From the NCBI RefSeq assembly GCF_002834235.1, contig NZ_NNBY01000024.1, positions 1-64,000 of the forward strand: a stretch of 64,000 bases of DNA. The letters are read 5' to 3'. This document shows, piece by piece, positions 1 through 64,000 of this stretch. The DNA is from Ruminococcus bromii (lineage in GTDB: Bacteria; Bacillota; Clostridia; Oscillospirales; Acutalibacteraceae). The position numbers and the translations under genes are program-made. The notes below the pieces were generated by a model that was not told the origin of the DNA, ran no database searches, and saw only the letters and a list, made by a program, of their open reading frames with translations. Each line of letters begins with the position of its first letter. Positions within the stretch are counted from its first letter, which is position 1.

Positions 1-360
1 TGTAAGGCTTGTGCAACCTACAAATGCACTATCTCCAATGCTCGTTACACCGTCGGGAATACTTATGCTCGTTAGGCTTGTGCAACCTTCAAATGCACTA
101 CCTCCAATGCTCGTAACCTTTTTACCGCCAATCACAGCAGGAATAGTTACATCACTGTCATTACCTAAATAATAGGTAATATTAACTGTACCTCCATCAA
201 GTAACGAATACACATAATCTCCGCTTTTAAAAGTTTCATCTGCCGATACAACCGAGGTATCACTTTCGATTGTAGCCGCACTTACAGGTAATGCAGAAAA
301 TGCACTTGTCATCATAAGTGCAGACAGTATTACGGCTGTTAATCTTTTAACTTTTTTCAT
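1..360 (-). CDS. BspA-like leucine-rich-repeat surface protein (N-terminal part)
   Basis: Reading from the ATG at 360, the product begins [19 protein letters not shown], a typical Sec signal peptide ending near PVSAA. It continues as a short beta-rich segment and then LRR_5 (BspA/Treponema-type) repeats such as [19 protein letters not shown]. The repeats are 23 residues long and are visible in DNA as a 69-bp tandem repeat (about 2-70 and 71-139). An AAGGAG ribosome-binding site lies 8 bases upstream. The gene runs off the left edge, so its length and any C-terminal anchor are unknown. Proteins of this family are secreted or surface-exposed and often adhesive; the specific ligand cannot be told. 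Confidence 0.85.
2..139 (-). repeat. 69-bp tandem repeat encoding LRR units
   Basis: Two near-identical 69-bp units, differing at a few positions, encode consecutive 23-residue leucine-rich repeats of the surface protein. The array is cut by the window edge and probably continues. Such in-frame repeats can expand or contract by slippage without breaking the frame. Confidence 0.75.
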
Positions 361-406
361 TTTTTATCGCTCCTTGCTATATTTTATTTAATACTGTTAT
401 TGATAC

Positions 407-754
407 TCACTGAATGTCAATTACAATTGTATTATAGCATAAAATATTCTTGCTTACAAGCTTAGATGAGATTTCTACATTATAAAAATCTTTTATCTGT
501 TCTGCAATATCACGCCGGCTCATTCCACAAGCGTAGAGCGAGAGAATTTTCTCTTCCATACCGTCTGCATTGCGGTTGTATTTACCGATTATTTTGGGTT
601 CGTATTCACCGTTTCTATCCCTCGGAACTTTGATTTCAAGCTCGCCCATCTGCGTTTTTACCGTCTTTTTTGAGTAGCCGTTTCTGTAATTTTTCGACTT
701 ATTGCCACATTCATCATTCGACGTTCTTTCACTTTTCTGACGGTGCTTTTGCCA
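407..754 (-). pseudogene. IS256-family (Mutator-type) transposase remnant
   Basis: The minus-strand frame, open back to a stop at 755-757, contains the conserved IS256 transposase stretch with NYRNGYSKKTVKT, then GELEIKVPRDRNGEYEPK and LYACGMSRRDIAEQI. In full-length relatives this lies at about residues 70-170 of a roughly 400-residue protein. Here the match stops abruptly after LVSKNIL near 430, and neither the 5' end nor the DDE catalytic part is present. No terminal inverted repeats were recognised. It is a dead fragment directly upstream of the LRR gene. The family call is from recognised motifs only. Confidence 0.8.
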
Positions 755-864
755 TTAAAAAAGCTTCCTTTTAAGCTTTAATTTTTCTATTTCCATTATT
801 GCTCGAAAGGAAGTCTATTGTTCACTTTTACACAAAATTCTCGGCGGTCTCAAGTAATTAAAAA

Positions 865-894
865 AGAGGATTTCAGTGAAAACTGAAATCCTCT
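865..894 (-). terminator. Rho-independent terminator of the ABC transporter operon
   Basis: A perfect 13-bp stem (865-877 with 882-894) and a 4-base loop are followed on the minus strand by a T5 run. It lies 15 bases beyond the stop of the ATPase gene. The plus strand also has a T-rich tail, so it could act in both directions. Confidence 0.85.
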
Positions 895-909
895 GATTTT
901 TGTTTTAAA

Positions 910-1650
910 TTAAAGAACCTTTGATAAAAATTCCTTTAAACGGTCGTCCTGCGGATTATTGAAGAACTCCTGCGGATTGTTCTTTTCTTTGATAACACCG
1001 TCGTCAATAAATACAACATCGCTTGCAACTTCCTTTGCAAAGCCGATTTCGTGAGTAACAACAACCATTGTCATACCTGCCTTGGCAAGCTCTTTCATAA
1101 CATCAAGAACTTCGCCGACCATTTCGGGGTCGAGTGCAGATGTCGGCTCGTCAAAGAGGAGAACATCGGGATTCATCGCAAGTGCTCTTACAATTGCAAT
1201 ACGCTGTTTCTGACCACCTGAAAGCTGATTCGGATATGCGTTTGCCTTTTCGGCAAGTCCTACACGCTCCAAAAGATCCATAGCGTCTTTTTTAGCCTCA
1301 TCTTTGCTCTTGCCAAGAAGCTTGACAGGAGCCATTGTGAGGTTGTCAATAACAGTCTTGTGGGGGAAAAGGTTAAACTGCTGGAACACCATTCCCATTT
1401 TTTGACGGTGAACATTTATATTAACCTTTGGATCCGTAATATCTGTACCCTCAAAGAAAATGTGTCCGCCTGTCGGTTCTTCAAGTCTGTTAAGGCAGCG
1501 GAGAAAAGTTGATTTACCCGAGCCTGACGGACCGAGAACAACAACTACATCGCCTTTAAAAATGTCAATATCAATACCTTTAAGAACCTGAATATCCTTA
1601 CCAAATGATTTTTCAAGTCCTCTTACGGAGATCAATGCGTTATCTTTCAC
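910..1650 (-). CDS. Polar amino-acid ABC transporter ATP-binding protein
   Basis: This 246-residue protein is the cytoplasmic ATPase of a GlnQ-type importer. Walker [10 protein letters not shown] is at residues 40-48, the Q-loop near 90, the signature LSGGQ at 143-147, Walker B VLLFDEP from 163, and the switch His in VVVTHE near 200. The start codon overlaps the end of the fused binding-protein/permease gene by 11 bases, so the two are translationally coupled and presumably form one transporter. The family (PAAT) imports polar amino acids such as Gln, Glu, Cys/cystine or Arg; the substrate cannot be told from the sequence. Confidence 0.95.
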
Positions 1651-3166
1651 TCTTTTTCAATCTCCTTTCAAATCTTCTGAGGATGTACGAAAGCACAAGT
1701 ACAATTACAAGGTAAATCAATGCAACCGTAATAAGCGGGAAGAATGCCTCGTAAGTTCTTGAACGAATCATATTACCAATATATGTGATATCTGCAAGTG
1801 CAACATAACCTGCAACCGAAGTTTCTTTGAGAAGTGTAATAATTTCATTGCCGAGTGCAGGAAGAACATTTTTAATTGCCTGCGGAAGAACGACCATTGT
1901 CATTGTCTGTCTGTTGTTAAAACCGAGTGAACGGCTTGCCTCAGTCTGACCGATGTCAACAGCCATAATGCCCGAACGAACAATTTCTGCAACATAAGCG
2001 GCAGAGTTCATACCAAATGCAATGATTGCGGCAAAGATACCGTTTCTTACAGATGCAAGAATAATGTAATACATAATCATCAACTGAACTACAACAGGTG
2101 TGCCTCTGATAACAGTAATGTAGATATTGCAAATCGCATTAAAGAATTTCAGAACACAATCACCGAAGCTCCTGCATTTTCTCTTGTCAAGCTGAATATC
2201 GTGAGTAGCTCTTACAAGAGCAATGACAAAACCGATAATAACACCGATAATACCTGCAAACAATGTGATTTCAAGGGTTACAAGCAAACCGCTTAAAAGC
2301 TGCTGCCATCTGTTATCTGTGATGAATGTGTTTTTAAAGCTTTCACCGAGATTGCCGAACAAACTGCCCGATGCACTGTCGTTTACGATAATAACCTGAG
2401 TTGTGTTTGCATATGAAGTTGAAAAGTCGATATTTTTTCTTCTTTCCGGTGTATCGGTCATACCCGCCATACCGAAATCGTCTTTGCCGGTCTGAACAGC
2501 AGTGATAACAGAATCAAATTCCATATCATCAATAACAAGTTTTTTACCGAGCTTGTCACAGATTGCTGTAGCCATCATCGGATCAAGACCGACAATTTTA
2601 CCGCCTTCAACATATTCATACGGTGGAAAAGCAGCGTTCGTAGCCATATGAAGTTCACCGTCATACTTGATATCCTTAGGTGATTCGTAGGGTACAGTAT
2701 CGGTATTACCCTCTATGTAATAGCTTTTGATTTTGTCCAGAACGCCCTCGTCTTTAAGCTCTGCAAGAGCTTTGTCGATTTTTTCGGTGAGTTCATGATT
2801 TTCCTTTGAAATGCAGATTGCATACTGCTCTTCCGCAAAAGGTTCATCAAGAATTTTTAGTCCTGCATTTGCTTTTACAAATTCCTTTGCCGGTTCACTG
2901 TCAATTACAACACAGTCGATTTTATTCTGTGTAAGAGCTACGATAGCGTCGGCACCCTTGCTGTAACGCATAACCTTGGTGCCGTCAGCCTCATAGTCAG
3001 ATACAAAAGTATCGCCTGTTGTACCTGTCTGAACACCTACGGACGCTCCTTTGATATCATCGGCAGTCTTAATTTCCTTAACCGATGAATCACCGCATCC
3101 GGTGAACAGAAAAACAGTGGAGAACAGCATTGAAATCAGTACCAATAAAGTAACTGTCTTTTTCAT
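1640..3166 (-). CDS. Amino-acid ABC transporter: circularly permuted binding domain fused to permease
   Basis: This is a 508-residue lipoprotein-permease fusion. Residues 1-24 form a lipoprotein signal (FTGC, Cys24). Residues about 33-150 match the second lobe of a PAAT solute-binding protein (GVQTGTTGD at 44-52, [10 protein letters not shown] around Asp89). Residues about 168-262 match the first lobe (NAAFPPYE at 177-184, [11 protein letters not shown] with Arg242). This is the reverse of the normal order, in which FPPYE and TPERR precede GVQTGTTGD, so the domain appears circularly permuted. From about residue 290 on is a HisM/GlnP-type permease with the EAA loop (EASRSLGFN). Arg242 and Asp89 are the expected ligand alpha-carboxylate and alpha-amino contacts, so the pocket seems complete. 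It lies between the malic enzyme and the ATPase in one operon. Confidence 0.88.
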
Positions 3167-3214
3167 TGTTTTCCTCTTTTTCTTTCTCTTAAAATATTTA
3201 TTTGCAAATCTTTA

Positions 3215-4387
3215 TCAGATTCTTGCAACGCCTGATTCAATTGCAGCCTTCTTAACAGCCTCAGCAACAGTTTTACCGATTCTCTTGTCAAATGCCTCGG
3301 GAAGAATATAATCTGCATTAAGCTCTTCATCGCTCACGAGTGAAGCAATTGCAAAAGATGCGGCAACTTTCATTTCTTCGTTAATATCGCTTGCACGGCA
3401 GTCGAGAGCACCTCTGAAAATACCCGGAAAAGCAAGTACATTATTAATCTGGTTAGGAAAGTCACTTCTGCCTGTACCGACAACAGCCGCACCTGCCTTT
3501 TTAGCAATGTCAGGCATAATCTCGGGAGTCGGATTAGCCATAGCAAAAAGAATAGGATCCTTAGCCATTGACTCAACCATTTCTTCGCTTACGCAACCTG
3601 CGGCAGAAATTCCGAGGAATACATCAGCACCTTTCATTGCATCTGCAAGCGAGCCCTCAAGGTGAGAAAGGTTAGTAATTTCAGCCATTTCCTGTTTAAC
3701 AGCGTTAAGTCTCGGATCACCCTTGCAGATAATACCCTTACTGTCGCAAAGCGTAATGTCCTTTACACCCATATTAAGAAGGTGTTTTGCAATTGCAATA
3801 CCTGCCGCACCTGCACCGTTCATAACAACCTTGATTTCGTCAAGCTTCTTGTGAACAAGCTTGAGTGAGTTGATAAGACCTGCGGCAACAATAACGGCAG
3901 TACCGTGCTGGTCATCGTGGAAAATCGGAATATCACACTTCTCTTTGAGCTTCTTTTCAATTTCAAAGCATCTCGGAGCGGCAATATCCTCAAGATTGAT
4001 TCCGCCGAATGAACCGCTGATAAGGTAAATTGCGTTTACAATTTCGTCAACATCCTTACTTCTTACGCAAATAGGAAATGCGTCAACGTCGCCGAATTCC
4101 TTAAAAAGCGCACATTTGCCCTCCATAACAGGCATACCTGCCTCAGGACCTATGTCACCAAGACCGAGAACAGCTGTACCGTCTGTTACAACGGCAACAA
4201 GGTTGTTTCTTCTTGTGAGTTCAAAAGACTTGTCATAGTCCTTCTGAATTTCAAGACACGGTTCTGCAACACCCGGAGTATAGGCAAGAGAGAGGTCTTC
4301 AGCCGAGTTAATCGGAACTCTTGAAACAACTTCAATCTTACCGTTCCACTCATAGTGTTTTTTGAGTGATTCTTTTCTGATATCCAT
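3215..4387 (-). CDS. NAD(P)-dependent malic enzyme
   Basis: This 390-residue short-type bacterial malic enzyme carries out oxidative decarboxylation of malate to pyruvate and CO2. Visible motifs are SLAYTPGVAEPC (residues 33-44, catalytic Tyr36), a Lys in EGKCALFKEFGD (Lys91), metal ligands in INLEDIAAPRCFEIE (130-144) and FHDDQHGTA (157-164), and a Rossmann GAGAAGIA around 190. The length is normal for the family. The ATG at 4387 has an AAGGAG ribosome-binding site. It is first in an apparent operon with the amino-acid transporter (48-base gap), perhaps linking carbon-skeleton supply to uptake; that link is inference. NAD or NADP preference cannot be decided. Confidence 0.95.
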   Translation of the reverse strand: MDIRKESLKKHYEWNGKIEVVSRVPINSAEDLSLAYTPGVAEPCLEIQKDYDKSFELTRRNNLVAVVTDGTAVLGLGDIGPEAGMPVMEGKCALFKEFGDVDAFPICVRSKDVDEIVNAIYLISGSFGGINLEDIAAPRCFEIEKKLKEKCDIPIFHDDQHGTAVIVAAGLINSLKLVHKKLDEIKVVMNGAGAAGIAIAKHLLNMGVKDITLCDSKGIICKGDPRLNAVKQEMAEITNLSHLEGSLADAMKGADVFLGISAAGCVSEEMVESMAKDPILFAMANPTPEIMPDIAKKAGAAVVGTGRSDFPNQINNVLAFPGIFRGALDCRASDINEEMKVAASFAIASLVSDEELNADYILPEAFDKRIGKTVAEAVKKAAIESGVARI

Positions 4388-4418
4388 ATCGGTAACTCCT
4401 TATAATTAATTCCCTTTC

Positions 4419-4447
4419 ATTATACCCCTAAAAAGCCGTTATATCAA
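4419..4447 (-). promoter_or_regulatory. Sigma-A-type promoter of the malic enzyme operon
   Basis: On the minus strand, -35 TTGATA (4447-4442) and -10 TATAAT (4424-4419) are separated by exactly 17 bases. They lie about 32 bases upstream of the malic enzyme start and diverge from the rnpB promoter. Confidence 0.75.
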
Positions 4448-4467
4448 GTAAAAATCACAAAATTCAT

Positions 4468-4496
4468 TTGACTTTTGTACAAAAAAGGTATAAAAT
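4468..4496 (+). promoter_or_regulatory. rnpB: Sigma-A-type promoter of rnpB
   Basis: -35 TTGACT (4468-4473) and -10 TAAAAT (4491-4496) are separated by 17 bases and placed just before the predicted 5' end of RNase P RNA at about 4501. Confidence 0.75.
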
Positions 4497-4500
4497 AAAT

Positions 4501-4848
4501 GTGCGAGTGTGTTGAACAGCTGCGAGCAGCTGCCGAAAGGTACTGTGCGAGGAAAGTCCGGGCTTCACAGAGCAATAATAACGGCTAACGGCCGCCGGAG
4601 GCGACTCCAGGGATAGTGCAACAGAAAATTACCGCCATTATATGGTAAGGATGGAAAGGTGAGGTAAGAGCTCACCGGAGGGCAGGAGACTGCTCTGCCG
4701 TGTAAACCCTATTTGAAGCAACACCGTGGTAGGACATTATACGCTTGCTCGGCGTGTCCTTAGGAGGTGGCATCGAGCAGATTCGGTAACGGTCTGCCAA
4801 GATAGATGGCTGTTCACGACAAAACCCGGCTTACAGACACAGTCGCAT
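4501..4848 (+). ncRNA. rnpB: RNase P RNA, bacterial class A type
   Basis: The catalytic RNA of RNase P, which matures tRNA 5' ends. The hallmark P4/CR-I element GAGGAAAGTCCGGGCT is at about 4550. It is followed by the ACAGAAAATTACCGCC and GGTAAGGATGGAAAGGTG elements, the AGATAGATGGCTG block, and the 3' P4 strand AAACCCGGCTTACAG. The ends can pair as P1 (4502-4512 with about 4839-4848), which sets the boundaries. A promoter precedes it and a hairpin terminator follows. Exact ends are good to a few bases only. Confidence 0.95.
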
Positions 4849-4850
4849 AT

Positions 4851-4875
4851 TAAGGCACCTTGTATGGGTGCTTTA
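4851..4875 (+). terminator. Terminator of rnpB
   Basis: A 9-bp stem (4851-4859 with 4867-4875, one G-U pair) is followed by an AT-rich stretch. It begins 2-3 bases after the predicted end of RNase P RNA. Confidence 0.65.
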
Positions 4876-5081
4876 ATATTATTGTCGAATTTTAGCAATT
4901 TGTACAAATGTTATGCACATTTGCAATTAATTTAAAAAATGCATTGCATTTATGCTGCTCTTTTTTATTGTACTTTGCTTTATGCTGAAATCTATTGAAA
5001 TTGATTTAATTTGATTAGTTTCAGCCGACTGATTCGACACATAGTAGAGTTTTGAAATTAATTTGAAAGGTGTGTAAAAAT
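4876..5081 (+). other. AT-rich upstream region of the amylase gene
   Basis: No gene is seen. The stretch holds a 15-base palindrome, aaatgca-t-tgcattt (about 4937-4951), and a loose hairpin built from ctgaaatc and its partner gtttcag (about 4986-5025). Either might be a regulatory site for the amylase, but no confident -35/-10 pair was found. Confidence 0.3.
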
Positions 5082-7682
5082 TTGAAAACAAAATCAAAAA
5101 TACTCAGCGCAATATTGAGCGTGAGCATCCTGTCGGCAAGCCTATCTGCCTTTGTATCTGGTTCACTCGGTGTTCAGGCGGCAGAAAGCTCGCCAACCGT
5201 ATCGGCTAATAAGTACAGACTCAAAGATAATATTCAGGACGGTGTAATTTTACATTGTTTTGACTGGACTTATAACGATATTAAGGCTGAATTGCCTAAA
5301 ATTGCAAAAGCCGGATTTACAAGTATACAGACTTCTCCGGCACAGCCAAACGGAACAGGTACTTGGTATTGGTTATATCAGCCAATTTCATTCAGTATCG
5401 GAACAAATGGTGTCGGTACAAAGGCTGAACTTCAGTCGCTTTGTGATGAGGCAGAAAAGTACGGGATTAAGATTATTGTCGATGTTGTCGCTAACCATTT
5501 GAGAGGCGATCACAACAACATAGACAACGATTTAAAGCCATCCGAGTATTGGCATACCTTCGGCGGAGGTATTGACTGGAAAAACCGTTGGCAGGTAACA
5601 CACGGCTCGATTGGTATGCCGGACATTGCAACCGAAAATCCATATGTTCAGCAAAAAGTCTGCAACTATGTTCAGGAACTCAAGTCAGTAGGTGTTGACG
5701 GACTTCGTTGGGACGCTGCAAAACACATTGGCGTTCCGAGCGAGGGCGACGATTTCTGGAAATCGGTAACACAGTACGGTCTTTATAACTACGGCGAAAT
5801 TCTCGGTGGTCCCGATGACCGTTCGACAGGCAATGAAGACATTATGAAAGAGTATACCGATTATATTTCTGTCACAGACAGTAACTACGGTAAAGAACTC
5901 CGTGATTCGTTTAATTCGGGCAAAGCTCCTACTTCAAGCGGAAACTGGAGTGAAAAAGGCATTTCAAACGATAAGCTTCTTTATTGGGGTGAAAGCCATG
6001 ATACATGGTCAAACAACAAAGACTGGGGCTTTTCAAATGAAATGAGTCAGAATGTTATTGACCGTGCCTATGCGGTTGCGGCAAGCCGTAATAAAGTTAC
6101 TGCTCTTTATTTTTCCCGTCCTTCTTCAACCAACAAAGAAAGTATCAAAATGGGAGAAAAAGGCTCAACTCATTACACCAGCAGTGAGGTTGCCCAAATC
6201 AATAAGTTCCATAATGCAATGGACGGCAAAGCTGATTACTACGCCGTGTCAGACGGTTGTTCTGTAATTACCCGTAAAGACGGCGGTGCTGTTATCGTAA
6301 AAGGCAGCGGAAGCGGCGAGGTATCGGTAGAAAACGGCGGCGGTTACGCAAAACCGGGTACATACACAGACGCTGTTTCAGGCAATACATTTACAATTAC
6401 ATCAAGCACCATTTCAGGTACAATAGGTTCATCAGGTATTGCAGTAGTCTATGATGCCGAACCCGAAGGACCTTCGGCGTCGGTAACTCCGGGTTCAACA
6501 AACTACAATACAGATGAGCTCACACTTACGCTCAATTGCAAGAATGCAAAAAATGCTCAGTATTCAATTGATGACGGTGCATTTGTAAACTACACAAACG
6601 GTCAGCAAATTACAATCGGTACAAACCTTCCTTACGATACTGTAACCACAGTAACAGTAAAAGCAAGCGACGGCAAGACAACATCCGATCCAGAAACATA
6701 TACATACACAAAGGTAGACCCGAATGCCGTAAAGGTTGTTGCTTATGATAACTCATCAACCAAGTGGTCTAAGGTTAATGCATATTTCTGGAGTGATGAT
6801 AATAAAGAAATGACATCGTGGCCGGGCAAGAAAATGACCGACAAGGGTAATAATATTTTTGATATTGAAGTGCCTGACGGTGCAAAATATGTAATCTTCA
6901 ACAACGGTGACAGTCAGACAGATGACCTCAGGATTGCAGACGGTAATAAAATTTACAGCAACGGTTCTTGGCAGAACTATTCGACTGTAAAACCCACTCA
7001 GCCGACAACAGCTCCTTCAACGACAGTCCGTCCTACTACAATCGCAACTCAGCCTACCACATCACAGCCTGCTACAACACAGCCTGCTACAACACAGCCG
7101 TCTACAACTCAGCCGGTAACAGAGCCTTCAAACAGAATTCTTATCGGTGATGTTGATTTAAACGGAACATTTACAGTCTGTGATTCAACAGAGGTTCAAA
7201 GATACATTGTTAACATATCGACTTTAAGCGATGAGGCTCTCATTGCGGCAGATGTAAACAAGGATTCTGTTATTTCTGTAAAAGACGCAACTATGATTCA
7301 GGCTTATATCGTTAAGCTTATTGTTGAAGACTCATACTGCGGTACTTACACAGAAAATGTTGCACCCACCCAGCCTACAACAAATGTCACAGAGCCAACA
7401 ACCGAACCGACTTCAATTCAGACGAAGAATTATGTTTATTTCAATAATACGGAAAACTGGTCAACAGTAAATGTCTATGTATGGAGTTCAAAAGATTCGA
7501 CTTATATGAGCTGGCCCGGCACGGCTATGGAAAGTATAGGTAATAACACATACAGATTTGAACTTCCGAATGGTGCAGAATATGCTATATTCAATAACGG
7601 TTCAACACAGACAGGTGACTTAAAAATCCCCGATGTAAATATGATTTACTCAAACGGACAGTGGAGTAAATACTCCGAGTAA
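5082..7682 (+). CDS. Secreted GH13 alpha-amylase with two CBM26 modules and an internal dockerin
   Basis: The TTG at 5082 is preferred because AAAGGTG lies about 9 bases upstream; an in-frame GTG at 5070 would overlap that site. The product has 866 residues. A signal peptide (about 1-35) is followed by a GH13 catalytic domain with region I DVVANH (134-139), nucleophile Asp211 in GLRWDAAKH, acid/base Glu239 in YGEILGG and Asp307 in GESHDTWS. Then come an Ig-like domain (about 465-550), a CBM26 starch-binding module (about 550-635), a Thr/Pro linker, a type I-like dockerin (about 685-748), another linker and a C-terminal CBM26 (about 784-866). The dockerin has two Ca-binding loops, DVDLNGTFTVCD and DVNKDSVISVKD. 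The enzyme should hydrolyse starch outside the cell and dock to a cohesin, as in the R. bromii amylosome. Confidence 0.93.
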   Translation: MKTKSKILSAILSVSILSASLSAFVSGSLGVQAAESSPTVSANKYRLKDNIQDGVILHCFDWTYNDIKAELPKIAKAGFTSIQTSPAQPNGTGTWYWLYQPISFSIGTNGVGTKAELQSLCDEAEKYGIKIIVDVVANHLRGDHNNIDNDLKPSEYWHTFGGGIDWKNRWQVTHGSIGMPDIATENPYVQQKVCNYVQELKSVGVDGLRWDAAKHIGVPSEGDDFWKSVTQYGLYNYGEILGGPDDRSTGNEDIMKEYTDYISVTDSNYGKELRDSFNSGKAPTSSGNWSEKGISNDKLLYWGESHDTWSNNKDWGFSNEMSQNVIDRAYAVAASRNKVTALYFSRPSSTNKESIKMGEKGSTHYTSSEVAQINKFHNAMDGKADYYAVSDGCSVITRKDGGAVIVKGSGSGEVSVENGGGYAKPGTYTDAVSGNTFTITSSTISGTIGSSGIAVVYDAEPEGPSASVTPGSTNYNTDELTLTLNCKNAKNAQYSIDDGAFVNYTNGQQITIGTNLPYDTVTTVTVKASDGKTTSDPETYTYTKVDPNAVKVVAYDNSSTKWSKVNAYFWSDDNKEMTSWPGKKMTDKGNNIFDIEVPDGAKYVIFNNGDSQTDDLRIADGNKIYSNGSWQNYSTVKPTQPTTAPSTTVRPTTIATQPTTSQPATTQPATTQPSTTQPVTEPSNRILIGDVDLNGTFTVCDSTEVQRYIVNISTLSDEALIAADVNKDSVISVKDATMIQAYIVKLIVEDSYCGTYTENVAPTQPTTNVTEPTTEPTSIQTKNYVYFNNTENWSTVNVYVWSSKDSTYMSWPGTAMESIGNNTYRFELPNGAEYAIFNNGSTQTGDLKIPDVNMIYSNGQWSKYSE

Positions 7683-7704
7683 AATTTAATAAGTTTATCT
7701 AAGA

Positions 7705-7760
7705 GCCGCCCCGCACAATCAAGCGCATTTTGCTGTTTTGATTTTTACTGTCGGGGCGGC
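7705..7760 (+). terminator. Terminator of the amylase gene
   Basis: A perfect 9-bp GC stem (gccgccccg at 7705-7713 with cggggcggc at 7752-7760) encloses a long, partly self-pairing loop. It lies 22 bases after the amylase stop and is followed by a T-rich run. Confidence 0.75.
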
Positions 7761-7801
7761 GCTGTTATTTGTTTAAATCACAATACAAAATAAACGGTTC
7801 A

Positions 7802-8017
7802 TCACGATTTTTTGTGGGATGGTGAACGGACAGAAGAAATAGATAGCGGATCAAGGTAAGAAGAAGTCATCATCACGGTAACCGTAGCCGATCTTGTTGT
7901 TGAAACCTTCGAACTTGCCGGTGCTGATTTGATATCATCTAAATAGAGCATAGCTTTCTTTCCTCCATTGTTTGTCTTGCTAACTACAATTCTGGAGCTT
8001 CCTGTGCTCTTTTTCAA
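7802..8017 (-). pseudogene. Decayed C-terminal scrap of an ISL3-like transposase
   Basis: Two minus-strand frames together look like the end of an ISL3/IS204-type transposase: one gives KFEGFNNKIGYGYRDDDFF (about 7918-7861), and the next gives a tail ending SVRSPSHKKS. The frames shift relative to each other near 7860 and no start or catalytic region remains. A 71-residue open frame from a TTG at 8017 merely spans this scrap. The family call rests on the FEGFNNKI and YGYRDDDFF motifs and is moderate. Confidence 0.45.
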
Positions 8018-8060
8018 TACTTACTTTTGACTATCCCACATTTTTTCGTAATGAGGGTAA

Positions 8061-8098
8061 AAAAGCAATGTTTCCATTTGTTCGGAAACATTGCTTTT
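8061..8098 (-). terminator. Bidirectional-looking terminator downstream of the epimerase gene
   Basis: A perfect 15-bp stem (8061-8075 with 8084-8098) has an 8-base loop and A/T tracts on both sides. It lies 17 bases past the stop of the minus-strand epimerase. Confidence 0.8.
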
Positions 8099-8114
8099 GT
8101 TAATTTTTTACTTA

Positions 8115-9017
8115 TTACTTTAATTTTGTATCTATATATTCTATGTACGGTTTGCGATTATAAATGCTGTCTTGGTGGTTTTTATACCATTCAAATTCTT
8201 CTTTCAATCCATCATACAAAGATACTGTATTTGGCATTAATTCATTTTGTTTTCTTACATCAAGCACATATTCGTAATCGTAGAAGCAAAAATAATCTCT
8301 TTGCGGAATATCTTTCGACACGCTTACAAATTCAACTTCTCTGCCTGCCACTTTGTAGCAAAGCTCAACCCATTCTTTTATTGTAACGGTTTCTTTGTTT
8401 CCAACATTAAAAATATGATTACTTGGGTGCTTTTCTATTATTATCTCAATAAATTTACAAAGGTCTGACACATTGAAAAATTGCAATTTCATATCTCCGT
8501 TTTCAGGAATGTAAAATTTTCTGTCTAGAATAGCACAATCAAAGGGAAATGCTTCTCTGTACAAATTTTCATACATACCGTAAAAATACGGCGGACGAAG
8601 AATATACGCATTTTGGACAGTATCAAGTAAGTATTTTTCTGCATTGAGTTTGTTAATTCCGTAATCGCCCCAGACAGAATTTTTACCGCAAGTTTGATTT
8701 TCGGCAAACGGCTGGGGATTAGTTTCGGGATAAACCGCACTTGAACTGATGAAAATGTAATCATCAAACGAAATACCTGACTTTAAAAGAGCCTTTATAT
8801 GCTCATCAGTGTACGCTGTGATATCAAGAATTAAATCAAAGTGTTCGTTAGCAAACTTGTTGCCAAGATTCAATCTGTCGCAATTAATCAGATGCACACC
8901 TTGTGATTGAGGTCTGCTGTTTCTGTTTAGAACAAAAACTTCCTCGCCTTTACTCACAAAATGCTCGGCTGCATATCTGCTTACAAATGTTGTTCCGCCT
9001 GTGATTAGAATTTTCAT
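8115..9017 (-). CDS. NAD-dependent epimerase/dehydratase family protein
   Basis: This 300-residue protein belongs to the extended short-chain dehydrogenase/reductase superfamily. It begins with the Rossmann motif ITGGTTFVSR (residues 4-13), has the FISSSAVYPE strand with a catalytic-type Ser, and the active-site Y-x-x-x-K as YGINK. Such enzymes usually modify nucleotide-sugars, although the GGTTFVSR variant also occurs in the CSP41-like/atypical SDR group. It appears to be monocistronic, with a terminator behind it. The substrate is unknown. Confidence 0.8.
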   Translation of the reverse strand: MKILITGGTTFVSRYAAEHFVSKGEEVFVLNRNSRPQSQGVHLINCDRLNLGNKFANEHFDLILDITAYTDEHIKALLKSGISFDDYIFISSSAVYPETNPQPFAENQTCGKNSVWGDYGINKLNAEKYLLDTVQNAYILRPPYFYGMYENLYREAFPFDCAILDRKFYIPENGDMKLQFFNVSDLCKFIEIIIEKHPSNHIFNVGNKETVTIKEWVELCYKVAGREVEFVSVSKDIPQRDYFCFYDYEYVLDVRKQNELMPNTVSLYDGLKEEFEWYKNHQDSIYNRKPYIEYIDTKLK

Positions 9018-9080
9018 ACCAAAAACTCCTTGAATAATATTTGCATCACCGTATGGTGATAAACAGCATTAATTATCTAT

Positions 9081-10676
9081 TCAATTTTTATTCGATTTTT
9101 CTATAATTTTTTCGGCACATTTAATGCCGTCAACTGCGGCGGAGATAATTCCGCCTGCATAGCCTGCACCTTCACCGCACGGATACAGTCCTTCAATAAG
9201 TACACTTTCAAGTGTATCTGTTTTTCTCATTATTCTGACGGGGGAAGAGCTTCTGCTCTCAACGCCAGTCAAAACAGCGTCACCGTCATCAAATCCGTGT
9301 AACATTCTGCCCATTTTCACAATGCCCTGAGCCATAGAAGTGCAGACATATTCAGGCAAAATCTCGTTCAGATTTGAAAATTCATAATTCGGACCGATAC
9401 TTGGCTTTACATCACCAAGGTGAGTTGATTTTCTGTTATTAATAAAATCGTCAACTCTTTGTATGGGTGCATTATAATTTTCACCGCCGGCAACGAATGC
9501 TTTTGATTCAAGCTTTCTCTGCAAATACATTCCGGCAAGCGGATGGTCGGATTCATAATCATCCGGGTTTATTCCTACAAGCAACGCTGAATTTGAATTT
9601 TCGGCATTTCGTGCAAATTCACTCATACCATTGGTGCAAAGTCTGTTTTCTTCGCTTGATGCATTGACGACCTTGCCGCCGGGACACATACAAAATGTAT
9701 ACACACCCCGTCCGTTATCAAGATGTGTACTCAGCTTATAATTTGCCGAGCCGAGTTTTTTATTGCCCGCAAACCTGCCGTATTGTGCCTTATCAACTTT
9801 TTGACGAAGATGTTCAATTCTTGCTCCTACCGAAAAAGGCTTTGCCTCAATCGGCAACTTTAAATCATAAAGCATCTCAAAAGTATCCCTTGCACTGTGA
9901 CCGATTGCAAGAATAACATTGTCTGTTTCTATAATTTCATTGCCGTTTTTGGTTTCAACGGTTATAGATTTCAGCTTGTTATCACTAAAAGCCATTGAAA
10001 CAAGCTTTGTTTCAAACATAACCCTTCCGCCGAGTTCAATAATCTCGTTGCGGATATTTTTTATTGTTCCTTTTAGCATATCCGTTCCGATATGCGGCTT
10101 TGCGTTATAGAGAATTTCATCGGGTGCACCGTGGCTTACAAATTCTTCAAGCACCTTGCGTTGTCTTATATCTTTTGTACCTGAATTTAGTTTGCCGTCA
10201 GAAAATGTTCCCGCACCGCCTTCGCCAAACTGAACATTTGAAGTTATGTCAAGCTTACCGCTTGTCCAGAACCTGTTCACATCGGCAGTTCGTCTGTCAA
10301 CATCACGACCTCTTTCAATAAGAATAGGATTTGCACCGCTTCTTGCAAGTATAAGTGCCGCAAATAATCCTGCCGGACCTGCTCCGACAACAATGGGGGA
10401 GGGCGCATTGCCGAATTTCATTTGATTATATTCATACTTTCTCGCAATTTGAGCGTTACCGCACTTTTTGCAGACTTTATCCTCGTTGATATTAAGTTCA
10501 GCGTCAACGGTTGTAAGAAAGTAGATATTATCCTTTTTTCTTGCGTCAACCGATCTGCGAAAAATCTTACAGCTTTTTATGGATTTTTCTTCAATCCTCA
10601 GCTGTTGGGCAACTGCCTTGCGAACCGATTTATCATCGTAGTCAAGGCTTAAATGTATATTGTTCACTCTGATCAT
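9081..10676 (-). CDS. FAD-dependent dehydrogenase (COG2509 type)
   Basis: This 531-residue flavoprotein has an N-terminal domain of about 90 residues containing a CKKCG pair. It is followed by the dinucleotide-binding VVGAGPAGLFAALILARSG (about residue 96) with IERGRDVDRR, a GGAGTFSDGKL loop, and a C-terminal second FAD segment, YPCGEGAGYAGGI. This arrangement is typical of the COG2509 family, uncharacterised oxidoreductases common in Firmicutes. Its ATG overlaps the stop of the next upstream gene by 4 bases, so two flavoproteins are co-translated. The substrate is unknown. Confidence 0.85.
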   Translation of the reverse strand: MIRVNNIHLSLDYDDKSVRKAVAQQLRIEEKSIKSCKIFRRSVDARKKDNIYFLTTVDAELNINEDKVCKKCGNAQIARKYEYNQMKFGNAPSPIVVGAGPAGLFAALILARSGANPILIERGRDVDRRTADVNRFWTSGKLDITSNVQFGEGGAGTFSDGKLNSGTKDIRQRKVLEEFVSHGAPDEILYNAKPHIGTDMLKGTIKNIRNEIIELGGRVMFETKLVSMAFSDNKLKSITVETKNGNEIIETDNVILAIGHSARDTFEMLYDLKLPIEAKPFSVGARIEHLRQKVDKAQYGRFAGNKKLGSANYKLSTHLDNGRGVYTFCMCPGGKVVNASSEENRLCTNGMSEFARNAENSNSALLVGINPDDYESDHPLAGMYLQRKLESKAFVAGGENYNAPIQRVDDFINNRKSTHLGDVKPSIGPNYEFSNLNEILPEYVCTSMAQGIVKMGRMLHGFDDGDAVLTGVESRSSSPVRIMRKTDTLESVLIEGLYPCGEGAGYAGGIISAAVDGIKCAEKIIEKSNKN

Positions 10677-11905
10677 AAATTTTCTCCTGCAATAATTCCT
10701 CCGGCAAATGCAAAATGAAGATTAAACCCTCCGCATTCACCGCAAAGGTCAATTGCCTCACCGCATATAAAAAGATTTTTCACAATTTTACTCATCATAG
10801 TGTTTTCGTCAATCTCTTTGCCTAAAACACCGCCCAAAGCACATTGTGCGTGTGAGAAATCTTCTTTTCCGCTTACTGTAAATGACATCGATTTTATTGT
10901 TTTGCAAATTCCTGATACTTCGTCCTTTGAAAGCTTGGAACAAATCTTTGACAAATCAACTCGGCTGATTTTCAGAATTGCCTGTCCGATTCTCTTCTGA
11001 AAAATACCTGTCAAAAGCTGTTCACACGGCAAATCAGAAAACAATGATATATGTTGTCTGATTATTTTAATCAGCTCATTTTCCGAATAATCGGGCAATA
11101 AATCAAGCACTATTTTGTCGTTTTGTTTAGCAAACAATGAAAGATTGAACACGCAAATTCCCGACAGCGAATTCTCGGTAAATTGAATTTCGCCTGTTTC
11201 TTCCTTGATTAATCGACCGTGTTCACCGTATAACTGTGCCTTGCCCGTAACTCTCAGACCTTTTAATATTTTCAGAACATCGCTTTTAACCTTAACAGGG
11301 CATAAAGCAGGGGAGAACGAAACAACCTTATGACCGAAATTTTTAAGATAATCAATTGCACTTGCGTTTCCGCCAAGCTTAGGTGCGGCTTTTGAACCGT
11401 TTGCAATCACAAGCTTGTTACATATGAAATCGTACTTTTTCTCGCTGTCATCAGACGAAATTTTAAAACCGTTTGAAACTTTTTTTATAGAATTGACATT
11501 TTGTTCCGTGAAAACATCTATTCCAAGTGTTTCAACCTGTAAGCGCAGAACATCCAGAACAGATGCGGCGTGTTTGCTTATCGGGTAATATCTGCCCTCG
11601 TTATCGTAAAAACTTAAAAGACCTAAGTTTTTAAAAATATTCGCCATTTCATCACCGCTGAATCTTTCAAAAATTTTTTTACTCTGCTTTTTGAAAGAAC
11701 CGACATATTTATCGGGAGATATACAGTGATTTGTCAGATTACATCTGCCGTTGCCTGTTGACATCAGCTTTTTGCCTAATCTGTCATTTTTTTCGATTAT
11801 TGCAATTTTCTTTGAACGGTCATGTTTCTTTGCTGTGATTGCACACATAAGTCCCGATGCACCGCCGCCGATTATAATTGCATCATATATATTTTTCTTT
11901 TCCAT
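10673..11905 (-). CDS. HI0933/BaiN-family FAD-binding oxidoreductase
   Basis: This 410-residue protein starts with a strong FAD Rossmann motif, IIGGGASGLMCAI (residues 11-23). It has the family blocks NDRLGKKLMSTGNGRCNLTN (about 40-59), GLSGICVFNLS-like LSGICVFNLS, and the C-terminal FICGEAIDLCGECGGFNL. These are typical of the HI0933-like/aminoacetone-oxidase family, which includes the bile-acid flavoprotein BaiN; bile-acid activity cannot be inferred here. It sits upstream of and overlaps the COG2509 flavoprotein. Confidence 0.87.
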   Translation of the reverse strand: MEKKNIYDAIIIGGGASGLMCAITAKKHDRSKKIAIIEKNDRLGKKLMSTGNGRCNLTNHCISPDKYVGSFKKQSKKIFERFSGDEMANIFKNLGLLSFYDNEGRYYPISKHAASVLDVLRLQVETLGIDVFTEQNVNSIKKVSNGFKISSDDSEKKYDFICNKLVIANGSKAAPKLGGNASAIDYLKNFGHKVVSFSPALCPVKVKSDVLKILKGLRVTGKAQLYGEHGRLIKEETGEIQFTENSLSGICVFNLSLFAKQNDKIVLDLLPDYSENELIKIIRQHISLFSDLPCEQLLTGIFQKRIGQAILKISRVDLSKICSKLSKDEVSGICKTIKSMSFTVSGKEDFSHAQCALGGVLGKEIDENTMMSKIVKNLFICGEAIDLCGECGGFNLHFAFAGGIIAGENL

Positions 11906-11925
11906 TTTATTTCACCAAAAAATAA

Positions 11926-11945
11926 GGGCAGCTGATGTGCTGCCC
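11926..11945 (-). terminator. Terminator after the small membrane protein gene
   Basis: A perfect 7-bp GC-rich stem (gggcagc at 11926-11932 with gctgccc at 11939-11945) is followed on the minus strand by TTATTTTTT. It separates the 12.4-kb gene from the flavoprotein pair. Confidence 0.75.
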
Positions 11946-11953
11946 AAAATTAT

Positions 11954-12430
11954 TTACGGAGCAAAAATAAAGTTGATTCCGTTTGCTACAAGTACCGAAC
12001 CGATACCCATTATAATGCCTGCGATAACAACACCGCACATAACGGCTATAACGCTTTTCTTAAATCCGAGGTCAAGAATACTTGCCGCAAGTGTTCCTGT
12101 CCATGCGCCTGTGCCGGGAAGAGGGATACCTACGAAAAGCATAAGTGCAACAAACATTCCGTTGCCTGCTTTTGCCTCAAGTTTTCTGCCGCCTTTTTCG
12201 CCTTTTTCAAGACAGAAAGAAAAGAATCTGCCGATAAACTTCTTATCAGAACCCCAAACAAGAACCTTTCTTGCAAAGAGGTAGATAATCGGAACAGGGA
12301 GCATATTGCCTAAAATGCAGACTACATATGTCCAAAAAAGATTTAAGTCATTTGCAACCGCAACAGGCACAGCACCTCTGATTTCTACTATCGGAATCAT
12401 TGAAATAAAAAATACTATTAAATACCACAT
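11954..12430 (-). CDS. COG2426 small membrane protein (putative small multidrug export family)
   Basis: This 158-residue protein has about four hydrophobic segments. It begins with the family hallmark ISMIPIVEIRGAVPVA (residues 9-24) and later carries GIPLPGTGAWTG (about 100-111), both characteristic of the Sm_multidrug_ex (PF06695) family. Despite the family name, transport activity is poorly established. It appears monocistronic, with a terminator directly downstream. Confidence 0.85.
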   Translation of the reverse strand: MWYLIVFFISMIPIVEIRGAVPVAVANDLNLFWTYVVCILGNMLPVPIIYLFARKVLVWGSDKKFIGRFFSFCLEKGEKGGRKLEAKAGNGMFVALMLFVGIPLPGTGAWTGTLAASILDLGFKKSVIAVMCGVVIAGIIMGIGSVLVANGINFIFAP

Positions 12431-12580
12431 ATTTGCTCCTTAGAAATTATATTTTGCCAATACCTGATAAGTATAACAGATTTAAAAGTTTTTTTCAATA
12501 TTTGAGCAAGATAAAATCTTCCATAAAAAAGCCTTAAAATTTGATTTATTTATACATTATGATAAATAATTATTCAAAAG

Positions 12581-12608
12581 TTGACATTGACTGAATAATC
12601 TGTAAAAT
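12581..12608 (+). promoter_or_regulatory. Sigma-A-type promoter of the VanZ gene
   Basis: -35 TTGACA (12581-12586) and -10 TAAAAT (12603-12608) are separated by 16 bases, just upstream of a TTTTGGAG ribosome-binding site. The rest of 12431-12626 holds no gene. Confidence 0.6.
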
Positions 12609-12626
12609 ATATTTTGGAGTGATTTG

Positions 12627-13097
12627 ATGAAAACGAATTCCTGTTCAATACGATTTAGAATTATTATTTTTATTCTAACCGCATCTGTAATTGCATTTGC
12701 GTTTATTCATTCTTCAATGCCGTCAGTTGAGTCGGCACAAGAGAGTGAAAGCGTCCTTGATTTTGTCACAGAAATTTTAAAATTATTCGGAATTGAGCCG
12801 AATCTTTCGGACCACATAATCAGAAAGATTGCTCATTTTACGGAATATACCGTTCTGGGAGCATTGCTCTGTTCATGTGCGTATTCATTTGACAGAATCA
12901 AACCGATAAAATTCATACCATACACTGTTTCTATCGGACTGTTTACCTGTTTTATTGATGAAACAATCCAACTTGGGGTTGAGGGAAGATCGGGACAGGT
13001 GAGCGATATGTGGATTGACTTTTTCGGTGTGTTGCTCGGTACGGCTGTAATGCTTGTTGCATTTTGGATTTACAGGAAGATACGAAAGATCAACTAA
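12627..13097 (+). CDS. VanZ family membrane protein
   Basis: This 156-residue VanZ-like protein has about four transmembrane segments. The family block KIAHFTEYTVLGALL and the acidic ETIQLGVEGRSGQVSDMWIDFFG near the C-terminal half are typical. The ATG at 12627 is chosen because GGAG sits 8 bases upstream; a TTG directly before it is in frame but less well placed. VanZ proteins can lower teicoplanin binding in enterococci, but most homologues have no known role. It lies 31 bases before the MATE gene and may be co-transcribed with it. Confidence 0.85.
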   Translation: MKTNSCSIRFRIIIFILTASVIAFAFIHSSMPSVESAQESESVLDFVTEILKLFGIEPNLSDHIIRKIAHFTEYTVLGALLCSCAYSFDRIKPIKFIPYTVSIGLFTCFIDETIQLGVEGRSGQVSDMWIDFFGVLLGTAVMLVAFWIYRKIRKIN

Positions 13098-13128
13098 CTA
13101 TATGTATGCGAATAAGAAGGGAATCAGT

Positions 13129-14511
13129 ATGGGAAATATGGAAAATTCAGTAAAGCCCCATGAAAATAAAATGGGAACTATGCCAATGACAAGGCTCATT
13201 CTGACAATGAGTCTGCCTGCAATTTTTTCAATGACAATTCAGGCAATGTATAATGTTGTTGACAGTATTTTTATCGGCAACTATGATGCAGACGGACTGA
13301 CCGCAACTTCGCTTGCATATCCTCTGCAAATGCTTTTGATTGCGTTTGCAGTCGGTACGGCAGTCGGTGTAAACTCGTTTGTTTCAAGAAAATTAGGTGA
13401 GAAAAATTTTGTTCAGGCAAACGACGGAGCAACTCACGGTCTTGTAACCTGTATTTTTAATTATGTAATATTTTTATTGCTCGGACTTTTTGCGGTTCGC
13501 CCGTTTATGGCAATGTACACGCAGAATGAGGCTATTCTCAATTACGGAATCCAGTATCTGACGGTTGTACTTTGCTTCTCGTTCTTTTCAATTGTACAGA
13601 TTATGGTTGAAAAAACGCTTCAGGCAACAGGCAATATGATATTCCCGATGTTATCCCAGCTTTTCGGTGCAATTGTAAATATTATTTTTGACCCGCTCCT
13701 GATTTTCGGTATAGGAATTTTCCCTGAAATGGGCGTTCTCGGTGCGGCAATTGCTACTGTATTCGGTCAATTCTGCGGTATGGTTTTCTGCCTTTGCATT
13801 CTTTTCTTTAAGAATAACGAAGTTAAAGTTTCGTTCAAACATTTCAAATTGAATGGTTCCACATTGAAATCTATCTATGTTGTAGGCTTTCCGTCTGTAA
13901 TTATGCAGTCAATAGGTTCCGTTATGATTATCGGACTCAATGCAATTCTTGCTGTTTCGGAGGCTGCCGTTACTGTTCTCGGTATATATTATAAATTACA
14001 GAGCTTTGTATTCATGCCTTGTTTCGGACTCAATCAGGGCGTAATGCCGATTATCGGTTATAACTACGGTGCAAGAAAGAAAAAGAGAATGTATTCCGCT
14101 TTAAAGCGCGGCATCATCATTGGCGTAATTATTATGGCGGTCGGCACAATTCTTATGTGGACAATCCCCGAACAGCTTATTGCTATGTTTGGCGGCACAC
14201 AGGATATTATGGATATCGGTGTCCCTGCATTCAGAATCATCAGTCTTTGCTTTATTCCTGCCGCTGCCGGCATTATCTTTACAACACTTTTTCAGGCAGT
14301 CGGAAAGGGATTGCGCAGTCTTATTATGTCATTCTGCCGTCAGCTTGTACTCATTCTCCCGATTGCGTGGGTGCTTTCTATGGTGTTTGATTATACAGCC
14401 GTATGGTATGCTTTCCCGATTGCGGAATTTTTCTCATTAATGCTTGCAATTGCATTTTTTGTCAACCTTACAAAAGGCGATTTCAAAAGCCTTGATCAAA
14501 AGATTGAATGA
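13129..14511 (+). CDS. MATE family efflux transporter
   Basis: This 460-residue multidrug/toxin extrusion protein has about 12 membrane spans. The N-terminal TMPMTRLILTMSLPAIFSM and MYNVVDSIFIGNY blocks and the internal pseudo-repeat (GLNQGVMPIIGYNYGARK) are typical of the NorM/DinF superfamily. The ATG at 13129 has an AAGGG element 7 bases upstream. An in-frame start at 13054 would overlap VanZ by 44 bases and is not preferred. It probably exports cationic drugs or metabolites using Na+ or H+; the substrate is unknown. Confidence 0.9.
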   Translation: MGNMENSVKPHENKMGTMPMTRLILTMSLPAIFSMTIQAMYNVVDSIFIGNYDADGLTATSLAYPLQMLLIAFAVGTAVGVNSFVSRKLGEKNFVQANDGATHGLVTCIFNYVIFLLLGLFAVRPFMAMYTQNEAILNYGIQYLTVVLCFSFFSIVQIMVEKTLQATGNMIFPMLSQLFGAIVNIIFDPLLIFGIGIFPEMGVLGAAIATVFGQFCGMVFCLCILFFKNNEVKVSFKHFKLNGSTLKSIYVVGFPSVIMQSIGSVMIIGLNAILAVSEAAVTVLGIYYKLQSFVFMPCFGLNQGVMPIIGYNYGARKKKRMYSALKRGIIIGVIIMAVGTILMWTIPEQLIAMFGGTQDIMDIGVPAFRIISLCFIPAAAGIIFTTLFQAVGKGLRSLIMSFCRQLVLILPIAWVLSMVFDYTAVWYAFPIAEFFSLMLAIAFFVNLTKGDFKSLDQKIE

Positions 14512-14527
14512 CACAGTTAAATTTGTT

Positions 14528-14564
14528 CACCTCATTGCATATATTGCATTGAGGTGATTTTTTT
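14528..14564 (+). terminator. Hairpin ending the MATE gene that also contains the next gene's ribosome-binding site
   Basis: The stem (14528-14539 with 14545-14556, one mismatch) is followed by T7, the form of an intrinsic terminator. The 3' arm contains GAGGTG (14551-14556) and the T-run reaches the TTG start codon at 14563 of the next gene. The element could therefore terminate transcription or mask translation initiation. Confidence 0.65.
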
Positions 14565-14943
14565 GACAGAAAATAATGATAACAGAAATACCATTACATA
14601 TGACGATGACTGGAAATCTGTTTCATATTCGGAATACCCTAAGGTATCGGAGGAGCTTGATTCAGATGAGGAGGATGTGAACTCTTTATCGGCTGAAAAT
14701 AGTGATGAAAAGAAAAATTCTCCGAAACAGCTTGTGATAACGATTCAACTTGTGTGTTGTATTCTTATAGCTCTTGCGGCTTTTTTGCTTAATTTATTCG
14801 GCGGTGAGGTCTATGCCGCAACACGGGAATGGTACTATTCAAACCTTGAAAAATCCGTTGTTTTTGATACGGGCGATAATAAAATAGATTTATCAAATCT
14901 GTTTACTGCAACAAGCGATGAAGTTTCGTCTGCTGAGCATTGA
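14563..14943 (+). CDS. Small single-pass membrane protein in the SpoIVFA position
   Basis: This is a 126-residue protein of unknown family. Residues 1-55 are very acidic and hydrophilic (DSDEEDVNSL), 57-79 form one transmembrane helix, and about 47 residues follow outside. The TTG start at 14563 is set by GAGGTG 6 bases upstream. Its last 26 bases overlap the start of the site-2 protease gene, so the two are translationally coupled. In many Clostridia the place before this protease is held by SpoIVFA, which is longer and has a LytM domain; no such domain is visible here. It could be a reduced regulator or a substrate of the protease (inference). Confidence 0.6.
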   Translation: MTENNDNRNTITYDDDWKSVSYSEYPKVSEELDSDEEDVNSLSAENSDEKKNSPKQLVITIQLVCCILIALAAFLLNLFGGEVYAATREWYYSNLEKSVVFDTGDNKIDLSNLFTATSDEVSSAEH

Positions 14944-15526
14944 TTTTACGGTTTCGTATTCACTCGTTTGTCTTGGAGCAATATGTTTGATACTGAATAT
15001 ATTTCTAGGATTTCTATGTTGCGTTATGGCTGTGATTATTCATGAGTGCGGTCATCTTTTTGCAATGCTCATTTGCAAATCTCCGCCTGATAAAATCAAA
15101 ATTTCGCTGTTTGAAATCAAGATTACCAACTCTTCAAGGCAGTTAAACACAACCCGTCAGAACATTTTTATAATTTTTTTCGGACCTTTAGTCAATTTCA
15201 TTTGTTTTATTCTGTTTTATCTGTTATACTTATGTAATAGTGAATTTTTATTGCCGATTGCCATGGCGAACCTTTGCACGGGACTTTTTAATATGCTGCC
15301 GGTTATGTCGCTTGACGGCGGACAGCTTATGTATGTTATTCTGTGCAGAAAATTCTCGGAAAAATCAGCCGAAAGGATCATAAATATAACTGCTGTTATA
15401 ATTCTTTTTCCGCTGACGGTACTCGGTTTTATGGTTTTGCTAAATTCAAAATATAATTTTTCGCTGTTGTTTGTGTGTGCTTATCTCATTGCGTCACTTT
15501 TATGTAAAAACAACAGGTACTACTGA
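14918..15526 (+). CDS. M50 site-2 intramembrane metalloprotease, SpoIVFB-like
   Basis: This 202-residue, multi-spanning protein has the zinc motif HECGH (His42, Glu43, His46) in a membrane segment and the second metal motif NMLPVMSLDGG (Asp133). It is the short SpoIVFB form without a PDZ domain. SpoIVFB cuts pro-sigma-K in the mother cell during sporulation. The order protease, TIGR03960, TIGR03936 matches the spoIVFB neighbourhood I know from other Clostridia. No CBS domain is visible. The sporulation role is inferred from family and context. Confidence 0.8.
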   Translation: MKFRLLSIDFTVSYSLVCLGAICLILNIFLGFLCCVMAVIIHECGHLFAMLICKSPPDKIKISLFEIKITNSSRQLNTTRQNIFIIFFGPLVNFICFILFYLLYLCNSEFLLPIAMANLCTGLFNMLPVMSLDGGQLMYVILCRKFSEKSAERIINITAVIILFPLTVLGFMVLLNSKYNFSLLFVCAYLIASLLCKNNRYY

Positions 15527-15538
15527 CGGAGGATTTCT

Positions 15539-17395
15539 ATGGTCAGCAAAGAAGTTGAAAAATTACTTCTGAAAGTTCAAAAGCCGGGAAGATATGTCGG
15601 CGGTGAACTCAACGAAGTAATCAAGGATAAAAAGAAAGTAGATTGCAGATTTGCCTTCTGCTTTCCCGATACCTATGAAGTAGGTATGTCCCATCTCGGA
15701 ATGAAAATTCTTTACAGCCTTATGAACGCTGTGCCGTACATTTGGTGCGAAAGAGTTTTTGCCCCATGGGTTGATATGGAAGAAGAGATGATAAAACACA
15801 ATATTCCGCTTTATGCGCTTGAAAGCGGAGATCCCGTGTCCGATTTTGACTTTATCGGTTTCACTCTACAGTATGAACTCAGCTTTACAAATATGCTCAA
15901 TATGCTCAGGCTTTCGGGTGTGCCGATTAAAAGCTGTGACAGAAAAGAACTTAAAAACATAGTAGTTGCAGGCGGACCGTGTGCCTGCAACCCCGAGCCG
16001 ATTGCAGATTTTGTCGATATTTTCTTCATCGGTGAGGGTGAAGAGGTTGACCTTGAGGTTATTGAGCTTTTCAGGAAGTGCAGAGCCGAGGGTAAATCAA
16101 AACAGGAGTTTCTTGAACTCTCATCTAAAATTGAGGGTGTATATGTTCCCGCACTCTATGATGTAACATATAACGAGGACGGCACAATCAAGTCATTCAC
16201 TCCAAAAGGAGATGCTCCCGCTAAAATCCACAAGCGTATTATGCTTGATATGGACAAGTCGTTCTATCCTGATAATTTTGTAGTTCCGCTCGTTGAGATA
16301 GTTCATGACAGAGCGGTTCAGGAAATTTTCCGTGGCTGTATAAGAGGCTGCCGTTTCTGTCAGGCAGGTATGATTTACCGTCCCGTCCGTGAAAAATCTC
16401 CCGAAACTATAAATAAACAATGCAGAGCATTATGTGATAACACGGGTTACGATGAAGTTTCGCTATCTTCACTCAGTTCAAGTGACTACAGTCAGATTGT
16501 ACCTTTGCTTGACAAGCTGAATGAGTGGAGCAAAGACGAAAAAGTCAGCATTTCACTTCCGTCACTGCGTGTTGACGGCTTTACAGATGACATTATGAAT
16601 AAGATTAAAACCGTACGCAAGAGCGGACTTACCTTTGCTCCGGAGGCAGGCAGTCAGCGTATGCGTGATGTTATCAATAAAAATGTTCGTGAAGATGAAC
16701 TTTTGCAGACTTGCACAACTGCTTTTGCAGGCGGCTGGACTACGGTAAAACTCTATTTTATGATTGGTCTGCCTACCGAAACAATGGATGATGTCGCCGC
16801 AATTGCCGGCCTTGGTCAGTCTGTAGTTGATGCATATTACAAATGTCCCGAAAAGCCAAAGGGCAAGTCGGTGCGTGTAACCGTGTCTGCATCCTCTTTT
16901 GTACCGAAACCGTTCACACCGTTTCAATGGGAACCGCAGGATACAATCCCTGTTCTTCATGAAAAGCAACAGCACATCAAGGACAGTATTACAACAAGAA
17001 AAATTCAGTTTAACTATCATGATGCCGATACAAGCTATCTTGAAGCAGTATTTGCAAGGGGTGACAGAAAACTTTGTAAGGTTATGGAGCTTGCATGTGA
17101 AAAAGGTTTTCATTTTGACGGTTGGAATGATTGTTTCAGCCTTGAAAAGTGGCTTGAACTCTTTGATGAATGCGGTGTTGATCCGTCATTTTATGCAAAC
17201 AGACACAGAAGTTTTGATGAAATTCTTCCGTGGGATCATATTGACTACGGTGTAACTAAGGATTTCCTCATCAGAGAATGTAAAAAAGCGTACGCAGATA
17301 CAACAACACCGCATTGCAGACTGAAATGCAATAACTGCGGTGCGGCTAAATACGGAAAGGGTGTGTGTTTTGAAAAGCGTAAGAATATGGTTTAA
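15539..17395 (+). CDS. TIGR03960-family B12-binding-like radical SAM protein
   Basis: This 618-residue protein has an N-terminal region resembling a cobalamin-binding fold (about 30-200) and a radical-SAM core with the cluster motif C-x3-C-x2-C at Cys267, Cys271 and Cys274 (GCIRGCRFCQAG). It matches the TIGR03960 family, whose reaction is unknown. The C-terminus has CRLKCNNCG, a further possible metal-binding cluster. A GGAGG site lies 8 bases before the ATG. The next gene, its usual partner, overlaps its 3' end by 26 bases. Confidence 0.88.
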   Translation: MVSKEVEKLLLKVQKPGRYVGGELNEVIKDKKKVDCRFAFCFPDTYEVGMSHLGMKILYSLMNAVPYIWCERVFAPWVDMEEEMIKHNIPLYALESGDPVSDFDFIGFTLQYELSFTNMLNMLRLSGVPIKSCDRKELKNIVVAGGPCACNPEPIADFVDIFFIGEGEEVDLEVIELFRKCRAEGKSKQEFLELSSKIEGVYVPALYDVTYNEDGTIKSFTPKGDAPAKIHKRIMLDMDKSFYPDNFVVPLVEIVHDRAVQEIFRGCIRGCRFCQAGMIYRPVREKSPETINKQCRALCDNTGYDEVSLSSLSSSDYSQIVPLLDKLNEWSKDEKVSISLPSLRVDGFTDDIMNKIKTVRKSGLTFAPEAGSQRMRDVINKNVREDELLQTCTTAFAGGWTTVKLYFMIGLPTETMDDVAAIAGLGQSVVDAYYKCPEKPKGKSVRVTVSASSFVPKPFTPFQWEPQDTIPVLHEKQQHIKDSITTRKIQFNYHDADTSYLEAVFARGDRKLCKVMELACEKGFHFDGWNDCFSLEKWLELFDECGVDPSFYANRHRSFDEILPWDHIDYGVTKDFLIRECKKAYADTTTPHCRLKCNNCGAAKYGKGVCFEKRKNMV

Positions 17396-18029
17396 AAAAG
17401 ATTTTGAATGTCGCTATATTTCGCACCTTGATCTCAATCGATGTATGCTTCGTGCATTGCACAAGAGCAAAATTCCTATCTGGCATACAGAAGGATTTAA
17501 CCCACATCCGTTTGCAACATTCCCGTTGCCGCTTTCGCTTGGTTTCAGGGGTGTAAACGAATGTATGGATGTCAAGCTTGAGGATGAAAGCTTTCCGTTT
17601 GAAGAAATCATCTCAAGGCTTAACGGTTGTCTGCCGAGAGGACTTCGTGTGTTTGATGTGACGGAACCCGTTATGAAAGCCGGAAAGATTGCTTTTGCAT
17701 CATTTACAATCAAGATTTCCTGTGACGGTGAAAACTCCCGTACAGTATGCGAACAACTCAAAGAACTGCTGACAAGCGAAAGTATTGAAGTTGAAAAGAA
17801 ATCTAAAAAAGGCATAAAAACTGTTGACATAAAGCAAGGTATAAAGAGCTTTGAAGTAACCGAGAAGTTCGACTTTGCAGAACTTGATGTTGTTTTGTCG
17901 GCAGGCAGCTCCGATAATGTGAATCCGAATCTGCTTGTATCGGCTTTTGAAAACCGTTTTTTGGTTTCCTGTGATATCGACATCACAAGGAATGACCTCT
18001 ACAACGCAGATATGGAATTGTTTAGATAG
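17370..18029 (+). CDS. TIGR03936/DUF2344 radical-SAM-associated protein
   Basis: This 219-residue protein starts at TTG 17370, placed by GGAAAGGG about 8 bases upstream and overlapping the radical-SAM gene. It carries the family blocks FECRYISHLDLNRCMLRAL, HTEGFNPHP and PLPLSLGFRGVNECMD. In other Clostridia and many other bacteria the same domain is adjacent to or fused with TIGR03960, so the two very likely act together. The biochemical role is unknown. RNase G often follows this pair in relatives but does not here. Confidence 0.85.
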   Translation: MKSVRIWFKKDFECRYISHLDLNRCMLRALHKSKIPIWHTEGFNPHPFATFPLPLSLGFRGVNECMDVKLEDESFPFEEIISRLNGCLPRGLRVFDVTEPVMKAGKIAFASFTIKISCDGENSRTVCEQLKELLTSESIEVEKKSKKGIKTVDIKQGIKSFEVTEKFDFAELDVVLSAGSSDNVNPNLLVSAFENRFLVSCDIDITRNDLYNADMELFR

Positions 18030-18037
18030 GTGAATAT

Positions 18038-18721
18038 ATGTTTGAATTTACAATACGAGAAAATGATTTTTTAAACGGATTTTTGGATTTATTGAGTGAC
18101 TATGTAAATAAGTCGTATAAGTTCACCATGTCGTACCTGACAAGCCCTCTTTTGTCAGATGTGCGTGAGAGCGAAAGACTTGTTTTGCTTGTAGTCAACA
18201 AATCTGTTTTTCAGAATATGTACAGTTTCATCAAGCTGAATGACAGCAATATGCAGTTTGCATCATTTTCCTGTCTTGAAACAGCCGTGAACTCAATGCG
18301 ACTTTACAATGTCCTTGCTATAAATCCGGATTATATGCACGAATATATTACCGGCGGAAACTTTTCGCTTGAAGTCTGTGAAAATGAAATTTCAGAAAAA
18401 CAAAAAAAATACAAGAAAGGTGAAGAGGAGTTCTCGCTCCGTGAATTTGCAACCGGACTTGGCAAATTCAATTCTTTTGAATTGAAAAATGCAGCTGTTG
18501 CGTCACAGCTTGTTGACGGCAATATCTTTCTCGGACTTTCCTGCGGCAATGAACTCGGAGAGGATTTGCAGGATGAAGTCAGAAAGAGTATGATCGGTGC
18601 ATACCTTTCACTTTCAAAGCACAATAAAATGTTTTTTAACGGCGGTATAGATGATACTCTTGAAGAGCTTGAGGACAAGCTCTATGCAAAGTTTCTTGAA
18701 TATATCAGAAAGTTCTCATAA
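18038..18721 (+). CDS. Hypothetical protein downstream of the radical-SAM pair
   Basis: I do not recognise this 227-residue protein. It has no signal peptide or clear membrane segment, is rich in Leu, Ser, Asn and acidic residues, and looks cytoplasmic and globular. A Lys/Glu-rich patch (EKQKKYKKGEEEF) separates two halves, and the C-terminus is helical (DTLEELEDKLYAKFLEYIRK). It begins 8 bases after the previous stop with a plausible GGTG site, so it is the last gene of the spoIVFB/radical-SAM operon. It occupies the place where rng (RNase G) is often found, but no RNase G motif is visible. Confidence 0.7.
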   Translation: MFEFTIRENDFLNGFLDLLSDYVNKSYKFTMSYLTSPLLSDVRESERLVLLVVNKSVFQNMYSFIKLNDSNMQFASFSCLETAVNSMRLYNVLAINPDYMHEYITGGNFSLEVCENEISEKQKKYKKGEEEFSLREFATGLGKFNSFELKNAAVASQLVDGNIFLGLSCGNELGEDLQDEVRKSMIGAYLSLSKHNKMFFNGGIDDTLEELEDKLYAKFLEYIRKFS

Positions 18722-18889
18722 TCTTTTTAAACTTTCACATTACTTTACACAAGCGTTCAATTTTCTGTCACATAAGACAGTTATTATATGCTTGTAAGTT
18801 AAAGATAAACAAAAAAACACTTTAACTTCACATAGATAATGCTTACAAGAACTTTTCATAGATTTCCTCTCTAATATGTCGAAAGACAC
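18722..18889 (+). other. Structured intergenic stretch
   Basis: No gene is seen. It contains two competing inverted repeats: aagttaaag (18796-18804) with ctttaactt (18820-18828), and cttgtaag (18791-18798) with cttacaag (18842-18849). They overlap at the left arm, so only one can form at a time. It may be a 3' UTR or a small RNA; no convincing promoter was found. Confidence 0.3.
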
Positions 18890-18916
18890 AAAGGTCGGCT
18901 TTTCTGCCGACCTTTT
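18890..18916 (+). terminator. Terminator upstream of the TIGR01212 gene
   Basis: A perfect 10-bp stem (18890-18899 with 18906-18915) has a T-rich loop and a trailing T run. It ends the transcript from the 14.5-18.7 kb operon before the next gene at 18938. Confidence 0.8.
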
Positions 18917-18937
18917 TAATTTATCAGGTGTTTTATT

Positions 18938-19840
18938 ATGAATTACTACTCCCTTAATAAATATCTCAAAAATACATTCGGTGAAAAGGTGTACAAAATT
19001 TCGCTGAACGGTAATATGACCTGTCCGAATCGTGACGGAACCCTCGGAACAAGGGGCTGTATTTTTTGCAGCAGGGGAGGCTCCGGAGAATTTGCCTCCG
19101 ATGCACTTCTTCCTGTTCACGGACAAATCGATCAGGCTAAACTGCGAATAAAAAAGAAATCCGACTGTAAAAAGTTTATTGCATACTTTCAGCCGTTCAC
19201 AAATACCTATGCGCCTGTTGAATACCTTGAAAAAATATTTACAGATGCAATTTCAGAACCCGACATTGTTGCCCTTTCAATCGCAACCCGTCCCGATTGC
19301 CTGGGAAATAATGTGTTAGGTCTTCTTGAAAAACTGAACAAGATAAAACCTGTATGGGTAGAACTCGGATTGCAGACCATTCATGAAAAATCGGCAGATT
19401 ATATAAGAAGAATGTATCCGCTATCCGTTTATGACTCAGCTACAGAAAATCTTCATAAAATCGGAATCAATGTAATTACACACATTATTTTGGGACTTCC
19501 GAACGAATCTAAAGAAATGATGCTTGAATCTGTAAAATATGCAGGCAGTAAAACCGACGGAATCAAACTGCAGTTGTTGCATATTTTAAAAAACACAGAC
19601 TTGTGTGATGACTATGAAAGCGGAAAATTTGATGTGCTTTCAATGGAGAATTATATTGATATTCTTTGCGATTGCGTTGAAGTGTTGCCTGAAAATGTTG
19701 TAATTCACCGTTTAACAGGTGACGGGGATAAAAAACTGCTCGTTGCACCCATGTGGAGTGCCGATAAAAAGCGTGTTTTAAACTCTATCAACCGTGAATT
19801 TGCAAAGCGTAATATCACGCAGGGAAGAAAGGCAAAGTAA
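18938..19840 (+). CDS. TIGR01212-family radical SAM protein (YhcC-like)
   Basis: This 300-residue radical SAM enzyme has the widely spaced cluster motif Cys29-x11-Cys41-x2-Cys44 in TCPNRDGTLGTRGCIFC, the signature of the YhcC/TIGR01212 family. It also has YFQPFTNTY, SIATRPDCL and LGLQTIHEKS blocks. The family is conserved but without an established reaction; some members have been linked to tRNA modification. It converges with the cohesin gene, the two stops lying about 12 bases apart. Confidence 0.87.
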   Translation: MNYYSLNKYLKNTFGEKVYKISLNGNMTCPNRDGTLGTRGCIFCSRGGSGEFASDALLPVHGQIDQAKLRIKKKSDCKKFIAYFQPFTNTYAPVEYLEKIFTDAISEPDIVALSIATRPDCLGNNVLGLLEKLNKIKPVWVELGLQTIHEKSADYIRRMYPLSVYDSATENLHKIGINVITHIILGLPNESKEMMLESVKYAGSKTDGIKLQLLHILKNTDLCDDYESGKFDVLSMENYIDILCDCVEVLPENVVIHRLTGDGDKKLLVAPMWSADKKRVLNSINREFAKRNITQGRKAK

Positions 19841-19852
19841 AAGACTCCCGAA

Positions 19853-20632
19853 TCAATCATCGGAAGTCTTGTTTTCAAGAGTATTGTCGTTGTGATTTTT
19901 CTCTTTTTCAGCTTTCTTCTGAGCTGATTTTTTACCGATTGCATATGCAACAGCCAATATAGCCAAGCATCCCGCAGTTATGCCCATGCCGGCAAGGAAA
20001 AATTTTATTTGCTTATCTTTAATGGGATTGTAATCAATATATTCGTCATCTGAGGCATTAGCAGTTGTAGGCTCGGTCGGGTGTTTACTTTTACCGCCCT
20101 TTCCTGTAGCTTGCGTGCTGTTTTTATTGCTTGACGAGGAACTTCCGCCGCTAACCGTTCCCGAGGCATTTTTATATATTCTGATACACGATGCAGTGCA
20201 ACTTCCAACATCCATAAAGTTCACATCGGAATCAACACATTGATTCACCGTGTAGTCAATATACGCAGTACCTTCTTTTATTGTTTTGAAATCAAGTGTT
20301 AAGACATCGCTTCCGCCAGAAATATTTTGTCCTTCAGAATTAAGAAAAACAACTTTAACCTTGCCGCTTTTCTTGTTGACCTGAATTTTTGAGCCGTTAT
20401 TCACTGCTTTAACCTTTCTGAATTCGATATAATCGGGGTCATATGTAAATTCAAATGTTGCGGCAGAAAGTCGATTGCCGGAATTTGCGGAAAGTGCAAC
20501 GCTGAACAGTCTGTTCGGCTTCATATCTGCATTTTGCATTTCAAAACTTACGCTTGCAGTTGCAAATGCACTTGTTAAAGATATTTGCAATAAAGCTACC
20601 AAAATTAAAATAATAGAAAATAGTTTTTTCAT
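19853..20632 (-). CDS. Membrane-anchored single-cohesin protein (candidate scaffoldin)
   Basis: The MKK start at 20632 gives 259 residues. A signal peptide (1-26) is followed by a cohesin-like beta-sandwich at 27-153, with recognisable FSVALSANSG, AATFEFTYDPDYIEF and VLTLDFKTIKEG strands. A Ser/Gly/Thr-Pro linker (about 154-210), one transmembrane helix (about 211-232) and a Lys/Glu-rich cytoplasmic tail complete it. An in-frame ATG 12 bases upstream is possible. Cohesins bind dockerins; with the dockerin amylase 12 kb away, this is a plausible cell-surface anchor of an amylosome-like complex. That these two bind each other is not shown by the sequence. Confidence 0.8.
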   Translation of the reverse strand: MKKLFSIILILVALLQISLTSAFATASVSFEMQNADMKPNRLFSVALSANSGNRLSAATFEFTYDPDYIEFRKVKAVNNGSKIQVNKKSGKVKVVFLNSEGQNISGGSDVLTLDFKTIKEGTAYIDYTVNQCVDSDVNFMDVGSCTASCIRIYKNASGTVSGGSSSSSNKNSTQATGKGGKSKHPTEPTTANASDDEYIDYNPIKDKQIKFFLAGMGITAGCLAILAVAYAIGKKSAQKKAEKEKNHNDNTLENKTSDD

Positions 20633-20670
20633 AGTTCGCCGCATAAAATTAAAATATTTCAAAATCTCAC

Positions 20671-20699
20671 TTGATTTTTCTGATTTCATTTGATATAAT
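20671..20699 (+). promoter_or_regulatory. Sigma-A-type promoter of tRNA-Ser
   Basis: -35 TTGATT (20671-20676) and a perfect -10 TATAAT (20694-20699) are 17 bases apart, 14 bases before the mature tRNA. Confidence 0.8.
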
Positions 20700-20712
20700 A
20701 AACAGGTCGTTT

Positions 20713-20805
20713 GGAGAGATGTCCGAGCTGGCCGAAGGAGCATGATTGGAAATCATGTATACGGTGAACACCGTATCAGGGGTTCGAATCCCCTTCTCTC
20801 CGCCA
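20713..20805 (+). tRNA. tRNA-Ser (GGA anticodon)
   Basis: This is a class II tRNA with a long variable arm. The acceptor GGAGAGA (20713-20719) pairs with TCTCTCC (20795-20801). The anticodon stem catga/tcatg encloses loop TTGGAAA (anticodon GGA, codons UCC/UCU), and the variable arm is built on ACGGTG/CACCGT. The T-loop is GGTTCGAATCC, and CCA is encoded at 20803-20805. Confidence 0.97.
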
Positions 20806-20807
20806 TA

Positions 20808-20844
20808 AACGCTGAACTTTATTTTAGGTTCAGCGTTATTTTTT
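20808..20844 (+). terminator. Terminator of tRNA-Ser
   Basis: A perfect 10-bp stem (20808-20817 with 20828-20837) is followed by ATTTTTTT, directly after the encoded CCA. Between here and the pyrH promoter (20845-21042) I see nothing else. Confidence 0.85.
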
Positions 20845-21042
20845 TGACCTGTTTTTCTTAATAAAAGGTGTTGTTTTTCATATATATAATTGTATCGTAT
20901 GGCAAGATTTGTTGTCAACGGATTTACGGTGAAGAGTTAGCACATACAGTGCATTTACGGTCATTTTTAATAATTTTTTAGCATTTCATATGACATAACC
21001 ATTCAGCTTTCGGTTATTTATTCAAAAAACTGCCACTAAACC

Positions 21043-21071
21043 TTTACAAACCCTACAAGATATTGTATTAT
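21043..21071 (+). promoter_or_regulatory. Sigma-A-type promoter of the pyrH-polC operon
   Basis: -35 TTTACA (21043-21048) and -10 TATTAT (21066-21071) are separated by 17 bases. They lie 35 bases upstream of the pyrH ATG, and no other promoter of similar quality was noticed before polC. Confidence 0.65.
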
Positions 21072-21105
21072 ATTAGTAATTATAAATTACCATGGGGTGT
21101 TATGT

Positions 21106-21819
21106 ATGAAACCGAAATATAAAAGAGTATTATTAAAACTTTCAGGCGAATCACTTGCAGGCGAAATGAAACACGGAATTGATTTTGAAACTGTTCTCAA
21201 AATCTGCAAGCCTATTAAAGAATGTGTTGACGCAGGCGTAGAAGTCGGCATCGTAGTAGGCGGCGGCAACTTCTGGCGTGGCAGAAGCTCAGGCGAAATG
21301 GACAGAACAAGAGCCGACCATATGGGTATGCTTGCAACAACAATCAATGCACTCGGTGTTTGTGATGCACTCGAACAGCTTGGAGTTAATGTTCGTGTTC
21401 AGACAGCTATCGCTATGCATCAGATTGCAGAGCCGTACATCAGAAATAAAGCAGTTCTTCACCTTCAGAAGGGTAGAGTAGTAGTATTCGGTTGCGGAAC
21501 AGGCAACCCGTTCTTCAGCACAGACACAGCAGCGGCTCTTCGTGCGGCAGAAATTGAGGCTGATATCGTAATGAAGGCTACTATGGTTGACGGTGTATAT
21601 GACAGCGATCCCAAGAAAAACCCGGATGCAAAGAAGTACGATACAATTTCTTTCCATGATGTTCTCAACAAGGATCTCGCTGTTATGGACAGCACAGCGG
21701 CATCGCTTTGCAAGGACAATAATCTTCCGATTCTTGTATTCAGTATCGAAGATCCCGAAAATATCTACAAAGCTGTATGCGGTGAAAACATCGGTACAAT
21801 CGTAACAGCCAACAATTAA
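21106..21819 (+). CDS. pyrH: UMP kinase
   Basis: A 237-residue bacterial UMP kinase (amino-acid-kinase fold) that converts UMP to UDP. Visible are [12 protein letters not shown] with the phosphate-binding Lys, [29 protein letters not shown], and [17 protein letters not shown]. The ATG at 21106 has GGGGTG 7 bases upstream; the in-frame GTG at 21097 is embedded in that site. It is the first gene of the long operon ending with polC. Confidence 0.97.
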
Positions 21820-21872
21820 TTTGAATTTTTTACTGACTTTTTAACAATAATTATTACACAGGAGGCATAAAT

Positions 21873-22427
21873 ATGCAGACACAGTTAAAAAAAGCCGGCG
21901 AAAGTATGGACAGACGACTTGAGCATATGCGCACGGAATTTTCAGAAATCAGAGCAGGCAGAGCAAATCCCGCAGTTCTTGATAAGGTAAAGGTTGACTA
22001 TTACGGCGCACCCACACCCGTAAACCAGCTTGCCGCAGTATCTGTTACAGAGGCAAGAACTCTTACCATTCAGCCATGGGATGCGTCTGTATTAAGACAG
22101 ATTGAAAAGGCTATCCAGACTTCCGATATCGGCATCAACCCACAGAATGACGGTAAGATTATTCGTCTTATTTTCCCGCCCCTCACAGAGGACAGAAGAA
22201 AAGAAATCGTAAAAGATGTTCAGAAGATTGCTGAGGAAACAAAGATTCAGATTCGTAATGTCCGCCGTGAACTTATCGACAAGCTTAAAGCTATGAAGAA
22301 GGACGGCGAGCTTACAGAGGATGATCTCAAGCAGGGCGAAAAGAAAGCTCAGGATCTTACAGATAAGTATGTCAAAGAAGTTGAGAGCGTTTCTGCAGTA
22401 AAGCAGAAAGAAATTTTGGAGATGTAA
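21873..22427 (+). CDS. frr: Ribosome recycling factor
   Basis: A 184-residue protein of normal length with the family's EIRAGRANPAVLDKVKVDYYG (about residues 26-46), QPWD and the C-terminal helical domain ending VKQKEILEM. It acts with EF-G to split post-termination ribosomes. GGAGG lies 7 bases upstream. The pyrH-frr order is the common bacterial one. Confidence 0.98.
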   Translation: MQTQLKKAGESMDRRLEHMRTEFSEIRAGRANPAVLDKVKVDYYGAPTPVNQLAAVSVTEARTLTIQPWDASVLRQIEKAIQTSDIGINPQNDGKIIRLIFPPLTEDRRKEIVKDVQKIAEETKIQIRNVRRELIDKLKAMKKDGELTEDDLKQGEKKAQDLTDKYVKEVESVSAVKQKEILEM

Positions 22428-22428
22428 T

Positions 22429-23175
22429 ATGGCTTTTTTCTCAAAGAAAAAAGATGAGCAGATTGAGGTTACAGACCTCAATCTGCCTTCACATATCGGA
22501 ATTATTATGGACGGCAACGGCCGTTGGGCAAAGAAAAGAGGACTTCCGAGAAAAGCAGGTCACCGTCAGGGTGCGAAAACTTTCAGAACCATAACAAGAT
22601 ACTGTTCCGATATCGGAATAAAGTACCTTACCGTATATGCTTTTTCAACCGAAAACTGGAAAAGACCGCAGGAGGAAGTTGATGCACTGATGTCGCTCTT
22701 TAAATCATATCTTAATGAAGCGCTTGAAGATTTTAAGGATGACAGTATTGTGGTAAAATTCATCGGTGACAAGTCGGGCTTTAATGACGAGCTTCGTGAG
22801 CTTATGATTGAAAACGAGGAGAGTTCAAAAGACCGTGACGGTATGGTCCTCAATATAGCTATGAATTACGGCAGTCGTGACGAAATTGTCAGAGCCGTTA
22901 GAAACATTTCCGAGGATGTCAGAAACGGAAAAATTTCTTCCGATGACATAACAGAAAATCTTTTTTCAAATTATCTTTATACCGCAGGTCAGCCCGATCC
23001 CGACCTTATTATCAGACCGAGCGGTGAATACAGAATTTCAAATTTCCTTTTGTGGCAGTCAGCCTACACGGAATTTGTTATAATGAACAAGCTTTGGCCT
23101 GATTTTCAGAAATCAGACCTTGACGAAGCGTTAAAAATATACTCCTCCAGAAACAGAAGATACGGTGGAGTCTGA
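22429..23175 (+). CDS. uppS: Isoprenyl transferase (undecaprenyl diphosphate synthase)
   Basis: A 248-residue cis-prenyltransferase that makes undecaprenyl diphosphate, the lipid carrier for peptidoglycan and for the polysaccharide locus at 45-62 kb. The catalytic Asp28 lies in IGIIMDGNGRWAKKRG, followed by GHRQGA, TVYAFSTENWKRP, and the C-terminal DLIIRPSGEYRISNFLLWQ. It starts 2 bases after the frr stop codon. Confidence 0.97.
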   Translation: MAFFSKKKDEQIEVTDLNLPSHIGIIMDGNGRWAKKRGLPRKAGHRQGAKTFRTITRYCSDIGIKYLTVYAFSTENWKRPQEEVDALMSLFKSYLNEALEDFKDDSIVVKFIGDKSGFNDELRELMIENEESSKDRDGMVLNIAMNYGSRDEIVRAVRNISEDVRNGKISSDDITENLFSNYLYTAGQPDPDLIIRPSGEYRISNFLLWQSAYTEFVIMNKLWPDFQKSDLDEALKIYSSRNRRYGGV

Positions 23176-23191
23176 TGAGAGTTGATATAAA

Positions 23192-24022
23192 ATGAAATCC
23201 CTCAAGCCACGGCTGCTGACAGCCGTAATAGGAATACCAATACTGCTGATTGTTCTGTTTGTTTCGGAACTTTGGCACCCATTTGTAGGCATAGTCATAG
23301 GAGCATTCTCGGCATTTATGACAGGTGAGTACCTTCATGCAAGAAAGATGCTTTATAAATTTCACCTTTCAATACCTTGTATGCTGTTTACTTTTCTGCT
23401 TTCGGTTTTAGTTACGACAAAGTATCTGTATGTTTTGATTTTTGCTTTTATACTGACAGTCTTTGCCGTAATGATTTTTAAACACGAAAAGACAAACTAT
23501 GCCGATGTTGCATATTCAGTGTTCGGAACATTTTTAATTTCTTTTGGAATGAGTGCCGTACCGATTGCCTGTGCATCATCTGTATCAATTACTTTCTGCT
23601 ATATATGTATTTTCGCATTACCGTGGATGGCAGACGCAGGCGGCTTTTTTATCGGAGCATCGTTCGGCAAGCACAAACTTTGCCCGAAAATCAGCCCTAA
23701 AAAGACTGTTGAGGGCGCAATCGGCGGAATACTTTTCTGCGACCTCACAGCAGTAATTATAGGACTTATATTTCATTTTTGTGTTATGCCTGACGCTAAC
23801 ATTAATTTCTGGGCATTGATTCTTCTCGGTGTAATTGACGCTCCTGTTTCAATTCTCGGTGATTTGAGCTTTTCACTTATCAAAAGAAATTACGGAATCA
23901 AGGACTACGGTTCAATTTTCCCCGGTCACGGCGGAATGCTTGACAGGTTTGACAGCATAATATTTACTGCCCCTGTTCTTGTGGCAATCAATCAATTCAT
24001 ACCTTTCATAACAGTGGGGTAA
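23192..24022 (+). CDS. cdsA: Phosphatidate cytidylyltransferase
   Basis: A 276-residue integral membrane enzyme that makes CDP-diacylglycerol from phosphatidic acid and CTP. It has seven or eight hydrophobic segments and the C-terminal family signature DLSFSLIKRNYGIKDYGS followed by PGHGGMLDRFDS with the metal-binding Asp residues. It sits in the conserved uppS-cdsA-dxr order. Confidence 0.95.
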   Translation: MKSLKPRLLTAVIGIPILLIVLFVSELWHPFVGIVIGAFSAFMTGEYLHARKMLYKFHLSIPCMLFTFLLSVLVTTKYLYVLIFAFILTVFAVMIFKHEKTNYADVAYSVFGTFLISFGMSAVPIACASSVSITFCYICIFALPWMADAGGFFIGASFGKHKLCPKISPKKTVEGAIGGILFCDLTAVIIGLIFHFCVMPDANINFWALILLGVIDAPVSILGDLSFSLIKRNYGIKDYGSIFPGHGGMLDRFDSIIFTAPVLVAINQFIPFITVG

Positions 24023-24028
24023 ACTAAA

Positions 24029-25174
24029 ATGGTAAATTCACTTTCAATTCTCGGATCGACGGGTTCAATCGGAACTCAGACGCTTGATGTTGCAGATAAA
24101 CTTAATTTAAAAGTTTCCGCACTCACGGCGTCAACAAATATAAAGCTGCTTGAAGAACAGGTAAGGAAATACAAACCTGAACTTGCAGTGGTTTTTAACG
24201 AAGAAAAAGCCAAAAAATTCAAAGATAATATAAAAGATACAAACACCCGTGTTTTAAGCGGTATGGACGGACTTATTGAGGCGGCAACGCTTGAGAATGC
24301 CGACCTTGTTGTAAATTCGGTTGTCGGAATGGTAGGCTTAAAGCCTACACTTGCAGCTGCAAACGCTAAAAAAGATATTGCTTTTGCAAACAAGGAAACA
24401 CTTGTAACAGGCGGTAAGCTTGTATGTGATGCGGTAAAGAAGAACGGTGTAAAGCTTCTTCCCGTTGACAGTGAACATTCCGCTATCTTCCAATGTCTGC
24501 AGGGAATGCCTGAAAAGAAAATGCTTAAAAAGCTCATTCTTACAGCATCCGGCGGCCCGTTCTTTGGCAAAACAGTCGAAGACTTAAAGAATGTAACAGT
24601 TAATGAGGCTCTCAATCATCCAAATTGGAGTATGGGTGCAAAAATAACCATCGACTCTGCTACAATGATGAACAAAGGTCTTGAAATCATTGAGGCGAGA
24701 TGGCTTTTTGATGTTCAGCCCGAAAACATTGATGTTGTTGTTCATCGTGAAAGTATCATACATTCTCTCATAGAATATGTAGATAATTCCGTAATTGCAC
24801 AGCTTGGACTCCCCGATATGAGGATTCCGATACAGTACGCAATTACATATCCGGAAAGATATGAGTCACCTGTCGGTGAATTAAGTCTTGCTCAAATCGG
24901 CAAAATGACTTTCTTTGAACCTGACTATGATACTTTCAAATGTTTGAGAGCCTGTAAAAAAGCTCTTTCACTCGGAGGCGTTGCAACAGCAATTGCCAAC
25001 GGTGCTAATGAGGAGGCTAACCGACTTTTCAGAGAAGGTAAAATCACTTTTCTTGAAATCGGTGACCTTGTTATGGGTGCAATTGATGACATAGACAATT
25101 TTGAGCCTTTATGCGTTGATGATGTGTTAGAGGCAGACAAACTTGCAAGAGAGTATGTACTCTCTAAGCTATAA
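24029..25174 (+). CDS. dxr: 1-deoxy-D-xylulose-5-phosphate reductoisomerase
   Basis: A 381-residue NADPH enzyme of the MEP isoprenoid pathway. The NADPH motif LGSTGSIGTQTLDV is at residues 7-20. DSEHSAIFQCLQG carries the metal/substrate site, and ASGGPF and SATMMNKGLEIIEA are also present. Together with ispG downstream and uppS upstream it links isoprenoid precursor supply to the lipid carrier. Confidence 0.97.
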   Translation: MVNSLSILGSTGSIGTQTLDVADKLNLKVSALTASTNIKLLEEQVRKYKPELAVVFNEEKAKKFKDNIKDTNTRVLSGMDGLIEAATLENADLVVNSVVGMVGLKPTLAAANAKKDIAFANKETLVTGGKLVCDAVKKNGVKLLPVDSEHSAIFQCLQGMPEKKMLKKLILTASGGPFFGKTVEDLKNVTVNEALNHPNWSMGAKITIDSATMMNKGLEIIEARWLFDVQPENIDVVVHRESIIHSLIEYVDNSVIAQLGLPDMRIPIQYAITYPERYESPVGELSLAQIGKMTFFEPDYDTFKCLRACKKALSLGGVATAIANGANEEANRLFREGKITFLEIGDLVMGAIDDIDNFEPLCVDDVLEADKLAREYVLSKL

Positions 25175-25241
25175 TTTGCGGTAATATTTTTCAATGCTGT
25201 CTTTGCGACGGCAATGAATATTTTGGAGTTGATTTATTTTA

Positions 25242-26627
25242 ATGCAAATTTTAACAGTTGCGGCTCTCATTGTAATAGGAATATTACTTTTTGAGCTTAT
25301 AATTTTTTCTCACGAATTCGGTCATTTTATTACCGCAAAGCTTTCGGGTGTAAAGGTAAATGAATTTGCACTCGGAATGGGACCGAAAATAATCAGTTTT
25401 GTTAAAGGCGAAACAAGGTACTCGCTTCGTCTTTTTCCTATAGGCGGTTACTGTGCCATGGAAGGAGAGGATGAAGACAGTGAAGAAAAAGGTGCTTTTA
25501 ATAACGCAAAAGTTTGGAAGAGAATGATTATCATAATCGCAGGTGCGGTTATGAATATTCTTCTCGGCTTTGTTATGATGTTTGCCTTTACCGTTCAGGC
25601 TGACAGCTACAGTTCAACTACAATATCTCAGTTTCAACCCAATGCATTTACTGCAAACACAGGTTTACAAACAGGGGATAAAATTGTTGAAGTGAACGGT
25701 TATTCAATTTGGAATTCACGAGATTTGCAGTTTGCAATCTCAACTCTTCCATATGAAACAGTAGAAGGCAATACACTTGAGGTATACAAAGAAAGAGCAA
25801 CATCTGCCGCTTGCGGTGTATATAATAAGTATGCAAAAGACGAGTCTCTTTCAAAGGATGAACTTCAAAAATACTACAATGCTCTTTCTGAGGGTTGTTC
25901 AAAAATAAATAAGGCTGCAAGCAAAGACGAGGCTAAAAAACTTCTTGATGAAACTTGCAAGTCAATTTATGCACTTGACAAATCATATGATATGTCAAAG
26001 TATAAAACGCCCGAAATAGACACAACTACATCAAGACCGAGATTCATGGGTGATGTAAAAGTTGTCCGTGACGGCAAAGAAATAACACTTGAAAATGTAC
26101 AGTTTTTTACCTATTACGCTGATGAGGATGCCGAAAAGGAAAACAAACCTACTGTAGCATTTGACTTTGCAGTTGAACCAATTGAGAAAAATGTCGGTAC
26201 TGTTCTCGGTGAAACATTCACACAGACCTGTTCAATGGCAAAAACCGTGTGGACATCTTTGGTGTGGCTTGTTCAGGGCAGATTTACATTCAACGATATG
26301 TCAGGCCCTGTTGGTATTGCTACAGCTGTCACTCAGGTTGCATCAATGGGACTTCAAACAGGCTTCGGAGATGCAGTCAATAACATTCTTTTTGTAATGA
26401 TACTCATTACGGTAAACCTCGGAATTGTAAATATGTTGCCGTTCCCGGCGCTTGACGGCGGAAGATTCTTATTTTTGCTGATTGAATGGATATTCAAAAA
26501 GCCGATTCCGAGAAAGGCAGAACAGATTGTGAATACAGTCGGTCTTGTTCTGTTGCTTGCATTTATGCTTATTATTTCGGTGAAAGATGTGTTCCAGCTT
26601 GTAACGGGAACATTCCCCGGAATGTAG
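25242..26627 (+). CDS. rseP: RseP-type site-2 metalloprotease with an enlarged PDZ region
   Basis: A 461-residue M50 protease. The zinc motif SHEFGH has His24, Glu25 and His28; the C-terminal NMLPFPALDGGRFL carries the third metal ligand, and there are about four membrane spans. The PDZ region begins with TGDKIVEVNGYSIWNSRDL near residue 145. A hydrophilic, Lys/Glu/Ser-rich helical segment of roughly 90 residues (about 185-270) is inserted before the strand VKVVRDGKEITL. The usual bacterial protein is about 340-450 residues. It probably cleaves membrane regulators such as anti-sigma factors or remnant signal peptides. Confidence 0.93.
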   Translation: MQILTVAALIVIGILLFELIIFSHEFGHFITAKLSGVKVNEFALGMGPKIISFVKGETRYSLRLFPIGGYCAMEGEDEDSEEKGAFNNAKVWKRMIIIIAGAVMNILLGFVMMFAFTVQADSYSSTTISQFQPNAFTANTGLQTGDKIVEVNGYSIWNSRDLQFAISTLPYETVEGNTLEVYKERATSAACGVYNKYAKDESLSKDELQKYYNALSEGCSKINKAASKDEAKKLLDETCKSIYALDKSYDMSKYKTPEIDTTTSRPRFMGDVKVVRDGKEITLENVQFFTYYADEDAEKENKPTVAFDFAVEPIEKNVGTVLGETFTQTCSMAKTVWTSLVWLVQGRFTFNDMSGPVGIATAVTQVASMGLQTGFGDAVNNILFVMILITVNLGIVNMLPFPALDGGRFLFLLIEWIFKKPIPRKAEQIVNTVGLVLLLAFMLIISVKDVFQLVTGTFPGM

Positions 26628-26645
26628 ACAAACGGAGGAAATTTT

Positions 26646-27689
26646 ATGGGAAGTAAAATTCAGGTAACTGCCGGCAATGTAAAAATTGGCGGCGGTGCTA
26701 AAGTAAGCGTTCAGTCAATGCTCAACATTCCCTCAACCGATATTGAGGGTTCTGTAAGACAGGCAAAAGAGCTTGAAGAGGCCGGTTGCGAAATTATTCG
26801 TGCAGCTATTCCTAATAAAGATGCAGTAAAGCTTATTCCTGCCCTCAAAGAGGCTGTAAGCGTTCCGATTGTAGCCGATATCCATTTTGACTATAAGCTT
26901 GCGCTTGAGGCGTGTGCGGCAGGCATCGACAAAATCCGTATCAATCCGGGTAACATTGGATCAGATGATAGGGTAAAGGCGGTGGCAGACGCTTGCCGAC
27001 AGCGTGGCATTCCGATTAGAATCGGTGTTAACTCAGGTTCGCTTGAAAAGGAAATTCTTGCAAAATACGGTCATCCCACACCCGAGGCGCTCTGCGACAG
27101 CGCCTTGTACCATGCATCACTTCTTGAAAAATTTGATTTCAACGATATTGTTCTTTCAATGAAAAGTTCAACCGTTTCTACTATGATTAAAGCCTATGAG
27201 CTTGCCGCAGAAAGGTGTGACTATCCGCTTCACCTCGGTGTTACAGAGGCGGGAACAGAAAGAATGGGTATTATCAAATCTTCTGCCGGAATCGGTGCAT
27301 TACTGCTCCATGGTATCGGCGATACAATCAGAGTTTCACTCACAGCCGATCCTGTAAAGGAAGTTTATGCCGCTCACGATATCCTCAAGGCTCTTGACAT
27401 TGAGAAAGACGGAGTTCAATTTGTTTCATGTCCGACTTGCGGAAGAACAAGGATTGACCTTGTGAAGATTGCAAACGAGGTTGAAGATAAGCTCAGAAAC
27501 TGCAAAAAGAATATCAAAGTAGCGGTAATGGGTTGCGTTGTAAACGGTCCCGGAGAGGCAAGAGAAGCTGATATCGGCATCGCAGGCGGTGACGGTTGCG
27601 GTCTTGTATTCAAAAAAGGCGAAATTCTCCGCAAAGTTCCGGAAGATAAACTCGTTGACGCACTTTTGGAAGAAGTAGAAAAATTATAA
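26646..27689 (+). CDS. ispG: 4-hydroxy-3-methylbut-2-enyl-diphosphate synthase
   Basis: A 347-residue Fe-S enzyme, the penultimate step of the MEP pathway (also called gcpE). Visible are the TIM-barrel start VSVQSMLNIPSTDIEGS, IVADIHFDYKLAL, RINPGNIG, and the C-terminal [4Fe-4S] ligands in SCPTCGRTRIDL and MGCVVNGPGEA. The length matches the short bacterial type. It begins 18 bases after rseP with GGAGG. Confidence 0.97.
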   Translation: MGSKIQVTAGNVKIGGGAKVSVQSMLNIPSTDIEGSVRQAKELEEAGCEIIRAAIPNKDAVKLIPALKEAVSVPIVADIHFDYKLALEACAAGIDKIRINPGNIGSDDRVKAVADACRQRGIPIRIGVNSGSLEKEILAKYGHPTPEALCDSALYHASLLEKFDFNDIVLSMKSSTVSTMIKAYELAAERCDYPLHLGVTEAGTERMGIIKSSAGIGALLLHGIGDTIRVSLTADPVKEVYAAHDILKALDIEKDGVQFVSCPTCGRTRIDLVKIANEVEDKLRNCKKNIKVAVMGCVVNGPGEAREADIGIAGGDGCGLVFKKGEILRKVPEDKLVDALLEEVEKL

Positions 27690-27739
27690 CTCTATCAGCA
27701 GTCAAAATACATTTGCTGTAATATGACAGAAGGACATAT

Positions 27740-30700
27740 ATGAAAACATTAGGAGAAGTCTTTGACTCCCAATTCGGCATTAAACTGCCGCAACAGATTT
27801 CACAGGGAGAACTGACACAACTTAATATTAACAAACAAGCCCGTTTGATTACTTTAGCAGTAAAATTCAACGGGCTCGTTGAGCGTAATACGCTTTTTGA
27901 CACGGAAAAGCTGTTTACCAAGACACTTGCGTATCATACTGTAATAAAACCGCATTTTCCGACAGAGTTGTTTTCCGCTGATTATTTTCCTCAGCTATAC
28001 GCAGCCGTAAGGCGAGATATTCCGAGCATTAACGGAACTCTCAACAATGCTGAGGTTAGGTTTGAAAACAATACGCTTACGATAAATCTTCTTAACGGCG
28101 GAAAAACTCTCCTTGACAGTAAAGGCTTTGACAAAGCACTTATAAAGCTCGTTTCGGAAGAATTCAATCTTTACATTTCCGTTAATTATACCGGAACCTT
28201 TGAGGTTGAAGAAAACAGCGAAGAATACAAAGCCGCTATTCAGGATGCTCAGGAGAAAATCAACCGAGAAAATCTTCAGAAAGCCGCTGAATTCTATCAG
28301 GAAGAGGTTGAAACAGCAGAAAAGAGAGAAGAAAAACACGCTGAAAACACTACTGTGGAAATTGAAGTTCGTGAGGGCAAGTTTGCAACACCGCAGATTA
28401 TTCAGTCCTCAATCCGTCCGTTATACGGTCGTTCAATCAGGGGAAAAATGATTCCCATTTCTTCAATCTCAGGTGATTCGGGAAGAATTGTGGTATGGGG
28501 CGATGTGTTTGATATTGAAAAGAAAGTTACTAAAAGCGGCGACAAAAATATTTTCACTATCGACATAACCGATTATACGGGTTCAACAACAGCTAAAGTA
28601 TTCAATTCAATCAAGGAATCAGCCGTAATTGATAATATCAAAAAAGGCGATACAATCGTTGTTCAGGGTGATGTTGAGTACGATAAATATGCAGGCGAAC
28701 TTGTTGTAAATGCCCGTTCAATCGGTACGGCTCAAAAAGTAAAAGTAGTAGATAATGCCGAGAAAAAGCGTGTTGAACTCCATATGCATACAAATATGTC
28801 GCAGATGGATGCCGTAACATCGGCAGGTGACCTTGTAAACCGTGCTTATCAGTGGGGACACAAAGCCGTTGCAATTACTGACCACGGTGTCGCACAGGCT
28901 TTTCCCGACGCAATGAAAGCCGCAGATAAAATCAACAAAGATGAAGAGAAAATTAAAATCATCTACGGTGTTGAGGCATACTTTATGGATGACCTTGTAG
29001 AGTCTGTAAAAGGTGATGCCAACACAGGTTTTGACGGCACATTCATCTGCTTTGATATAGAAACAACAGGCCTTTCAGCCGCCCGTGACAAGATTACCGA
29101 AATCGGCGCAGTCAAGGTTGAAAACGGTGTCATCACCGATACTTTTTCAACCTTTGCAAATCCCGAAATGCCGATTCCGCAGAAAATCACTCAGCTTACA
29201 GGCATTACCGATGATATGGTAAAGGACGCTCCGTCACAGAGCGAGGCGGTTGGTGCATTTCTTGAATTTGCCGGTGACAATGTGCTTGTTGCTCACAATG
29301 CTCCCTTTGATACATCCTTCATAGCAAAAGCCTGTGAAGATATGGGCAGGGAATATAACTATACTTCAATCGACACGGTTGCAATTTCAAGAGCGATTCT
29401 TACAGATATCAAGAACTGCAAGCTTGATACGGTTGCAAAATTTTTAAGGCTCGGCGACTTCAATCATCACAGAGCAACCGATGATGCCGAAATGCTTGCG
29501 AGAATTTTTATAAATCTCTGTCAGCGACTTACAGATGATTACGGTATAACAAAAACAAACGACATTAATACAAAGATAGCAGGCGGAGATTTTAAAAAGC
29601 TACCGACCTATCATCAGATTATTCTTGTAAAGAATAAAACAGGTCTTAAAAATCTTTACAGACTTATTTCTTACAGTCATCTTAATTATTTCTATAAAAA
29701 GCCGAGAATTCCGAAAAGCGAGCTTGTGAAGTACAGAGAGGGACTCATAATCGGCTCAGCTTGTTGTGCAGGTCAGCTTTACATGGCAATTCTTGAGGGC
29801 AAGCCGTGGGGCGAACTCAAACAGATTGCGTCATTCTATGATTATCTTGAAATTCAGCCTGCAGGCAATAACAGCTTTATGATTCGTGACGGCAGATTTA
29901 ATTCTGTTGACGAACTTCATGAAATTGACCGTACAATAATTAAGCTTGCAAAAGAACTCGGCAAGCCTGTATGCGCAACCTGCGATGTCCACTTTATGGA
30001 TCCGACAGATTCCGAATTCAGAAAAATTCTTATGGCAGGTCAGGGCTTCAAAGATGCCGAACAGCAAGCTCCGCTTTATTTCAGAACAACCGCTGAAATG
30101 CTAAAGGAATTTGAATGGCTCGGCAAGGATAAAGCCTATGAGTATGTAGTAGAAAATCCTAATAAAATCGCTGATATGTGCGAATATATCAGACCTATTC
30201 CAAAGGGTACATTTCCGCCTAACATTGAGGGCGCACAGGAACAGCTTATTGATATTACATGGAAAAGAGCAAAAGAGAAATACGGTGATCCATTGCCTGA
30301 AATCGTAAAGGCAAGACTTGACAAGGAACTTAATTCAATCACAACCTACGGATTCTCGGTGCTTTATATGACTGCTCAAAAGCTTGTTGCAGACAGTGAG
30401 GCACACGGATATCTTGTCGGTTCACGAGGATCGGTAGGTTCTTCTTTCGTAGCTACTATGTCCGGTATTTCGGAGGTTAATCCGCTTTGTCCGCACTATG
30501 TATGTCCAAACTGCAAACACAGCGAGTTCATCACAGACGGCAGTTACGGCTCAGGCTTTGATATGCCGCCAAAAAACTGTCCCGAATGCGGCACTCTTAT
30601 GGATCAGGACGGTCACGAAATTCCGTTTGAAACATTTCTTGGCTTTAAAGGCGACAAAGTGCCTGATATCGACCTTAACTTCAGCGGTGAGTATCAGTCA

Positions 30701-32098
30701 AAATCTCACCGTTACACGGAAGAGCTCTTCGGTAAGAATAATGTGTTCAAAGCGGGAACAATTTCTACAGTAGCCGAAAAAACAGCACTCGGCTTCGTTA
30801 AGAAGTTTGCACAGGAGCGAGGTCTTGTAATGCACAAGGCTGAGGAAAAGCGTCTTGCAATCGGTTGTACGGGTGTTAAGAGAACCACAGGTCAGCACCC
30901 CGGCGGTATGGTTGTTGTGCCGAGAACAAACGATGTTTACGATTTCTGCCCTGTTCAGCATCCTGCAAATGATGTGAACTCAGATAACATTACAACCCAC
31001 TTCGACTTCCATTCAATTCATGATACAATCACAAAACTTGATGAGCTCGGACACGATGTTCCGACAATCTATCATTATCTTGAACTCTACACAGGTATCC
31101 CCGTAATGAAGGTTTCAATGAGCGATCCCGAGGTTATGTCGCTGTTTACTTCTCCGAAAGCACTCGGAGTTACTGAGGAAGATATCGACTCAAAAACCGG
31201 TACATTCAGCCTTCCTGAATGCGGTACGGCTTTCGTAAGAGGAATGCTCATTGAGGCACAGCCCAAAACATTTACCGACCTTTTGCAGATTGCAGGTCTT
31301 TCGCACGGTACCGATGTATGGCTCGGAAACGCTCAGGAACTTATTCATAACGGAACCTGTACAATTTCGGAAGTAATCGGTACTCGTGACTCGATTATGA
31401 CTTATCTTATGCACAAAGGTCTTGAACCGGGCATGGCATTCAAAATAATGGAGATTGTCCGTAAAGGTAACGCAACAAAACTTCTTACGGAAGAACACTT
31501 CAAGGCTATGCGTGAACACAATGTTCCCGAATGGTATATTGATTCATGTATGAAAATTAAGTATATGTTCCCGAAAGCCCATGCCGCAGCCTATATGATT
31601 GCAACGCTCAGACTCGGCTGGTACAAGGTTCACAAGGCCGTTGAATATTATGCAGCATACTTTACTGTACGAAGTGAAAATCTTGACGGTGCAATTGCCA
31701 TGCAGGGACATCAGGCTGTCCGTGACAAGATGAACAACATAAAACAAAAACAGAGTGTTCACGAAGCCACAGCCAAGGATGAAGCAGAGTTCCAGACCTT
31801 GCAGATTGTCAACGAAATGATGGCAAGAAAAATTGAATTTCTTCCTGTTGACATCTACAAATCCGAGGCTAAAATGTTCAAGGTAGAGGACGGAAAAATC
31901 AGACTTCCGTTTTCATCCTTACCCGGTGTAGGCGGCGCCGCCGCAGATTCACTCGCAGAAACGGGCAAGCACACAGAATATCTTTCAATTGAAGATATGC
32001 AGATAAAAACAAAGGTTACTAAGGCTGTTATTGAAACACTGAAAGATGTCGGAGTTCTCAAGGATTTGCCTGAAAGCTCACAGATGTCATTATTTTAA
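27740..32098 (+). CDS. polC: DNA polymerase III alpha subunit, PolC type
   Basis: The 1452-residue replicative polymerase of low-GC Gram-positives. After the N-terminal domain come an OB-fold region (about 235-340), a PHP domain (VELHMHTNMSQMDAV at about 346-360) and an inserted 3'-5' DEDDh exonuclease (FICFDIETTGLS at about 435). The C-family polymerase core has VGSRGSVGSSFVA, zinc-binding YVCPNCKHSEF and CPECGTLMD pairs, and catalytic PDIDLNFSGEYQ near 975. It ends with the PolC-specific tail KDLPESSQMSLF, which contains a beta-clamp-like QMSLF motif. It lies downstream of ispG as in many Firmicutes; proS, often between them, is absent. Confidence 0.98.
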   Translation: MKTLGEVFDSQFGIKLPQQISQGELTQLNINKQARLITLAVKFNGLVERNTLFDTEKLFTKTLAYHTVIKPHFPTELFSADYFPQLYAAVRRDIPSINGTLNNAEVRFENNTLTINLLNGGKTLLDSKGFDKALIKLVSEEFNLYISVNYTGTFEVEENSEEYKAAIQDAQEKINRENLQKAAEFYQEEVETAEKREEKHAENTTVEIEVREGKFATPQIIQSSIRPLYGRSIRGKMIPISSISGDSGRIVVWGDVFDIEKKVTKSGDKNIFTIDITDYTGSTTAKVFNSIKESAVIDNIKKGDTIVVQGDVEYDKYAGELVVNARSIGTAQKVKVVDNAEKKRVELHMHTNMSQMDAVTSAGDLVNRAYQWGHKAVAITDHGVAQAFPDAMKAADKINKDEEKIKIIYGVEAYFMDDLVESVKGDANTGFDGTFICFDIETTGLSAARDKITEIGAVKVENGVITDTFSTFANPEMPIPQKITQLTGITDDMVKDAPSQSEAVGAFLEFAGDNVLVAHNAPFDTSFIAKACEDMGREYNYTSIDTVAISRAILTDIKNCKLDTVAKFLRLGDFNHHRATDDAEMLARIFINLCQRLTDDYGITKTNDINTKIAGGDFKKLPTYHQIILVKNKTGLKNLYRLISYSHLNYFYKKPRIPKSELVKYREGLIIGSACCAGQLYMAILEGKPWGELKQIASFYDYLEIQPAGNNSFMIRDGRFNSVDELHEIDRTIIKLAKELGKPVCATCDVHFMDPTDSEFRKILMAGQGFKDAEQQAPLYFRTTAEMLKEFEWLGKDKAYEYVVENPNKIADMCEYIRPIPKGTFPPNIEGAQEQLIDITWKRAKEKYGDPLPEIVKARLDKELNSITTYGFSVLYMTAQKLVADSEAHGYLVGSRGSVGSSFVATMSGISEVNPLCPHYVCPNCKHSEFITDGSYGSGFDMPPKNCPECGTLMDQDGHEIPFETFLGFKGDKVPDIDLNFSGEYQSKSHRYTEELFGKNNVFKAGTISTVAEKTALGFVKKFAQERGLVMHKAEEKRLAIGCTGVKRTTGQHPGGMVVVPRTNDVYDFCPVQHPANDVNSDNITTHFDFHSIHDTITKLDELGHDVPTIYHYLELYTGIPVMKVSMSDPEVMSLFTSPKALGVTEEDIDSKTGTFSLPECGTAFVRGMLIEAQPKTFTDLLQIAGLSHGTDVWLGNAQELIHNGTCTISEVIGTRDSIMTYLMHKGLEPGMAFKIMEIVRKGNATKLLTEEHFKAMREHNVPEWYIDSCMKIKYMFPKAHAAAYMIATLRLGWYKVHKAVEYYAAYFTVRSENLDGAIAMQGHQAVRDKMNNIKQKQSVHEATAKDEAEFQTLQIVNEMMARKIEFLPVDIYKSEAKMFKVEDGKIRLPFSSLPGVGGAAADSLAETGKHTEYLSIEDMQIKTKVTKAVIETLKDVGVLKDLPESSQMSLF

Positions 32099-32110
32099 GG
32101 AGTTGTCTAA

Positions 32111-33430
32111 ATGAAAAAACTGCTTTCGCTAAAAACTTTGCTGATTTGCATTTCATTTACAGTATTTCTTTTACTTGTAAAAGATAATATGGATGTTGTG
32201 TGGTCGGCAATCGGTTGGATAACAGGCATAATCACTCCGTTTGCAATCGGGTTCCTTTTTGCTTACATCCTTAACTATCCGTACAAATTTTTCTACTCCA
32301 AAGTTTTCGGCAGAATGGGGCGAAAGCGAAAATTCCTTGCTAACTTCAGAAAACCCCTTGCGCTTATTATAACCTATGCAATTGTAGTAGCAATTTTTGT
32401 TGTTATAATCTCAATTGTAGTTCCGCAGATTGCAGCCAGCCTGTTCAGTCTTATTAACAGCCTGCCGCAGTATGCAGGCGTACTTTCTGACATGACAAAA
32501 ACAGTAGTACATTGGATTAACCATACATTCAGTATGGAAATTGACGCAAGTGAAGTAATAAACAACTTCTTCAAGTATATTACAAACTTTATTTCGGCAG
32601 GCAATATCACCAGTTTTCTCGGCAACTCTACAAATGCAGTATTCAGCGCAATTATGTCTACGTGTAACGGTGTGTATAACTTCCTGCTCGGAATCGTTAT
32701 TTCAGTTTACTTCCTTGCCGCAAAGGAAACACTTTGCCGTCAGATAAAAAAGCTTGCTGTTGCTTTTATTCCGATAAAGTATCTTCCTAAGATTTATGAA
32801 ATTGTTGATATTACAGATACAAAATGCGGTCGTTTTCTCGTTGGCGATATCATTGATGCGGCTTTTCTCGGTGTTCTCACATTCATTACAATGTCAATTT
32901 GTCAATTACCGTACGCACCGCTTATTGCGGTTCTTATCGGCGTAACGAATATTATTCCGTTCTTTGGACCGTTCATCGGTGCAATCCCGAGTGCTTTTAT
33001 CCTCTTGCTTATTGATCCGATTTACATGATTATTTTCATAATCATTATAGTTATAATTCAGCAGCTTGACGGCAATCTTTTCAAGCCGAAGATTATCGGC
33101 AGTCAGGTCGGTCTTTCAAGCTTCTGGGTACTGTTCAGCGTAATTGTCGGCGGAGGAATGTTCGGTGTGCTCGGTCTTATTCTCGGAACCCCAATCTATG
33201 CCGTAATCTATGCTCTTGTCGGCAAGAGAGTTAAAAACAAAATTGACTCAAAGGGTAGAATTGCTCAGGAGGCTCTTGATTTTGAGGTGCTTAACTATAC
33301 CAAAATTGCCGCAGAGCAGAAAAAACTTCGTGAAGAAAAAGAAATGCAGCAAAGAGAAAAATTTATGAAATTCATCAACCGTAACAAAACAAATGATGAA
33401 GACGAATCCTCAGATAATACAAATGAATAA
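32111..33430 (+). CDS. AI-2E family transporter (PF01594)
   Basis: A 439-residue membrane protein with about eight spans. Family blocks include FLFAYILNYPYKFF near the start, the FLVGDIIDAAFLGVLTF region, and the C-terminal IPFFGPFIGAIPSAFILL and QQLDGNLFKPKIIGSQVGLSSFWVL. The last 60 residues are charged and cytoplasmic. Members export AI-2 or act as Na+/H+ antiporters, but most are uncharacterised. It starts 12 bases after polC and is probably the last gene of that operon. Confidence 0.92.
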   Translation: MKKLLSLKTLLICISFTVFLLLVKDNMDVVWSAIGWITGIITPFAIGFLFAYILNYPYKFFYSKVFGRMGRKRKFLANFRKPLALIITYAIVVAIFVVIISIVVPQIAASLFSLINSLPQYAGVLSDMTKTVVHWINHTFSMEIDASEVINNFFKYITNFISAGNITSFLGNSTNAVFSAIMSTCNGVYNFLLGIVISVYFLAAKETLCRQIKKLAVAFIPIKYLPKIYEIVDITDTKCGRFLVGDIIDAAFLGVLTFITMSICQLPYAPLIAVLIGVTNIIPFFGPFIGAIPSAFILLLIDPIYMIIFIIIIVIIQQLDGNLFKPKIIGSQVGLSSFWVLFSVIVGGGMFGVLGLILGTPIYAVIYALVGKRVKNKIDSKGRIAQEALDFEVLNYTKIAAEQKKLREEKEMQQREKFMKFINRNKTNDEDESSDNTNE

Positions 33431-33460
33431 TCGTAAAATTTTCGTTTCATCTGAATAGTG

Positions 33461-33489
33461 TTGACAAATCAAATTTAGTGTGTTAGTAT
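33461..33489 (+). promoter_or_regulatory. Sigma-A-type promoter of the his operon
   Basis: A consensus -35 TTGACA (33461-33466) and a -10 TAGTAT (33484-33489) are separated by 17 bases. The -10 begins at the inner edge of the left half of a long inverted repeat, so binding at that repeat would block RNA polymerase. Confidence 0.8.
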
Positions 33490-33510
33490 ATTACCGTATT
33501 AACACACTAA
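33475..33510 (+). promoter_or_regulatory. Palindromic operator candidate over the his promoter
   Basis: TTAGTGTGTTA (33475-33485) and TAACACACTAA (33500-33510) form a perfect 11-bp inverted repeat; a weaker extension inward (gTA/TAt) nearly closes it. It covers the spacer, the -10 and the start site, and lies 18 bases before hisZ. The position suggests repression by a dimeric regulator. A TrpR-family histidine regulator (HisR/YerC) is known for his genes in Firmicutes and is a reasonable candidate, but the match to its motif was not tested. Confidence 0.7.
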
Positions 33511-33527
33511 AGCGTTGAGAGGTAATT

Positions 33528-34694
33528 ATGAAAAAGAATTTAAAAATGACTCCCGAGGGAACAAAGGACTTTCTGTTCGCCGAATGTTCCGCTATGGATT
33601 ATATCTGCACAAGCATTGAAAAGGTATTTGTCAAAGGCGGATTTAAACGGGTAATAACTCCTGCTCTTGAATTCTATGATGTGTTCTCAATTCCGTCAAG
33701 CGGAATCTCGCAGGAATCAATGTTCAAGACAACCGATAACAAAGGCAGACTTCTTGTTGCCCGTCCTGACTCCACTCTGCCGATTGCAAGAATGGTTTCT
33801 ACAAGACTTAAAAACAATACACTTCCTGTTCGACTTTACTACAAGCAGGCAGTATATCGCAACAATCCGTCACTTGCTGGAAGAAGAAACGAATTTCTTC
33901 AGATGGGTGTTGAACTTCTCGGGGCAAAAGGAAAGAGAGCCGACCTTGAAATTCTCACCTCGGCAATAAAAAGCATTTCAGCCGTTGCCGATGATTTCAG
34001 AATTGAACTCGGACACGCCGAAGTATTCAATGCTCTGTCAAAAGAACTCGATATCGATAACGATTACAAAGAAAAAATCAGAGTATCAATCGAAAGTAAA
34101 AACTACTCGGCGCTTAACAATCTTCTTGACAAACTCAAGCCTTGCAAGACTGTTTCCGCAATCCGTTCGCTCCCGTCACTTTTCGGCGGTGAAGAAGTGT
34201 TTGATGAGGCATATGACATCTGCAAAGGTACAGGCGCCGAAAACGCTCTTGATTATCTCCACTCAATCTATAAAGAACTTTCCGTGCTTGAACTCGGCAA
34301 CAAGCTTATCATCGACCTCGGACTTGTTCAGAGAAACGATTACTATACGGGAATCGTATTTTCAGGGTATATTAACGGAATCGGTGACGCTGTTATTTCG
34401 GGAGGAAGATATGACGATCTTCTCAGCGAATTTGACGCTCCTATGGGTGCGGCAGGCTTTGCGATTGATACAGATGCAATTACAATGAAACATCTTTCCG
34501 ACGATGATGTAAATTATTCAGATAATCCCGATGTTCTCGTTTTTGCAGAAAACGGACATGAAATGAAGGCTCTCAGATATGTTGACGAGCTTAACGAAAA
34601 GGGAATAAATGCACAGTTCAGCGTACTTGAAACTCTTGAAGAAACAGAACAGTTTGCAAAATCAAGAGGAATTGCAAAAGTTGAAAGTATATAA
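33528..34694 (+). CDS. hisZ: ATP phosphoribosyltransferase regulatory subunit
   Basis: A 388-residue HisRS-like protein that has no aminoacylation role and regulates the short-form HisG. It has class-II synthetase motifs (TPEGTKDFLF at the start, VITPALEFYDVF, RPDSTLPIARM, LGHAEVFNAL, YYTGIVFSGY, GGRYDDLL) but ends without an anticodon-binding domain. It is first in hisZGDCBAIE, preceded by GAGAGG. The presence of hisZ agrees with the 209-residue HisG that follows. Confidence 0.94.
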   Translation: MKKNLKMTPEGTKDFLFAECSAMDYICTSIEKVFVKGGFKRVITPALEFYDVFSIPSSGISQESMFKTTDNKGRLLVARPDSTLPIARMVSTRLKNNTLPVRLYYKQAVYRNNPSLAGRRNEFLQMGVELLGAKGKRADLEILTSAIKSISAVADDFRIELGHAEVFNALSKELDIDNDYKEKIRVSIESKNYSALNNLLDKLKPCKTVSAIRSLPSLFGGEEVFDEAYDICKGTGAENALDYLHSIYKELSVLELGNKLIIDLGLVQRNDYYTGIVFSGYINGIGDAVISGGRYDDLLSEFDAPMGAAGFAIDTDAITMKHLSDDDVNYSDNPDVLVFAENGHEMKALRYVDELNEKGINAQFSVLETLEETEQFAKSRGIAKVESI

Positions 34695-34718
34695 TCAAGC
34701 TGTCGGAAAGGATTAAAT

Positions 34719-35348
34719 ATGAAACCATTAAGAATTGCTCTGACAAAGGGCAGACTTGAAAAGACCACAATTGAACTTCTTGAAAAAATCGGATATAATT
34801 GTGATGAAGTAAAAAACAAGGGAAGAAGGCTTATTCTTCCGATCGGCAACAATGATTTTGAAGTTGTGCTTGCGAAAGCCGCAGATGTAATTACATATGT
34901 TGAGCACGGTGTGTGTGACCTTGGTGTCGTTGGCAAGGATACAATTCTTGAAAACGGTTCATCTTTTTATGAACTTCTCGACTTAGGATTCGGCAAATGC
35001 CGTTTTGCTCTTGCTACAAAAAAGGACTCCGATTTTTACGGCGGTTACAAAACAAAGACAATTGCGTCAAAGTATCCCAATGTAACCAGAGCATTTTTTG
35101 ACGATAAAAATATGGATGTAAGAATCATTAAGATTGAGGGCTCGGTTGAACTTGCTCCCCTTGTAGGTCTTGCAGACGGTATTGTAGATATAGTAGAAAC
35201 AGGTTCAACGCTCAAGGCTAACGGACTTGAAGTAATTGAATGGGTATGTGATATTTCAGCAAGACTTATTGCCAATACGGCAAGTCTTAAACTGCGCAAG
35301 GCTGAAATTGAAGAATTGCAGAAGAAACTGGAGGCTGTCACAAAATGA
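34719..35348 (+). CDS. hisG: ATP phosphoribosyltransferase, short form
   Basis: A 209-residue catalytic subunit for the first step of histidine synthesis (ATP plus PRPP). Visible are ALTKGRLEKTTIELL, the DVITYVEHGVCDLGVVGKD block and the PRPP-binding LADGIVDIVETGSTLKAN. The regulatory C-terminal domain of long-form HisG is absent, as expected with HisZ. Its stop overlaps the hisD start (ATGA). Confidence 0.97.
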   Translation: MKPLRIALTKGRLEKTTIELLEKIGYNCDEVKNKGRRLILPIGNNDFEVVLAKAADVITYVEHGVCDLGVVGKDTILENGSSFYELLDLGFGKCRFALATKKDSDFYGGYKTKTIASKYPNVTRAFFDDKNMDVRIIKIEGSVELAPLVGLADGIVDIVETGSTLKANGLEVIEWVCDISARLIANTASLKLRKAEIEELQKKLEAVTK

Positions 35349-36637
35349 TTACAACTGTTGTAGCAGACGGAAAAAACGAATATGAATTTATTGATTTGCT
35401 CAAAAAGAGAGCGCAGAATTCAGATAAAAATGTAGTTCCGATTGTTTCGGAAATCATCGAAAATGTTGCAGAAAACGGTGATAAAGCCGTAAAGGAATAT
35501 ACCGTTAAATTTGACGGAAAAGCACCTGAAAAGGTAGAAATTACTTCCGATGAAATCGACAGCCTTATTGAAAAATGCGATAAGGATTATCTCGAAACTA
35601 TCAAAAAGGCAGCCGCAAATATTGCAGACTTCCATAAAAGACAGGTTCAGCAAAGCTGGCTCACAACAAAGAATAACGGCGTAATGATGGGGCAGAGAAT
35701 CAGAGGCCTTAAAAGAGTAGGTATCTATGTTCCGGGCGGCACTGCAGCATATCCCTCATCAGTTCTTATGAACGCAGTTCCAGCTAAAATTGCAGGTGTT
35801 GAGGAAATTATTATGTGTACACCTCCTCAGAAGGACGGTACACCGAATCCGAATATCATCGCCGCCGCAAAGGTAGCAGGTGTTGACAGAATCTTCCTTA
35901 TGGGCGGTGCACAGGCAGTAGCCGCACTTGCATACGGTACAGAATCTGTACCAAAGGTTGACAAAATCGTAGGACCCGGCAACATCTTTGTTGCAACAGC
36001 AAAAAAACTTCTTTACGGAACAGTTGACATTGATATGATTGCCGGTCCGAGTGAAATACTCATCATTGCCGATAAGTCTGCAAATCCAAAATTCCTTGCC
36101 GCAGACCTTATGAGTCAGGCAGAGCATGACAGGCTTGCTTCTGCAATTCTGCTTACCGACTGCGAAGAGCTTGCTAAAGAAACTGAAACAGAGCTTGAAA
36201 AGCAGATGACCGCTCTTTCAAGAAAAGATATTATCCGCTCATCGGTTGACAATTTCGGTGCAGTTATTGTATGCAGTGATATGTCACAGGCAATTGAATT
36301 TGCTAACGAGCTTGCTCCCGAACATCTTGAGGTTTGTTGTGAAAACCCAATGGAGTATGTCGGCAAGCTTGATAATGCCGGTTCTGTATTTCTCGGCAAC
36401 TACAGTCCCGAACCTCTGGGCGACTATTTTGCAGGTCCTAATCATGTTCTTCCGACAAGCGGCACGGCAAGATTTTTCTCACCTCTTTCGGTAGACAGCT
36501 TTGTAAAGAAATCAAGCTTTATTTACTATACGGAAGACGCTTTGAGAAAAGATGCCGAAGATGTAGTTCGCTTTGCAGAAACAGAAGGACTTACAGCACA
36601 CGCAAATTCAATTAAAGTGCGTTTTGATATGAAATAA
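35345..36637 (+). CDS. hisD: Histidinol dehydrogenase
   Basis: A 430-residue zinc enzyme that oxidises histidinol to histidine. Family blocks are YVPGGTAAYPSSVLMNAVPAKIAGV, FLMGGAQAVAALAYGTESVPKVDKIVGPGN (partial), DMIAGPSEILIIAD, SQAEHDRLASAIL and NHVLPTSGTARF. It starts within the hisG stop. Confidence 0.97.
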   Translation: MITTVVADGKNEYEFIDLLKKRAQNSDKNVVPIVSEIIENVAENGDKAVKEYTVKFDGKAPEKVEITSDEIDSLIEKCDKDYLETIKKAAANIADFHKRQVQQSWLTTKNNGVMMGQRIRGLKRVGIYVPGGTAAYPSSVLMNAVPAKIAGVEEIIMCTPPQKDGTPNPNIIAAAKVAGVDRIFLMGGAQAVAALAYGTESVPKVDKIVGPGNIFVATAKKLLYGTVDIDMIAGPSEILIIADKSANPKFLAADLMSQAEHDRLASAILLTDCEELAKETETELEKQMTALSRKDIIRSSVDNFGAVIVCSDMSQAIEFANELAPEHLEVCCENPMEYVGKLDNAGSVFLGNYSPEPLGDYFAGPNHVLPTSGTARFFSPLSVDSFVKKSSFIYYTEDALRKDAEDVVRFAETEGLTAHANSIKVRFDMK

Positions 36638-36653
36638 GAATGGAAGTTATGCA

Positions 36654-37706
36654 ATGCCTTATGAATTAAACAAAAAAATCCGTGAACTTGAACCGTATGA
36701 ACCAATCAGCGGTACATATAAAATTCGACTTGATGCAAACGAATGTCCCGTAAATTATCCTGATTTCATCAAAGAAGAAATTAAAAATGCAATTGATACA
36801 ATTGATTTCAACCGCTATCCCGATCCACTTGCGGAAAAGGTCGTTACGGCTTTTGCGGATTATTACGGAATCAATCCAAAATATGTAACCGCAGGCAACG
36901 GCTCAGATGAACTTATCTTTTTGATTGAAGCCGCATTTATGGAAAAAGGGGACAGGATGCTTTGCGTTGCTCCCGATTTTTCAATGTACAAATTCTATTC
37001 ATCAATCTGTGAGGTTGAATGTGACACATTTATCAAATCCGACGACCTTTTAATTGATACAGACGCACTTATTGAAAAGGTAAATTGTGACAATATCAAA
37101 CTTCTACTTTTTTCAAACCCATGCAATCCGACAGGGCAGGGTATGACCGCCGAAGATGCACGCAGGCTTGTTACAAGCGTAAATGCACTTGTAATTCTTG
37201 ATGAAGCATATATGGATTTCTGGGATCAGAGTCTTATTAATGAGGTTGAAAAGTATTCAAATCTCATTATTTTCAGAACCGCATCAAAGGCAGTAGGCTC
37301 AGCGGCACTCAGACTCGGTTTTGCCGTTGCAAATGAAACAATTTCAAGAGCTGTAAAAGCGGTAAAATCTCCGTACAATGTGAACACATTTTCTCAGGTC
37401 GTCGGCAGTATAATATATAAAAATAAAGATTATCTCAAAAACAGACAAAAAACAATTGTCAGAAACAGAGAAAAGCTGTATAATGACTTATTGGAGTTGT
37501 CCGCTCTTTCCGATGATTTTAAGGTTTACAACAGTTGTGCAAACTTTGTTTTTGTTAAAACATCATTCGGCAAAGACTTGTGGAACTATCTCAAGGACAA
37601 TTCAATTGTAATCCGTTTTATGGGCGATTACATCAGAATTTCCGTTGGCACAGAAGAAGAAAACGAAGAACTGATAAGTTGCATTAAAACTTATTTATCG
37701 AGGTGA
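36654..37706 (+). CDS. hisC: Histidinol-phosphate aminotransferase
   Basis: A 350-residue class I/II PLP aminotransferase. LDANECPVNYP near the start, GNGSDELIFLI, SNPCNPTGQGM, VILDEAYMDF and FRTASKAVGSAALRLGF (with the PLP-binding Lys) are all in place. It is 16 bases downstream of hisD. The assignment to histidine rather than another amino acid rests on the operon. Confidence 0.95.
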   Translation: MPYELNKKIRELEPYEPISGTYKIRLDANECPVNYPDFIKEEIKNAIDTIDFNRYPDPLAEKVVTAFADYYGINPKYVTAGNGSDELIFLIEAAFMEKGDRMLCVAPDFSMYKFYSSICEVECDTFIKSDDLLIDTDALIEKVNCDNIKLLLFSNPCNPTGQGMTAEDARRLVTSVNALVILDEAYMDFWDQSLINEVEKYSNLIIFRTASKAVGSAALRLGFAVANETISRAVKAVKSPYNVNTFSQVVGSIIYKNKDYLKNRQKTIVRNREKLYNDLLELSALSDDFKVYNSCANFVFVKTSFGKDLWNYLKDNSIVIRFMGDYIRISVGTEEENEELISCIKTYLSR

Positions 37707-37710
37707 TTAT

Positions 37711-38289
37711 ATGCGCAGTGCATATGTTGAGCGTAAAACGAGGGAAACCGACATAAAGCTAAAACTAAACCTTGACGGCGGCGATATTAAAATTGATACA
37801 GGCATAGGCTTTTTTGACCATATGCTCAATTCGTTTGCCACTCACGGCAGATTCGGACTTGAGGTTTCGGTAAAAGGCGACCTCTATGTTGACGAACACC
37901 ACACCGTTGAAGACACAGGCATAGTTCTCGGCAAAGCATTTGCAGAGGCTCTTTCAACCAAAGAGTCAATTGAGAGATTCGGCAGTTTTTATGTTCCTAT
38001 GGACGAAGCGCTTGCGTTTGCATCTGTTGACATCAGCGGCAGACCTTATCTTGTATTCGATGCTGATTTTCCGCAGGAAAGATGCGGCGGCTATGACTGT
38101 TCAATGACAGTAGAATTTATGCGTGCATTTGCATTTAACGCACAAATCACACTTCACCTCAAATCTGTTTACGGTGACAACTCGCACCATATCACAGAGG
38201 CTTTGTACAAGGCTTGCGCACACGCACTCCGTCTTGCAGTAAAGCAAAATTCTTCAAATGTACTTCTTTCTACTAAAGGAGTGTTATAA
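37711..38289 (+). CDS. hisB: Imidazoleglycerol-phosphate dehydratase
   Basis: A 192-residue monofunctional IGPD with both halves of the Mn-binding site: GFFDHMLNSFATHGRFGL with DEHHTVEDTG, and the repeat CSMTVEFMRAFAFNAQITLHL with DNSHHITEALYKA. No phosphatase domain is fused, so histidinol-phosphate phosphatase must be encoded elsewhere. hisH, which often follows, is absent: hisA starts on the last base of the hisB stop. Confidence 0.97.
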   Translation: MRSAYVERKTRETDIKLKLNLDGGDIKIDTGIGFFDHMLNSFATHGRFGLEVSVKGDLYVDEHHTVEDTGIVLGKAFAEALSTKESIERFGSFYVPMDEALAFASVDISGRPYLVFDADFPQERCGGYDCSMTVEFMRAFAFNAQITLHLKSVYGDNSHHITEALYKACAHALRLAVKQNSSNVLLSTKGVL

Positions 38290-39008
38290 TGATTATTTTA
38301 CCCGCTATTGACATAAAAGACGGCAATTGTGTCCGTCTTTTCAAGGGTGATTATGCAACCGTTCAGAAGGTAGCAGAGTCCCCGTATATTGCCGCTCAGG
38401 GCTTTGCTGACGCAGGTGCAGAGTGGATGCATATGGTTGACCTTGACGGTGCAAAAGACGCAAAGCTTGTTAATGCCGATCTTATTGCGGATGTAGCAAA
38501 AGTCTCGGGACTTTCTGTTGAGGTCGGCGGAGGAATCCGTGATATGAAAGCGGTTGAATATTATCTTTCAAGAGGAATAAACCGTGTTATTCTCGGTTCA
38601 GCCGCAGTTAAAAACCAGCAGCTTGTTATTGATGCCGTAAAAGAATACGGTGAGAGAATTGTAGTTGGCATTGATGCAAAGGACGGCATGGTTCGTGCAG
38701 AAGGTTGGATTGACAATTCGGAAATCAACTACATTGAGCTTGCAAAGCGTATGGAAGGTGTCGGAGTAAAGACTGTTGTGTTCACAGACATTGATCAGGA
38801 CGGTACTCTTGCAGGTCCTAACCTTAAACAGCTTAATGACCTTGCTCACGAAGTCAGCTGTAATATTATCGCAAGCGGCGGTGTTGCAGTTCTCAAGGAT
38901 ATCATTAATCTTGCAGAACTCGATGTCTACGGTGCAATCTGCGGTAAGGCTATCTACACAGGTTCGCTCAATTTGAAACAGGCGATCGAAGTAACAAATA
39001 AAATCTGA
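38289..39008 (+). CDS. hisA: ProFAR isomerase
   Basis: A 239-residue TIM-barrel isomerase for the fourth step of histidine synthesis. It has [19 protein letters not shown] with the catalytic Asp, [43 protein letters not shown] with the second catalytic Asp, and [11 protein letters not shown]. HisF, its usual neighbour and homologue, is not present; the D-G-x-x-x-G pattern and Arg/Asp layout here fit HisA, not HisF. Confidence 0.95.
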
Positions 39009-39015
39009 GGTAATT

Positions 39016-39330
39016 ATGGATCTTGATAAATATTTTGTAAAATCCGAACTTATTCCCGCAATAATTCAGGAAAAGTCAACGGGCGAGGTACTTATGCTTG
39101 CATATATGAACCGTGAAAGTATGCAAAAAACTTTTGAAACCGGTTACACATGGTTCTGGTCAAGAAGCCGTCAGGAGCTTTGGAACAAGGGTGCAACATC
39201 AGGTCATTTACAAAAGGTAATTGATATATATGCCGACTGCGATGACGATACATTGCTCATCACAGTTGAACAGACAGGTGCGGCCTGTCACACGGGAAAT
39301 CATTCCTGCTTTTTTAAAAAATTAAAATGA
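39016..39330 (+). CDS. hisI: Phosphoribosyl-AMP cyclohydrolase
   Basis: A 104-residue zinc hydrolase (third step). [23 protein letters not shown], a metal-binding DCDDDT and the Cys pair in [14 protein letters not shown] are visible. Here it is separate from the HisE domain, which follows 13 bases later. Confidence 0.96.
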
Positions 39331-39343
39331 GGAGAATTTTAAT

Positions 39344-39676
39344 ATGAACGACAGAGAAGTTCTTGAAGCACTTTATGCTACAGTAGAAAACAGACGAGAT
39401 AATCCAAAAGAGGGTTCATACACTTGCTACCTTCTTGATAAAGGAATTGACAAGATTCTTAAAAAAGTAGGCGAGGAGTGCAGTGAAACAATCATTGCGG
39501 CAAAAAATGATGATAACAGCGAAACTGTTTATGAAATTGCAGACCTTATCTATCATCTTACTGTAATGATGGTAAAGCTCGGCATTCCGCTTGAAGATGT
39601 TCTTGCCGAACTTGACAAGAGAAGCGAAAAGACAGGAAACCTTAAAAAGTTCCATGTTGTTGACAAAAATTCATAA
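39344..39676 (+). CDS. hisE: Phosphoribosyl-ATP pyrophosphatase
   Basis: A 110-residue MazG-like helical pyrophosphohydrolase (second step). SYTCYLLDKGIDKILKKVG, EECSETIIAAKN and YEIADLIYHLTVMM form the Mg-binding helices. It is the last gene of the his operon, followed by a terminator. Confidence 0.96.
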   Translation: MNDREVLEALYATVENRRDNPKEGSYTCYLLDKGIDKILKKVGEECSETIIAAKNDDNSETVYEIADLIYHLTVMMVKLGIPLEDVLAELDKRSEKTGNLKKFHVVDKNS

Positions 39677-39694
39677 CTAAAAGCACAAACAAAA

Positions 39695-39722
39695 AGGCCC
39701 TATGACTTTGGTCATAGGGCTT
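39695..39722 (+). terminator. Terminator of the his operon
   Basis: A perfect 10-bp stem (gccctatgac at 39697-39706 with gtcatagggc at 39711-39720) has a 4-base loop. It lies about 20 bases after hisE. A T-poor 3' side makes it weaker on the plus strand; the A-run on the left also suits termination of the minus-strand HPr-like gene. Confidence 0.75.
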
Positions 39723-39743
39723 AACAGTATGTATATATTATTT

Positions 39744-39983
39744 TTATGCATTAACAAAAGCAAATTTAGAAATCGCCTGTTTGAGATTATCATCAGGTTC
39801 TGATTCAAGAAGAAGTTCAATCGGAATTTTTTCGTCAATTGCAAAAAATCCCATCAACGAATGAGCATCAACAGTATTATCGCCGTTTCTTAGCATCATT
39901 ACTGTATCCGGAAAGTGAGCAAGAGTTTCAAACATATCGATCATTTCTTTTTTATTTTTAACGGAAACCGGTACAGAAAACAA
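39744..39983 (-). CDS. HPr-like protein without the phosphorylatable histidine
   Basis: A 79-residue protein from TTG 39983, preceded by GGAGGTG 5 bases upstream. The ATG at 40004 has no such site and would leave a leader of only a few bases from the promoter. The C-terminal half follows HPr (NTVDAHSLMGFFAIDEKIPIEL, compare the HPr NAKSIMGVMSL block), including a Ser at the HPr Ser46 position. The active-site His of HPr (GLHARPA) is replaced by KNKKEM, so it cannot take the PTS phosphoryl group. It may be a Crh-like regulator. The role is unknown. Confidence 0.7.
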   Translation of the reverse strand: MFSVPVSVKNKKEMIDMFETLAHFPDTVMMLRNGDNTVDAHSLMGFFAIDEKIPIELLLESEPDDNLKQAISKFAFVNA

Positions 39984-40013
39984 GATCTCACCTCCATTGT
40001 TCATCTTGTTTAT

Positions 40014-40042
40014 ATTTTATCATTAATTTTTGTCTAAATCAA
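40014..40042 (-). promoter_or_regulatory. Sigma-A-type promoter of the HPr-like gene
   Basis: On the minus strand, -35 TTGATT (40042-40037) and -10 TAAAAT (40019-40014) are 17 bases apart. The start site would be near 40007, which supports translation from the TTG at 39983 rather than the ATG at 40004. Confidence 0.65.
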
Positions 40043-40101
40043 CAACGAATTAATGAATTTTTGCAATTTCAACTATTTACCCAAAAAAGGATGGTTAGTG
40101 A

Positions 40102-41394
40102 ATGAATTTTAATATAATTACACTCGGCTGCAAGGTTAATCAGTATGAATCACAGGCAATGCGTGAGGATATGCTGAAGAACGGATTTCTTCTCTCGGAT
40201 GACAGGGACAGGGCAGACATAACAATCGTTAACAGCTGTACGGTAACATCCGTAAGTGACGCAAAAAACCGCAAGATTCTCAACCGTGTCCGCCGTGAAA
40301 ATCCTGACGGAATTGTTATTCTCACCGGCTGTATGCCACAGGCTTTCCCCGAAGAAAGCGAGAACTTTTCAAATTGCGATATCGTACTCGGCAATGCAAA
40401 GAGAGCCGAACTCGTTCCTTCAATTTACAAGTTTCTCGAAGAAAAACAGAAATTTGTTCATATAACAGAGCATATCGGAAAAGGCGAAAAATACGAAAAC
40501 CTTTCCGTATCGTCTCTCGGAGAGCATACAAGAGCTTTCATTAAAATTGAGGACGGTTGCAACAGATTTTGTTCTTACTGCATTATTCCGTATGCAAGGG
40601 GCAGAGTGCGTTCAAAATCTCTTGAAGATTTAAAGGCAGAGCTTATTCAGGTTGCCGCAAACGGTTACCGTGAGGTTGTTCTCGTTGGTATTAACCTTTC
40701 CGCCTACGGTCTTGACGAAGATTTTGATCTTGCTGATGCTGTAGAATGTGCTTGTTCCGTTGACGGAATCGACCGTGTAAGACTCGGGTCAATCGAACCG
40801 GAAAGAATGGATAAAGAAATGATTGCCCGTCTTGCCGCACAGCCAAAGTTCTGTCCGCAGTTTCATCTTTCACTACAAAGCGGTTGCGATAACACACTCA
40901 AAGCAATGAACCGTCACTACAATTGTTCAGAATACGCTGAAATTGTTACAAATCTCAGAAACGCTTTTGAAAACAGTTCTATGACAACCGATGTAATGGT
41001 TGGATTTGCAGGTGAAACAGAGGAAGATTTCAACGCATCTCTTAAATTTGTAAAGTCAATCGGCTTTGCAAAGGTGCATATCTTCCCGTATTCACGCCGT
41101 AAAGGCACTGTTGCCGATAAAGCACCAAATCAAATTGATCCCAAAATCAAAGAGCAGAGAGCCAAAATTATGGAGCAGGTCTGCGATGAAACCAGAAGGG
41201 AATTTCTTAAAGATCAGGTTGGCCTTTGTGAATCTGTTCTCGTTGAAAGACTTCGTCACGGTTATCTTGAGGGTTACACAAAGAACTACACGCCTGTTCA
41301 TATTAATTCCGAAGATACAAGTCTTTGCGGTAAAATTATTGATGTGAAAATTACAAAATCATTTGATGACTACTGCGATGCTGAATTAGTTTAA
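40102..41394 (+). CDS. mtaB: tRNA t6A methylthiotransferase
   Basis: A 430-residue radical SAM methylthiotransferase that converts t6A37 to ms2t6A in tRNA. The N-terminal UPF0004 domain starts NIITLGCKVNQYESQAM (the MtaB signature) with further cluster Cys in NSCTVTS and TGCMPQ. The radical SAM motif is CNRFCSYC, and a TRAM domain ends the protein. AGGATGG precedes the ATG. The gene converges with the next one, and the stop regions overlap by 9 bases. Confidence 0.95.
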   Translation: MNFNIITLGCKVNQYESQAMREDMLKNGFLLSDDRDRADITIVNSCTVTSVSDAKNRKILNRVRRENPDGIVILTGCMPQAFPEESENFSNCDIVLGNAKRAELVPSIYKFLEEKQKFVHITEHIGKGEKYENLSVSSLGEHTRAFIKIEDGCNRFCSYCIIPYARGRVRSKSLEDLKAELIQVAANGYREVVLVGINLSAYGLDEDFDLADAVECACSVDGIDRVRLGSIEPERMDKEMIARLAAQPKFCPQFHLSLQSGCDNTLKAMNRHYNCSEYAEIVTNLRNAFENSSMTTDVMVGFAGETEEDFNASLKFVKSIGFAKVHIFPYSRRKGTVADKAPNQIDPKIKEQRAKIMEQVCDETRREFLKDQVGLCESVLVERLRHGYLEGYTKNYTPVHINSEDTSLCGKIIDVKITKSFDDYCDAELV

Positions 41395-42618
41395 AGCGTT
41401 AATCAGATTATTAATCTCTTTTTTTGCAGTATCATCCTCAAGGCTATTATAGCTGTAAAGCATAAAGCCACTGACAGATTTGTTGTTACGCAAAATATCG
41501 TATTCATCGGCAAGAATACTGTCACTTAAAAGCCATGTTTCTTCGTCATATTCGCCGTTACCTGCCTTATAACCGCCAAGACCGACATACAGTTTTACAT
41601 TTTCGTCAAAATCAAGAGATGTCCAGCTGTCAAGGCAGTCTTCAAAAGTCAGAGCTGGGTTTTCAAGGCTAAAGTAAATTTGCGGACATATGTAATCTGC
41701 AAAGCCTTTACAGGTACACCACGATTTTACATCGGCATACAATCCGTCATTGTTACCTATATTGCCTTGCGGTGATATGCCGAACTCAACTGACGAATCC
41801 ACACTTTTTATTGTTCTGTAAACCTTACAAATCAGCGTATTTACATTTTGCATTCGCCAATTATCAAGACTCATAGAGTTTTCTTTACCGTATTTTTCAA
41901 TATAATCCTCATACTGCTTTTTATCAAAACTTTCATCCTCAGTAGGGTAGAAGTAGTCGTCAAATTGTATCCCGTCAACATCATAATTTTCCGCAATTTC
42001 CTTTACACCGTCACTAATCAGCTGTTGTGCAGTTTCATTTGACGGATCAAGAAAAATTCCGTTATCGGTTTTTATACCTATTTCGGAATTCTTTATGTAG
42101 GGATTGTTGTCTGAAAGTTTTTTCGGAGTTTCATTTGAACTGACTCTGTATGGATTAATCCACGCATGAATTTTCAAATTGTTTTCTTTGCATATATCAC
42201 ACATAATTTGCAGTGCGTCATATTGAGGATTTTCACCCTGCGTACCCGTGAGAATATGAGACCACGGAAAATAGCTTGACTTATACAATGCGTCACAAAA
42301 GGGGCGTACCTGTACAATAAGCGTGTTGAAACCGCTGTCACGGCATTTTTGTGCTATTTCGTTAAATTTATCTTCAAACGCTTTTTGTGTTTTTGAGCTT
42401 TCATTTTCCATAGAAAGCTCCATATATGATACCCACACGCCACGCATTTCTTCATCACTTTCGGGTGTGTCGGCCGTTGCCTTTGATGATAAAGCTGCAA
42501 TATTGTTGATATCATTCTGCTTTTTGGGCGGTTTTTCTCTTGTAAATGAGCTTATGCAGATAACGCTTAACATAGCTATTACAGATACAATAATCGGAAC
42601 AATCTTTTTGTTTTTCAA
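41386..42618 (-). CDS. Secreted GHL10-type glycoside hydrolase-like protein (DUF187, YngK-like)
   Basis: A 410-residue protein with an N-terminal hydrophobic export segment (about 7-25), followed by the family opening MRGVWVSYMELS, FNTLIVQVRPFCDALY, WINPYRVSS, and the active-site strand VDGIQFDDYFYP. A TIM-barrel hydrolase acting on cell-wall or other polysaccharide is expected for GHL10, but no substrate is known. No lipobox is seen, so the segment may be a signal anchor. Its promoter region is shared with the divergent DUF1294 gene. Confidence 0.87.
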   Translation of the reverse strand: MKNKKIVPIIVSVIAMLSVICISSFTREKPPKKQNDINNIAALSSKATADTPESDEEMRGVWVSYMELSMENESSKTQKAFEDKFNEIAQKCRDSGFNTLIVQVRPFCDALYKSSYFPWSHILTGTQGENPQYDALQIMCDICKENNLKIHAWINPYRVSSNETPKKLSDNNPYIKNSEIGIKTDNGIFLDPSNETAQQLISDGVKEIAENYDVDGIQFDDYFYPTEDESFDKKQYEDYIEKYGKENSMSLDNWRMQNVNTLICKVYRTIKSVDSSVEFGISPQGNIGNNDGLYADVKSWCTCKGFADYICPQIYFSLENPALTFEDCLDSWTSLDFDENVKLYVGLGGYKAGNGEYDEETWLLSDSILADEYDILRNNKSVSGFMLYSYNSLEDDTAKKEINNLINALN

Positions 42619-42641
42619 TCAAATCATCCTTTGGAGTTCTC

Positions 42642-42914
42642 ATGGAAATTTTCATCATATACATTTGCATCATCAGCCTGATATCAATTATTGTAACAGT
42701 CTGTGACAAATACTTTGCAATTCACCGCAAATGGAGAGTACGAGAAAGCACATTGCTGATTCTCTCCGCACTCGGAGGAAGTGTTGCAATGTACATTACA
42801 ATGCAATTAATCAGACACAAAACAAGACACATTAAATTTATGCTCGGCATACCGATAATATTTATTATTCAGCTGATAATTCTGTTTTTTGTTTGGAGGA
42901 TGATTTATGTCTGA
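42642..42914 (+). CDS. DUF1294 membrane protein
   Basis: A 90-residue protein with about three membrane helices and the DUF1294 pattern CDKYFAIHRKWRVRESTLL, LGGSVAMYITMQLIRHKTRHIKF. The function is unknown. It overlaps the start of the following pseudouridine synthase gene by 8 bases, and is therefore translationally coupled. Confidence 0.87.
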   Translation: MEIFIIYICIISLISIIVTVCDKYFAIHRKWRVRESTLLILSALGGSVAMYITMQLIRHKTRHIKFMLGIPIIFIIQLIILFFVWRMIYV

Positions 42915-43782
42915 CAGACTGTATTTTTCCGTACCTGACGAATGTGACAATATGCTTGCTCAAAGATTTCTGCGTGATAAATGCGGGCTTTCTGCAAGAA
43001 TAATAACACGACTGAAAAGAGAAAAAGACGGTATTTTGATGGACGGGAAAATTTTAAGAACAATTGACTGTGTGCAAAGCGGTAAAACCGTTTCAATTGC
43101 AATTCCCGATGAAAAATGTGAAATTGAAACGACAAAGGGGACACTTGATATAAGATATGAGGATGAACATTTTCTTGTGGTAAACAAACCGCATTCCATG
43201 CCTGTTCATCCTGTAAAGCAGCACCAAAGCGATACGCTTGCAAATATTGTTTCGTACTATTGCAGTCAAAACGGCAAGCCGTTTGTATTTCGGGCAATTA
43301 ATCGACTTGACAAGGATACCTCAGGGCTTGTTCTCATAGCCAAAAACCGTTTTACAGCCAATGCCGTAAAAAATAAAACGCATAAAGTCTATTACGCTTT
43401 ATGCGAGGGTGAAATAAATATTGAAGGTGTAGTTGATAAGCCAATGGATTTGCGTGATGATTCCAAAATGGTGCGAATTGTCCGTGATGACGGAATGAAA
43501 GCAGTTACGCACTACAAACCGCTTGTTGCAACAAAAGATTTTACATTGCTTGAATTGTGGCTTGAAACCGGCAGAACACATCAGATTCGCTGCCATATGG
43601 CTTATTTAGGGCATCCGCTTATGGGAGATGACTTGTACGGCGGAAAACTTGATAAAATTTCAAGGCAGGCACTTCATTGTGCAAGACTTGAATTTTATCA
43701 CCCGATAAAAAATGAATACATTACGGTTACTGCCGAGATTCCCGAAGATATGCAGTCTGTAATAAACAAGAAAGAGGATTGA
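42907..43782 (+). CDS. RluA-family pseudouridine synthase
   Basis: A 291-residue enzyme with an N-terminal S4-like RNA-binding domain (about 15-75) and the RluA catalytic core. Catalytic Asp135 lies in NRLDKDTSGLVLIAKN, and the family blocks VVNKPHSMPVHP and TGRTHQIRCHMAYLGHPLMGD are present. It modifies uridines in rRNA or tRNA; the exact target (RluC, RluD or other) cannot be told. It ends in a terminator-like hairpin. Confidence 0.93.
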   Translation: MSDRLYFSVPDECDNMLAQRFLRDKCGLSARIITRLKREKDGILMDGKILRTIDCVQSGKTVSIAIPDEKCEIETTKGTLDIRYEDEHFLVVNKPHSMPVHPVKQHQSDTLANIVSYYCSQNGKPFVFRAINRLDKDTSGLVLIAKNRFTANAVKNKTHKVYYALCEGEINIEGVVDKPMDLRDDSKMVRIVRDDGMKAVTHYKPLVATKDFTLLELWLETGRTHQIRCHMAYLGHPLMGDDLYGGKLDKISRQALHCARLEFYHPIKNEYITVTAEIPEDMQSVINKKED

Positions 43783-43806
43783 ACAATAAAAAGTTCAATC
43801 TTCTTT
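43771..43806 (+). terminator. Terminator-like hairpin overlapping the rluA-family stop codon
   Basis: A 14-bp stem (43771-43784 with 43793-43806, one G-U pair) and an 8-base loop. The T-rich 3' arm (TTCTTT) takes the place of a separate U tract. The stop codon lies in the 5' arm. Confidence 0.6.
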
Positions 43807-43830
43807 AAAACTTACAAACTTTTATTGATA

Positions 43831-44280
43831 ATGCCCGGACAAAAAAATCTATGTGCGTTCCTCGCACTTGCAATGACAGCAACATTATTTGCAGGTTGTT
43901 CAGGAAATTCCGATTCATAGGATTCAACATCGTCAGTTGCAACAAAAGACAGCACTTCGTCAGATAAAACCTTAAAAGTTGCCGTGTTTGATATGCCTAC
44001 ACTTTATCTTATGCAGACTTTTAACGATATGGGCTACTACAAGGACAACGGTGCTAATGTTGAGTTTACATATTTTTCTGTTTATTCAGACGCTATTTCA
44101 GCTTATGGCACTGGCAATGCAGATGTAATTATCTATGCGGTCGCAGAGGCTGTTACACCTGTTGTAAACGGAATTGGCAGCAAAGTAATCGGTGTTATCG
44201 ATACTTCAAACGGACTTGACGGTATTGCCGCTATATTTTTGAACAAGAAATGTGATATTAAAATTATTGCCGACAAGTAA
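43831..44280 (+). pseudogene. Broken solute-binding lipoprotein (ABC transporter, NMT1/SsuA-like)
   Basis: The ATG at 43831 opens a lipoprotein signal with FAGCSGNSDS, then an in-frame TAG at 43918-43920 interrupts. The same frame continues without shift into a binding-protein N-terminal lobe: LKVAVFDMPTLYLMQTFNDM, GYYKDNGANVEF and GNADVIIYAVAEAV. It stops at 44280 after about 120 more codons, whereas the family has about 300 residues. So there is both a nonsense mutation and a 3' truncation. Some SBPs are encoded without a partner, but here the cognate permease and ATPase are missing nearby. Confidence 0.8.
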
Positions 44281-44372
44281 TGGTGTTCTATGCTAATACT
44301 TGTCGGTGTTTTTATGCATTTTTTACATAAAATCGGAATGGCATAACGGAATATAAATACAAAAATCATCAT

Positions 44373-44598
44373 ATGCCGATATTGTGGATAGGCTTTGCAA
44401 TATTTATGTTGCTATGCAAAGGCTTTACAACACAGCTTGTTTCAATATGGTTTGTTCTCGGCTCGGTTTATTTTTACGGATTTAAGCGATATTGATGAAA
44501 CAGCTCAGGCAAAGGTCGGTGCCGAAATATGGACAGTAAAGCCCGACAAAGCACCGCATTCAAAAGGAACAAAAAGCAAGGCAACTGTACTTACATAA
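44373..44598 (+). pseudogene. Frame-shifted NfeD-like membrane protein remnant
   Basis: From ATG 44373 one frame gives MPILWIGFAIFMLLCKGF followed by TTQLVSIWFVLGSV, resembling the first spans of NfeD proteins, and stops near 44495. A second frame, ending at the TAA of 44596-44598, gives KVGAEIWTVKPDKAP and KGTKSKATVL, resembling the C-terminal OB-like domain of NfeD. The central part is missing. Family assignment is by motif impression; it is clearly not intact. Confidence 0.5.
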
Positions 44599-44722
44599 CT
44601 TTCTCTCCGAAAAGCCTTTATGTGTTTATGGTGATAATTACTAATTTCTTGATATCTTAGTGTACAATAATAAATTAGTCACACAAACTTTGTCAATAGT
44701 GGGAAAAAATAAAATATTGTTG

Positions 44723-44751
44723 TTGAAATAAATTGGATATTGGATTATAAT
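44723..44751 (+). promoter_or_regulatory. Sigma-A-type promoter of the exopolysaccharide locus
   Basis: -35 TTGAAA (44723-44728) and a perfect -10 TATAAT (44746-44751) are separated by 17 bases, about 70 bases before the chain-length regulator gene. Confidence 0.8.
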
Positions 44752-44762
44752 AATAACTAATA

Positions 44763-44792
44763 ATGCAGAAAAATGCAGAAAAATGCAGAAAA
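44763..44792 (+). repeat. Three tandem copies of ATGCAGAAAA
   Basis: Three exact 10-bp units (44763-44772, 44773-44782, 44783-44792) lie just after the predicted transcription start (about 44758) and before the ribosome-binding site. They are in the untranslated leader of the polysaccharide operon and could change copy number by slippage. Confidence 0.85.
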
Positions 44793-44822
44793 CGAATGAA
44801 TATGTAAAACGGAGGTAGTTCT

Positions 44823-45557
44823 ATGGAAGAAAAGGATGAAATTATTATTTCATTGTTAGATGTATGGAATATTATTAAGAAAAATGCAGCTTTTATTATC
44901 GTAGTTACGCTTATTTGTGCTATCGGAAGCTTTTTTGTAACAAGATATTTTATTCCAAAGTCATACACATCTTCAATTCAGTTATATGTTGATACGTCAA
45001 ATGATGATGAAAATAAAAACAACCTCAATATACTTTCTGAGCAAACTTATGCACAGAATCTTGTTGCTACATATATTAAAATGCTGAACACAAATACTTT
45101 TTACACAGAGCTTTCCGAGCATATAAACAACAAATATACCGCTAAACAGCTTAGCGAAATGGTTTCTTTCAGCAGTGACGAAAAGACGGAGATATTTGAC
45201 GCTAAGGTTACTACTTCTTCTCCAAATGATTCAAAGCTTATAGCTGATGCGGTTGGAAAGGTTGCACCTGAGGCTATTTCAAGACTTAAATCCAAAGCAA
45301 CGCTAAAAATAGTTGATTATGCTCAGTTGCCTACTGCTCCTTCATCTCCGAATGAAATAAAGAACGTAATAATTGCAATGATAGCAGGACTTGTTATATC
45401 TGTCGGAATTTCATTGCTCAGAGCGTTCCTTGATAAAAAGATGAGATACAACGAGGAAATGACTATGATTGGAGATATTCCAATTCTTGCAGCTATTCCA
45501 AAATTTGACGCAGTAAATAAATCTAACAAAAAAAAAGATAAGAGGGAGTCAGTATGA
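44823..45557 (+). CDS. Polysaccharide chain-length regulator (Wzz/CapA-like, kinase activator)
   Basis: A 244-residue Wzz-domain membrane protein of the YveK/CapA/CpsC group. One span is near residues 22-42 and a second near 178-198 (NVIIAMIAGLVISVGISLL). They flank an extracellular region with the SYTSSIQLYVD segment, and a short Lys-rich cytoplasmic tail follows. In Gram-positives this protein activates the separate tyrosine kinase encoded next, whose start overlaps its stop (ATGA). It is the first gene of the locus. Confidence 0.9.
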   Translation: MEEKDEIIISLLDVWNIIKKNAAFIIVVTLICAIGSFFVTRYFIPKSYTSSIQLYVDTSNDDENKNNLNILSEQTYAQNLVATYIKMLNTNTFYTELSEHINNKYTAKQLSEMVSFSSDEKTEIFDAKVTTSSPNDSKLIADAVGKVAPEAISRLKSKATLKIVDYAQLPTAPSSPNEIKNVIIAMIAGLVISVGISLLRAFLDKKMRYNEEMTMIGDIPILAAIPKFDAVNKSNKKKDKRESV

Positions 45558-46273
45558 AAAAATATCCAAAAAGAGGCTCTTTTCAAGATGTAAAACTCAA
45601 TGCAGAAGCTGTCGGCTTTCAGATTAAAGAGTCTTATAAAAAAGCAAGAACAAATATTGCTTATTCAATTGTAAAAAAAGGCTGTAAAATGGTATCTGTT
45701 ACAAGCTCTGCAAAATCCGAAGGAAAGACTATTACTGCAGTTAATATAGCTATTGCACTTGCACAGCAGGTTGATACCAGGGTACTGATTATTGATTGTG
45801 ATTTGAGAAGACCTCGAATTCAATCGGTGCTTGAAATACCTGTTGACAAGGGAATTACAAATTACCTCAATTTTGAATGTGAGGTATCTGATATAGTTTA
45901 CACTTCTAAATTGGACAATCTTGACGCTATCTGTTGCGGTACTATTCCTCCGAACCCGTCGGAGCTTTTATCAAGTGACAATATGAAAGAATTAATCAAA
46001 GAGCTTTCAAAACAATATGATTATATTATATTTGATACTCCGCCAATTGGCGTAGTAATTGATGCTTTACCTATAATAAAGCAAACTGACGGTGTTGTTG
46101 TTATAGTCAGAGATAATGTTACCGACATCAGGGACTACAAAAAAACAATTGATATTCTCAAACGCTCCGAAGCTAATATTATCGGTGTTATATTTAATGA
46201 TGTTGAGCCTGTCGGTAAACGCAAATACGGCGGAGGATACAAATACGGTTACTACGGCGAATACGGCTATTAA
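45554..46273 (+). CDS. Capsular tyrosine-protein kinase (CpsD/CapB type)
   Basis: A 239-residue BY-kinase. Its Walker A is SSAKSEGKTITAVNIA, Walker A' is VLIIDCDLRRPR, and Walker B is YDYIIFDTPP. The C-terminal tail has a tyrosine cluster (KYGGGYKYGYYGEYGY, seven Tyr), the usual autophosphorylation site. Together with the preceding membrane adaptor it forms the split Gram-positive kinase that controls capsule polymer synthesis. Confidence 0.95.
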   Translation: MKKYPKRGSFQDVKLNAEAVGFQIKESYKKARTNIAYSIVKKGCKMVSVTSSAKSEGKTITAVNIAIALAQQVDTRVLIIDCDLRRPRIQSVLEIPVDKGITNYLNFECEVSDIVYTSKLDNLDAICCGTIPPNPSELLSSDNMKELIKELSKQYDYIIFDTPPIGVVIDALPIIKQTDGVVVIVRDNVTDIRDYKKTIDILKRSEANIIGVIFNDVEPVGKRKYGGGYKYGYYGEYGY

Positions 46274-46297
46274 TTTTTTTGTTAGAGGGGTGTAGTT

Positions 46298-47002
46298 TTG
46301 GCGAAAAGAATGTATGCAAATGAAAGAAAAAACAATATTTTCGAAAAAAAGGTTATGCCTGAAAATAATATTTATTATGCAACCTTAAAAACAAGACACG
46401 GTTACCGGTGCTTAAGAAGATTTCAGGATATTTTGTTCTCTCTGATAGCTATTATTGTTCTTTCTCCCGTTATGCTGATTACAGTTATTTCTATCATTAT
46501 TGATGATCCCAAAGGAGGTCCTGTTTTTTCGCAGATAAGAGTGGGGAAAAACGGTAAAGAGTTTAAAATGTATAAATTTCGCTCAATGGTTGTTGATGCG
46601 GAAGACAGGCTTAAGGAACTGCTAGAAGAAAATGAAATGGATGGACCTGTTTTTAAAATTGCCGATGATCCGAGAATTACAAGAGTCGGAAAATTTATAA
46701 GAAAAACAAGTATTGATGAGCTTCCACAGCTTTTTAATATTCTAAAAGGAGATATGAGCATTGTGGGACCTCGTCCTGCTTTGCCCAGAGAGGTTGAGCA
46801 ATATTCTGCTTACCAAGCCCAGCGATTGTTTATTACACCTGGTCTTACGTGTTACTGGCAAATTCAGCCAAACAGAAATGACATTTCTTTTGATGAATGG
46901 GTCGAGATGGATATACAGTACATCCGTGAACGCAGTTTTCTTGTGGATTGGAAAATCATATTTAAAACAATTATCGTAGTTCTTACTAAACAAGGAAGAT
47001 GA
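46298..47002 (+). CDS. Priming sugar-phosphate transferase
   Basis: A 234-residue bacterial sugar transferase that places the first sugar-1-phosphate on undecaprenyl phosphate. One N-terminal membrane segment (about 45-68) is followed by the catalytic block: PVFSQIRVGKNGKEF, MYKFRSMVVDAED, RKTSIDELPQLFNIL, MSIVGPRPALPREVE and ITPGLTCYWQI. It is the short PglC/WcaJ-core type. The donor sugar is unknown. A 25-base gap separates it from the kinase. Confidence 0.94.
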   Translation: MAKRMYANERKNNIFEKKVMPENNIYYATLKTRHGYRCLRRFQDILFSLIAIIVLSPVMLITVISIIIDDPKGGPVFSQIRVGKNGKEFKMYKFRSMVVDAEDRLKELLEENEMDGPVFKIADDPRITRVGKFIRKTSIDELPQLFNILKGDMSIVGPRPALPREVEQYSAYQAQRLFITPGLTCYWQIQPNRNDISFDEWVEMDIQYIRERSFLVDWKIIFKTIIVVLTKQGR

Positions 47003-47479
47003 TTTGGGAGGTACATACGAAAGGCATAATTTTAGCAGGTGGGTCGGGTACCCGATTTTATCCGCCATGTGCCAGGTAAGCTGATGAAGTGGACGAAGTG
47101 ATATTACCGATTTTGAAGAAGTTGTAAAACCGGATTGAATGATATATACAGTTTTAACAAGATTCATGCACTGACAGTGTTCGATTCAACAATTCAACAC
47201 TTAAAAAAACATCATTGCAGGGTATATGTGGTTCAACTGTATAAAACAGCACTTCGGTTATTGAGGAATAGATGCGAGTGTACTTAACTGATATTTTATG
47301 GAGTAGAAAACAAGGGCAATATGATTGTCGGGGTAATTGGATACGACAGTGTAAGAAAACACTTAGCCGCGTGCGGTTATTACACAGCTGAAATTAGAGA
47401 GAAATACTATCTGCGAATAGCTGATGTGTACATAGAAAATTAGAGGATATGCCCGATGAGGGTCGGAGGAGTAAATAAC
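47003..47479 (+). other. Debris zone with an rfbA 5' fragment
   Basis: After GGAGG (47007-47011) a frame reads (T)[15 protein letters not shown], the N-terminus of glucose-1-phosphate thymidylyltransferase, but its start is ACG (47017-47019) in place of ATG. The similarity ends near 47063. The rest contains only short frames, including a 40-codon tail GVIGYDSVRKHLAACGY ending in TAG near 47443, from a protein I do not recognise. It looks like a recombination scar; the intact rfbA lies at 48754. Confidence 0.65.
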
Positions 47480-48727
47480 ATGAAGAATTACAAAATCGCC
47501 GTTGCGGGCACTGGTTATGTAGGTTTGTCAATTGCCACACTGCTTTCTCAGCATCATCAGGTAACTGCAGTTGATATTGTTCCAGAGAAGGTTGAGATGA
47601 TCAACAATCACAAGTCTCCAATTCACGATGATTATATTGAAAAGTACCTTGCAGAGAAGAAACTGAATTTGACCGCAACACTTGATGCAAAGGCTGCATA
47701 CTCTGATGCTGACTTTGTTGTAATTGCGACCCCTACAAACTACGATAGCCACACTCAGCACTTTGACACATCTGCAGTTGAAGTTGTGATCAAGCTGGTT
47801 ATGAAATATAATCCGAACGCCATCATGGTCATCAAATCTACTATTCCTGTGGGATATACCGCAAGTGTGCGTGAGAAGTTTAACAGTAAGAACATCATCT
47901 TCAGCCCGGAGTTCTTGCGTGAGTCCAAGGCTCTATATGACAACCTGTATCCGAGCCGTATCATTGTTGGCACTGATCTGAACGATGAGCGATTGGTAGA
48001 GGCGGCACACGAGTTCGCTGGTCTGCTGCAAGAAGGTGCTATCAGGGAGAACATCGACACTCTGTTCATGGGCTTCACCGAGGCAGAGGCTGTTAAACTG
48101 TTCGCCAATACATATCTGGCCCTGCGCGTGGCTTACTTCAACGAGCTGGACACCTATGCAGAGAGCAAGGGGCTGAATACCCAGCAGATTATCGATGGTG
48201 TCTGCCTTGATCCGCGTATCGGTAGCCATTACAATAACCCGTCCTTTGGTTATGGCGGCTACTGCCTGCCCAAGGACACCAAGCAGCTGCTGGCGAACTA
48301 CGCTGATGTGCCGGAGAACCTGATCGAAGCTATCGTCGAGAGCAATAGAACTCGTAAAGACTTTATTGCTGATCGTGTCCTGAAGCTGGCTGGCTACTAC
48401 GGCTATGACGAGGACAACGAATACGATGAGAAGCAGGAAAAGTCTGTGACCATCGGTGTGTATCGTCTGACCATGAAGAGCAACAGCGATAACTTCCGCC
48501 AGAGCTCCATTCAGGGCGTCATGAAGCGCATTAAGGCCAAGGGCGCAACCGTGATCATCTATGAGCCAACTCTGAAAGACGGTGAGACTTTCTTTGGATC
48601 AGTAGTGGTTAATAATCTGGCTAAGTTCAAGGAAAAGAGCAATGCCATTATCGCAAACCGCTATGACAAGTGCCTGGATGATGTGAAAGAGAAAGTTTAC
48701 ACCAGAGATATTTTCCAGAGAGATTAA
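47480..48727 (+). CDS. UDP-glucose/GDP-mannose dehydrogenase family protein
   Basis: A 415-residue nucleotide-sugar dehydrogenase. It has the NAD motif [56 protein letters not shown], and the catalytic Cys in [15 protein letters not shown]. The C-terminal domain ends [19 protein letters not shown]. This type is usually UDP-glucose 6-dehydrogenase (ugd), giving UDP-glucuronate. The ATG at 47480 has CGGAGGAG upstream. Bases 48001-48060 are 35/60 G+C, and CTG leucine and GAG glutamate codons are favoured, unlike the neighbours; recent transfer is likely. GC is lower in the first 300 bases. Confidence 0.92.
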
Positions 48728-48753
48728 ATGAGAAATAGAGGGAGGGAACGGTT

Positions 48754-49650
48754 ATGAAAGGTATTATTTTGGCAGGAGGTTCAGGCACACGTCTGTACCC
48801 ATTAACAAAGGTAACATCTAAACAGCTGTTGCCGATATATGATAAGCCGATGATTTATTATCCCATGTCGGTGCTTATGAATGCGGGAATCCGTGATATT
48901 CTTATCATATCGACTCCGCAGGATACACCGAGATTTGAAGATTTGCTTGGTGACGGTCATCAGTTTGGCGTTAATCTTACATATGCCGTTCAGCCGAGTC
49001 CTGACGGACTTGCTCAGGCATTCATAATCGGAGCTGATTTTATCGGTGATGACGATGTCGCAATGGTACTCGGCGATAATATTTTTGCCGGTCACGGTCT
49101 TAACGAGAGATTAAAGTCTGCCGTTGAAAATGCAAAAAATGGCAATGGCGCTACTGTTTTCGGGTATTATGTTGATGACCCCGAAAGATTTGGCATCGTT
49201 GAATTTGACAAGAACGGCAAGGCTGTTTCTATTGAAGAAAAGCCTGAAAAGCCGAAGTCAAATTACTGTGTAACGGGCTTGTACTTCTATGATAACAGGG
49301 TTGTTGAGTATGCTAAAAACCTAACTCCTTCCGCAAGAGGCGAGCTTGAAATAACCGACCTCAACAGAATTTATCTTGAAAATAATGCGTTGAATGTTGA
49401 ACTTCTCGGACAGGGCTTCACTTGGCTTGACACAGGTACGCACGAAAGTCTTGTTGACGCTACAAATTTTGTAAAAACAGTGGAAACACATCAGCACAGA
49501 AAAATTGCCTGCCTTGAGGAAATCGCATATCTCAACGGCTGGATATCCAAAGAGGATGTACTTGAGGTTTATGAAGTGCTGAAAAAGAATCAGTACGGTC
49601 AGTATCTGAAAGACGTACTGGACGGAAAGTACATAGACTATCTTTATTAA
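48754..49650 (+). CDS. rfbA: Glucose-1-phosphate thymidylyltransferase
   Basis: A 298-residue nucleotidyltransferase that makes dTDP-glucose, the first step to dTDP-L-rhamnose. It has [50 protein letters not shown], and the [10 protein letters not shown] and DTGTHESL blocks. Its length is typical. It is followed by rfbB, rfbD and rfbC, completing the pathway. Confidence 0.97.
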
Positions 49651-49664
49651 GAGGGGAAAACAAT

Positions 49665-50729
49665 ATGAAAAAATATCTGATTACTGGTTGCGCCGGATTT
49701 ATTGGTTCAAATTTTGTTTACTATATGCTGAAGAAGTATGAGGATATTCTCCTCGTTAACCTTGATAAGTTGACTTATGCAGGAAATCTTGAAAATCTGA
49801 AGGACGTGGAGGGCGATACACGTCATATTTTCGTGCAGGGAGATATCTGCGACAAGGAGCTTGTTGTAGGACTGTTTGAAAAATATGATTTTGACTATGT
49901 GATTAATTTTGCTGCAGAATCTCACGTTGACCGCTCTATTGCAAATCCGGAAATCTTTGTTCAGACAAACGTTATGGGCACCGTAAATCTGCTTCAGAGA
50001 GCAAAGGAAGCGTGGTATAACGCAGAAACAAAGATATGGAAAGATGGCAAAAAGTATATTCAGGTTTCAACCGATGAGGTTTACGGCGCACTCGGTGCAG
50101 AGGGATATTTTATGGAAACCACTCCGCTTTCACCCCACAGTCCGTATTCTTCCTCTAAAGCAAGTGCCGACCATTTTGTTATGGCATTCCACGATACATA
50201 CGGTATGCCGATAAATATTACACGCTGTTCAAACAACTACGGTCCGTATCAGTTCCCCGAGAAGCTGATTCCGCTGATGATTAATAATGTGAAGCATCAT
50301 AAGCAGCTCCCTGTTTACGGCGACGGTATGCAGATTCGTGACTGGCTGTATGTTGAGGATCATTGTAAGGCTATTGATATGGTTGCAAACGACGGAAAAA
50401 TCGGTGAGGTTTACAACGTCGGAGGTCATAACGAGCGTCCGAATATCTTTATTGTAAAGACTATCATTGAGCAGCTTCACGACAGATTGCAGGACGAGGA
50501 AATTTCTGAGGAGCTTATCAAGCACGTTGAGGACAGATTAGGTCACGACAGAAGATACGGTATTGATCCGACAAAAATTAAGAATGACCTCGGCTGGTAT
50601 CCCGAAACTCCGTTTGAAAAGGGAATCGTTCTGACTATTGATTGGTATCTTGCAAATGAAGAATGGATGAACAATGTCACCAGTGGCAATTATCAGAAAT
50701 ACTACGAAGAAATGTATAAGAATAAGTAA
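49665..50729 (+). CDS. rfbB: dTDP-glucose 4,6-dehydratase
   Basis: A 354-residue SDR enzyme. The NAD motif is ITGCAGFIGSNFVYYML, with NFAAESHVDRSI, the catalytic STDEVYG and the YSSSKA Tyr-Lys pair, and the TRCSNNYGPYQFPEKLIP and RDWLYVEDHCKA blocks. It makes dTDP-4-keto-6-deoxyglucose. It starts 14 bases after rfbA. Confidence 0.97.
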   Translation: MKKYLITGCAGFIGSNFVYYMLKKYEDILLVNLDKLTYAGNLENLKDVEGDTRHIFVQGDICDKELVVGLFEKYDFDYVINFAAESHVDRSIANPEIFVQTNVMGTVNLLQRAKEAWYNAETKIWKDGKKYIQVSTDEVYGALGAEGYFMETTPLSPHSPYSSSKASADHFVMAFHDTYGMPINITRCSNNYGPYQFPEKLIPLMINNVKHHKQLPVYGDGMQIRDWLYVEDHCKAIDMVANDGKIGEVYNVGGHNERPNIFIVKTIIEQLHDRLQDEEISEELIKHVEDRLGHDRRYGIDPTKIKNDLGWYPETPFEKGIVLTIDWYLANEEWMNNVTSGNYQKYYEEMYKNK

Positions 50730-50741
50730 GAGGGCAGACAG

Positions 50742-51656
50742 ATGAAGTTTTTTGTAACAGGTGTCAGCGGACAGCTTGGACATGACGTTATGAATGAGCT
50801 TGCAAAGCGTGGTTATGATGGAGTAGGCTCTGATATTCAGCCTGAATATTGCGGAGTGGCTGACGGTTCTGCTATAACCGATATGCCTTATGTTCAGTTG
50901 GATATTACCGATAAAGAGGCAGTTAAAAAAGTAATTACTGAAATAAAGCCTGATGCAGTTATTCATTGCGCAGCTTGGACTGCCGTGGATATGGCAGAAG
51001 ATGACGACAAGGTTGAAAAAGTCCGTGCTGTCAACGCCGGCGGAACGCAGAATATTGCAGATGTCTGCAAAGAAATTGACTGTAAAATGCTCTATCTGTC
51101 CACAGATTATGTGTTTGACGGACAGGGAACACAGCCGTGGCAGCCTGACTGCAAGGATTATAAGCCGCTGAATGTTTACGGTCAGACTAAGCTTGAAGGC
51201 GAGCTGGCTGTAAGCAAAACACTTGAAAAATACTTTATTGTCCGTATAGCATGGGTGTTTGGTCTTAATGGTAAGAATTTCATCAAGACTATGATTAATG
51301 TGGGAAAAACACACGATGAAGTGCGTGTAGTTAATGACCAGATAGGTACACCGACCTATACATTTGATCTTGCAAGATTGCTGGTTGATATGTGTGAGAC
51401 AGAAAAATACGGCTATTATCACGCAACAAACGAGGGCGGATATATTTCTTGGCACGACTTCTGCGTTGAATTTTACAGGCAGTATGGATTAAAAACAAAG
51501 GTTACTCCTGTGACTACGGAAGAATACGGACTCAGCAAGGCTGCCCGTCCTTTCAACAGCCGATTAGATAAGAGCAAGCTCGTTGAGAACGGCTTTACTC
51601 CTCTCCCGACGTGGCAGGATGCTGTAAGCAGATATTTAAAAGAAGCACAGCTTTAA
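50742..51656 (+). CDS. rfbD: dTDP-4-dehydrorhamnose reductase
   Basis: A 304-residue SDR, the last step to dTDP-L-rhamnose. It has FVTGVSGQLGHDVMNEL, AAWTAVDMAEDD, YLSTDYVFDGQGTQPW, YGQTKLEGE (Tyr-Lys pair) and RIAWVFGLNGKNF. In this cluster rfbD precedes rfbC. A long antisense frame on the other strand is considered a shadow. Confidence 0.96.
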   Translation: MKFFVTGVSGQLGHDVMNELAKRGYDGVGSDIQPEYCGVADGSAITDMPYVQLDITDKEAVKKVITEIKPDAVIHCAAWTAVDMAEDDDKVEKVRAVNAGGTQNIADVCKEIDCKMLYLSTDYVFDGQGTQPWQPDCKDYKPLNVYGQTKLEGELAVSKTLEKYFIVRIAWVFGLNGKNFIKTMINVGKTHDEVRVVNDQIGTPTYTFDLARLLVDMCETEKYGYYHATNEGGYISWHDFCVEFYRQYGLKTKVTPVTTEEYGLSKAARPFNSRLDKSKLVENGFTPLPTWQDAVSRYLKEAQL

Positions 51657-51669
51657 GGAGATATATAAT

Positions 51670-52275
51670 ATGGGACAGATTAAGGTTGAAAAAAATGTAG
51701 CAGGAATTGAGGGACTTTGCGTAATTACCCCTGCCGTTCACGGCGACAGTCGCGGTTATTTTATGGAAACCTACAGTCAGCGTGATATGGAAGAAAACGG
51801 TATTGACATCGTTTTTGTTCAGGATAATCAGAGTATGAGCACAAAGGGCGTTCTTCGCGGACTGCATTTTCAGAAGAACTTTCCGCAGACAAAGCTTGTA
51901 AGGGTAATCAAGGGTTCTGTTTTTGACGTGGCAGTTGACCTCCGTTCAGGAAGTGAAACCTATGGCAAGTGGTACGGCATTGAGCTGACGGAAGAAAACA
52001 AAAAGCAGTTTTTAATTCCGAGAGGATTTGCGCACGGCTTTCTTGTATTGAGCGATACCGCAGAGTTTTGTTATAAATGTGATGACTTCTATCATCCCAA
52101 CGACGAGGGTGGAATGGCTTGGAATGACCCTGAAATAGGCATTGAGTGGCCTATGCTTGAGGGTGAGTATAAAGGCAATGCAGATTCAGAGGGATACACT
52201 GTTGACGGCACACCTCTTAATCTTTCAGATAAAGATAAAAAGTGGCTTGAATTGAAAGATACATTTAAGTTTTAA
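51670..52275 (+). CDS. rfbC: dTDP-4-dehydrorhamnose 3,5-epimerase
   Basis: A 201-residue cupin-fold epimerase. It has DSRGYFMETYSQRD, QDNQSMSTKGVLRGLHFQ with the catalytic His, and VFDVAVDLRSGSETYG followed by PRGFAHGFLVLSD. It completes the four-gene rhamnose set, so the polymer probably contains rhamnose. Confidence 0.96.
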   Translation: MGQIKVEKNVAGIEGLCVITPAVHGDSRGYFMETYSQRDMEENGIDIVFVQDNQSMSTKGVLRGLHFQKNFPQTKLVRVIKGSVFDVAVDLRSGSETYGKWYGIELTEENKKQFLIPRGFAHGFLVLSDTAEFCYKCDDFYHPNDEGGMAWNDPEIGIEWPMLEGEYKGNADSEGYTVDGTPLNLSDKDKKWLELKDTFKF

Positions 52276-52298
52276 TTAGTTTCAGGTGAATTTCAATT

Positions 52299-53438
52299 AT
52301 GCAGACTAAAATCAGGGTATTACATATTGCACAGGCCGCAGGCGGTGTTGACAGATATTTGCGATCACTTTTGAAGTATTTTGATCGTGAAAAATTTGAA
52401 AACATACTTTTATGCTCATATTATTTTAAAAAAGATGATTATGATGAAATAACCGATGATTTCATTCAGATTAATATGCAGCATGAAATCAGTGCCAAGC
52501 ACGACCTTTCTTCCGTCAGACAGGTAAGAAAAGTTATTAAATCACTTAAACCCGATGTTGTTTATATGCATTCAAGTAAGGCAGGTGCTATCGGAAGAAT
52601 AGCTGACCTTGGAATTAGTAATATCAGAATTTACAATCCGCATGGTTGGGCATTCAATATGGATTGCGGTAAAAAAAAGCAGGCAATGTATCGCATTATT
52701 GAAAAGATGCTTGCTCTGTTTACCACGCAATTTGTTTGTATTTCAGAGGCAGAAAAAGAATCGGCTGTTCAGAATAAAATTGCACACACTGAAAAGTTTA
52801 ATGTTATTCTGAACGGAATAGACATTGAAAATTGCAACAAACAGCTTAATAACGGAATTTCAAGAGAAAAAATCGGAATACCGGAGGATGCCTTTGTAAT
52901 AGGACAGGTTGGCAGAATTTCAAAGCAAAAATCCCCCGATGTATTTATCAGAGCCGCCGTAAAAATCAAAGATGCTATACCAAATGCGTACTTTGTACTT
53001 GTCGGCGACGGTGATATGAAAGACGAAATTTTGCAGTATGCCAAAGAAAACGGTATCGATAATTCGCTGAAAATTACAGGCTGGGTTGAAAATCCTCTTA
53101 GCTACGCAACTGTATTTGATGTAGCTGCACTTCTCTCACGCTGGGAGGGCTTTGGCCTTGTGCTGCCTGAGTATATGCTTGCACAAAAGCCGATTGTAGC
53201 GTGTGAAACGGACGCTATTCCGACTTTGATTGACAACAGAGTAAACGGTCTGCTTGTACCGGTTGAGTCGCCACAGGCTGTTTGTGATGCTGTTACGGAG
53301 CTTTATAATAATTCTCAGCTCAGAACACAGCTTATTGAAAACGGGGAAAAAGCAGTATATGAAAAATTCGACGCACAGCGAGTATCGGACGAGCATAAGA
53401 CGATGATTAAAAACATACTCGGAGGAAACAATGGCTGA
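52299..53438 (+). CDS. Glycosyltransferase family 4
   Basis: A 379-residue GT-B enzyme. The N-terminal VLHIAQAAGGVDRYLRSLLK segment, the central NGIDIENCNK, IGQVGRISKQKSPDVFIRAA and LVGDGDMKDEI, and the GT4 nucleotide-binding SRWEGFGLVLPEYMLAQKP are all present. The sugar and acceptor are unknown. It overlaps the next gene by 8 bases. Confidence 0.92.
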   Translation: MQTKIRVLHIAQAAGGVDRYLRSLLKYFDREKFENILLCSYYFKKDDYDEITDDFIQINMQHEISAKHDLSSVRQVRKVIKSLKPDVVYMHSSKAGAIGRIADLGISNIRIYNPHGWAFNMDCGKKKQAMYRIIEKMLALFTTQFVCISEAEKESAVQNKIAHTEKFNVILNGIDIENCNKQLNNGISREKIGIPEDAFVIGQVGRISKQKSPDVFIRAAVKIKDAIPNAYFVLVGDGDMKDEILQYAKENGIDNSLKITGWVENPLSYATVFDVAALLSRWEGFGLVLPEYMLAQKPIVACETDAIPTLIDNRVNGLLVPVESPQAVCDAVTELYNNSQLRTQLIENGEKAVYEKFDAQRVSDEHKTMIKNILGGNNG

Positions 53439-54564
53439 TAAAAAAATTGCTATAATGACTTGGCTGTATAACGGCAATTACGGTACATTATTACAAGCAT
53501 ATGCATTGCATACTTTTGTAAAAAATGAAGGCTATGAGGTTGAAAACATTAATTACAGAAGCTCATTGAAAACAAAGTTGAAAAACTGGTTTATAAACAG
53601 AAATTCGCCTGCTCTTTTTGTTGGTAAATTCAAGGAAAAGTTTTCCAAAAAAGACTCTGATGCAAACGAAAAAAGGAATGAGAATTTTTCTGATTTTTTA
53701 AACTCAAATATTAAGCTTACCGAGCTTGCCTCATCGCCCGAGGAGCTTGTAAAGTTCGGCAATAGTTTTGATGTCTTTATCTGCGGAAGTGATCAGATCT
53801 GGTCGCCGTATCTGATGAATCCGCCCTATTTCTTTTCTTTTGTTCCCGATAATAAGCCTAAAATTGCATATGCGCCGAGCTTTGGCGTGACTTCCGCTTC
53901 GGCTAAAAAAGAAAAGATGATATGTGATTTTGTAAAAAGATTTGATTATGTATCTGTCAGGGAGAAACAGGGAAGTGATTTTCTCAAAAAAATCACAGGC
54001 AACGAGTATTCGGTGATGGTTGACCCGACAATGCTTCTTGAAAGAAAAGATTGGGAAAAATGTATCGGTGAGCGTATTGAAAAAGAAAAATACATTTTTT
54101 GCTATATGCTTACCTACAATGCAAAATATGTCAATGCAGTAAAAGAATATGCAGATAAAAACAAGCTAAAAGTTATTCTGATTAAAAATGATACAGGCTT
54201 TGAGAATACAGGCTTTACGTTCGTTGAGGACGCAGGTCCGCAACAGTGGCTTAATTATATTAAGTTTGCGGAGAATGTATTTACCGATTCTTTTCATGGC
54301 GCAATTTTTTCTGTTATATTTCATAAGGAGCTTGTACTTTTCAAAAGATTTTGCGATAAAAGCGGAGCTTCTCAGAATTCGAGAATCTACACTCTGACCG
54401 AAATGCTTGATATTAAGGACAGAATTGCAGATGAAAGCTCACTTGAAAAGATAGGAAATATGAAAACAATAGATTTTGAAAAAACAGACTGTATAATGCA
54501 GACTAATTCAAAGAAATCGGGAGACTGGCTGCTGAACGCTTTGGAAAAGGCTTGCAGTAAATGA
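53431..54564 (+). CDS. Polysaccharide pyruvyl transferase family protein
   Basis: A 377-residue PS_pyruv_trans protein (CsaB/WcaK-like fold) that typically adds pyruvyl ketals to a sugar. It opens with MTWLYNGNYGTLLQAYALH, has FICGSDQIWSP and IAYAPSFGV, and the C-terminal ENVFTDSFHGAIFSVIFHK block. It directly precedes the F420-hydrogenase-beta-like gene, a pairing often seen in polysaccharide loci, suggesting they modify the same residue. Confidence 0.9.
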   Translation: MADKKIAIMTWLYNGNYGTLLQAYALHTFVKNEGYEVENINYRSSLKTKLKNWFINRNSPALFVGKFKEKFSKKDSDANEKRNENFSDFLNSNIKLTELASSPEELVKFGNSFDVFICGSDQIWSPYLMNPPYFFSFVPDNKPKIAYAPSFGVTSASAKKEKMICDFVKRFDYVSVREKQGSDFLKKITGNEYSVMVDPTMLLERKDWEKCIGERIEKEKYIFCYMLTYNAKYVNAVKEYADKNKLKVILIKNDTGFENTGFTFVEDAGPQQWLNYIKFAENVFTDSFHGAIFSVIFHKELVLFKRFCDKSGASQNSRIYTLTEMLDIKDRIADESSLEKIGNMKTIDFEKTDCIMQTNSKKSGDWLLNALEKACSK

Positions 54565-54578
54565 TTATGAGGTAAAAT

Positions 54579-55745
54579 ATGATTAATTCTGTATTGGAAA
54601 TTACTGAAAGAAGCTGTTGCGGCTGTGGTTCGTGCTTTCAGAGCTGTCCAAAACATTGTATTACCATGCAGGAAAATGAAAGAGGTTTCTTACTGCCTGA
54701 AGTCGATGAGTCATTATGTGTGAATTGCGGATTATGTGTTCGCTCTTGTCCCGAAATTGAACAGCCAAAACCGTATTCAGTAAAAAAAGCTTATGCCGCT
54801 GTCGCAAGAAATATGCCAATGCTCAAAAAGAGCACTTCCGGCGGAATCTTTGGTGTAATGTCACTTGCTGTTTTAAATCAGGGTGGAGTTGTTTACGGCT
54901 GTGCATGGGGCGATAATTTTAAAGCTGAACATATAAGAATAACGGCAGCAGATGACTTATATTTAATTCAGCAGTCAAAGTATCTGCAGTCTGACACAGC
55001 CAATACTTTTGTGCAGGTGAAAAATGATTTACTTAATAACATAATGGTTCTTTACAGTGGAACAGCCTGTCAAATTGCAGGATTAAGGAAATTTTTAAAA
55101 CAAGAATATGATAATTTGTTAACAGTTGAGGTTGCCTGTCACGGTGTTCCGTCACCTGGTCTTTTCAGAAAATACATTGATTGGATTGAAAAGAATACCG
55201 GAAAAAAAGTGTCTGATTATCAATTCAGAAATAAGGAAAAGCACAAGAAAGGCGAACATTACAAGTATTGCGTTACTTTTGCCGATGAGAGTAAAAAATA
55301 CGGTTTTTCAAAAGAGGACGCTTATTACGGTTCATTCCTTGAAGGACGCACACTTCGCTGTACTTGCTATAATTGTAAATATAAAAATAATGAACGTATA
55401 GCTGATATTATGCTCAGCGACTATTGGGGGATTGAGAGAGAGCATAAGGATTTCCCTGCGCAAAACGGTGCATCAGCCGTTGTTTTGTGCAGTGATGCCG
55501 CAATAGATTTATTTAGTTCTATTAAAGATTCATTGATTTTTAAAGATTCATCTTTTGAACAGATTACAAAACATAATCATAGTCTTGTTCAAAGCTCATT
55601 AGTTGATGAAAATTTAAGAATTAAAACAATAAATATCGACTCAAATGACCTTTTTACATCTTTAAAACCTAAATTTGATATTAAGGTCAGAGTTAAGAAT
55701 TTAGTTCCGGAAAAATTAAAGTACTTTATGAAAACACTGAGATAG
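54579..55745 (+). CDS. Coenzyme F420 hydrogenase/dehydrogenase beta-subunit-like Fe-S protein
   Basis: A 388-residue protein. Its N-terminus has two [4Fe-4S] ferredoxin motifs (CCGCGSCFQSCPKHC, then CVNCGLCVRSCPE). These are followed by FrhB-type N- and C-terminal domains: KSTSGGIFGVMSLAVL, YSGTACQIAGLRKFL, VEVACHGVPSPGLFRKYI, CTCYNCKYKN and IMLSDYWG. Such proteins occur in polysaccharide clusters beside pyruvyltransferases; F420 itself is not expected here, and flavin is more likely. The reaction is unknown. Confidence 0.88.
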   Translation: MINSVLEITERSCCGCGSCFQSCPKHCITMQENERGFLLPEVDESLCVNCGLCVRSCPEIEQPKPYSVKKAYAAVARNMPMLKKSTSGGIFGVMSLAVLNQGGVVYGCAWGDNFKAEHIRITAADDLYLIQQSKYLQSDTANTFVQVKNDLLNNIMVLYSGTACQIAGLRKFLKQEYDNLLTVEVACHGVPSPGLFRKYIDWIEKNTGKKVSDYQFRNKEKHKKGEHYKYCVTFADESKKYGFSKEDAYYGSFLEGRTLRCTCYNCKYKNNERIADIMLSDYWGIEREHKDFPAQNGASAVVLCSDAAIDLFSSIKDSLIFKDSSFEQITKHNHSLVQSSLVDENLRIKTINIDSNDLFTSLKPKFDIKVRVKNLVPEKLKYFMKTLR

Positions 55746-55756
55746 TTGGGATAACA

Positions 55757-56956
55757 ATGATAAAAACCGTAGTTTTAGTATATGATCAGGCGTTTATTTC
55801 TGGCGGAGCTGCAAAGGTAGCTATAAAATCCGCTGTTGCCTTAAAAAACAGGGGATACAGAGTAATATTTTTTGCGTGTCTTGATCCGATAGACAATCAG
55901 CTTACCGAGAACAATATTGAGGTTATTTGTGTCGGCGGAGAGCATATAGCAAATACAAAAAGTCCCAAAACAATGCTCAGAGGTATCTGGAACGGAATTG
56001 CCAAAAAAAAGCTTGAAGATTTGCTGTCTTCTCTTGATCCAGAAACAACTGTAGTACACATTCACGGCTGGACAAAGTCATTGTCATCGTCTGTGTTTTC
56101 TGCTTGCAGAAGGAAAGGCTTTAAAACCTTCGTAACGCTGCACGAATACTTCACGGTTTGCCCGAACGGAGGAATTTTTAACTATCAGAATGGTAAGATT
56201 TGCAACAAAAATCCCGGAAGTTTCAGTTGTGCTGTATGTAATTGCGACAAGCGGAATTATATTCAGAAAATATATAGAGATGTCCGTCAGTTTGTTCAGA
56301 CACGACAGCTTAAAAAATTACAGCCGAATGTTATTTACATTACTAAATTCAGCAGAAACATTATCGAAAAAAATCTTAAATTCAGGCATAAAAGCTTTTT
56401 TATAGAAAATAATGTAGAAATATTTGACAGAGTAAAGGTTGAGCCTGCTGAAAACAGCGATTACCTGTTTGTCGGCAGAATGTCAAAGGAAAAGGGAGCA
56501 GATCTTTTCTGCGAGGCTGTGACAAAATCAGGCGTAAAAGGAGTTGCAATAGGCTCAGGCACAATGTATGAGGAACTCAAAGAGAAGTACCCGAACATCA
56601 CTTTTACAGGTTGGCTTAACTCTGAGAAAATGAAAGAATATATCAGCAAGGCAAGATGTCTTGTTATTTCTTCTAAATGGTATGAAACCATGGGACTTAC
56701 GATTCTTGAGATGCAGGTAAAGGGTATTCCCTGCATTGTTCCTGACAGATGTGCAGGAATTGAATATATAAAGGATAAGGTAACGGGTGTTGAATACAAA
56801 ATCGGCGATGTAAGCTCGCTGATTGACGCAATTAATTATACCCAAAATAACGATATAATTTCAAAACTCAGCGATAATTTTTATAACGAAGATTTTAAAG
56901 ACAGATTCAGCATTGAAACTCACACCGAAAATCTTATTAAAGCGTACAATCAATAA
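55757..56956 (+). CDS. Glycosyltransferase family 4
   Basis: A 399-residue GT-B enzyme with an N-terminal SGGAAKVAIKSAVALKN, a Cys-rich segment (CPNGGIFNYQNGKIC, then CAVCNCDKRNY) at about residues 135-170, and the GT4 core LFVGRMSKEKGADLFCEAV, FTGWLNSEKM and SKWYETMGLTILEMQ. The Cys-rich insert resembles that of several capsule mannosyl/glucosyl transferases. The donor is unknown. Confidence 0.9.
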   Translation: MIKTVVLVYDQAFISGGAAKVAIKSAVALKNRGYRVIFFACLDPIDNQLTENNIEVICVGGEHIANTKSPKTMLRGIWNGIAKKKLEDLLSSLDPETTVVHIHGWTKSLSSSVFSACRRKGFKTFVTLHEYFTVCPNGGIFNYQNGKICNKNPGSFSCAVCNCDKRNYIQKIYRDVRQFVQTRQLKKLQPNVIYITKFSRNIIEKNLKFRHKSFFIENNVEIFDRVKVEPAENSDYLFVGRMSKEKGADLFCEAVTKSGVKGVAIGSGTMYEELKEKYPNITFTGWLNSEKMKEYISKARCLVISSKWYETMGLTILEMQVKGIPCIVPDRCAGIEYIKDKVTGVEYKIGDVSSLIDAINYTQNNDIISKLSDNFYNEDFKDRFSIETHTENLIKAYNQ

Positions 56957-56971
56957 TCAACGAGGGTTTAT

Positions 56972-57868
56972 ATGAGAGAGTGGGAGAGAGGGCTTGCCGT
57001 AGTAATTCTCAATTACAACGGTTATGACCTTACAATAGAAAGCACAAACAATTTCAGAAAAATCAGCAGCGAGTTAATTATCATAATAGTAGATAACTGT
57101 TCAAAGAACGATTCACTTGAGAAACTTAAAGGTGCCTTTTCTGATGACAAAAATACACATATTATTGCAAATGATAAAAATACGGGATATGCTTCAGGCA
57201 ATAATGTCGGATTGAGATATATTTCCGATAATTTAAAACAAATAAAGGCTGTCTGCATCTCAAATCCCGATATTTTTGTGGAGTCGGCTTCTGTTCTTGA
57301 AAATCTGTATAACGCTTTGCTTGAAGATGAAAGTCTTGCCGTTGTAACAGCAAAGACAATCTACAACGGAACAATAAAAAAACCTAACGACTGTGCCTGG
57401 ATGCAGCCGACAAAAAGATATATGATGTTCGGTTCAACCTGCGTTAATAAGCTTTTATCTCAAAGTATCAGATATAATGAATTTATCGCAAATGAAAACG
57501 GTATTGCATATGTTCACGCAGTTCAGGGATGCTTTTTTATGGCTAAAAAAGCCGTAATGGAGAGCATAGGTTATTTTGACGAGGGAACTTTTCTTTACAG
57601 CGAAGAAGTCATCCTTGCCAAGAAAATACAGAATACAGGGTACAAAGAGGGTGTGCTTGTGAATGAGTATATCCACCATAACCACAAAGAAAAGGACAAA
57701 AGCCTAATCAAAAAAGAAAACAAAATTTTTGATATAAATTGCTTCTATCACTCGAAAAAATACTATAATGCAAAGTTTTCAGGCAAGCCGAGAATATTTA
57801 CGCTTATAGCAAACGGATTTTTGAATTTAGATTACGGCTTGAAAAGATTTTTGATGTTGTTTAAGTAA
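56972..57868 (+). CDS. Glycosyltransferase family 2 (rhamnosyltransferase-like)
   Basis: A 298-residue GT-A enzyme. It has VVILNYNGYDLTIESTNNF, IIIVDNCSKNDSLEKL, NTGYASGNNVGLRYI, and the metal-site region CISNPDIFVE, with AVQGCFFMAKKAVMESIGYFDE near the acceptor site. The pattern fits the rhamnosyltransferase group, consistent with the dTDP-rhamnose genes. It starts 15 bases after the preceding gene. Confidence 0.88.
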   Translation: MREWERGLAVVILNYNGYDLTIESTNNFRKISSELIIIIVDNCSKNDSLEKLKGAFSDDKNTHIIANDKNTGYASGNNVGLRYISDNLKQIKAVCISNPDIFVESASVLENLYNALLEDESLAVVTAKTIYNGTIKKPNDCAWMQPTKRYMMFGSTCVNKLLSQSIRYNEFIANENGIAYVHAVQGCFFMAKKAVMESIGYFDEGTFLYSEEVILAKKIQNTGYKEGVLVNEYIHHNHKEKDKSLIKKENKIFDINCFYHSKKYYNAKFSGKPRIFTLIANGFLNLDYGLKRFLMLFK

Positions 57869-57903
57869 AAACTTATGTCCAATTAAATCAGTAGGAGGGA
57901 AAT

Positions 57904-58758
57904 ATGGTTTCCGTAATTATTCCGTCTTATAATCGAGAAAAAACAATAAAAAGAGCAGTTGAAAGTGTTCTCAATCAAACCTATAAAGATATAGAAGTGA
58001 TAGTTGTTGACGATTGCTCAAGTGACAAAACGATTGAGATTCTTACATCTATAAAAGATAAGAGATTCAGCTATTATAAATTAGATAAAAATTCCGGCGC
58101 TTGCGTTGCAAGAAATCTCGGAATTGAAAAAGCAAAAGGTGATTATATTGCTTTTCAGGACAGTGATGATGAATGGCTGCCTGACAAATTAGAAAAGCAA
58201 ATGAAAGCCTTTGACAATAAAGATATAGATGTTGTTTTTTGCCCATTTAACAAGGTCAGCGATGAAAAAACAGATATCCATCCTGTATTACCCGAGGGCA
58301 AAGTAAGCAGAGAGACGCTTCTCGGAAAATCCTGCGTCAGCACTCAGACGCTCATAGGCAAAAAAGAATGCTTTGATTCAATTAAGTTTGATCCTTTAAT
58401 GCCGAGATTTCAGGATTATGATATAACAATAAGACTTTCGGAAAAATATAATTTTTATTTTGTTAATAAGCCGTTAGTAAATATGTATGTTCAGGGTGAC
58501 TCAATTTCAAAGAACAAAACAAAATTGCTTAATGCTGAAATACGCATTTTGTCAAAATATCAAAAGGAAGCCGCTGAATGTCCTGCATTCAGATATTATA
58601 ATATAGGTGCTTTAGGAGCAGCCAAAAGAGCATGCAAATTCAAAGCAAAACAAGAATATAAAGAAGTATATAATCTGCGTCCGAATCTTAATAACTGGTT
58701 AAAATATGTCTTTGTGTCTGCTACAGACTTTAGCAGGAGCAAATACAAGAGTAAGTAA
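57904..58758 (+). CDS. Glycosyltransferase family 2
   Basis: A 284-residue GT-A enzyme with the classical VSVIIPSYNREKTIKRAVES, VLNQTYKDIEVIVVDDCSSD, NSGACVARNLGI and the metal-binding FQDSDDEWLPDKLEKQM. The C-terminal third is helical and basic. The donor sugar is unknown. GGAGGG lies 7 bases before the ATG. Confidence 0.92.
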   Translation: MVSVIIPSYNREKTIKRAVESVLNQTYKDIEVIVVDDCSSDKTIEILTSIKDKRFSYYKLDKNSGACVARNLGIEKAKGDYIAFQDSDDEWLPDKLEKQMKAFDNKDIDVVFCPFNKVSDEKTDIHPVLPEGKVSRETLLGKSCVSTQTLIGKKECFDSIKFDPLMPRFQDYDITIRLSEKYNFYFVNKPLVNMYVQGDSISKNKTKLLNAEIRILSKYQKEAAECPAFRYYNIGALGAAKRACKFKAKQEYKEVYNLRPNLNNWLKYVFVSATDFSRSKYKSK

Positions 58759-58792
58759 TTTTTAATTTATATAAGTTCAGGTTTATCAAATT

Positions 58793-59785
58793 ATGACAAA
58801 TAAATATATCATTATAGGTACCGGTCAAAAGAATAATATTCTAAATGAAGCTTTTTATGAAGTAATCTATAATAAAATAAAAAATGCTTCTTTTTCAGAT
58901 CCATATTCTTTTAATAATAAAATAATAAAAAAGCTATATAATTTCAGATATAGCAATAAGCGCAGAAAAATCTTTCGTTTTATACCAAATTCTTTATGGA
59001 ATCGTTACTCCGTGCTTAATAACATTAAAGTTGAGAATGATGAAAAATTATTCTTACTTTTTGTTATCGGCAGAGATGTTGAAAGACTTTATACACCTAA
59101 GCTTTTACATAAGATCAAGCAAAAGTTTGGCGATAAGATATGTACAGTATTAACACTATTTGATTCCATTGATGTTACTAAGTCACATAATGGTTGGGGA
59201 AACATTACGGAATGTTTTAATAGTTACGATAAGGTAGCTACATTTGATTTGAATGACGCTAAAAAATATGGTTTGATACACTTTTGGGATCCTTACGCAA
59301 GGAGAGAGGAAATAGCTGCAATTACTGAGCAATCAGATATGTTTTTTATTGGTGTTGATAAAGGAAGATTAAGTACATTAACTGATATAGCGAAAAATGC
59401 AACTGATAAAGGGTTAGTATGTGATTTTAAGATATTTGATTTAAAAACGGAAAATAAAGAAATTGGTATAAAAAAATTACCTGCATTCCTTCCTTATGAT
59501 CAAATGTTGAGTTATGCTATCAGTTCAAACTGCTTGGTAGAGGTTTTAGCTGATGGTCAGAGTTCAAGTTCATTTAGATACTATGAGGCTGTTGTATATA
59601 ACAAAAAGCTATTGACTAATAATTCTAATGTGAAAGATATGCCTTTTTATGATCCAAAATATATTCAATACTTTGATGATACGAATAGCATTGATTATGA
59701 TTGGATTAAAGATAATTCATATGGTGTTGATTTTAAATATAATAATGAGTTTTCAATTCTCAGATTATTTGATAAACTTGAATAG
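58793..59785 (+). CDS. Probable GT-B-like polysaccharide biosynthesis protein
   Basis: A 330-residue protein of uncertain family in the AT-rich part of the locus. It has no membrane segment. The segments FFIGVDKGRLSTLTDIAK and SSFRYYEAVVYNKKLLTNN resemble the donor-binding half of GT-B glycosyltransferases. An Asp in TLFDSIDV and the pattern KVATFDLNDAKKYGLIHFW also occur in such proteins. Position between a GT2 and the polymerase supports a sugar-transfer or modification role (inference). Confidence 0.6.
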   Translation: MTNKYIIIGTGQKNNILNEAFYEVIYNKIKNASFSDPYSFNNKIIKKLYNFRYSNKRRKIFRFIPNSLWNRYSVLNNIKVENDEKLFLLFVIGRDVERLYTPKLLHKIKQKFGDKICTVLTLFDSIDVTKSHNGWGNITECFNSYDKVATFDLNDAKKYGLIHFWDPYARREEIAAITEQSDMFFIGVDKGRLSTLTDIAKNATDKGLVCDFKIFDLKTENKEIGIKKLPAFLPYDQMLSYAISSNCLVEVLADGQSSSSFRYYEAVVYNKKLLTNNSNVKDMPFYDPKYIQYFDDTNSIDYDWIKDNSYGVDFKYNNEFSILRLFDKLE

Positions 59786-59802
59786 AGCGTGTGGTGATTG
59801 CT

Positions 59803-60903
59803 TTGAATCCTGTGATTGCATTTGTATGTAGTTGGTTAGTGTTTCTTGTAGTAGAGTTTAAAGAAAAGAAAAAAGTAGTATTTAAATTTACACGTAGTGA
59901 TGTTTTTGGATTAATTCTCATATTTTTTACCACATTTTTTTTGGCGTTTAATACATTTAATGCTGATTATGAGAATTATGGGAGAATATACGCTGATTAT
60001 TTAAATGAATCTACTACGGGTTCAAACTTTGTTTTTGGATTAATATGTGGATTAGGTAATTTATTAAAGCTTGATTATCAAACCTTCAGATGCTTTTTAA
60101 TTTGCTTTGCTGTATTTAGTGTGTTTCATTTTTCAAGACGATATAGTAAAAATGTAGCATTTATGATTTTCTTGTATATGATTTCAGGCTTTATAATGGA
60201 TGGTATTCAGTTCAGACAATTTACTGCTATGGGCGTGTATTTGTTGTTTTTACCTTATCTTTTACAAGATGATTCCAAAAAAGGTAAAATATTGTATATA
60301 ATCGGAACGCTTATAGCAACAGGAATACATACGCTGTTTGTATTTTTCTTTATTTTCCTTTTAGTAAAGGTTAAAAAGGAAAATCGAATAAAAATTTCTG
60401 TTGCGGTTACTTTGGCTGTAATAGTTTTATTCTGGATTTTAGATAAAGTAGGTTTATTGATAAAGTACCTATCTTACGTAATGCCGGAAGAAAAAGTAGA
60501 TTTATATTTTCTCGGTACACAATATCATAGTTCTCCAAAACTTGTAATACAATTTATCCTGCTTCAGCAAGTATTGATTCTTGTATTGTTGCTGGTATGC
60601 TATAAGATTGGAAAAGTAAGAGAGTGTGACAAAGCGTTTATCTGGTCGGTTATAGGCATAGATATTCTTATGCTGTGTATGTGTCCTATACTGTTTTATA
60701 CCTTACAATTCAGGCGTATTTTCAGAGTTGTTATGATACCCAGTTTCATAGCTATATACAAGATGTCGCCTGATAAAAAGGATGCAAGATTTATATTTAT
60801 AGTGATAGCTTTGATAGCTTTCTCACTTATTAGTTTAAATTTAAATTTAACCGGCAATTCAGATTTAATCGGCAATTTAGTTTTAAATAACTATTTTTGG
60901 TAA
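59803..60903 (+). CDS. Wzy-like polysaccharide polymerase (EpsG type)
   Basis: A roughly 366-residue membrane protein with about ten hydrophobic helices, low similarity to anything conserved, and the EpsG-like elements FNADYENYGRIY near the N-terminus and DGIQFRQFTAMGVYLLFLPYLL with an exposed Arg-Gln. It probably polymerises the repeat units outside the membrane. A TTG at 59803 with GGTG 6 bases upstream is preferred; GTG codons at 59791 and 59794 are alternatives. Base composition is very AT-rich. Confidence 0.75.
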   Translation: MNPVIAFVCSWLVFLVVEFKEKKKVVFKFTRSDVFGLILIFFTTFFLAFNTFNADYENYGRIYADYLNESTTGSNFVFGLICGLGNLLKLDYQTFRCFLICFAVFSVFHFSRRYSKNVAFMIFLYMISGFIMDGIQFRQFTAMGVYLLFLPYLLQDDSKKGKILYIIGTLIATGIHTLFVFFFIFLLVKVKKENRIKISVAVTLAVIVLFWILDKVGLLIKYLSYVMPEEKVDLYFLGTQYHSSPKLVIQFILLQQVLILVLLLVCYKIGKVRECDKAFIWSVIGIDILMLCMCPILFYTLQFRRIFRVVMIPSFIAIYKMSPDKKDARFIFIVIALIAFSLISLNLNLTGNSDLIGNLVLNNYFW

Positions 60904-60920
60904 TATTTTAAGAGGTTAGT

Positions 60921-62363
60921 ATGAAAAAAAAGTCAGTTGGAATTAACGCAGTACTTAATGTAATAAAACAATGTTGTGCTATATTATTTCCGATTATCAC
61001 GTTCCCGTATATTTCACGTGTCCTTCAAACCGAAAATTACGGTAAGGTTAATTTTGGTAATTCTATCATTACATATGTTACATTATTTGCAGCTTTGGGC
61101 TTAACTAATTACGCTATTCGTGAAGGCGCAAGAATTCGTAATGATAAAAAAGCATTTCAGACTTTTGCTAATCAAGTGTTTACTATCAACTGTATAACAA
61201 CATTGACTGCATATCTGGTATTTCTTTTGCTGATTATATTTGTACCGAAATTGCATTCGTATTGGCTGTTACTGTTGATTCAGAGTATTAGTGTAATACT
61301 TACCACGTTAGGCGCGGATTGGATTAACTCTATTTACGAGGATTTTCTGTATATTACAATTAGATATATAGTTGTTCAAATATTTTCTATTATTGCAATG
61401 TTTATATTTGTAAGAACACCTGATGATTACATCGTTTATGCCGGAATTCATGTGTTTGCCAATGCGGGTGCGAATATTTCAAACTTTTTTCATATTAGAA
61501 AATATACTCACTTGCGCCTGACCAGAAAAATGAATTTCAAAACACATATCAAGCCGATGTTAATGCTGTTTTGCAATTCATTATCAGTACAATTATACAT
61601 AAATTCCGACATAACTCTTCTCGGCATACTGATGAATGACACTGTGGTTGGTATATACAGTGCAGCTGTTAAAATATATAATATTATGAAACAGCTTTTA
61701 AATGCAGTTATCGTTGTTATTATTCCGAGGGTTTCTGCATTGCTTGGTGAAAATAAATTAAAAGAGTATAATTCTCTCCTCGAAAAAGTATTTCATGCTT
61801 TAATCAGCATAATAATGCCGATTATCGTGGGAATTTTTATGCTGAGCTATGAAATAATTGCACTCATTGGCGGAGAAAGCTATGCAAGTGGACACTGGGC
61901 ATTAAGGATCTTAAGTATAGCTCTTTGCGGAGCTGTTTTTGCTAATTTCTTTAATAATGCAATTCTTGTTCCGAACAAAAAAGAAAAAAATTTTCTTATT
62001 GCTACTTTAACGGCAGCAATTGTAAATGTTGTGCTTAATTTTGCATTTATTCCGCTATGGGGATATGTTGGTGCAGCTATAACAACTGTTTTTGCTGAAT
62101 TTATAGTAATGTTTTTTGGTATTTATTATTCAAAGGGTCTTTATACCTTCAAAATATGCATAAAAGATATACTGTCCTGTGTTGTCGGATGTGTATTTAT
62201 TGGATTTGTATGTGTATTAGTAAAATCCTTTTTCTCCAATTATTTTATAATAATTGGAGTCAGCGTATTGACGGCGGTTATTTGTTATTCCACAACTCTG
62301 ATTGTTATGAAAAACAGACTGGCTACAACAATTTTAAATACTTTAAAAAAGAAATTTAAATAA
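60921..62363 (+). CDS. Wzx-like oligosaccharide flippase
   Basis: A 480-residue MOP-superfamily protein with 12-14 membrane helices. The N-terminus NVIKQCCAILFPIITFPYISRVLQ contains the typical Wzx block, with NYGKVNFGNSIITYVTLFA following. It should flip lipid-linked repeat units across the membrane for the polymerase. It is the last intact gene of the polysaccharide locus. Confidence 0.92.
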   Translation: MKKKSVGINAVLNVIKQCCAILFPIITFPYISRVLQTENYGKVNFGNSIITYVTLFAALGLTNYAIREGARIRNDKKAFQTFANQVFTINCITTLTAYLVFLLLIIFVPKLHSYWLLLLIQSISVILTTLGADWINSIYEDFLYITIRYIVVQIFSIIAMFIFVRTPDDYIVYAGIHVFANAGANISNFFHIRKYTHLRLTRKMNFKTHIKPMLMLFCNSLSVQLYINSDITLLGILMNDTVVGIYSAAVKIYNIMKQLLNAVIVVIIPRVSALLGENKLKEYNSLLEKVFHALISIIMPIIVGIFMLSYEIIALIGGESYASGHWALRILSIALCGAVFANFFNNAILVPNKKEKNFLIATLTAAIVNVVLNFAFIPLWGYVGAAITTVFAEFIVMFFGIYYSKGLYTFKICIKDILSCVVGCVFIGFVCVLVKSFFSNYFIIIGVSVLTAVICYSTTLIVMKNRLATTILNTLKKKFK

Positions 62364-62393
62364 TCATGATTATTATTGAAAGGTTATGATATT

Positions 62394-62877
62394 ATGAAAA
62401 TCGCAGTAGGATATGCAGGATATAGCCAAATCCTTCTTTTATATGTTCGAAAATGCCGGATTAGATATTGTCTGGGAAAACAACATCAAGAAAATGGTAT
62501 GGAAAAAATTGATGTTGAATGTTGCGGGTAATTCTATAACGGCGCTAACTTTAGCAGATTACAGTTTTTTTAAAACAAGCTCGAAAATACAGGAATTGTG
62601 TGTTCAGGCAATGCATGAGTTTCTCATGGTTGCCCAGTATGAGAATGTTGAGCTAATGAAGAAAGATATTGATGATGTTATTGATTATTACATTACCTAT
62701 AAAGGAAGTAAAAAGACATCTATGCTTGAAGACATCATGAATAACAGGAAAACCGAGAATGAGTACATTGCAGGGGATTTAATAAGACTTGCAGAAAAGC
62801 ATGGTGTATCAACGCCGATGATAAAAACTCTTTATTATTTAATCAAAATCAGAGAAGAACAATATTTAGAAAGATAA
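62394..62877 (+). pseudogene. Ketopantoate-reductase-like C-terminal fragment behind a foreign 5' scrap
   Basis: From 62413 a frame gives about 154 residues matching the C-terminal (ApbA_C) domain of 2-dehydropantoate 2-reductases: AGLDIVWENNIKKMVWKKLM, LNVAGNSITALT, and AEKHGVSTPMIKTLYYLI. The NADP Rossmann domain of about 150 residues is missing. In a different frame, ATG 62394 begins MKIAVGYAGY, which resembles the start of a nucleotide-sugar dehydrogenase. This looks like a deletion junction; it is unlikely to be an active enzyme. Confidence 0.7.
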
Positions 62878-62903
62878 TATGAATCAGACAGAGCTTGTAA
62901 AAT

Positions 62904-62940
62904 AAAGTGTGTAAGTTAAAAAATAGCTTGCACACTTTTT
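62904..62940 (+). terminator. Terminator after the reductase fragment
   Basis: A 12-bp stem (62904-62915 with 62927-62938, one G-U pair) is followed by TTTTT. It closes the polysaccharide-locus transcript. Confidence 0.75.
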
Positions 62941-62983
62941 CATTTCGGGAAAGTGTGCTACAATGAAAGAAAGGGCGTAACCT

Positions 62984-63037
62984 TCAATACGGCTACGGAT
63001 TTGACGGTTATCAATCAAGTATCCATAGCCGTATTGA
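62984..63037. repeat. 16-bp inverted repeat
   Basis: tcaatacggctacgga (62984-62999) and tccatagccgtattga (63022-63037) are inverted copies with one mismatch, around a 22-base loop. No T run follows, so it is not an obvious terminator. It may be a protein-binding site or part of element debris. Confidence 0.7.
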
Positions 63038-63260
63038 GTTTGCCAAGCTCCTTAATATCTCCGACTTTCAGTTCAGTTATATCACGAATGTCGGTGCAGG
63101 ACAGGGGGGGTTCTCAAGGTTAGCAGCTCTCTTGTTCCGTTTGTCAATAAATCCCCACGCAATATTGAGCTTTACAAGCTGATGACGAGCAATGTAAAAT
63201 GCTGAAATTGCGGTGTTCGCATTGTATTGTGAGAGGTTGGCGAAAATAATCGTCTTGATT
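63010..63260 (-). pseudogene. Unidentified frame-shifted coding remnant
   Basis: On the minus strand one frame (about 63255-63090) gives NANTAISAFYIARHQLVKLN followed by IAWGFIDKRNKRAANLEN. After a run of seven G (63104-63110 on the plus strand), a second frame gives SCTDIRDITELKVGDIKELG and KLNTAMDT before a stop near 63020. Joining them needs a frame change of +1 or -2 at the homopolymer, a common place for mutation. I do not recognise the family. That it was ever a gene is a judgement from composition only. Confidence 0.35.
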
Positions 63261-63285
63261 AGTGCGAAAATTCAAGGAAATTTCA

Positions 63286-63314
63286 TTGATTATTACACGA
63301 ATATTTGCTATACT
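63286..63314 (+). promoter_or_regulatory. Sigma-A-type promoter of the DnaA-like gene
   Basis: -35 TTGATT (63286-63291) and -10 TATACT (63309-63314) are separated by 17 bases, 29 bases upstream of the ATG. Confidence 0.75.
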
Positions 63315-63342
63315 GTGTTCAGTACCTTTAAGGAGGTGTGAT

Positions 63343-64000
63343 ATGAGCAAACAAAAAAATGTACCTAATCAAACTTTTGATAATTTCATCGTAAGCCGCA
63401 GTAATGAAAAAGCTTATTCGGCTTGTCTCGATTTGGCAAACAATCCCCAGGGAAAGTTTGTTGTGATTTATGGTGCAAACTCATTAGGAAAGACACATCT
63501 GCTATATGCGGTAAACAATGCACTTATCAGAAAAAAACCGGACTTGAAGATTTGCTTAATAAATTACGAAGACTTGATTTCTCAGTATATCACCGCTCTT
63601 CATAAAAACGATACCGATATTTTTCTTGATAGGTTATTAGAGACAGATCTGCTAATAGTGGACAATATGCAATTTGTCGCCGGTAAGAATTACACCCAAG
63701 AGGACATTGCAAGTTGGGTCAACAAAATGATACTCATGGGAAAAACTGTAGTTATGTCGTTTGATAGACCCATAAAATATTACACCGCTCTGATAAAAGG
63801 GACTTGCGAAAGCAACCCTGAAAATTGCAAAGCCATAGAAATAAAAAAACCGGACTATTTACTAAGAAAAGAATATCTTGATCACATTCTGAAAGAATAT
63901 TCAGTTTCGTTACCTTCCTTTGTGAAAAAATATTTAGTGTATTTATCCCGAATGACTTTTTCAGCGATGAAAGGTTTCTTGTGCAAATTATCATTTATAG
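63343..64000 (+). CDS. DnaA/Hda-like AAA+ ATPase lacking DnaA domains I-II (N-terminal part)
   Basis: The gene continues beyond the window; 219 codons are visible. AAGGAGGTG lies a few bases before the ATG. Residues 10-20 (QTFDNFIVSRS) match the start of the DnaA AAA+ domain. Walker A is GANSLGKT (44-51), Walker B is LLIVDNMQF (Asp107, but Asn108 where DnaA has Asp), and sensor I resembles VVMSFDRP. In true DnaA about 100 residues of domains I and II come first; here they are absent. So it is a DnaA/Hda-like paralogue, possibly an initiator or regulator of a mobile element. A DNA-binding domain IV may lie beyond the edge. Confidence 0.8.
   Translation, partial: MSKQKNVPNQTFDNFIVSRSNEKAYSACLDLANNPQGKFVVIYGANSLGKTHLLYAVNNALIRKKPDLKICLINYEDLISQYITALHKNDTDIFLDRLLETDLLIVDNMQFVAGKNYTQEDIASWVNKMILMGKTVVMSFDRPIKYYTALIKGTCESNPENCKAIEIKKPDYLLRKEYLDHILKEYSVSLPSFVKKYLVYLSRMTFSAMKGFLCKLSFI

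Follow-up and report, generated by a model that had tools for sequence, protein, structure and literature searches.

A predicted amino acid ABC importer of Ruminococcus bromii with a naturally circularly permuted, permease-fused binding domain, and apparently recurrent rotations of its relatives in Clostridia

What is to be made of a gene in which the parts of a PAAT solute-binding domain stand in an unusual order directly in front of a permease? Such a gene lies in the window, a stretch of 64,000 nucleotides from R. bromii. In canonical PAAT solute-binding proteins (SBPs) the chain runs D1a-D2-D1b, where D1a and D1b are the N-terminal and C-terminal parts of lobe 1 and D2 is lobe 2. The first-pass annotation of this DNA had proposed a natural circular permutation of the binding domain, fused to its permease. 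With a probability of about 0.85, we consider the system a predicted working amino acid ABC importer in which the binding domain has undergone natural circular permutation, with such rotations recurrent in Clostridia and the permease fusion a later step. The features of the locus are as follows.

1640..3166, minus strand: whole gene (508 amino acids), with a lipoprotein-type signal, a circularly permuted PAAT solute-binding domain and a PAAT permease
3098..3166, minus strand: lipoprotein-like signal peptide, residues 1–23, ending LFTG before C (from sequence; lipobox judged by eye)
2864..3079, minus strand: D2 (lobe 2; canonically mid-domain), residues 30–101, with Asp89 at 2900–2902
2711..2863, minus strand: D1b (canonically the C-terminal part of lobe 1), residues 102–152
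2663..2710, minus strand: new linker between the old C- and N-termini, residues 153–168
2378..2662, minus strand: D1a (canonically N-terminal; FPPYE...TPERR), residues 169–263, with Arg242 at 2441–2443
2315..2377, minus strand: junction to the permease, residues 264–284
1643..2314, minus strand: PAAT permease domain, residues 285–508 (from Pfam and solved homologues)
910..1650, minus strand: GlnQ-type ABC ATPase gene, downstream, sharing 11 bases with the permease gene
3215..4387, minus strand: malic enzyme gene, directly upstream of the transporter

Homologue matches place the segments in exchanged order. The SBP_bac_3 family (Pfam PF00497) matches the window protein at 110.2 bits against a cut-off of 26.4, split into two stretches, the better of which pairs the profile start (1–96) with residues 172–267. 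Similarly, residues 10–103 of AncQR (4zv1), a solved canonical protein, match residues 170–262, and its residues 108–227 match 31–147. The chain reads signal, D2, D1b, linker, D1a and permease instead of the canonical D1a-D2-D1b; each segment is present once, cyclically shifted, with the old termini joined, as in a circular permutant. Because this order is not canonical, we file the protein as a permuted variant of the PAAT SBP family. Consistently, when the domain was rotated against a profile of canonical relatives, its score rose from 156.7 bits in native order to 312.1 bits for a start at residue 161–169, which gave one continuous profile match. Rotation raised a stand-alone protein of the same order (L021) from 169.5 to 340.7 bits and a protein of a second rotated order (L073, class B below) from 281.2 to 356.8 bits; the canonical control (L057) scored highest unrotated (367.2 bits). 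The swapped matches and the rotation scan (157 to 312 bits) thus bear out the proposed permutation. The fusion was also confirmed, with Pfam BPD_transp_1 at residues 341–505 of the same open reading frame. However, residues 33–150, previously taken as one lobe, comprise lobe 2 (D2, ~33–100) and the D1b part of lobe 1 (102–150).

The same rotated order is present in R. bromii ATCC 27255 (L006, 99% identical) and, unfused, in the complete genome of Ruminococcus sp. FMBCY1 (L021), and is therefore neither chance nor an assembly artefact of one genome. In an uncultured Ruminococcus (L005) the locus is 93% identical, and comparison with it gives dN/dS values of 0.073 (binding domain) and 0.048 (permease); the gene evolves under purifying selection. 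The two main ligand contacts were found where the first-pass annotation had put them: Asp89 and Arg242, which by their roles in GlnBP and LAO we take to bind the amino and the carboxylate group, respectively, are invariant in 189 of 189 SBPs (64 of class A, the window's order, 47 of class B and 78 canonical; the long-branch rows L070, L206 and L207 were left out of this count).

In the AlphaFold2 model of the window protein, blocks over residues 31–260 have pLDDT values of 77–96, with a whole-chain pTM of only 0.48; the class B protein L073 reached a pLDDT of 92.5 and a pTM of 0.82. Residues 27–267 of the window model align in one piece to complete two-lobe SBPs, among them ArgBP (171 residues, 3.3 Å) and OpuAC (204 residues, 4.7 Å), in alignments by Foldseek and VIA-align 2, which we took to be sequential aligners and hence not to give a full superposition of a permutant. 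Over 170 aligned residues, L073 shares 40% identity with 4zv1. The binding-domain model fits one bilobed fold rather than two separate half-domains, and model confidence together with the sequential alignments agrees with a putative closed two-lobe fold.

The class A chain ends after the strand QVIIV, which in the window protein is the strand 253–262 that closes D1a in the AlphaFold2 model, and starts at the next lobe 2 loop. The class B chain starts just before the strand entering the second hinge (strand 27–44 in L073) and ends in the preceding lobe 2 loop. When the cuts are placed by AlphaFold2 strands and by GlnBP numbering, with hinges at 85–89 and 181–185, they would fall at opposite ends of lobe 2, each a few residues into it. 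This mapping puts the cuts past the hinge strand, and the idea of a severed hinge was rejected. With the new ends inside lobe 2 and past the first hinge strand, the two-strand hinge would be kept, lobe 1 would be continuous and lobe 2 would be joined by a single strand from the opposite chain end. The chain ends and their membrane tethers would thereby shift from lobe 1 to lobe 2, in the window protein both the N-terminal lipid tether and the C-terminal permease tether. Lipoboxes in the class A relatives examined are of LAGC, LAAC or TSC type.

The neighbouring domains are those of a PAAT importer, a PAAT-type permease and an ATPase being encoded together. The window permease scores above cut-off for PF00528 and HEQRo_perm_3TM, its nearest solved structure being the amino acid ABC transporter permease 4yms, and the ATPase best matches GlnQ, below the equivalog cut-off (324 vs 379). 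Uptake of a polar amino acid is likely, because the nearest solved relatives of the binding domain bind arginine or glutamine and the ATPase is GlnQ-like. The sequence shows that D1a-D2-D1b has become D2-D1b-linker-D1a running straight into the permease, with the ATPase gene overlapping downstream. In the mechanism that we propose, the domain would clasp an amino acid between Arg242 and Asp89 as it closes and then pass it to the permease, presumably a homodimer because one permease domain is encoded. The malic enzyme gene was considered as a functional partner and rejected: it is present in only 2 of the 80 best loci (L005 and L006), and for this reason it is probably not part of the transporter system.

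Relatives were encoded by 148 of 195 pattern-matched genome stretches, and the best 80 loci were kept; many of the rows compared come from MAGs. Among these, 47 have the canonical order, 24 the order D2-D1b-linker-D1a (class A) and 5 the order D1b-D1a-D2 (class B); one further class B protein is cut off (L074, with the same linker end), and 3 loci show no binding domain within the stretch. The canonical order, class A and class B are all three possible rotations of D1a-D2-D1b. A search for the window's order in related genomes, suggested beforehand together with the belief that similar sequences occur in other gut Clostridia, was thus successful: besides the 24 of the 80 best loci, at least 26 of 200 genomes in the family carry class A (L085–L108, including the window's own L089, and L206 and L207). 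Class B was found in at least 34 of these 200 (L171–L203 and L122). Across 341 genomes of the class, A was present in 19, including that of the window, and B in 32. In a sample of 398 genomes of the phylum, class A was detected in 3, all within the window's class, at a threshold (E ≤ 1e-45) that would miss more divergent class A proteins. A class B protein is 52–76% identical to canonical and class A pieces over the shared segments. Of the 57 stand-alone class A rows in the whole collection, 47 stop 1–2 residues past the D1a strand and 6 stop 3–8 residues past it; longer C-terminal tails are found in 4. A candidate rule based on permease number was abandoned, as a single permease gene is the norm whatever the segment order.

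Three loci (L012, L015 and L018) encode a second, canonical PAAT binding protein with a permease upstream of the rotated one. L206 and L207 are highly divergent order-A proteins, 33–34% identical to the class A query, and may represent further independent rotations; they are too long-branched for tree tests.

To ask how many origins these orders had, a tree was built from sequences whose segments had been rearranged to the canonical order. It had 109 rows, reduced from 192 by omitting long, odd or cut rows (L070, L090, L108, L119, L142, L158, L203, L205, L206 and L207) and same-class rows more than 80% identical. This tree, with a bootstrap that had yet to settle, implies 10 changes of segment order, and it rejects a single clade for A (p-AU 0.00023) and for B (p-AU 0.0176). 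Joining subclades A1 and A2 was likewise rejected (p-AU 0.00011), as was joining B2 and B3 (0.0398); segment orders were assigned from sequences, but subclades A1–A3 and B1–B4 were named after the trees had been seen, so subclade p-values are optimistic. A2 (L099–L101, represented here by L101 alone) sits among canonical rows, and B3 (L169) is sister to the canonical L026 with support of 100/98. A canonical Ruminococcus clade is nested in A1, and its exclusion was rejected (p 0.007, with L154 counted within A1); this reads as a reversion. In a smaller, 75-row tree, made without L001, L003, L004 and rows lacking any of the three segments, a single A clade could not be rejected (p 0.108, and 0.316 with L048; L070 and L002 were also left out of this test), whereas joining A with B was rejected (p 0.00087). 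The permease tree rejected A as one clade (p 2e-6); because A and canonical rows are mixed there with weak support, permease exchange is indistinguishable from rotation. Taken together, the rotations appear to have arisen several separate times.

The linkers joining the old C- and N-termini are clade-specific, for example NYIGDDTKGKTPYESPEGIEYPNGE in A1 (L012), KYINASGEALVGVPVTAVDTDKPN in A2 (L101), KYFGDGTPTPVASAVRDDSKDQ in B1 (L177) and KYISGVAHDLTFQANAEGKAE in B2 (L073); those of B3 and B4 are 29 and 62 residues long, the latter acidic. The minus-strand class B open reading frame L122:1111 has a 62-residue acidic, low-complexity linker resembling the tethers found behind lipoprotein signals. 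All three A2 proteins carry 19 additional C-terminal residues that resemble the D2 start of their canonical neighbours (EGGKINVIEDL in L101 vs EGGDIKSLDDL in the canonical L123). Downstream of the A2 stop codons, inspection of 360 nt by eye in three frames at three loci revealed only the permease start and no D2 remnant. The B3 and B4 linkers contain FTT.EEG.LIMATNA and enter D1a as FTTIEEGKLIMATNA and FTTKEEGVLIMATNA; their ends resemble the N-terminal tether that follows the lipobox in the canonical L136, FTTVEEGKLIMATNA. The full motif, which is short and adjoins conserved D1a, occurs in 1 of 21 canonical N-termini examined, with looser forms in L125 and L143. The A2 tail and the B3/B4 motif are suggestive as the leftovers expected of duplication, in-frame fusion and loss of the outer pieces, a route that the first-pass annotation had put forward in outline and that these remnants support in kind; no tandem SBP-SBP intermediate was seen in the loci scanned. 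L070, a protein of order A, resembles class B1 in its tail and its linker, which suggests that one rotated form was converted into another.

Several alternatives compete with the reading of a working permutant that arose repeatedly. The interrupted Pfam match, in two stretches, could be taken to mean that the two portions are independent half-domains serving other functions, as in a decayed binding protein, and form no working clamshell. This is hardly credible, given the purifying selection and invariant ligand residues, the full segment set in constant order, a confident predicted fold that aligns whole to SBPs, and the presence of an ATPase gene of this type at the same locus in 22 of the 24 class A loci. 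A more serious contender is a single ancient permutation of each kind, made patchy by gene transfer and a few reversions. It gains from the unrejected A clade of the 75-row tree, from the canonical clade that appears to have reverted within A1 and from the apparent conversion in L070. Nevertheless we judge it unlikely: the 109-row tree rejects single clades for both A and B, linkers differ clade by clade, A2 lies among canonical rows and carries a terminal D2 remnant, B3 is sister to a canonical protein, and gene transfer relocates a gene without rotating it. We favor several rotations in Clostridia, of two kinds: in A the cut follows the first hinge strand, and in B it precedes the second. 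They were probably produced by duplication of a gene, followed by fusion and removal of the outer pieces. A broader statement, that clostridial PAAT SBPs are a rotating family with at least six rotations through all three orders, including reversions and A/B conversion, with cuts next to but not in the hinge, retention owed to the shift of the membrane tether from lobe 1 to lobe 2, and duplication remnants showing the route of some of the rotations, is tentative, and we would put it somewhat short of an even bet.

The remaining alternative concerns the order of events. The first-pass annotation had derived the gene from a GlnP-like SBD-SBD-permease tandem that lost its two outer half-domains, so that the fused permuted form would come first and stand-alone forms later. 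Residues 32–260 of the window protein are indeed colinear across the SBD1–SBD2 boundary of the GlnPQ tandem 6h30 (102–327), and fused A forms exist, in 3 of the 80 best loci and in 7 further A rows. However, in the other 21 of the 24 class A loci the binding protein stands alone, ending at its own stop codon, and the permease is encoded separately, which argues that the permutation is probably older than the fusion. The fused forms account for 10 of 67 A rows in a tree built without L089 and duplicates; in the trees they occupy at least two positions and are scattered among stand-alone rows, the base of A being poorly resolved there. The loci scanned yielded no SBD-SBD-permease protein, and the window protein has a single binding domain before its permease rather than a tandem. 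In addition, a 20-residue stretch from residue 268 of the window protein resembles the N-terminus of a separate permease (SFFESIAASFTRTFITDDRW in L012), as expected of read-through into an ordinary permease start. Because loss of a stop codon could account for this junction, the tandem route is unlikely in its details, and as a whole we consider it quite improbable. Class A ends with D1a beside the permease gene, so stop-codon loss can fuse the two; the distance from binding-protein stop to permease start was roughly 60–125 bases in the 9 loci examined. Fusion would have followed rotation, probably by read-through of this short gap into the next gene. L204 and L205 encode canonical-order binding domains fused in front of a permease (open frames of 577 and 527 amino acids), and permease fusion is therefore not tied to rotation.

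The window protein shares its segments, ligand motifs and predicted fold with canonical PAAT SBPs of the SBP_bac_3 family (GlnH, ArtJ, TmArgBP and AncQR 4zv1), whose chain ends in lobe 1, whereas the rotated chain would end in lobe 2. Lactococcal GlnPQ (SBD1-SBD2-permease) likewise places a homologous binding domain covalently before the permease, but with two canonical-order domains rather than one permuted domain. Among ABC solute-binding proteins, TpMglB-2 (Tp0684), a tethered lipoprotein designated "Type Ic / Cluster Bc", is naturally permuted, and its authors mention relatives in Gram-positive gut bacteria (PMC4990184). Unlike the window protein, TpMglB-2 has a type I sugar-binding fold and a separate permease, and one rotation is described (PMC4990184). 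Permutation relations have also been described among glycine-betaine SBPs (OpuAC/ProX), molybdate SBPs and CysB (CPSARST), which are distant proteins with <24% identity (PMC2395249); the PAAT rotations are shallow, apparently recurrent and within an amino acid-binding family. In the open-licence PMC literature, we found no report of permuted PAAT/SBP_bac_3 proteins, of a family with all three rotations or of such rotations recurring. Natural SBP permutation is already known; what appears to be new is permuted amino acid SBPs, three coexisting rotations and their apparent recurrence.

To our knowledge, natural circular permutants are mostly known from single old events, and their origins have therefore been debated on the basis of the end products. 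In this family the three rotations coexist in close relatives, apparently with more than one origin each and with possible traces of intermediates, which makes the duplication-and-loss model directly testable. Whether a binding protein has to be tethered to the membrane through lobe 1 can also be examined here as a natural experiment, and amino acid biosensors could draw on these domains as ready-made permuted scaffolds. For annotation, rotated genes score as ordinary SBP_bac_3, and the family name hides the rotation.

Two observations lie apart from the rotated genes. At L042:4235-5548, a PAAT permease carries an additional N-terminal part of ~200 residues, for which L042, the only one scanned, gave no Pfam family match. 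Similar extended permeases occur in L038, L044, L046, L047, L049, L053, L054, L056, L067 and L071; in the three examined by eye, the extension looks like a membrane helix followed by an extracytoplasmic domain. Elsewhere in the window (5070-7682, plus strand) lies an alpha-amylase gene with two CBM26 stretches and a dockerin, presumably as expected of the starch-degrading complex (amylosome) of R. bromii.
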